Position numbers and translations under genes: made by a program. A stretch of 22,327 nt of DNA from a virus. The stretch spans positions 1-22,327 of the IMG/VR virus record IMGVR_UViG_3300009034_002052. One strand, 5' to 3'. This document shows positions 1 to 22,327 of the stretch, one piece after another; position 1 is the first letter of the stretch, and each line of letters opens with the position of its first letter. The notes below the pieces were generated by a model. That model worked only from the letters and a program-made list of their open reading frames with translations. It had not been told where the DNA came from and did no database searches.

Positions 1-247
1 TAGTTATGTAACCGCCTGCTCGGACACGTACTTGTCTCCAATGCATCGTTTGACCTCCACGTTCAACTCTTATGCTGTCTCTGAGGCTTCCAGTGTCAAC
101 GCGTACATGAACTTGAGCTATACCTTGCATTAAATGAGCTGCTTCAATAATAGCTTGTTCTGCGCCTTCTAAAAGTTTGTTGGGAATAACTGCAATGTCT
201 TGTTTAACGGTTCCTCTGGTTGCGTCGACAATTATTTTGTTAGTCAC
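1..247 (-). CDS. HK97 gp10-like neck/tail-completion protein (partial)
   Basis: Reading leftward from a GTG at 247, the frame stays open to the window edge (about 82 residues), so the C-terminus is missing. The translated segment contains VDTGSLRDSIRVERGG followed by VRVRAGGY. That pattern (a 'V-TG-LR-SI' turn, then a strand and a 'V-AG--Y' turn) is characteristic of HK97 gp10-like proteins at the head-tail interface. An N-terminal helical stretch rich in Ala and Glu precedes it, as in the family. It starts 2 bases after the stop of the tail-tube-like gene, so it is translationally linked to it. I see no strong Shine-Dalgarno site. The family call rests on the short motif alone. Confidence 0.62.
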   Translation of the reverse strand, partial: MTNKIIVDATRGTVKQDIAVIPNKLLEGAEQAIIEAAHLMQGIAQVHVRVDTGSLRDSIRVERGGQTMHWRQVRVRAGGYIT

Positions 248-249
248 TT

Positions 250-738
250 TTAAGCATCCGAATAGCTAATATACTCTGCATCACCCTCATACTCGTAGAT
301 CGCGTCTTCATCGTCACCTATGGTTGCACGATTACGAAGCGCATAGCCGTTAGTGATTGTGTAAGTGCGTGTTTTTTCTACTCCAGAACCGTCTTGGATA
401 GGCACAACTACCTTGAAATACTCGATTTTATTCGCAAGGCCATTATCTATCATGGCATACTGGTTCCCTGCAGCAACTTGAACGTCAGTAGCGAAAAAAG
501 CGATTCTACAGTCACTAATGAACCTTAGTCTCCAACCGAAACTACTCATACCCAAATCCTGCACGACACTTGCGGTTGCACTACCTGGAATTGGTAAACG
601 TAGCAAGTCTTTATTTCGCCAATACTCAAAACTTAAGATTCCTTTAGAGATGTTGACGCCATGAGTTGCGTCATAGCCTATGTGAACCTCATCAATTCGA
701 CCATAAACTTTTTCCGTGCCAACTTCCGTTAAACTCAT
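250..738 (-). CDS. Tail tube-like structural protein
   Basis: The protein has 162 residues and begins MSLTEVGTEKVYG. It is predicted to be mostly beta-structure with alternating hydrophobic residues and a short acidic C-terminus. Its length and its place after head-closure and tail-terminator-like genes suit a major tail (tube) protein of a siphovirus-type virion. I see no signature motif, so the role is inferred from position. Its ATG overlaps the stop of the upstream 67-residue gene (ATGA). Confidence 0.45.
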   Translation of the reverse strand: MSLTEVGTEKVYGRIDEVHIGYDATHGVNISKGILSFEYWRNKDLLRLPIPGSATASVVQDLGMSSFGWRLRFISDCRIAFFATDVQVAAGNQYAMIDNGLANKIEYFKVVVPIQDGSGVEKTRTYTITNGYALRNRATIGDDEDAIYEYEGDAEYISYSDA

Positions 739-938
739 TTTTGGACCTCACATGGTTCCTGAAGCAGTTTCAAATGCTTGTTTGCCTTGTCAACATCGTT
801 GCTGTGTGAAACCCGCATCATTGCGATTGCTACTGAGTCGCTTGAGTTTTTGCAGAGCCTTCGGTGATAGTGCCATTTCATCTCTTCAACAGTGTCAAAA
901 ACGGTTATTTTCTTTCCATTTCGTACTATTTGTTTCAT
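735..938 (-). CDS. Small basic protein of unknown function in the tail cassette
   Basis: The protein has 67 residues and starts MKQIVRNGKKITVFDTVEEM. It is basic at the N-terminus, then helical, with two Cys and several His but no regular metal-site spacing. Both ends overlap neighbours by 4 bases (ATGA at 935-938 and at 735-738), so it is translationally coupled within the head-tail joining cassette. This tight coupling is the main reason to call it real. I do not recognise a family. Confidence 0.6.
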   Translation of the reverse strand: MKQIVRNGKKITVFDTVEEMKWHYHRRLCKNSSDSVAIAMMRVSHSNDVDKANKHLKLLQEPCEVQK

Positions 939-1375
939 GAAACATACCTCTTGTAACGCATGATATACGACACGGAATACAGCGTGGTGCTACCGAGATT
1001 CTCCTCATTATCGCTTAAACGAGTTAGCGTCCGCAGTGAACCAAGAGGATAAGTTTCGCAGATTCGCCTCAGTTCTCGTTCAGCCTTCCACCGAAGCTTA
1101 GTCCCCGTAATTCCTGTCTTGTCAATACACCAGATTGTTATGGGCACATTCTCAAGGTAGCCTACTCCAACGGGTAAAGCCTCACTCTCAGGAGTGTCTA
1201 CACAGAAAATAAGGTCTACTCCCTTATCCTTGAACACACGAGTCAAAGGGTAATCAGGCTTACCAAAAACAGTTATGTACTTTGCAAGAGTGCTGTCATC
1301 ATCTTGTGTCAAGTTTGATGCTGTCAAGTAAGTGTTAAGAAGCACGCGAGTTCTGTATCTTGCGTCTTCACTCAA
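935..1375 (-). CDS. Tail terminator/completion-like protein
   Basis: The protein has 146 residues and starts at a TTG directly after the TAA of the gene upstream (TAATTG). An alpha/beta pattern is visible: an N-terminal helix, strands around DLIFCVDTPES and PITIWCIDKTG, a basic helix (KLRWKAERELRRICETYP) and a C-terminal strand. This strand-helix-strand order and length fit tail-terminator/completion proteins, which cap the tail tube under the head. The call is mainly positional: it sits between a head-closure-like and a tail-tube-like gene. Confidence 0.4.
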   Translation of the reverse strand: MSEDARYRTRVLLNTYLTASNLTQDDDSTLAKYITVFGKPDYPLTRVFKDKGVDLIFCVDTPESEALPVGVGYLENVPITIWCIDKTGITGTKLRWKAERELRRICETYPLGSLRTLTRLSDNEENLGSTTLYSVSYIMRYKRYVS

Positions 1376-1711
1376 TTAGACCAACTCGTGTAATGGCAAC
1401 TGAACTAAATCCACTTCTCTATGGTCAAAACTGTTAAGGAAGAAATGTTCTCGTGTAGCCTTTACTTCATAGTAAACTCCGTTTTCAGTTTTGATTTCGT
1501 CGCCTTCTTCAAAGCCGTCACAAGTCAAACCCAAAGCGTCAGTTCTCACGTAAGAGCCAGGAGGCAAAAGAGCCCTGTTGGAACCTCGCTCAACAATATA
1601 AACTTCTCTTGCTCGCGGCTGTTCAGTGAAAGATTTAGTGTACCATCCTGTAACTGAGTCAGGAGCGCCTAACGTGAGTTTACGAAGAGTCACTTGAAGG
1701 TTAAGTGTCAT
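1376..1711 (-). CDS. Head-tail stopper/closure-like protein
   Basis: The protein has 111 residues, beginning MTLNLQVTLRKLTLGAPDS. It contains a small all-beta core with the segments YVRTDALGLTCDGFEEGDEI and KTENGVYYEVKATREHFF. A short barrel with the phrase 'GDEI-T-NGVYYEV' is common in head-closure (stopper) proteins that plug the portal-adaptor channel. Its position after the adaptor-like gene and before the terminator-like gene fits. Only 2 bases separate its ATG from the preceding stop. Confidence 0.45.
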   Translation of the reverse strand: MTLNLQVTLRKLTLGAPDSVTGWYTKSFTEQPRAREVYIVERGSNRALLPPGSYVRTDALGLTCDGFEEGDEIKTENGVYYEVKATREHFFLNSFDHREVDLVQLPLHELV

Positions 1712-1713
1712 TT

Positions 1714-2886
1714 TTATCCTGTCACAAGAACGTTTGTTGTTGCGTCACCTATATTGCCTGTGCCAGTTCCGAAGGATGCCCCAGCTGTTTGACCCTTAAA
1801 GTTGTTTCCCATGACACAAAGGTATGTGCAACTGTTGTCAGCTTCGTAGCCGTATTTCATTTTGTTATTAGCACGATTCATGGATTTACTCCCGCTTATT
1901 GTGATGTGGTCTACATCGACAAGTTTGATTCCACTATAGGTATTCGTAGTTTTCTCTCCTGCATCCTTCAACAACAACCCGTTAATGACGCATCCATCCA
2001 CTTCGTCAGCCATGTAGACACCATTTACTTGCTCCAACTCCATTGTTGTGCCGTCTCCAATGTAAATGTCATGAGTTTCATGTCCATCCAGTTCTATAGC
2101 TCCGTTTCCTGTAGTTGTGTTGTTTCCATAGAGGTGGTTTGCACGAATTCTTATGCGTTCTATCACTTGGTTTGTTGGTGAATCAATTAAGATTCCGTTT
2201 GCAGTGCATGTTTCCCATAAACAGTTGTCAATCCAGATATTCCAGATTTTGTATGTTGCTGCTGCATTGTTGAGGATGCGAAGCCCATACTTGCCATAAG
2301 CACCGTACACATGATCTAACACTATGTCACTTAGGTAGTTGCTGTTACATTGCATGTCAATAAGAGGCTTCGTACTTGTACCAAGGCTGTCATATTCTGG
2401 ACCATAAATCATCATTTGCTTTAATCCACTGAAATAATGGGCTGTCGTTGGTGTTGGATAGTCAAAACTGAATACAGTTGTGTCCACGGCTCCAGTTTCT
2501 AAAACTGTTCCTAACGGCCAAACACCAGTTAGAGAACCTGTCAGTTTTCCCGCAACTCCACCCCCTTGTACATAGATGCCTGGTTTCATGTTTATTTGTG
2601 CTGTTACGGTGTAGTTTCCAGGTTTAAGGATGATTGTGCCTCCTGTTCCTGCAGCCGCATTATACATTGCGGAAATTATTGTATTCATTAGTTCAGAGAA
2701 GTCGCTGTCATTGTATTTGCGTTCGCCTGTTGTTCCATGTCGTGCATAATAGGTGGTTCCTGACTTGTAGACTGTGTATGTTCCAAATTGTGCGGGGCTT
2801 CCTGCGCCTATTGCGTCTTCTACGTTTTGCATCCATCCCGGGCTAATTTCGTCGCCATGTTTCACGGTTCCATATAGACTACTCAT
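1714..2886 (-). CDS. Beta-helix fibre / pectate-lyase-like protein
   Basis: The protein is likely 390 residues from the ATG at 2886, which has AGGTGA 6 bases upstream; a GTG at 2895 would add three residues. Residues 1-85 hold a short adaptor including YTVYKSGTTYYARHGTTGE, then GGTIILKPGNYTVTAQI. That phrase is the usual entry into a right-handed parallel beta-helix of the pectate-lyase type. The rest has regularly spaced Asn, Ile and Gly residues (ICNNWIDNCLWE-like rungs) and ends in a Gly/Thr-rich tail. Such proteins serve as receptor-binding fibres or surface-glycan depolymerases. The adaptor motif is shared with the two fibre proteins at 11189-14036. No catalytic residues can be assigned by eye. 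Confidence 0.72.
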   Translation of the reverse strand: MSSLYGTVKHGDEISPGWMQNVEDAIGAGSPAQFGTYTVYKSGTTYYARHGTTGERKYNDSDFSELMNTIISAMYNAAAGTGGTIILKPGNYTVTAQINMKPGIYVQGGGVAGKLTGSLTGVWPLGTVLETGAVDTTVFSFDYPTPTTAHYFSGLKQMMIYGPEYDSLGTSTKPLIDMQCNSNYLSDIVLDHVYGAYGKYGLRILNNAAATYKIWNIWIDNCLWETCTANGILIDSPTNQVIERIRIRANHLYGNNTTTGNGAIELDGHETHDIYIGDGTTMELEQVNGVYMADEVDGCVINGLLLKDAGEKTTNTYSGIKLVDVDHITISGSKSMNRANNKMKYGYEADNSCTYLCVMGNNFKGQTAGASFGTGTGNIGDATTNVLVTG

Positions 2887-2898
2887 TTTTGTCACCTT

Positions 2899-3084
2899 TT
2901 ATGACTGTGAAAGAAGTTCTAACTGTTTCTTCAATTTTTCAAATGTAGTGATGTAAACGCCACAACGGCTATAACCAGCTTTTGCTGTTCCTGCTTTTGC
3001 TGGAAGTGTTTTAGGAAAATAGCAGATGCCTGCGTGTGACATGCCTGCTCGTGCGGTTCCTGCTGTTGCTGAGTATTTCACCAT
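2899..3084 (-). CDS. Small Ala/Gly-repeat protein with helical tail
   Basis: The protein has 61 residues. The first 45 contain two imperfect copies of an Ala/Gly unit (AGTARAGMSHAG and AGTAKAGYSRCG). The last 17 form an amphipathic Lys/Leu helix (EKLKKQLELL). It lies between an adaptor-like protein and a beta-helix fibre, so it may be a minor virion or fibre-attachment part, but that is inference. No family recognised. The region is tightly packed (7 bases upstream, 12 to the fibre ATG). Confidence 0.5.
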   Translation of the reverse strand: MVKYSATAGTARAGMSHAGICYFPKTLPAKAGTAKAGYSRCGVYITTFEKLKKQLELLSQS

Positions 3085-3091
3085 TTTATGT

Positions 3092-3502
3092 TCACTCGTT
3101 AGGTAAAGGATCGTTTGCTATGACAATCGGTAATTCTTTTAGCCGTTCAATAGCCTTTTCAATCACCATTAAACTCACTTTATAATCGGGGTCGTTAAGT
3201 ATATAATTTATGCTTGCTGAAGCTAAACCACCGCCGAGTTGTGTGCCCTTCTCCTTGTAAGCTCGTAGCATCAGGTTTGTGAGCCATTTTGCCACGAGGA
3301 TTTCACTGTCTGTGCCCGTGATGCTTTTTGATTCTGCTGTGCCTGATAGGTCTGCTATGGTTGTGCCTGCTTGAAGGTTAACATAGTCTATGGCATCGTC
3401 AATTTTGTATTCGAGAATGGTTAAGGTTAAGTTTGGGAAGTCGGTTAGGGCGTATCCGTTTTCGTCGAGTATGCGTTGAGCAATACTTGAGATTGTAGTC
3501 AC
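3092..3502 (-). CDS. Head-tail adaptor (gp6-like) protein
   Basis: The protein has 136 residues, starting at a GTG with GGAGGG 6 bases upstream. It is nearly all helical, with a segment typed like small connector proteins: ILEYKIDDAIDYVNLQAG, then EILVAKWLTNLMLRAYKEKG, then SINYILNDPDYKVSLMVIEKAIERL. HK97 gp6/SPP1 gp15-type adaptors, which form a ring under the portal, are helical bundles of this size with an 'I--AI-YV-' first helix. The gene precedes the stopper-like protein, as in HK97-type gene orders. The assignment is by pattern and position. Confidence 0.55.
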   Translation of the reverse strand: MTTISSIAQRILDENGYALTDFPNLTLTILEYKIDDAIDYVNLQAGTTIADLSGTAESKSITGTDSEILVAKWLTNLMLRAYKEKGTQLGGGLASASINYILNDPDYKVSLMVIEKAIERLKELPIVIANDPLPNE

Positions 3503-3504
3503 AT

Positions 3505-3708
3505 TTAACCCTCCAAACTGTCAAGTTCACCTTGAATTTCAGCTTGGATGCTTTCTAACCTGTTTGCCAACGCTTTCATATTTTCTTTCAGACGTGGCAA
3601 AATAAAGGACAACCCTGTATCGAGGGTAGTTACGGTTTTAGCTACTTCGTTGAACTTGGCGATTAAATCTTCTAATTGCTTTTTTCGTTTGCCAATCTTC
3701 GCACGCAT
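3505..3708 (-). CDS. Small coiled-coil protein
   Basis: The protein has 67 residues and is almost wholly helical with heptad-like hydrophobic spacing (KKQLEDLIAKFNEVAK and LKENMKALANRLESIQAEI). The first ten residues are strongly basic. A GAGGAT ribosome site lies just before the ATG. Its stop is 2 bases before the adaptor-like start. It may be a fibre-trimerising or chaperone-like helper; nothing identifies a specific role. Confidence 0.6.
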   Translation of the reverse strand: MRAKIGKRKKQLEDLIAKFNEVAKTVTTLDTGLSFILPRLKENMKALANRLESIQAEIQGELDSLEG

Positions 3709-3710
3709 GT

Positions 3711-4019
3711 TTAATCCTCTATGTCTAACTCTACTTTATGTTCACTACCATCAGATGTTTTAAAGTATAATCTGTCATCCGACTTAACATACAACTGTGC
3801 AAAACCAGATTCATTGTTTGTTGGAGCATCTCCATGAGCAAACTTAATGTATCCAGCCACACCGTCTTTACCTATTGCCGTAAAAGATTTGCAGGCGATA
3901 CAGCCTTCACGGTCTTCAACCTTCAGAGTTTTTATTATTAGAGAATCGTTTTCAAAACCAACTTTCACGTTGTAACCTCCTAATTTGACATATTCAAGTA
4001 CAGCATCGTGCAGCCCCAT
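3711..4019 (-). CDS. Small beta-rich fibre/baseplate-type protein
   Basis: The protein has 102 residues. The C-terminal half reads FAQLYVKSDDRLYFKTSDGSEHKVEL, a strand-turn-strand phrase commonly met in tail-fibre and baseplate proteins ('LYVKSDGRLYF--SDGTE'). The 5' end overlaps the upstream fibre gene by 40 bases in another frame, so the true start could lie further in, but I see no better one. It probably works with the 333-residue protein encoded just upstream. Confidence 0.6.
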   Translation of the reverse strand: MGLHDAVLEYVKLGGYNVKVGFENDSLIIKTLKVEDREGCIACKSFTAIGKDGVAGYIKFAHGDAPTNNESGFAQLYVKSDDRLYFKTSDGSEHKVELDIED

Positions 4020-4981
4020 TCAACCGTGGTTGCAGCCACACCTGTAACTGAAACTCTCAAGTCATTACCGTTAACTGTGAATGTGGCATCCCAATTAGCA
4101 TCAGATTCTTGTGTATGCAATGAAGTTATGGCTCCTTGCAACGTAGCGTTTCCCGCTCCTGTCCGATACGCTGTGCAAGCAAGATGATAGCTTGCCCGTT
4201 GCGATCCATCAGATTTTACTCCTACAACCTCAGCTTCCACATGATATGTGTTCTCATCAAGCAACGTAAGAGAATCCACAGTTGTTTGTGTAGCATCAGT
4301 TGTCTGCACTTCAGCAGCAGGCTTTACAATTAAACCGTCATGTTTTGTTCCTACGCTAAAAGTGAATGTTTTGTTCGCAAGCATGGTGATGTCGCCAGCA
4401 CGATCAATAATGAAAGCACCATTATTACTGCCTAAACTTTCAAATCTCGCACAAATTTGTGCGCCACCATAAGAAGTTAAAAACTGTATCTTGCCACCGA
4501 CCACGTTTTTAGTCTGCAACCAAGAAGTTGTTTGTTGAGCCTGCCAATAACTTGCATTGATATAATTACATAATACATTGCCTAAGTCTAAATCGTCATT
4601 ACGATAAACAACAAGCTGATTGTAAGCACCTCTCAAAACAACCTTCTGAACCCCCGCATCATCTTGAAACTTGATTTTGCCATAGTAAGGAGCATAATTC
4701 TTCTGGATAACCAAGTCGCCTGTCATAGCTCTTGAACCGTCAAGCAACACGGCATTAGGATACTGAGCATCCTCAAAAACGTCATCAACCGCATGAAAAT
4801 CTGGACTATGATAAGCGTTACCATGAGTTTCAAGCGTGTAAGCAGATGCTCCGCCAGTCATGCCAGCATACTTGAGTTTACGCTGTAAATCCTCAAATTT
4901 CCTCGTTGAAACCCGAGGCTTAGAAACTTCATAAAGCAAGTAAGCAAGCAGTAATCGTTGAGCACGACTTTTCAAAGCCAT
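3980..4981 (-). CDS. Tail fibre-like structural protein
   Basis: The protein has 333 residues with AAGGAG 9 bases before the ATG. The order is a basic N-terminal helix; a Gly/Tyr linker; the phrase AVLLDGSRAMTGDLVIQ (residues about 77-93), a recurrent motif of phage fibre and baseplate proteins; a beta-rich middle with Gln/Asn/Tyr-rich rungs; and a C-terminal beta-sandwich-like domain with repeated Thr/Val strands. This suits a trimeric fibre or head-decoration protein carrying a terminal binding domain. It is followed by a 40-base overlap with the small fibre-type gene, suggesting co-production. Confidence 0.68.
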   Translation of the reverse strand: MALKSRAQRLLLAYLLYEVSKPRVSTRKFEDLQRKLKYAGMTGGASAYTLETHGNAYHSPDFHAVDDVFEDAQYPNAVLLDGSRAMTGDLVIQKNYAPYYGKIKFQDDAGVQKVVLRGAYNQLVVYRNDDLDLGNVLCNYINASYWQAQQTTSWLQTKNVVGGKIQFLTSYGGAQICARFESLGSNNGAFIIDRAGDITMLANKTFTFSVGTKHDGLIVKPAAEVQTTDATQTTVDSLTLLDENTYHVEAEVVGVKSDGSQRASYHLACTAYRTGAGNATLQGAITSLHTQESDANWDATFTVNGNDLRVSVTGVAATTVEWGCTMLYLNMSN

Positions 4982-4987
4982 CTTCCG

Positions 4988-5263
4988 CTACTCCTTCGCA
5001 AGCTTAGACTTCAACAAATCCATAATCTCTTTCTCGTAACCATCCAAGTCAAGCTTACGCTTCAACAAACCGATGATTATGGACTGTTGCTGCTCAATAT
5101 GTTGAAGGCGTGTTAACAGTGGGCCCACCTCAGCAGCTAACTGATCCTTCACTTGTCTTATGTTTTCCTGTTTAAGAACTTCAGCGAATTCAGAGAGAGG
5201 CTCTACAGCGTCACCTAACAAACCTTTACTATCCGCGAGAAACTGCTTCACTTTTGAACTCAT
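4988..5263 (-). CDS. Small helical coiled-coil protein
   Basis: The protein has 91 residues, helical throughout, with a coiled-coil core (LLTRLQHIEQQQSIIIGLLKRKL). It begins in an ATGA overlap with the stop of the glycosyltransferase gene and ends 6 bases before the fibre gene. The context suggests a fibre assembly partner or structural linker. No family recognised. Confidence 0.62.
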   Translation of the reverse strand: MSSKVKQFLADSKGLLGDAVEPLSEFAEVLKQENIRQVKDQLAAEVGPLLTRLQHIEQQQSIIIGLLKRKLDLDGYEKEIMDLLKSKLAKE

Positions 5264-5835
5264 TTTATTTCCTCTTCACGTAAATGATGTAACCAAAACT
5301 TTTCAACCAACCGATACTTAGGGTAGGTGCCATCCATAAGCCGACCATACCCATCAATTAACAATTGACCAACATTGTGACGTGGATGGGCTCCAACGTG
5401 CCTTCTAATCCACAACCACAACTCAGGCTTACCACCATGATCATGATTCCACACGCCCCAAACGTTAACATCACTGTTTAAGACCTCGTTCTTGTCAAAT
5501 TCGCCTTCTAACACTTGGTCAGCGTCAATGACAAAGTAAACGTCACCTTCCTCACCAACGAGGTAGAGGTCACGTTGCAAATGCTGAGGCAAGTCATGAG
5601 CTAAAATGATTTCGCAACCATAATTCCTTGCTATCTGCACGGTGTCATCAACGCTGTGAGGCGTGCTGAACTGTGGACCCGTCCGCCAATGTTTACCGAA
5701 TCTTCCTTCCACTACAACAATGCGATCCGCATACGGTTTGATTGAGTCTAAACATTTTGGAAGCGTTTTCGCCATGTTGTAGGCTGCGATGCAGAAGATT
5801 AGTTTACTTGAGGATTTCAATGTCTTTCTGGTCAA
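5260..5835 (-). CDS. Family-2-like glycosyltransferase (GT-A fold)
   Basis: The protein has 191 residues with a TTG start and GGGTGA 6 bases upstream. The N-terminal half is typical of GT-A enzymes: IFCIAAYNMAKTLPKCLDSI (residues 13-32), then the strand DRIVVVEG (38-44) and the metal-binding DxD-type motif FVIDADQVLEG (D104-A-D106). A C-terminal WLHHL segment (181-185) could supply the usual late His. The enzyme would transfer a sugar from a nucleotide-sugar; the acceptor is unknown. It lies inside the structural operon, overlapping the small acidic protein upstream by 32 bases and the coiled-coil gene downstream by 4. It may therefore glycosylate capsid or fibre proteins, or alter the host surface. 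It is short for the family, so the C-terminal acceptor domain is minimal. Confidence 0.78.
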   Translation of the reverse strand: MTRKTLKSSSKLIFCIAAYNMAKTLPKCLDSIKPYADRIVVVEGRFGKHWRTGPQFSTPHSVDDTVQIARNYGCEIILAHDLPQHLQRDLYLVGEEGDVYFVIDADQVLEGEFDKNEVLNSDVNVWGVWNHDHGGKPELWLWIRRHVGAHPRHNVGQLLIDGYGRLMDGTYPKYRLVEKFWLHHLREEEIK

Positions 5836-6112
5836 AGAGTTTCACCCGCTCCTTAGAAACCGTGAATGTGCTGCCCTTCTCGAATGTGCCATCTTCAAAG
5901 TGTAGCGTGCCAACAAGAACCTTAACTTTCACAGTGTTAGTTGGTTTTGGCTTAGTTACTTCAACTGTGGATTCAACAACAGGTGGAGCAGGCAAGTCAG
6001 CCAATGACATATCAAATTCACCGTCCAACACAACATCTCCTTCTTCAGCGATGAGTGTTTCCTTTTCAACGATTGGTACATCCTCTTCAACAATTTTCTT
6101 TTTTCTTGGCAG
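5804..6112 (-). CDS. Small charged protein after the capsid gene; probable CTG start
   Basis: The frame opens directly after an in-frame TAA with a CTG at 6112 that has a strong AGGAGGG 6 bases upstream. This gives 102 residues beginning (M)PRKKKIVEEDVPIVEKETL. A GTG at 6031, with AAGGAG 5 bases upstream, would give only 75 residues. The N-terminal third is Lys-rich then acidic, the middle is Pro/Val/Thr-rich, and the last 45 residues form a small beta domain (VLVGTLHFEDGTFEKGSTFTV). The C-terminal phrase 'G-L-FEDGTF-KGSTF-V' resembles short accessory domains of phage head proteins, but the function is unknown. Confidence 0.6.
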   Translation of the reverse strand: MPRKKKIVEEDVPIVEKETLIAEEGDVVLDGEFDMSLADLPAPPVVESTVEVTKPKPTNTVKVKVLVGTLHFEDGTFEKGSTFTVSKERVKLFDQKDIEILK

Positions 6113-6142
6113 TTAAATCCCTCCTATTCAATGAATTTAAAC

Positions 6143-6184
6143 AAAATAAAAAAATGGGGTGAAGCAGTTTTTCATGTGGACTGC
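6143..6184 (-). terminator. Probable terminator behind the capsid gene
   Basis: On the transcribed strand, the 80-base gap after the capsid stop holds a small stem (GCAGT at 6184-6180 pairing with ACTGC at 6168-6164) and then a T-rich run, TTTTTTTATTTT (6154-6143). Archaeal transcription ends mostly at T-rich tracts, so this is a good stop or attenuation site for the highly expressed head genes. The T-rich stretch could alternatively serve as a weak TATA element for the genes that follow. Confidence 0.45.
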
Positions 6185-6197
6185 AATAACCACGAAT

Positions 6198-7070
6198 TTA
6201 GATAGTAGTCATTTTGCAGATTCCATTAGAGTCATAGACAACAGGTAAACCACGTGCATAAACGCGTCCAAACAAGCCTTCACCTTGACGTTTACTCAAG
6301 ATTTCAGTTTCAACAGTAAAGTCTTCAGCAACAACGTACTCGAACAAGCCTATTGGATTAGCTTTTGTCATCATGCCTGTGCCCGCTGTGATTGTGGCTG
6401 TGGGATAAATGTCCCCGCCGATTCGCTCCTTGATCCATGTCAAGTATGGTACAGCTGTGTTAGCAACAAAGACGGCTGCTTCGTTGTACTGTGTCGGGTT
6501 CACGCACAAGTTGTATGGCGGGAAAATGTTGTCAGTCATTAGCAAGGCTATAGTGTTGTTGATGCTTGTGGCAATGTTAGCTGCGGTGCCCCAGTCGAGG
6601 CTGGTTGCTTCACTGTTTCCAGCAGCATTATACAATCCATTGATGTCATAGTTTGTTCCATCCCGGCTATAGCCAAGAATCAGCAACGTGTCCTCTTCCA
6701 AGCCAACCTTGTACCCTGCAGACTCTGCAGTTGTCGTGTTCAACGGGGTGCCACTGAGTCTTGAAGCAGCCAAATCCAACTTGTTAAGTATAAACTCCTT
6801 ATGAATGTTCGGCACTGCAACAGTGGTTCGCGCAAGGTTGATTATGTCAAGCGTTTCTCTTCCCGGCCAAGCAACGTCAATAGCCGCGTTAGCAGCTTCT
6901 GTCATAGTGTCGTAACCGAAGGTTTGTGTGCTTGGATCAATCTTTCTGATAGGCAATAGTTTTCTTCCAACAAGCTCTCGGCGGGCTGCATAGACTACTC
7001 TGTCGAGAATGTATTGGCCTTGCTCGGTTGTTAAGGGTTCGTCTCTGCCAACGTATCTTAGTTTGTTCAT
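6198..7070 (-). CDS. Major capsid protein, encapsulin-like HK97 fold
   Basis: The protein has 290 residues. Its pattern is that of the HK97-fold shell proteins related to family 1 encapsulins. It shows an N-terminal helix ending RRELVGRKLLPI (about 30-41), a strand pair with LARTTVAVPNIHKEF, and the helix phrase ATRL/AASRLSGTPLNTTTAESAGYKVGLEEDTLLILG. It then has SLDWGTAANIATSINNTIALL followed by PPYNLCVNPTQYNEA. A C-terminal strand set ends in GRVYARGLPVVYDSNGICK. It follows protease, scaffold-like and decoration-like genes, where a major capsid gene is expected. The absence of an encapsulated-cargo enzyme and the presence of portal and terminase indicate a virion shell rather than a nanocompartment. 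A likely terminator follows. Confidence 0.8.
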   Translation of the reverse strand: MNKLRYVGRDEPLTTEQGQYILDRVVYAARRELVGRKLLPIRKIDPSTQTFGYDTMTEAANAAIDVAWPGRETLDIINLARTTVAVPNIHKEFILNKLDLAASRLSGTPLNTTTAESAGYKVGLEEDTLLILGYSRDGTNYDINGLYNAAGNSEATSLDWGTAANIATSINNTIALLMTDNIFPPYNLCVNPTQYNEAAVFVANTAVPYLTWIKERIGGDIYPTATITAGTGMMTKANPIGLFEYVVAEDFTVETEILSKRQGEGLFGRVYARGLPVVYDSNGICKMTTI

Positions 7071-7072
7071 GG

Positions 7073-7627
7073 CTAAATCGCGCTCCTCACCATGATGTCC
7101 GTGATTGCTGCAACGTCTGCAATGGTTTCTTCAGCGTATGCTACGATTGGACCGTCAGCGCCAAATGTGCCTGTAGATGTGATTGTGGGTTGAGCACTTG
7201 TGCTTGTCACCGCTGTAGTGCCTGAGGCGACTACGGTAGTTGCAACCGCAGCCTTCTTAACACATCCAGCTGTACCCATCACAAGAGCGTCTCCTTTCTT
7301 CAAGGTGCCTTGACTTGCCTGCAAGGCTGCTACGATTACGAAGCCTCCGCCATTATGCACTGCAACTTGAGCATCTTGCAAGTATATGGTGTCTACGGTT
7401 GCAGGTCTGTGCTTCTTGATTGTGTCTTCGTAGCCGAGCCATCCAACTGCCATGCTGTTAAGTGCGTATGCGCCTCCAACAGTAACGTCGTCGTCGTTTG
7501 TGCCTTGAATCACCAAGCGTCCTGGGTACATGTTAGTAGCTGTTTCAACCTTCAAGATTTGTGTGAGTGGGGTTCCAGAGACTATGATTTTGTTTGTTGG
7601 TTTCGGACCGACTCCTACGTCAGCCAT
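7073..7627 (-). CDS. Head decoration / DUF2190-like protein
   Basis: The protein has 184 residues, with GGAGG 8 bases before the ATG. It is Ala/Val/Thr/Gly-rich and beta-structured. It includes MYPGRLVIQGTNDDDV, AVGWLGYEDT and a segment GTLKKGDALVMGTAGCVKKA. The last phrase ('KGD-L-----G-V--A') is typical of small beta-barrel decoration or head-stabilising proteins encoded beside capsid genes. It stops 2 bases before the capsid ATG, so both are likely made in large amounts from one message. Confidence 0.6.
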   Translation of the reverse strand: MADVGVGPKPTNKIIVSGTPLTQILKVETATNMYPGRLVIQGTNDDDVTVGGAYALNSMAVGWLGYEDTIKKHRPATVDTIYLQDAQVAVHNGGGFVIVAALQASQGTLKKGDALVMGTAGCVKKAAVATTVVASGTTAVTSTSAQPTITSTGTFGADGPIVAYAEETIADVAAITDIMVRSAI

Positions 7628-7628
7628 G

Positions 7629-8249
7629 TTATTTGCCTCCTACCCATTGTTTCTTGTCTGCGTCCCACTGTCCAACAGTGAGCAATGGAGTCTTCTTTTT
7701 CGCGTCTTTAGCAAGTAGCTGTTGTACGCTCACGAAGTCTTTTGGTCTGGCAACGTCAATAGCCTTCTTCATAATGCTAAGATTATTCAATGTTTCCTTC
7801 ATCAAGTCGCCATGCTTCACTCTGCCTTCAGTGTCCTTCTCAATCTCACACGCTAACTCGTATTTGCGCGCGTCAGTGATTGCATCCCGTTCTATGTTGA
7901 CTGCTTTGATGATGTTTGTGGCTTCTCGCAACGCGTTCTGCAACTGGTCTATCTTGACTTTTTGCATCGCGTTTTCTCGAATGAGCGTGCCGTAGTCTGC
8001 TGAAGCATGTGATTCAGTCCAAGCCTTTTCGCATTCCTCAAGTGTTTTGCCTCCAGCCACGCATTGTTTGATGTATTCTTCTTTAGTCTCTTGATCTCCA
8101 GTTTGTGCTAAATCCCATAAGTGTGCACATTCTTCTCTGGTTTTGCCTGTGGTCATGCACTGTGCTATGTACTCTTCTTTTTCTGGCAAATGTTTTTTTC
8201 TCCTAATTTTTTTTGGTTTTTGTGGTTTCTTTAGTCTGGCTTGCCACAT
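7629..8249 (-). CDS. Scaffold-like protein with two short Cys repeats
   Basis: The protein has 206 residues from the ATG at 8249, which lacks a visible ribosome site. A TTG at 8189 with AGGAG upstream is an alternative and would remove a very basic leader. Residues 25-50 and 57-82 are two copies of EEYI-QC---GKT-EEC. The remainder is a long charged helix with coiled-coil character (KVKIDQLQNALREATNIIKAVNIERDAI), ending in the Trp-containing tail VGQWDADKKQWVGGK. A helical, charged protein between protease and capsid genes fits a scaffold. The function of the Cys repeats is not known. Confidence 0.55.
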   Translation of the reverse strand: MWQARLKKPQKPKKIRRKKHLPEKEEYIAQCMTTGKTREECAHLWDLAQTGDQETKEEYIKQCVAGGKTLEECEKAWTESHASADYGTLIRENAMQKVKIDQLQNALREATNIIKAVNIERDAITDARKYELACEIEKDTEGRVKHGDLMKETLNNLSIMKKAIDVARPKDFVSVQQLLAKDAKKKTPLLTVGQWDADKKQWVGGK

Positions 8250-8268
8250 CCAGAAGGGTTTAGATTAG

Positions 8269-8286
8269 TCTCGTCCCACGACGAGA
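8269..8286. other. 7-bp inverted repeat between protease and scaffold genes
   Basis: TCTCGTC, a four-base loop, and GACGAGA form a perfect hairpin in the only sizeable gap (54 bases) of the head operon. It lies just ahead of the scaffold, decoration and capsid genes. It could be an mRNA processing or attenuation site or a protein-binding site. No T-tract follows it, so it is not a simple terminator. Confidence 0.4.
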
Positions 8287-8303
8287 ATCACAACGAGTGA
8301 ATG

Positions 8304-9338
8304 TTACGGTTCAAAGAACCATCGTGCTGAATCGCTTGCTTTCTTAGCTTCCACCAACAACTCTTCAACCGTTTGTTCCGCAGGTTTAGGTTTAGCCCGT
8401 TCCTCACCTTTTATGATGAATATCACGTCTTTACCATACGCTTTCACAAGTCGCTTGCTTGCTTCAACCATGCCAACTTTCTTGATTTCCTTGCAGATTC
8501 CACAGTTATGAAGGGCAATCACTTGATCGGCACTGTGATCCTTGTGCTCGCTGAACCATGTTTTCGCCTTCTCCAAATTCCAACCCTTCTCTTTACTGAA
8601 CAGGTAGCTTTGAATATCCCATTTCTCATCATACTTACAATAAATTGCTTTAATGCCCTCACTTTCACTAATCTCGATAGTTCGGCACTTCTCTGAAGCT
8701 TCCTTATGTCCACTGCGAATGTTCGTTTCAGTTTCCTCCCAAGGATCACCAGTAATCTGAATCTTCTTGTCAAAACCTACACCACAAATAGGGCCGGGGC
8801 AACGTCCACTTTCAATAGGTGCCGCTACATGTTGCAGAAAAATGTCTTGTTGAACATAGTCATAGTGGGTGCCATTCCATTCGCCGCTTTGAAGTTTCTT
8901 GTTGAAAGCAAAGCCGATACTTACGTCTCGTAGCGTGCCATCTTTGATTTGGGTAGCTATTTTGTCTGGAATACGGTCTTTGAACCAGCGAATATCAGCA
9001 CGCACTCCTTTTCTGCAAGGACGCTTCGTTTTGGGGTCCATTAAATTTTTGACGTATTGAAAGTTTTCGGCGCGTCCATGAACATCCTCATGTGTTAACA
9101 CAAAATCGAAGGTTTCAGAGCCGGGATGCTCCAGAATTTTTACGGGTACTGCTCCTATGTCACTTGCTGTTTTCGCCATTTTCTCAAGTTCTGAGGCTGG
9201 CTTGTAAGCCCATCCGTCTTCGTATTGGTGTACGATTTCGCTGGCTATCACTGCAGGCATGACAAGGAAATGGTTGTCGTCTATGAGGATTTTGTTGTCG
9301 AGGCTTGCACGGTCGAAACATATTTTGCGTTCATTCAT
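8304..9338 (-). CDS. DUF2213-type prohead protease with C-terminal extension
   Basis: The protein has 344 residues. The first 190 match the DUF2213/prohead protease pattern: early strands, ILEHPGS with H71, HGRAENFQYVKN, then TLRDVSIGF with S140, a Y-Y-QQDIFLQHVA strand with H170, and GRCPGPICGVGF. The Ser and His residues are candidates for the catalytic set. The enzyme would trim scaffold and capsid precursors during head maturation. Residues about 225-275 contain LFSKEKGWNLEKAKTWFSEHKD, a short module I associate with viral maturation proteins, and the tail is Lys/Glu-rich. The portal-MuF-protease-scaffold-capsid order supports the role. Confidence 0.75.
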   Translation of the reverse strand: MNERKICFDRASLDNKILIDDNHFLVMPAVIASEIVHQYEDGWAYKPASELEKMAKTASDIGAVPVKILEHPGSETFDFVLTHEDVHGRAENFQYVKNLMDPKTKRPCRKGVRADIRWFKDRIPDKIATQIKDGTLRDVSIGFAFNKKLQSGEWNGTHYDYVQQDIFLQHVAAPIESGRCPGPICGVGFDKKIQITGDPWEETETNIRSGHKEASEKCRTIEISESEGIKAIYCKYDEKWDIQSYLFSKEKGWNLEKAKTWFSEHKDHSADQVIALHNCGICKEIKKVGMVEASKRLVKAYGKDVIFIIKGEERAKPKPAEQTVEELLVEAKKASDSARWFFEP

Positions 9339-9374
9339 TTTTTGGTCACAATTCCTTAATTTTTTCTATAAGTT

Positions 9375-9749
9375 TTAGTAAGGTTCAGCTTCTCCCATAC
9401 GAGGAACATGAGACAAGAACCATTTCAAAATGTCAGGAGTCCACTCCGTAACCCGCCTCAGAGTACAACGGCAATTATCGTCTCGTGGCATGTGAGCATG
9501 AACTTTAATCGTGTTCGCATCTAATATCTCCAAGTGTGGAAATGTTGAATGCAACTCTGTGCCTAAGTACCTGGGAATTTTCTCGTAATTCAAACAAATC
9601 AAGCATAAACGGTCATCAAGAACAGCATTGTATTCCCATAGGTCGAACTGTCCGAAGAACGTGTATTTCTTAAGCTCTTCAGGCTTCCACCGCTTATCCC
9701 TGACTGCTTGCACTGCTCTTACTATTTTTATTAAGTGCTGTGACAACAA
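9375..9749 (-). CDS. Mu gpF-like minor head protein
   Basis: The best start is a TTG at 9749 with AAGGAG 6 bases upstream (124 residues). The longer frame to 9836 would overlap the portal gene by 143 bases and is less likely. Motifs of the phage Mu gpF (MuF) family are visible: DDRLCLICLNYE (residues 45-56) and, after about 28 residues, VHAHMPRDDNCRC (83-95), giving the family's Cys/His cluster. MuF proteins are minor head components made next to the portal and help DNA entry or head assembly. Even with the later start it overlaps the portal by 56 bases in another frame. It is compact, lacking the long N-terminal region of larger members. Confidence 0.72.
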   Translation of the reverse strand: MLSQHLIKIVRAVQAVRDKRWKPEELKKYTFFGQFDLWEYNAVLDDRLCLICLNYEKIPRYLGTELHSTFPHLEILDANTIKVHAHMPRDDNCRCTLRRVTEWTPDILKWFLSHVPRMGEAEPY

Positions 9750-11142
9750 AACTGTCTCCTTTATCCATAAACTCAAACGGTTGAGGCTCAGGCTTCTTCT
9801 GAATGGTTGCGCCTTCACCATTTGGCAACGGGTCAAGCTCGTTCATGGCACGGACTTCATCAGGAGTCATGTACTGCAACCGTATCTGGTTAGCCTGCTC
9901 ATTCAAAAGCTCAGCCTGTTTCTCATCAAGCTCGGTAAGCTCAAAGGCGCTAACCCATTCAATCTGGTAGTTGAAGGCATCAGGCTTAGGCTGCGCGTCA
10001 TGTTTAATCCACCGCCTTACCTTATCCCATGAAGGCTCGGACGCTACGGACGGTAAACCTTCAATCTGTCGTGCCTTAGCCAAACTGTCAATGACCCAGC
10101 GAACAACAGTTTCAAGGCTGGCTTGGATGCGTGATATAACCTTGTAGTATTGTTGCTGATTCACTTCTGAACCCGTTAATGCGCCTGCTTGTGCTCCCCT
10201 TAGAATAGGCTCTGGAACACCTGACCCCGCGCTTATCTGCTCAAGATTCGTGTGAAAGAACGGTTGCGGGTCAAGGGCTCTGCCTTGTGCGCCTTCAAAC
10301 TTGAAATCCATGTCGCCTGTGATGCCAATGTAGGTTCGTGCCATAAGGTTTGTGAAGGCGTTGCTGTCAACCCAATCTTCCAACTGCTCTTTAGTTGTAC
10401 CCTGCGGAAACTTGATTACTGGGAAGCCTCCACCCGTTCGATACATCCACTGAGACGCGCCCCAACGTATGTTTCGTCCACAAGTCAAATCATCCCAAAC
10501 AGGATCAAGCACGCCTTTGCCACTACTACGCGTCTGGATTAGTTGACAGCGTGTGTAATGGATGTAAAGGTATTTTCCGCTTCCACGGTCAACCTTGTAG
10601 ACTATGGCTTCGCCGAATCTTTCACTGTTTTCATTCTCGTCTTTCAGCCACGCTTGAACCTTCGTCTTAGGATAAGTGGCAAGCTGAAGCAGTTGGCTGC
10701 CCTCTCGTAGGGGGGTCTCTAAGAGTTTCCAATCATTTACATCGTTGAAGCTTCCAACAAGTAGACTCCAACCGTAAATGCGTTCGTACTCTAAGGCTTT
10801 AGTTAACACTTGTTTAGCTTTCAGTAGAGTAAGCGCGTTCTGCACATCCTCATCAATCTTAGGATCTCCACCCTCAGTGCTGGGATCATCAATTTTAAAC
10901 CATTTATCAAAAACGTCCGCGCTCATGTGATAAGTCAAGAAGTGAGCTACTGGTTCCCGTTCAGCCGCAAACTCGCGGTCATGATCACTGATTTCGTCTC
11001 CGAAGCCGGCGCCCAACTCCGTGCTCACACTGGGAATTCGTATGCTGCTGCCTTGACTCGTGTCTGCTGCTGGGTGAATGATTAAGCCACCGTCTCGTGT
11101 AACACGAATTCCTTTTGGAAGCCTTTTTGATTTATGACTCAT
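9694..11142 (-). CDS. Portal protein (DUF1073-like)
   Basis: The protein has 482 residues from the ATG at 11142, chosen because GAGGTC lies 5 bases upstream; a TTG at 11163 would add seven residues without a site. The pattern fits DUF1073-type portals. It has an N-terminal region with a helix ending FDKWFKIDD, LTKALEYERIYGWSLLVG (a portal hallmark), several strands (IVYKVDRGSGKYLYIHYTRC), then GNIRWGASQWMY-like and a helix GTTKEQLEDWVDS. A long helix follows with EPILRGAQAGALTGSEVNQQQYYKVISRIQ, and a C-terminal LTELDEKQAELLNEQANQIRLQYMTPDEVR crown helix. Twelve copies would form the DNA entry channel. It precedes MuF and protease genes as expected. Confidence 0.85.
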   Translation of the reverse strand: MSHKSKRLPKGIRVTRDGGLIIHPAADTSQGSSIRIPSVSTELGAGFGDEISDHDREFAAEREPVAHFLTYHMSADVFDKWFKIDDPSTEGGDPKIDEDVQNALTLLKAKQVLTKALEYERIYGWSLLVGSFNDVNDWKLLETPLREGSQLLQLATYPKTKVQAWLKDENENSERFGEAIVYKVDRGSGKYLYIHYTRCQLIQTRSSGKGVLDPVWDDLTCGRNIRWGASQWMYRTGGGFPVIKFPQGTTKEQLEDWVDSNAFTNLMARTYIGITGDMDFKFEGAQGRALDPQPFFHTNLEQISAGSGVPEPILRGAQAGALTGSEVNQQQYYKVISRIQASLETVVRWVIDSLAKARQIEGLPSVASEPSWDKVRRWIKHDAQPKPDAFNYQIEWVSAFELTELDEKQAELLNEQANQIRLQYMTPDEVRAMNELDPLPNGEGATIQKKPEPQPFEFMDKGDSFVVTALNKNSKSSASSQG

Positions 11143-11188
11143 TAGACGACCTCGGATTTCCAAAAATTATTAGGGGGTACTCATCTGC

Positions 11189-12778
11189 TCACCCTCTCAG
11201 CTGGTTCGCTTGGATTTTAACTTCCCATAGATACAGTTTTTTGCTTGCATTCTCTTTGTTAATGATGTAGAAGAATGGTTCAAGTTCCCATGCTCCGACA
11301 GCTGCTGTGTGCGTGGCTTTCAAGACTCCATCAACGTAATATTGAACTTTTGCAGCTTCTTGGAAAACTATTATGCTGAACAAGTGAAATGCGGTGTCTG
11401 CTGCAATGCCTAAGTCTGTTGATGTAGGAGCACCGCCGACTGTAGTTACTGCAAACCAGTTAGCTCCTGCACCTGCAGGATCATACTTGAATTCCATGAT
11501 GTTAGTTGCGTCTTTTCGTAGTTGAAGCTGACAAGTCTGTTGAATTATATTGCTTAATTGAGCATACATATCCATCCATGGTCCGAGGCTGCCGAGACTG
11601 ATTGTTTTAGCGTTGAGGTCAAGTTGAGCTGTGCCTCCAGTGGTTGCACCACTATCTAACTGAACATATCGGTTAGCAAGTGTGATGGCTCCCGTTCCGC
11701 CTACTGTGGAATTCCACTTCGCAAGTAAAGCATTTCCTCCAAAACTGTCAAACAAAACAGTTTCAAACCCTGGCTGAACTACTTGGTTGCCTATGCCCTC
11801 ACGCGTGATGTACATGCGAACTTTATCTGTCAAAGGAAGCAATGGATAAAACGTGTTATCTTTGCTTGTACTCGTGAATTTTATGGGATCAACGACATTA
11901 GCTGCAGGACCGTAACCGCCTTCAAAACGTGCGTGAATTTCGTTGCCTTCTCCTGCAACTGAGAATCCAACTAACGCTTCTGAAACATCTTGAACGTATA
12001 TTTTATTGCACCCTGCAGTTTTTGAGTCAATGCCTGTCATGAGGGCTCCGCCAAGACCCTCTATGAAAATCTTGTTAGCATTAGTTGCATTAACATTACC
12101 TAATCGTAGACCTATTCCATTACCTATGATTAACTGTTTGATGTCAATTACGTTCCAATGGTCACCATCAAAATCAAGCCCTACAGCCGCACTATCACTT
12201 GAAAGATACATATTCTCAATTCGACAATGCTGAAGATGATTACACTCTACCATTGTGCCTGCAAGTTTTGTCCAAGGATCATGAATTCTCCAATTCTTCA
12301 AAACCATATTAGTCTGCACGTTAGCACTTGTTTGAATAAACGGGCCTGCACCAACATAACTGCTGGAAGGACGTAGAACTGCAGCACCACCAAAATCGAT
12401 AGTAAACCCAGGAGCAACGGGATCAGGAATTGTTAAGTCATCAAGTACGTCATAATAGGCTGGTTTGAAAGTTACATAGCCTGAAGGATTTAAAGCTGCT
12501 GCCGTGTTCCAAACATTTTGTATCACCGTGCCAACAACAAGTCCAGAAAAATCAACTTTTCCTGTAGAACCGTTCAAAGCCTTAGTGTAATTTCCCTCCT
12601 TGTAAATTAGGTAGTTGCACGGCAACCCTGCAACAGGTCCGCCACCACTATACATTCGAGCCTTCATCAACAATTGTTCAGCATGCATACCATCCAGTAA
12701 GTCAGCATCTAACCCTTTACCATGCCCGGGATAAACAAGTTCATCACTCAGTATTGACCTCTTTGGATGTGAAGACAT
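11189..12778 (-). CDS. Beta-helix fibre / receptor-binding protein, paralogue 2
   Basis: The protein has 529 residues, with AAGGAG 7 bases before the ATG. Residues 14-70 form an adaptor: VYPGHGKGLDADLLDGMHAEQLL, then GGGPVAGLPC and YKEGNYTKALNGSTGKVDFSG. This is closely matched in the neighbouring 408-residue protein. A pectate-lyase-type beta-helix follows (CRIENMYLSSDSAAVG, HIDGDHWNVIDIKQLIIGNGIGLRLGN-type rungs), running to about residue 330. The last 200 residues form a separate beta-sandwich (TISLGSLGPWMDMYAQLSN, LQLRKDATNIMEF, FFYIINKENASKKLYLWEV) that looks like a carbohydrate-binding lectin domain. The likely role is host surface recognition. Confidence 0.78.
   Translation of the reverse strand: MSSHPKRSILSDELVYPGHGKGLDADLLDGMHAEQLLMKARMYSGGGPVAGLPCNYLIYKEGNYTKALNGSTGKVDFSGLVVGTVIQNVWNTAAALNPSGYVTFKPAYYDVLDDLTIPDPVAPGFTIDFGGAAVLRPSSSYVGAGPFIQTSANVQTNMVLKNWRIHDPWTKLAGTMVECNHLQHCRIENMYLSSDSAAVGLDFDGDHWNVIDIKQLIIGNGIGLRLGNVNATNANKIFIEGLGGALMTGIDSKTAGCNKIYVQDVSEALVGFSVAGEGNEIHARFEGGYGPAANVVDPIKFTSTSKDNTFYPLLPLTDKVRMYITREGIGNQVVQPGFETVLFDSFGGNALLAKWNSTVGGTGAITLANRYVQLDSGATTGGTAQLDLNAKTISLGSLGPWMDMYAQLSNIIQQTCQLQLRKDATNIMEFKYDPAGAGANWFAVTTVGGAPTSTDLGIAADTAFHLFSIIVFQEAAKVQYYVDGVLKATHTAAVGAWELEPFFYIINKENASKKLYLWEVKIQANQLRG
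12552..12590 (-). repeat. 39-base direct repeat, copy A (in fibre paralogue 2)
   Basis: This 39-base block is identical to 13840-13878, while the flanks differ at many silent sites. It encodes YTKALNGSTGKVD in both fibre genes. Confidence 0.85.
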
Positions 12779-12809
12779 GTTAGTTCTCCTTCACAGTTTC
12801 AACCTCTCT

Positions 12810-14036
12810 TTATGGCTTGTAAGTGGCTTCCCAATAAACCGTGTAAGTTCCAGAATTAGCCACATGAACCGTGAACTGTGTACTTGTGAATGTGTCAACG
12901 TAATAGTCGCCTGCTCCTGTAGTTCCTAATGTTACTCTCACATTGGTTGGTGTTCCAGCTAAGCCATGAGTCACCACTACGCTTGTAGAAGCTGATATGG
13001 TTGCGGTTCCACTGTTTGTAAGCCATTTCCCACTTATCCATACTCTTGTTTGCATTGTTGCGCTGAAATCAAAACGTTTAGATGCAACAAGCGCACCATC
13101 ATCGTGAAAAACTGGATTTATCAAGTATCCATAAGCTGTGCTATCTACACCTTCAATACTAAAACAGTAGTTTGCTGGTGTCACCGAACCTGTTTCAATT
13201 GCACAATAGTCAAGCTTGAATCCTAACGCATAAACAATACGATATCCATAAGTGTAGAAGTGATAAGCTAAACAATCTCTTATGGTTGTTTCAATAGGTC
13301 TTGCAGAAGCAGTATTCTCATCACTAACTCTAAAGGCTTCATTTGCACTATATGAACTGCATTTCCAAAGTGTTACCCAATCAGCTGTCACCCAAAAACC
13401 ATAGTCAAAGGCAGAAGTGGAACATTCCTGAACGAGAACTTGGTTTCCACTAATTTCGTGAATTTTGAACCCTGCTGATCCAGATATTTTACCTACCGCT
13501 GTGCAAGTTATACGATTTAAAGTGGCTTGTTCGGGATAATTTATTAGTATGCCTCCACCTAATGTTGAAGGATTTGACGTTTCAACCGTAAAATCTTGCA
13601 GAAGATAATATCCTGTTTTTGTTACTGTGTTAGCGGATTTAATTGCCCAATCGGTTCCTGAATAAGTAAAGGTTACACCTTCTCGATTCTCTCCAATAAA
13701 TCCAAGTTGTTTTCCGTCTGGAAAAACTATACCACTACTGCCTAAATCGTATGTGCCATTTTTAATGAAAAAATTTTGCCCATTCGTCATGTTGCCTAAA
13801 ACACTGTTTATCACCGCACTACTATCCGTGTCCGTGAAGTCAACTTTTCCTGTAGAACCGTTCAAAGCCTTAGTGTAAAGACCCTCCTTGAAAACAAGAT
13901 AACTGCAAGGTAATCCTGCGACGGGTCCGCCGCCACCCCACATCCGAGCCTTATACAAAATCTCTTCAAGATGCACCCCGTCAACTGTGTCAGCGTCTAA
14001 ACCGTGACCGTGTCCGGGATAAACAACTTTACTCAT
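12810..14036 (-). CDS. Beta-helix fibre / receptor-binding protein, paralogue 1
   Basis: The protein has 408 residues, sharing its first 70 with the next gene (VYPGHGHGLDADTVDGVHLEEILYK, GGGPVAGLPC, YTKALNGSTGKVDF). The middle is a right-handed beta-helix with short repeated rungs and aromatic stacks (YCIAIETGS-, KLDYCAIETGSVTPANYC). The C-terminal 60 residues form a compact Thr/Val-rich beta domain (VVVTHGLAGTPTNVRVTLGTTGAGDYYVDTFTSTQF), resembling the small terminal domain found at the end of many phage fibre proteins. It starts 4 bases after the terminase stop, with no clear ribosome site. Confidence 0.77.
   Translation of the reverse strand: MSKVVYPGHGHGLDADTVDGVHLEEILYKARMWGGGGPVAGLPCSYLVFKEGLYTKALNGSTGKVDFTDTDSSAVINSVLGNMTNGQNFFIKNGTYDLGSSGIVFPDGKQLGFIGENREGVTFTYSGTDWAIKSANTVTKTGYYLLQDFTVETSNPSTLGGGILINYPEQATLNRITCTAVGKISGSAGFKIHEISGNQVLVQECSTSAFDYGFWVTADWVTLWKCSSYSANEAFRVSDENTASARPIETTIRDCLAYHFYTYGYRIVYALGFKLDYCAIETGSVTPANYCFSIEGVDSTAYGYLINPVFHDDGALVASKRFDFSATMQTRVWISGKWLTNSGTATISASTSVVVTHGLAGTPTNVRVTLGTTGAGDYYVDTFTSTQFTVHVANSGTYTVYWEATYKP
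13840..13878 (-). repeat. 39-base direct repeat, copy B (in fibre paralogue 1)
   Basis: Second copy of the identical block, 1,288 bases from the first and in the same orientation and reading frame. It could be a recombination point for exchanging fibre domains. Confidence 0.85.
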
Positions 14037-14039
14037 TGG

Positions 14040-15422
14040 TTATCGTACCACCCATGCAGGCTCCGTCTTAGCCAACGTATTACGGACAACAATCTCCACG
14101 CTATCAAGAGCATCATCGTACTGTCCACGCGGAAATTGTACCCACTCGTTCCAAAACTCGCTTTTCACACCAAGCAACAACGGATTCACCAAGATACGTT
14201 TACTCTCAAAATGGCTGCTCATAGGAATAAACCTGCTTTCTTTATCATGAACTGTTACGGAAGGCACAATTGGTAAGCCTTTAAGTTCAGGGATGAAAGT
14301 TAAGATTTTCTGGAAACTGTTAGACTCCATGAATATTTTTGCGAACTGATAAGTCTGGTGTAGCTGTTTCAGTTTTTCAAGGAATGATGGAAATGGCAAT
14401 CGTTCAGCATAGACTTGAGTTAAGTAAGCTTGGTTTGTTGGTTTGTAAACACCTATGATAGCGATTCCCTGATAGTCACCTTCTCCCAACGCTGGATCCA
14501 CACCAGCATAGTAGGTTAAGGTTGTTGGCAACTCTTCCCAAGTGTGAAGCCACTCCGACTTCAACAACTCGCCTTGCATACTCGTTGGATCATTCTGGTA
14601 TTGGCAGTTGAAGAATATGGAGCCTATTTCGTCTCGTCTTTCCTCAAGCTTCTGCAAACTCCAGTACTCAGGCCACAACGCAGAACCATCAGGTTGAATG
14701 GCTTGTTTAATGTCAGTGTTGCCCTTCCACTTTTCAAGTAAGCCCGCATAAATGTCAGCATAACTCCACCTTGTGCCAATCACGATTATTGCACCCCAAG
14801 GATATAAAGTTGGGATGAGCACTTTATTGAACCATGTGTCAACTTTCTCCAGCTGCAGCCTTGTACGAATATTCTCTTCGTCGATGATGTCGTCGCAAAT
14901 CACCAGGTCGCTTCTGCCACCGGTTATGGGGCCCATAAGCCCTGTTGCCTTCAGTGTGGGGTTTTTGCTGATTTCATCGCGGGCTATTATGATTTCTCGG
15001 TTAGTCCATTTTTTAGGTTGACGAGGTTTAAGGTTGCCAAATATTTCTCTGTAACTTTCATCAGATTCAAATATGGTGGTGATTGCAGTTAAAATTTCTT
15101 CGGCGAGACTTGCGGTTTTAGTGACTATGTTAATGTGAATGTTTCGGTAATTGCCAACAAGCCACAAAGGATAGTTTATTGTTGTAGATGTTGTTTTTGC
15201 GTGTCCACGAGGCCATAACAAAAGGTATCTTTTTTCTTTGTCAACTTCTGTTTTGAGGGGACTAAAACGGTTTTGCAGATAACGGTACCATTCAAGGTGA
15301 AAAGGTGCATTATCATAGCCAAGCGCCTCAGTGAATGCTATCAGATTTTTTTGTGCGTGGTAGCTTCTTATTGAGGATACTTGCTGCTCGGTTAAGGATA
15401 TCGTCTTCATCTGTTGTGACAT
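14040..15422 (-). CDS. Terminase large subunit (TerL)
   Basis: The protein has 460 residues. The N-terminal ATPase has a Walker A-type motif WPRGHAKTT (70-78), a Walker B DLVICDD (172-178) and a coupling motif GTRWS (216-220). The C-terminal RNase H-like nuclease shows VDPALGEGD with D309, an acidic residue in MESNSF (E366) and QYDDALD (D436, D437, D440), the usual three-acid metal site. The protein cuts concatemeric DNA and pumps it through the portal. Its first 95 bases overlap the small subunit in another frame. The N-terminal helix YHAQKNLIAFTEALGYDNAPFHLEWY looks genuine, so the long overlap is probably real. Two ATG codons (15422 and 15410) are possible starts. Confidence 0.95.
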   Translation of the reverse strand: MSQQMKTISLTEQQVSSIRSYHAQKNLIAFTEALGYDNAPFHLEWYRYLQNRFSPLKTEVDKEKRYLLLWPRGHAKTTSTTINYPLWLVGNYRNIHINIVTKTASLAEEILTAITTIFESDESYREIFGNLKPRQPKKWTNREIIIARDEISKNPTLKATGLMGPITGGRSDLVICDDIIDEENIRTRLQLEKVDTWFNKVLIPTLYPWGAIIVIGTRWSYADIYAGLLEKWKGNTDIKQAIQPDGSALWPEYWSLQKLEERRDEIGSIFFNCQYQNDPTSMQGELLKSEWLHTWEELPTTLTYYAGVDPALGEGDYQGIAIIGVYKPTNQAYLTQVYAERLPFPSFLEKLKQLHQTYQFAKIFMESNSFQKILTFIPELKGLPIVPSVTVHDKESRFIPMSSHFESKRILVNPLLLGVKSEFWNEWVQFPRGQYDDALDSVEIVVRNTLAKTEPAWVVR

Positions 15423-15747
15423 TTATGGTAACTCTTTCATCTATTGTTGTGGTTGTGGATGCTTCAATTTTACGAGTTTGTTTCGCTACGAAGAGTTTAG
15501 TAAGTTGACGGAATGCTTCACGTTTATCTTCTTTTCTTAGTTCACCATAATGTTCAAGCCATAACGAGCCTACCCATTCATCAAAGTCAAGTGTTTGCAT
15601 CCAACGAGCAATCTTACGGTTCACGGTTTCCCGTCGTTTCTTAAGAAGTACTGCTATTTCACTTTGGTTTTTGCCATCAAGGATGAACCCTTTAATCTTT
15701 GCAATATCAAGTCGGTCTGTTGCTGAAAGTGTGAGGTTTTGTGACAT
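15328..15747 (-). CDS. Terminase small subunit-like protein
   Basis: The protein has 139 residues directly upstream of and overlapping TerL. A helix-turn-helix is visible at about residues 14-50 (AKIKGFILDGKNQSEIAVLLKKRRETVNRKIARW), which would bind the packaging start site on viral DNA. A Thr-rich beta segment (ASTTTTIDERVTINVTTDEDD) and a basic C-terminal helix ILNKKLPRTKK follow and may contact TerL. The small-subunit label comes from HTH plus position; sequences of this family are poorly conserved. Confidence 0.72.
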   Translation of the reverse strand: MSQNLTLSATDRLDIAKIKGFILDGKNQSEIAVLLKKRRETVNRKIARWMQTLDFDEWVGSLWLEHYGELRKEDKREAFRQLTKLFVAKQTRKIEASTTTTIDERVTINVTTDEDDILNRAASILNKKLPRTKKSDSIH

Positions 15748-15749
15748 CT

Positions 15750-15830
15750 TTAATCGCCTGTGCTACTCCATCGGCTTATATTGTTCCATGTGTTGCTATC
15801 ATATTGCAACCGAATCTTATAATACCTCAA
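15750..15830 (-). CDS. Putative 26-residue peptide
   Basis: A TTG at 15830 overlaps the upstream stop as TTGA. The frame (LRYYKIRLQYDSNTWNNISRW) ends 2 bases before the TerS ATG. It fills the gap exactly and carries the aromatic, basic composition of its neighbour, but no strong ribosome site is seen. Function unknown. Confidence 0.35.
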   Translation of the reverse strand: MRYYKIRLQYDSNTWNNISRWSSTGD

Positions 15831-15955
15831 GGATACTGTTCCACCTTGCTTTCTCCAAGTTTACGTCCATCCAACGTCCAAAACTCCACATGATCTGTGT
15901 AGTGTAGTTCGTAGTGGGGTTCAGGTTTGTACCTTTTGATTATGTAGGGTGTCAT
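15827..15955 (-). CDS. Small basic protein of unknown function
   Basis: The protein has 42 residues, beginning MTPYIIKRYKPEPHYELHY. It starts in an ATGA overlap with the stop of the zinc-ribbon-like gene, with GGAG 8 bases upstream. It is rich in Tyr, His and Lys and probably forms a small beta hairpin (VEFWTLDGRKLGE). It is one member of the chain of coupled micro-genes before the terminase. No family recognised. Confidence 0.6.
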   Translation of the reverse strand: MTPYIIKRYKPEPHYELHYTDHVEFWTLDGRKLGESKVEQYP

Positions 15956-16110
15956 GTGATTTCTCCTTTATCTAATCCATTTCGTAGATACGCTTTGTAA
16001 CATGCTTTCACGCCTGTTTTGCCACGGAAATACCATTCTCCTTCGTAGATTGTGTGTATTCCTCCACAAGCTGTGCATTGATGGTTTTTGCGTGCCTTAC
16101 GAAGAGTCAT
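15952..16110 (-). CDS. Small Cys-containing (zinc-ribbon-like) protein
   Basis: The protein has 52 residues. It contains HQCTACGG near the N-terminus and KACYKAYLRNG later, so one CxxC knuckle plus a His and a further Cys could bind zinc. The N-terminus is basic (MTLRKARKNH). It overlaps the preceding 60-residue gene by 14 bases and the next gene by 4. Small zinc proteins of this sort often bind nucleic acid or modulate polymerase; no more can be said here. Confidence 0.6.
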   Translation of the reverse strand: MTLRKARKNHQCTACGGIHTIYEGEWYFRGKTGVKACYKAYLRNGLDKGEIT

Positions 16111-16279
16111 GTATAGTCACAGCTTTTACACAAAAGTCACGTTCAGGAACTACACTGTTGCCTATTGCTATAAGGTCTATGGCTTTCTTGATTGCCTGCT
16201 CCAAGCCTGTGGCTTCCACGGTTTCTTCTAACGTGAGTTTTGCTTTCTCGCTGTACAAACGTGTCAGATAGGTTTTCAC
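16097..16279 (-). CDS. Small protein of unknown function
   Basis: The protein has 60 residues with a GTG start and GGAGGTG upstream. An apparent beta-alpha-beta pattern is present: MKTYLTRLYSEKAKLTLEETVEA, then the helix GLEQAIKKAIDLI, then FCVKAVTIHD. The phrase 'V-A-GLEQAI-KA' appears in small archaeal viral proteins of unknown role. It is coupled to the Cys-containing gene downstream. Confidence 0.6.
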   Translation of the reverse strand: MKTYLTRLYSEKAKLTLEETVEATGLEQAIKKAIDLIAIGNSVVPERDFCVKAVTIHDSS

Positions 16280-16304
16280 TCACACACACCTCCCTATGAG
16301 TTTT

Positions 16305-16321
16305 GTAACCGTTTAGGTTAC
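16305..16321. other. 6-bp inverted repeat overlapping a stop codon
   Basis: GTAACC, five bases, GGTTAC is a perfect hairpin that includes the TAA of the Cys-rich peptide (16318-16320). It sits about 26 bases before the GTG of the 60-residue gene, so it could modulate readthrough or coupling, or be a dyad operator. Confidence 0.35.
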
Positions 16322-16419
16322 TCGGATTTTCGTTTCACTCTTTCATCTGGAATACCACAAGTCAAACCGTCAAGAGGACATCGCCACTCTTTTGTTGAAT
16401 AGCAGTTTGCACAAGTCAA
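16318..16419 (-). CDS. Cys-rich micro-protein (33 residues)
   Basis: A TTG at 16419 overlaps the stop of the preceding micro-gene (TTGA) and has AAAGGAG 7 bases upstream, a good site. The peptide reads (M)TCANCYSTKEWRCPLDG and continues with one more Cys. Four Cys spaced CxxC-x7-C-x6-C could hold one zinc ion. The size and composition suggest a zinc knuckle that binds nucleic acid or protein. It is too short for automatic gene callers. Confidence 0.55.
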   Translation of the reverse strand: MTCANCYSTKEWRCPLDGLTCGIPDERVKRKSE

Positions 16420-16520
16420 GTGTATTCTCCTTTGAAGTATCCCAAATGCTTTAGTATCAAATATTTTAGTTCAAGATAATATTCTTTGATAAGTATGCGA
16501 ATTTCCCAAAGAGCAACCAT
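16416..16520 (-). CDS. Putative 34-residue helical peptide
   Basis: An ATG at 16520 follows an AAAAGGAG site. The peptide MVALWEIRILIKEYYLELKY continues as one long amphipathic, Leu/Ile/Tyr-rich helix. Its stop overlaps the next start. Overlap at both ends and the ribosome site favour a real gene; a membrane-surface helix is possible. Confidence 0.45.
   Translation of the reverse strand: MVALWEIRILIKEYYLELKYLILKHLGYFKGEYT
16418..16433 (-). repeat. 16-base repeated ribosome-site element, copy 1
   Basis: The minus-strand AAAGGAGAATACACTT block is identical to 16524-16539. It supplies the ribosome site of the Cys-rich micro-protein. Confidence 0.7.
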
Positions 16521-16523
16521 ACT

Positions 16524-16539
16524 AAGTGTATTCTCCTTT
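16524..16539 (-). repeat. 16-base repeated ribosome-site element, copy 2
   Basis: Same 16 bases 106 positions away, serving as ribosome site of the 34-residue helical peptide. This suggests that leader and gene were duplicated together, or selection for this exact leader. Confidence 0.7.
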
Positions 16540-16704
16540 TATGTCCCGCTGATTGAACCTATTCGGTTTTGCGAGCGCCGACAACTCGCTAATTCAAACA
16601 CCTTCTTCATTAGTCGACGGGGACTTTAAATTCAGCTCAACCAGTTTCGGGTATTTTTGTGTAGGTCTGGCAAGAGTGAAAGGGAGGATAAGTATTGCCT
16701 TCAT
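16539..16704 (-). other. Gap with two possible micro-ORFs
   Basis: Two short frames fit here. One, 16704-16594, has 36 residues starting MKAILILPFTLARPTQKY. The other, 16610-16539, has 23 residues starting MKKVFELASCRRSQ. They overlap by 17 bases. Neither has a convincing ribosome site. The stretch may be a leader region before the micro-gene chain. I cannot decide. Confidence 0.3.
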
Positions 16705-16714
16705 CCCAACACTA

Positions 16715-17146
16715 TTATGCTTCTGTAGCTGTAACCGTGAATGTCCAGCCCAGAACTGTGCCACCCTGTGCATCTGCAGGTGCAGTTAAAGTTAAGGGGC
16801 CCGTAGCGGTTTCGGTTGGCGCAATTGTTACTGAGTCAGGAGTCCAAATTTGAAGCCATCCCTCGGGTAAGTCGTTAGTAAAGGTTAATGTCACGGTGAT
16901 TGAGCCTGTGTTTGTAACCGTTAAAACGGAATTTACTGTTTCTCCTGCCGTAATTGTTTCCCAGTCCCACCCCTCTGTTTTAGGGTCAAACGGTATGCCA
17001 TCCAAGGTGAAAGCTAAGCCGATACCAGACACCGTCACGGTTTGAGAAATAATGTACTCTTGAACTGCGTAAGCTACTGCTACTCCAAGCGATAACGTTA
17101 CTAATGCAATGATTATCCATTTCAAGTTTTTGTTCAAGTGTTTCAC
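16715..17146 (-). CDS. Exported Ig-like beta-sandwich protein
   Basis: The protein has 143 residues from the GTG at 17146. A TTG at 17137 with GAGGTGA 5 bases upstream is an equally good start. One transmembrane or signal segment is seen (WIIIALVTLSLGVAVAYAV, residues 10-28). It is followed by an all-beta domain with TAGETVNSVLTVTNTGSITVTLTF and a Thr/Gly/Pro-rich close. This architecture matches the membrane-anchored, CARDB/SipW-like Ig proteins common in archaeal cell envelopes. It could be a virion surface or host-envelope protein. It overlaps the upstream coiled-coil gene by 4 bases. Confidence 0.62.
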   Translation of the reverse strand: MKHLNKNLKWIIIALVTLSLGVAVAYAVQEYIISQTVTVSGIGLAFTLDGIPFDPKTEGWDWETITAGETVNSVLTVTNTGSITVTLTFTNDLPEGWLQIWTPDSVTIAPTETATGPLTLTAPADAQGGTVLGWTFTVTATEA

Positions 17147-17676
17147 CTCACTATGACTTTTTCTTTCTGTTTAAACTCTTCAATCCAACCCTTCAACTCG
17201 TCGATTGTAGCGTTTGCGTTGCTGAGTTCTTTCTCCTTAGCTTGTAGAAGTGTGCTGTTTGCGTTAGAGGCGACTTGCTGTTCTAACCCTTTGATCTGCT
17301 CGACTTGACTTGTGATTGTGGTTTTCTGACTATCAATAGTTTGATTTAACATTTCTGCTTGCTGAGCTGCATAAGCTTGAGTGCCATAAACCATTTCTTT
17401 AACTTCCTCTGTCTGCTGTTTAGCCTGTCGTAAACTCGTGAACAATTTGCCTACAACCAAACTCACTGAACCTATTGCACCTGCAGCTGAAGCGAGGACT
17501 TGAACGGGCTGCTGCATAATCCAAGACACAGCGTTTTGTATGGTTGCTGGAAGGTTGCTTAACATTGTTGGGATGTTGCTGACAACGTTTATTCCATGTG
17601 CAAGGTATAGGTAGCCTCCGAAGCCGATAGCAAATAAGCAGGCGATGAGTAATAGTTGTTTAATCAATATAATCAC
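17143..17676 (-). CDS. Membrane protein with C-terminal coiled coil
   Basis: The protein has 177 residues. A strong transmembrane segment lies at residues 3-26 (LIKQLLLIACLFAIGFGGYLYL). A second apolar stretch lies at 57-80 (PVQVLASAAGAIGSVSLVVGKLF). From about 84 to 175 the chain is a Gln/Glu/Ala-rich coiled coil. Two TM segments and a long coil suggest a holin-like pore or spanin-type protein, or a membrane tether. It is not a tape measure, being far too short. Its 5' end overlaps the mini winged-helix gene by 17 bases. Confidence 0.55.
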   Translation of the reverse strand: MIILIKQLLLIACLFAIGFGGYLYLAHGINVVSNIPTMLSNLPATIQNAVSWIMQQPVQVLASAAGAIGSVSLVVGKLFTSLRQAKQQTEEVKEMVYGTQAYAAQQAEMLNQTIDSQKTTITSQVEQIKGLEQQVASNANSTLLQAKEKELSNANATIDELKGWIEEFKQKEKVIVR

Positions 17677-17821
17677 TTGTTTCTTTTCGGTTAAGTGTAA
17701 TAACGGTTTTTAAGCCTTTTTTAGTAAGAGCATAATCTTTTTTTCCGTTAACAACCCTAACCTCAGCTAATCCCTTCTGAACCAACAGCGACAAAGCTTT
17801 GTCAATTTCCTTATGACTCAT
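17660..17821 (-). CDS. Mini winged-helix DNA-binding protein
   Basis: The protein has 53 residues. The sequence MSHKEIDKALSLLVQKGLAE, then VRVVNGKKDYALTKKGLKTV, is the C-terminal half of a MarR/PadR-type winged helix: recognition helix, the beta wing 'V-NGKK-YALT-KG', and a closing helix. It has no N-terminal helix pair, so it probably dimerises or works with a partner. It starts in an ATGA overlap with the GAP1-like gene and overlaps the next by 17 bases, so it belongs to the GTPase module and may regulate it. Confidence 0.62.
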   Translation of the reverse strand: MSHKEIDKALSLLVQKGLAEVRVVNGKKDYALTKKGLKTVITLNRKETSDYID

Positions 17822-18165
17822 TTTGTGTCTATCCTTATCGGCTCCAACTTTTCAGGCTTCTCCAACCTCTCAACGAAATAGTCTTTCAACAGTTCAAGTG
17901 GTTCAGTGAAAGCAAGATAATCCATGAGGCGCATAGCAATAGTGCTGTTCCAAACTCCATTACGTCCAAACTCGTCTTGTACCTTGCTCACTTTTGTTAT
18001 CGTGATTACTCCGTTGGGCCACAAGTTGCTATATTCTTTTGGTTTTTCAAGTTTGCACAAGTAGTCGATGATGTCTCCATTTAACAGCTCTTTTAAGCTT
18101 GGGCTCGGCAACAGTTTGATGCCATAGCCTTTAATCATGCCATAAACGAAATGTTCTACTTTCAT
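17818..18165 (-). CDS. GAP1 N-domain-like partner of the GTPase
   Basis: The protein has 115 residues. The pattern FVYGMIKGYGIKLLPSPSL (6-24), then WPNGVITITKVSKVQDEFGRNGVWNSTIAM (48-78) and MDYLAF, resembles the N-terminal domain of GTPase-associated protein 1 (GAP1-N). The family's 'YG---GY-LL--SP' and 'D--GR-GVWNHT' phrases can be made out, though the family His after GVWN is replaced by Ser. In cellular genomes GAP1 is encoded beside P-loop GTPases of NTPase-driven conflict systems. Here it overlaps the GTPase gene by 4 bases (ATGA at 18162-18165), strong support for a functional pair. The middle and C-terminal GAP1 domains are absent. The function is inferred; the assignment rests on recalled motifs. 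Confidence 0.5.
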   Translation of the reverse strand: MKVEHFVYGMIKGYGIKLLPSPSLKELLNGDIIDYLCKLEKPKEYSNLWPNGVITITKVSKVQDEFGRNGVWNSTIAMRLMDYLAFTEPLELLKDYFVERLEKPEKLEPIRIDTK

Positions 18166-19154
18166 GCTGCAAACGTCTTCAAAAAGTTAATTAGATTCCT
18201 GTAACCAAGAGCATAATATTCAGGCACTCTGCCATAGGTGAGCCACTCGTTTGGCGGTTTCACTTTAATTATAGGTCCACCCTCAGGCCAACGTTTCTCT
18301 TTACCAGTCTGTGCATCCACTTCTGTTTGGACGAAGCTTGGAAAGAACTGAATGTTTTTTATGCGACTACTCTTCAACGCCATGCTGGTTGCGGGGAAAC
18401 AAATGTTCATGAAGTTCTGTAAACCCAAGCCCGTTGGATCAAGAATGTCCATGCCCCACTTACTCGCGTAAGGCATGATAAGATCCCATTTTGTGATTAC
18501 ACAAGCTACAGCTTTTATGGGTTTTGCGTGAGTTTGATCTTTATAGTCAATTATTGCACTTAAGATTCTTTTCAAGTTCACATCAGGATCAATAGGTAAG
18601 TCACCTGTTTCCCGTTCCAACTGTATGTCATGATGGTGAACAAGGGCACGGCTTGCTGGAATTGCCATCACGAAGCCTTCCGCATTGCGAACATCTTGAA
18701 TGAGCCTGAGACTTTGGTTATATTCTTCAAGGCTTGGAGCGTACGGTTCTTTATGTTTTATCATGGCTACTATGTCTTCACCAGCTACATCAACGATGGG
18801 TATGTGAATGCGTTTGTCACCCCAAACTCCAGCCCACTCCATGAGCAAGCCCGCTTCAATAGTGCTTGTTTGGTAAGGACGAGTTTTATTTGGGAAGCGT
18901 CCTGTTCTCAGTAGGCTCGCACCCTCTTCTATGTCGCTGGTGCCCTCAAGAACACGGCATGTAAACTGTTGTTCCCTTGCTGACATGGTTTGTGCTGTTA
19001 ATAGTATTAAATCAGCGATTGTGGTTTTGCCAGCTCCTTGTGTACCCACTAATGCGAATCTGCATTTGAAGCTATGCCATTCGGTTGGTCGCATGTGCTG
19101 AGGAAACAGCACTTTTGTTTTTGGAGGCTTAAACATTTTTTTTAGGAAACTCAT
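18162..19154 (-). CDS. P-loop GTPase, DO-GTPase/Ras-like
   Basis: The protein has 330 residues. A basic leader precedes the P-loop GTQGAGKT (37-44). The second metal site is VDVAGED (D122, G125), a G3-like DxxG followed by Glu instead of the usual Gln. ITKWD (220-224) is a TKxD guanine-specificity motif, so GTP rather than ATP is expected. An extra insert with a long helix (EEYNQSLRLIQDVRNAEG) separates G3 and G4. DxAGE plus TKxD recalls the double-GTPase families found in bacterial conflict systems, but only one GTPase domain is clear here. The gene lies 7 bases after the two-TM gene and overlaps the GAP1-like gene. Viral DNA translocation or host interference are both possible. Confidence 0.75.
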   Translation of the reverse strand: MSFLKKMFKPPKTKVLFPQHMRPTEWHSFKCRFALVGTQGAGKTTIADLILLTAQTMSAREQQFTCRVLEGTSDIEEGASLLRTGRFPNKTRPYQTSTIEAGLLMEWAGVWGDKRIHIPIVDVAGEDIVAMIKHKEPYAPSLEEYNQSLRLIQDVRNAEGFVMAIPASRALVHHHDIQLERETGDLPIDPDVNLKRILSAIIDYKDQTHAKPIKAVACVITKWDLIMPYASKWGMDILDPTGLGLQNFMNICFPATSMALKSSRIKNIQFFPSFVQTEVDAQTGKEKRWPEGGPIIKVKPPNEWLTYGRVPEYYALGYRNLINFLKTFAA

Positions 19155-19160
19155 GCAAAC

Positions 19161-19556
19161 CTACTTCTTTTCGGGTTCAACGGGTTGAGGGGTGACTGGT
19201 GAAGATTGCCCTTGTGGGATTGCCACAGGCTGAGCTGTGGGAGCCGCTTGGTAACCATACGCTTCTTTAACTGCGCTTCTTGCTGCTGATTGCCTAATTT
19301 TGTTGTAAACATTGTGTCCTTGCCATGTGATTAAGAATGTAACTACACTAAAGAATGCACCGCTGATCCAGACATCCCATGTTTGCCACCAAACATTTCC
19401 AGTAATTGCAGTGTACACGGCTGTGATGAATCCTGTAACTGTGGGTCCGAGTGTGTTGTCGATGCTGCCACCCCAACCAGGATTAATCTTGCTGATGAGT
19501 AGGTAGCCTATGCCAATGGCGATTAAGATTATGAGTAACAGTTTTTTTTTCGACAT
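19161..19556 (-). CDS. Small two-TM membrane protein
   Basis: The protein has 131 residues. TM1 lies at residues 4-22 (LLLIILIAIGIGYLL) behind a Lys-rich start, so the N-terminus is probably cytoplasmic. TM2 lies at about 59-79 (WDVWISGAFFSVVTFLITW). The last 30 residues are Pro/Gln-rich and unstructured. A GGTGATG site precedes the ATG, which overlaps the stop of the start-less ORF (TAATG). It could be a holin or an anchor for the GTPase that follows 6 bases downstream. Confidence 0.65.
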   Translation of the reverse strand: MSKKKLLLIILIAIGIGYLLISKINPGWGGSIDNTLGPTVTGFITAVYTAITGNVWWQTWDVWISGAFFSVVTFLITWQGHNVYNKIRQSAARSAVKEAYGYQAAPTAQPVAIPQGQSSPVTPQPVEPEKK

Positions 19557-19837
19557 TACAACATCACCCCCTTCCTGTTTTTCTGGAATGTGCCACGACC
19601 CAATGCATCATAGAAAATTTCGCCCTGCTCATAATGGCTTGTGGCTTCGGGTAGAACATATTCAAACTGTGTTTTTAACTGTTTGTGAGTGAGGTCTAAC
19701 GCGTTTTGTGTGCAAACAGTTTCACTTAACTTTTGGTCTTGGAAGCTAACGGATGAGATGAATTTGCGTGCAAACTTTTTTTGTTGTCGGCGTATCTCGC
19801 CTTGTATACTTCTGGTTCCTCGTCGATGGGTTATGAT
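19556..19837 (-). CDS. First ORF of the leftward unit, no ordinary start codon
   Basis: An open frame of up to 106 codons (19873-19556) follows the divergent promoters and contains no ATG, GTG or TTG near its 5' end. The segment ITHRRGTRSIQGEIRRQQKK, then RKFISSVSFQDQKL and FEYVLPEATSHYEQGEIFYD, reads like a real, basic, helical protein. A strong CGGAGGAG site lies at 19852-19845. Starts at ATC (19837) or ATA (19834) would be 9-12 bases away. The TTG at 19841 is in another frame and would need a one-base slip, possible at the seven-A run (19782-19776 on the plus strand as T). It ends by overlapping the next ATG. Function unknown. Confidence 0.5.
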   Translation of the reverse strand: MITHRRGTRSIQGEIRRQQKKFARKFISSVSFQDQKLSETVCTQNALDLTHKQLKTQFEYVLPEATSHYEQGEIFYDALGRGTFQKNRKGVML

Positions 19838-19873
19838 ACAACCGCTCCTCCGTTTTAATTTGGGGGCGAACTG

Positions 19874-19884
19874 TTAAGTCTTAA
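19874..19884. promoter_or_regulatory. TTAAG-T-CTTAA dyad between divergent promoters
   Basis: A perfect 11-base palindrome with a one-base centre, placed near the expected leftward transcription start and between the two promoters. Candidate operator for the AbrB-like or winged-helix regulator. Confidence 0.35.
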
Positions 19885-19893
19885 GATTGCTGT

Positions 19894-19901
19894 GCTTTTA
19901 T
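19894..19901 (-). promoter_or_regulatory. Possible leftward TATA box
   Basis: ATAAAAGC, preceded by an A/C-rich stretch, lies about 50 bases before the ribosome site of the first leftward ORF, giving a start near 19870. It is weaker than the rightward box. Confidence 0.4.
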
Positions 19902-19922
19902 GGTTTTTGGTGGTTTAGAAAG

Positions 19923-19931
19923 TTTTATATA
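19923..19931 (+). promoter_or_regulatory. Rightward archaeal TATA promoter
   Basis: TTTTATATA preceded by AGAAAG (a fair BRE) is a textbook archaeal box. Transcription would begin near 19952, just at an ATG that opens an 8-codon mini-ORF (19954-19980) ending inside the first gene's start. Confidence 0.7.
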
Positions 19932-19976
19932 CCCATTCGCATATACAATCACCATGCAAATAGGAGAAAAAGAAAG

Positions 19977-20150
19977 ATGAAACCAAAAGAAGTATGGCAA
20001 GCCACCGTGATTATGATAAAACCTTACACTGACAAGTGGGACCACAAACCTTCAACGGATGACGTTCTTGAAACCCTTGCAGACCAAATCAGAAGCAAAC
20101 AATTAGATGATTATTTTCAAATTAAAGTAGCAAAGGAGACTGAACGATGA
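19977..20150 (+). CDS. Small protein of unknown function, first in the rightward operon
   Basis: The protein has 57 residues from the ATG at 19977, with AGGAG 10 bases upstream. It reads MKPKEVWQATVIMIKPYTDK and then an acidic helix LETLADQIRSKQL. A short leader plus helix suggests a small regulator or structural peptide; no family recognised. Its stop overlaps the AbrB-like gene's start (ATGA). Confidence 0.6.
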   Translation: MKPKEVWQATVIMIKPYTDKWDHKPSTDDVLETLADQIRSKQLDDYFQIKVAKETER

Positions 20151-20293
20151 GGCTTGACCGAACAAAAATCAACAAAAAAAACTTAACAACAATCCCCAAA
20201 TCAATCCGCAACGCGTTAAAACTGAAAGCGGGAGACCACATTTTATGGTGTATTGAAAACGAGAAAGTAGTAGTCTACAAGGAGGTGATGTAG
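20147..20293 (+). CDS. AbrB/SpoVT-type DNA-binding protein
   Basis: The protein has 48 residues. The swapped-hairpin pattern is clear: KKNLTTIPKSIRNALKLKAGDHILW followed by the strand EKVVVYKEVM. The 'TIP--IR-AL-LKAGD' core is diagnostic of the family. Such proteins dimerise and repress promoters; here it may control the divergent promoter upstream. Its coding end carries GGAGGTGAT, the ribosome site for the next gene. Confidence 0.85.
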   Translation: MRLDRTKINKKNLTTIPKSIRNALKLKAGDHILWCIENEKVVVYKEVM

Positions 20294-20294
20294 C

Positions 20295-20405
20295 TTGCAT
20301 TTCTATACATACCGTTGCCCTAAATGCAACTGGACTTGTCTTCGAGACACCTATGAAGAACTGGAACACGCAAAAAAAGAACATGAAAAGGTGTGTCCAA
20401 AATGA
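20295..20405 (+). CDS. Single zinc-finger micro-protein
   Basis: The protein has 36 residues, starting at a TTG with the full GGAGGTGAT site 5 bases upstream. It contains YRCPKCNWTC and, after a helix, HAKKEHEKVC, giving a C2H2/C2C-type site (CxxC, then His and Cys). A helix EELEHAKKEHE is the probable recognition part. It overlaps the nuclease gene by 4 bases. It probably binds DNA or RNA. Confidence 0.65.
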   Translation: MHFYTYRCPKCNWTCLRDTYEELEHAKKEHEKVCPK

Positions 20406-20848
20406 GTTTCAGAGAACGTATGAAAGTAAAGCGTAGCAAGGCAGAAGACCTCATTTTCATAGAACTGCAAAACAGAGGATTAACTGACAAACTCTATTCA
20501 TTAGAAAGCGTCATTGTATTGGATCGCCGCAGTCCACTACGAGGTCAGATTATACCGAAAGAAAGATTCATGCGAGACATGATCCCTGTAGAAAAAGGCG
20601 AGGGCCCAAAATTCACTGTACCCGACGTAATTGTTAGAACAACGCCACCCTCACCGTGTTATGCTGACGGCCCGCCACATCTCAAAAGAGGAAACAAAAT
20701 ACGAGACGATATGATTGATGATGAATTAAATGAATTAGGGTATCCATTCCACCGATTTCCTTACAAGGGAGACTTGGAAAGGCAGCCGACACGACTCAAT
20801 CAGATATGTGATGAAATAGAAACATTATGTCAAGAGGAGTATAAATGA
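20402..20848 (+). CDS. Vsr-like PD-(D/E)XK nuclease
   Basis: The protein has 148 residues from the ATG at 20402; a GTG at 20393 is in frame but inside the previous gene. The order of motifs follows small Vsr/DUF559-type endonucleases: an early acid E15 in RSKAEDLIF, PDV (74-76), YADGPPH (87-93, D89 as metal ligand), the helix KIRDDMIDDELNELGY (99-114) and HRFPY (117-121). These enzymes cut DNA at mismatches or specific sites. In a virus it may repair or resolve DNA or attack host DNA. Confidence 0.68.
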   Translation: MSFRERMKVKRSKAEDLIFIELQNRGLTDKLYSLESVIVLDRRSPLRGQIIPKERFMRDMIPVEKGEGPKFTVPDVIVRTTPPSPCYADGPPHLKRGNKIRDDMIDDELNELGYPFHRFPYKGDLERQPTRLNQICDEIETLCQEEYK

Positions 20849-20946
20849 ACTGTCCTAAATGCGGATCCCGAATGATTCAAGCTCGTGCAAGTTGGCTGTG
20901 CAGTAAATGTAACCATTCTAAGACGAAGGGAAGATGGATAAGTTGA
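20845..20946 (+). CDS. Zinc-ribbon micro-protein (33 residues)
   Basis: MNCPKCGSRMIQARASWLCSK followed by CNHSKTKGRW. Two CxxC knuckles 13 residues apart make a compact zinc ribbon of the TFIIS/RPB9 type. It starts in an ATGA overlap with the nuclease stop and ends 18 bases before the next gene's ATG. It could bind nucleic acid or partner the neighbouring proteins. Confidence 0.75.
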   Translation: MNCPKCGSRMIQARASWLCSKCNHSKTKGRWIS

Positions 20947-20963
20947 AGGAAGGAGAAAGTTTG

Positions 20964-21458
20964 ATGCCAATACAAGTTGAAATCACAGTTGGCAAGAAAG
21001 TAAGCAGTGAAGTCGCTAAAAACCGTTGGCGAACAGTTCGCTATGAACTAAAGACAAGCATGGGAGCAGAAGATATGGCTGCGGTTGAGGCTCAAAAAGA
21101 GGAATTGGAAGCTAAAATTGATGAGTGGCTTGCAGTTCACACAGGAAAATTAACGCGTCCCGTTGAAGCTCCAGAAGGCCCTATTCCACTTAACGATATT
21201 CCAGACCTTGACCTTGCAGAGCTTGAAACTGCAGGATGGCAAACATATCAAAAGAACCCGTGCAAACCAGGGCAGGCAGGATGGGTGAAGAATCCTGTTG
21301 AGTTCACAAGTTGGAAGGATCCGCCTCAAGTGCTGTTAAGGCTGGTTAAAGCAATTCATAAAACCCCAGAAAAAGAGCTTGTGTTAGGTGATATGGTTTA
21401 TTTCTTGAAGAGCAAGTTCATCAACCGTAAACCAATCAAACAGGAGTCAGCACGATGA
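20964..21458 (+). CDS. Protein of unknown function
   Basis: The protein has 164 residues from the ATG at 20964, preferred because AAGGAG is 8 bases upstream; an ATG at 20934 would overlap the zinc-ribbon gene. It begins MPIQVEITVGKKVSS with paired strands, then a long helix (AEDMAAVEAQKEELEAKIDEWL), a Pro/Asp linker and a C-terminal region with Trp and aromatic residues. It overlaps the next gene by 4 bases. I do not recognise a family; the context suggests DNA metabolism. Confidence 0.7.
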   Translation: MPIQVEITVGKKVSSEVAKNRWRTVRYELKTSMGAEDMAAVEAQKEELEAKIDEWLAVHTGKLTRPVEAPEGPIPLNDIPDLDLAELETAGWQTYQKNPCKPGQAGWVKNPVEFTSWKDPPQVLLRLVKAIHKTPEKELVLGDMVYFLKSKFINRKPIKQESAR

Positions 21459-21949
21459 GCAATATTCTTATTGATACTGGGGATAATCAGCGGAAAGGCA
21501 AAGACGCAATGACACAGGCAAAACAGTATTTAGTGAAGTTTAAAGGATGCACGGTCATCCGTGACCTATGGGATGAAACAAGCAAAGTCTTTGGTTTCGA
21601 GGCGGCTGATGTGAAAGGTCAACATTTCTATTGTGCCGCTCGGAGCACGCCACCCATGCAACAGGGGATTTACAGGATTGTTAGTTGTCAGAAACGGTTA
21701 GTGGCGGTTGCTAAAAAAGAATTGAAACCGATTGTGCTCATGTACCCGTTGAATCAAGTAATCGTGTTTGATGCTCACATGATCCACTTAAACAATTTCG
21801 GAGTCAACAAACGAGAAAACATTGACTTCCTCAACTTCAGCCCTAACCTCGGATTAACATGGTTCAGTGACAACATCATGAACGTGTGGAGACAGCTGCA
21901 ATATCAGAAACGTGGTGACTTACGCACTTTCACAGGTGAACCAAAATGA
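21455..21949 (+). CDS. Possible PD-(D/E)XK/Hjc-like protein
   Basis: The protein has 164 residues. RKGKDAMTQAKQYLVKFKG, then VIRDLWDE, EAADVKG (D52-V-K54), and QKRLVAVAKKELKPIVLMY with VIVFDAH resemble the order of elements in small archaeal resolvases: a KG helix, an acid plus xK, and a Q-L helix. The catalytic pair is not certain, so this is a guess. The C-terminal half with FLNFSPNLGLTW is unassigned. It is coupled to its neighbours by ATGA overlaps. Confidence 0.35.
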   Translation: MSNILIDTGDNQRKGKDAMTQAKQYLVKFKGCTVIRDLWDETSKVFGFEAADVKGQHFYCAARSTPPMQQGIYRIVSCQKRLVAVAKKELKPIVLMYPLNQVIVFDAHMIHLNNFGVNKRENIDFLNFSPNLGLTWFSDNIMNVWRQLQYQKRGDLRTFTGEPK

Positions 21950-21984
21950 AGGGTAGAGTTCATGTATACCCAACGGAGAAATAA
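21946..21984 (+). CDS. 12-residue peptide ORF (doubtful)
   Basis: ATG overlaps the stop of the preceding gene (ATGA) and gives MKGRVHVYPTEK before TAA. It may be a coupling minicistron rather than a functional peptide, carrying reinitiating ribosomes towards the next ATG 6 bases beyond its stop. Confidence 0.25.
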   Translation: MKGRVHVYPTEK

Positions 21985-21989
21985 AAACC

Positions 21990-22190
21990 ATGAACGCAGA
22001 AGAAGAGACTCAGACAGAAGGCGTTTTAGTTCATGTTTTCCGAGACGGTGATGAAATTAGAGTAAACATAGTGGATGAAAATAGTAGTGTTCTTGTGACT
22101 TTCCAAAGTGATGAAGAATTTGAGAAGTTCAAAGAAGAAATCAACAAACCATTAGAAGATTTTGGGAGAAGTGAGGGTAGGAATGAGTAA
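21990..22190 (+). CDS. Small acidic protein of unknown function
   Basis: The protein has 66 residues with a high Glu/Asp content. Two strands (GVLVHVFRDGDEIRVNIVDE and VLVTFQSD) and a charged helix EEFEKFKEEINK are visible, an alpha/beta minifold. Acidic small viral proteins of this kind often mimic DNA or block host enzymes, but nothing here proves that. Its end overlaps the Cys-rich gene by 8 bases. Confidence 0.55.
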   Translation: MNAEEETQTEGVLVHVFRDGDEIRVNIVDENSSVLVTFQSDEEFEKFKEEINKPLEDFGRSEGRNE

Positions 22191-22308
22191 AAGACTTGAA
22201 TGTTATGGAACAGCTAACACTTCTGATTGTTGTATGCAATGCCCCGATAATGAGGAATGTGCCAAAGAAACAATCAAAAGATGGAAAGAAAAAGAGGAGG
22301 GATGTTGA
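22183..22308 (+). CDS. Cys-rich micro-protein (41 residues)
   Basis: The sequence MSKRLECYGTANTSDCCMQCPDN continues to CAKETIKRW and a final Cys. Six Cys include the cluster CCxxC and a later C, suiting a metal site or disulfides. The GAGGAGG inside its last codons is the ribosome site for the next gene. Family unknown. Confidence 0.55.
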   Translation: MSKRLECYGTANTSDCCMQCPDNEECAKETIKRWKEKEEGC

Positions 22309-22327
22309 ATGAAGAAGAAAGTTTACT
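22309..22327 (+). CDS. Start of a further gene (partial)
   Basis: ATG AAG AAG AAA GTT TAC runs off the window. GGAGG lies 9 bases upstream and the spacing to the preceding stop is zero, so a gene is very likely; its product cannot be named. Confidence 0.5.

Follow-up and report, generated by a model that had tools for sequence, protein, structure and literature searches.

The window analysed here is a virus record of 22,327 bases from IMG/VR. Its minus strand carries two open reading frames that overlap by 4 bp, one for a protein of 330 residues and, downstream of it, one for a protein of 115 residues, as the sequence-only reading had pointed out; both belong to a block of small genes that runs up to the terminase genes:

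19559..19873 (stop-to-stop limits), minus strand: small basic protein, first gene of the block (HMM E-value 1.4e-21)
19161..19556, minus strand: membrane protein of 131 residues with a Pro/Gln-rich C-terminal tail, conserved upstream neighbour of the GTPase
18162..19154, minus strand: DO-GTPase1-like TRAFAC GTPase of 330 residues, ATG start
17818..18165, minus strand: stand-alone GAP1-N1-like domain protein of 115 residues, ATG start, predicted longin-like fold
17143..17676, minus strand: membrane protein of 177 residues, two N-terminal hydrophobic segments followed by about 100 residues of predicted coiled coil
16715..17146, minus strand: single-TM protein of 143 residues with an Ig-like/NEW3 domain, predicted to lie outside the cell
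15328..15747, minus strand: probable small terminase (TerS), judged from its position and a weak HTH match, the 3' boundary of the block
14040..15422, minus strand: terminase large subunit (TerL; phrog_38, 2.3e-98)

After TerL, genes for the portal, a DUF2213-type protease and the capsid follow on the same strand. The major capsid protein (6198-7070, minus strand) matches the Linocin_M18 encapsulin family with an E-value of 4.5e-22, above the Pfam phage capsid families, and gave no tblastn match in the phage collection. Two adjacent long proteins (11189-12778 and 12810-14036, both on the minus strand) share the N-terminal motif YPGHGxGLDAD, with similar openings repeated; judging from these openings they are likely paralogues, and possibly fibre or receptor-binding proteins. 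The first gene of the block is missed by a plain list of open reading frames because it has no in-frame ATG, GTG or TTG start; a Shine-Dalgarno-like GGAGG is present, and an ATA or ATC start or a sequence error are both possible. Its product carries the motif HRxGxRS...SFxD...GRGxFQK and is about 80 residues long across the relatives of the block. The 131-residue membrane protein has two TM segments in the majority of its homologues, while the second TM segment of the block's membrane proteins falls below the hydropathy cut-off in several homologues. A small open reading frame of about 54 residues (about 17660-17821, minus strand) lies between the 115-residue partner and the coiled-coil gene, and by eye resembles a winged-helix fragment. 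On the plus strand, a TATA-box-like element, TTTATATA, is found at about 19920-19935 ahead of divergent plus-strand genes, a weak hint at an archaeal host.

The 330-residue protein has the GTP-type motifs that had been read from its letters alone: G1 (GTQGAGKT), G3 (DVAGED, with a glutamate following the DxxG) and G4 (TKWD). All three are conserved across 19 aligned homologues, in which G37 and K43 of the first motif, G125 and E126 of the second and D224 of the third are invariant. DO-GTPases are diagnosed by a conserved Walker B glutamate (DxxGE; Kaur et al. 2020, eLife, PMC7159879), which corresponds to E126 here and is found in 19/19 of the viral homologues. When searched against Pfam, 15 of the 19 homologues matched DO-GTPase1 (PF19975; best E-value 3.9e-7) and 10 matched DO-GTPase2 (PF19993), all other families being far weaker; the GTPase of the window itself matched DO-GTPase2 only, and weakly (E 0.041). 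One relative scores above the curated Pfam cut-off for DO-GTPase1 (29.8 vs 27 bits) and the other matches lie below it. Run over 18 whole virus records, the DO-GTPase1 model gave nine matches, one per record, all of which fall on the GTPase gene by their coordinates.

Profile-profile comparison of the viral GTPases with their plasmid counterparts gave an E-value of 1.3e-10 over about 200 columns for DO-GTPase1 and of 2.5e-8 for DO-GTPase2. Against 46 single targets the best 11 were without exception DO-GTPases, ranking above Der, ObgE, LepA, Era, YcjX and MnmE, which form a small control set. The AlphaFold model of the GTPase (pLDDT 79, pTM 0.81) retrieved EF-Tu, EngA, atlastin and a Lokiarchaeal Rag-like GTPase in a fold search, with E-values down to 1e-5; the C-terminal ~65 residues form a virus-specific extension that the DO-GTPase alignment does not cover. 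The reading of the 330-residue protein as a DNA-packaging or AAA ATPase, an outcome that would have counted against the sequence-only reading, was rejected: its matches to such P-loop proteins are weak, its fold is that of TRAFAC proteins and the virus has a separate terminase. Motifs, profiles and predicted fold identify the protein as a TRAFAC GTPase with DO-GTPase1 as its nearest family, and its placement among the DO-GTPases thus holds.

The assignment of the 115-residue partner to GAP1-N was upheld as well, specifically to type N1, and here the link rests on profiles. The phrases that the sequence-only reading had quoted for this protein are present in it. Among the partner homologues, F6, L36, N73 and T75 are invariant, and D64 and R68 are kept at 90% or more; their length varies from 110 to 140 residues, a GAP1-N domain alone. 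The GAP1-N1 model (PF20012), run over 12 virus records, gave two matches only, both inside the partner gene by coordinates, and the window's own protein did not match it by itself; a search of 8 virus records with the GAP1-N2 model was negative. For the profile comparisons, authentic GAS operons were fetched from plasmids, with their DO-GTPase2, DO-GTPase1 and GAP1-N1 genes confirmed by Pfam; a bait sequence served as search key only, and the sequences analysed are the plasmid genes recovered with it. Three actinobacterial megaplasmids tried as a source of GAP1-N2 yielded none. Baits for N2 gave either nothing or two weak unannotated matches, which were dropped. The partner profile aligned with GAP1-N1 over 104 columns in full register from residue 1, and the viral YG and GR..xxxNHT motifs fell upon the YG and SRxGxVxTHA motifs of GAP1-N1.

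One might argue that this link is convergent, i.e. that the 115-residue protein represents a different small alpha/beta domain and that true kinship is limited to the GTPase, as a relative of the DO-GTPases. Single partner sequences indeed match Pfam GAP1-N1 weakly (2 of 19, best 0.049), and subgroups of the alignment taken alone score modestly against it. However, the profile match strengthened as homologues were added, from an E-value of 1.1e-7 with 19 sequences to 6.3e-9 with 22, and the matched controls were clean: other GAP1 segments and other block proteins gave no signal (best 0.037), and the best of 30 column shuffles of the partner alignment reached only 0.014. GAP1 targets also take the top rank for the partner among the single targets compared, and the gene lies beside a DO-GTPase1 gene and overlaps it as in GAS operons. 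We therefore largely disfavour convergence and consider it very improbable. In terms of its profile, the 115-residue protein is a stand-alone GAP1-N1-like domain, and we regard the family identity of the pair as largely secure, with a little room for doubt.

The AlphaFold model of the partner (pLDDT 92.9, pTM 0.86) has a beta-beta-alpha-beta-beta-beta-alpha topology, which fits the beta2-alpha-beta3-alpha arrangement of longin and roadblock domains. A Foldseek search of the PDB returned longin domains from Lst4, FNIP2/FLCN and KICSTOR/GATOR entries at E-values of 0.01-0.02 (for the Lst4 longin, probability 0.99, E 0.02, TM 0.51-0.53), with the T6SS regulator TagF as best match (probability 0.99, E 0.01); PAS/LOV domains rank next, and the longin fold is easily confused with these. 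The fold search of BFVD gave nothing significant, and sequence searches of the PDB with the partner and with a bacterial GAP1 retrieved no relatives. We take the predicted longin-like fold as suggestive only, a lead. Longin and roadblock domains are regulators of G domains, as in MglA-MglB and Rag-FLCN/FNIP. A possible likeness of the viral pair to MglA-MglB, Rag-FLCN/FNIP2 and Lst4 would consist in a G domain that works at a membrane together with a small longin-like protein; it differs from these in lacking sequence membership, and the viral GTPase is a DO-GTPase and not Ras-like.

The closest counterparts are bacterial GAS systems of the GAP1-N1 type (Kaur et al. 2020, PMC7159879), and the same work states that DO-GTPase-GAP1 pairs lack close relatives beyond the conflict systems of bacteria; a published viral member was not found in the literature searched. 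In both the plasmid operons and the virus, a GAP1-N1 domain is encoded directly 3' of a DO-GTPase1 gene, and the two frequently overlap by 4 bp; both have a TRAFAC G domain with the glutamate after DxxG, and their GAP1-N regions align over the whole of the ~100 residues. The differences are equally clear. Bacterial GAP1 proteins have 650-825 residues and three domains, GAP1-N, -M and -C, whereas the viral partner of 110-140 residues is GAP1-N alone; a GAS system of this type has two DO-GTPase genes, whereas each virus locus has a single GTPase; and where GAS systems carry variable effectors, the virus has fixed, virus-specific membrane genes in a late region. Across 15 virus records, all of them fragments of unstated completeness, GASH (PF19994) had no match at E≤10 and GAP1-M was absent. 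No match to an effector family (phosphoesterase, TIR, caspase or EAD) was seen among the block neighbours in the virus sequence examined; the membrane proteins of the block could conceivably act as effectors themselves. PADLOC matches, the best of which (4e-5) fell on the coiled-coil protein, were judged to be composition effects. With no GASH, no GAP1-M, a single GTPase and no recognisable effector family, the viral pair is related to the core of GAS systems without being such a system itself, and the earlier suggestion of a conflict system as such does not hold. The GAP1-N2-type systems resemble the viral block in their membrane association and in partner domains of Ig/FNIII-like type (PMC7159879), but differ in that the viral sequence match is to type N1.

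The GTPase and partner of the window, used as direct queries, retrieved no relatives in pattern searches of viral contigs, in tblastn against the phage collection or in two scans of genome collections, and the relatives' GTPases likewise retrieved none from the phage collection by tblastn. Virus relatives were instead reached via TerL (25 loci), followed by alignment-based scans for further contigs; no cellular or proviral copy was seen in the genome collection scans, which were pattern-based and limited. Upstream of TerL, the relatives have the GTPase at 29-42% identity; it is present in all 10 TerL-related loci with at least 4.8 kb of upstream sequence, and in 24 of 24 distinct virus contigs (the window and 23 further ones) at the same place. 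The sequence-only reading had proposed to look for the same pair in other archaeal viruses; in 22 of these 24 virus contigs the GAP1-N-like partner lies directly 3' of the GTPase, the 4-base overlap recurring at many loci. The order of the block is fixed: basic protein, 2-TM protein with the Pro/Gln tail, GTPase, partner, 2-TM/coiled-coil protein, TM-Ig protein and then TerS-TerL; some loci have in addition a membrane protein of ~105 residues between the partner and the coiled-coil membrane protein. In a 37-kb relative the block forms the 5'-most part of a long minus-strand run holding the head and tail genes.

The two contigs without a recognisable partner (L014 and L015, which are near-identical; 6275-7530) retain the GTPase and most of the block, with an unrelated ORF of 98 residues at the partner position; the partner is thus dispensable at times, or has been replaced there. 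At four loci (L035, L038, L042 and L082) the terminase has no phmmer match to that of the window while the block is retained, so that, to judge from these comparisons, the terminase module has been replaced and the block kept. The block is under purifying selection: the GTPase has dN/dS values of 0.03-0.11, the partner of 0.10-0.24 and the membrane proteins of 0.18-0.25. As seen from gene content and order, the pair is a conserved late-region component across the whole group of viruses and not a captured accessory; conservation and synteny across the contigs led us to reject a captured moron, and with it the earlier idea of a captured module. The initial reading of the locus was right about the families and probably wrong about their setting.

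What, then, might the block do? In phages lambda and P22, the lysis genes lie directly 5' of TerS-TerL. The viral block resembles these lysis cassettes in that it occupies the same place and is rich in small membrane proteins; it differs in that it shares no homologous proteins with them, the likeness being positional only, and a lysis enzyme or endolysin was not identified for it. This analogy makes a late function at the envelope, for instance in egress or lysis, appear the most likely. Because the cassette immediately precedes TerS-TerL and is oriented like the head genes, its products are probably expressed late and directed at the envelope of the host, with egress, lysis or their timing as the likeliest functions. 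Building on the observed family relationship, gene order, conservation and selection, we infer a physical complex, late timing and an egress role for the block. The predicted topology would place two cytosolic proteins between membrane proteins whose tails reach into the cytosol, with an Ig domain on the outside. The GTPase would be a TRAFAC switch and the 115-residue protein its regulatory partner; if longin-like, the latter probably binds to the G domain, and would either control the nucleotide state of that domain or keep the GTPase in position. Together they would make up the cytosolic centre of a membrane complex whose other members are the neighbouring gene products, namely two paired-TM proteins with cytosolic tails (one Pro/Gln-rich, the other a coiled coil) and a TM-anchored external Ig-like protein; the switch and its small regulator would sit under the membrane and control this complex. 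We tentatively favour, as a reading that has close to an even chance of being correct, a minimal DO-GTPase1/GAP1-N1 switch at the cytosolic core of a late envelope complex whose likeliest purpose is egress or lysis, or the timing thereof.

Other roles for such a complex have to be weighed against this. The Ig-domain protein might be displayed on the cell surface, where a GTPase-controlled membrane complex would remodel the surface and block the entry of related viruses. Superinfection exclusion of this kind, also raised by the sequence-only reading, is in keeping with the TM-anchored Ig-like protein and the other membrane proteins of the block, and with the frequent membrane linkage of bacterial GAP1-N2 systems (PMC7159879); yet exclusion genes are usually accessory and patchy, whereas the block is found in every related contig with enough upstream DNA, travels with head and packaging genes and is retained across different terminases, and we think this role unlikely. 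The same tight linkage to packaging and head genes could instead mean that the membrane and coiled-coil proteins belong to the virion or the tail, where they would be needed to deliver DNA through the host membrane, with the GTPase pair driving their assembly; coiled-coil proteins of this sort are known in tails and injection devices. Against this, block members have no convincing PHROGs match to tail or ejection families, the head and tail run of the 37-kb relative includes a distinct baseplate-hub-like protein elsewhere than the block, and a cytosolic GTPase would be unexpected in a virion, so that a part in the virion or in entry seems to us improbable.

A third function, that of a defence antagonist, is suggested by the homology to the predicted cores of conflict systems: a partial DO-GTPase/GAP1 pair could poison or mimic a DO-GTPase system of the host, and the retention of the GAP1 N-domain alone is what one would expect of a dominant-negative fragment. 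A decoy should, however, track host systems and vary, while the G-domain motifs of the viral GTPase are intact and strongly conserved; the pair is moreover tied to four or five virus-specific neighbours, and L014 and L015 keep the GTPase without the partner. We consider a decoy quite improbable, and return to the late envelope complex as our preferred reading.

The viral GTPase and its partner are a much reduced relative of a two-protein GTPase switch that is otherwise known solely from the conflict systems of bacteria, and the fixed setting of the pair suggests that the viruses use the same switch on the host envelope, and not as a borrowed defence gene. The mechanism of DO-GTPase/GAP1 pairs has been neither solved nor tested in the literature searched, and the minimal viral form, a G domain with a lone GAP1-N of 115 residues, offers a small, tractable unit for questions about nucleotide state and membranes. 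If GAP1-N is truly longin-like, the pair would be a G domain with its regulator, linked to switches of the MglA-MglB type. We can also imagine, as a long shot, that tailed viruses have a GTPase envelope machine for egress or lysis based on a DO-GTPase/longin-like pair, and that the GAS systems grew from, or share an ancestor with, this virus membrane switch. The pair is also a concrete candidate for how these tailed viruses may act on or leave the host envelope.
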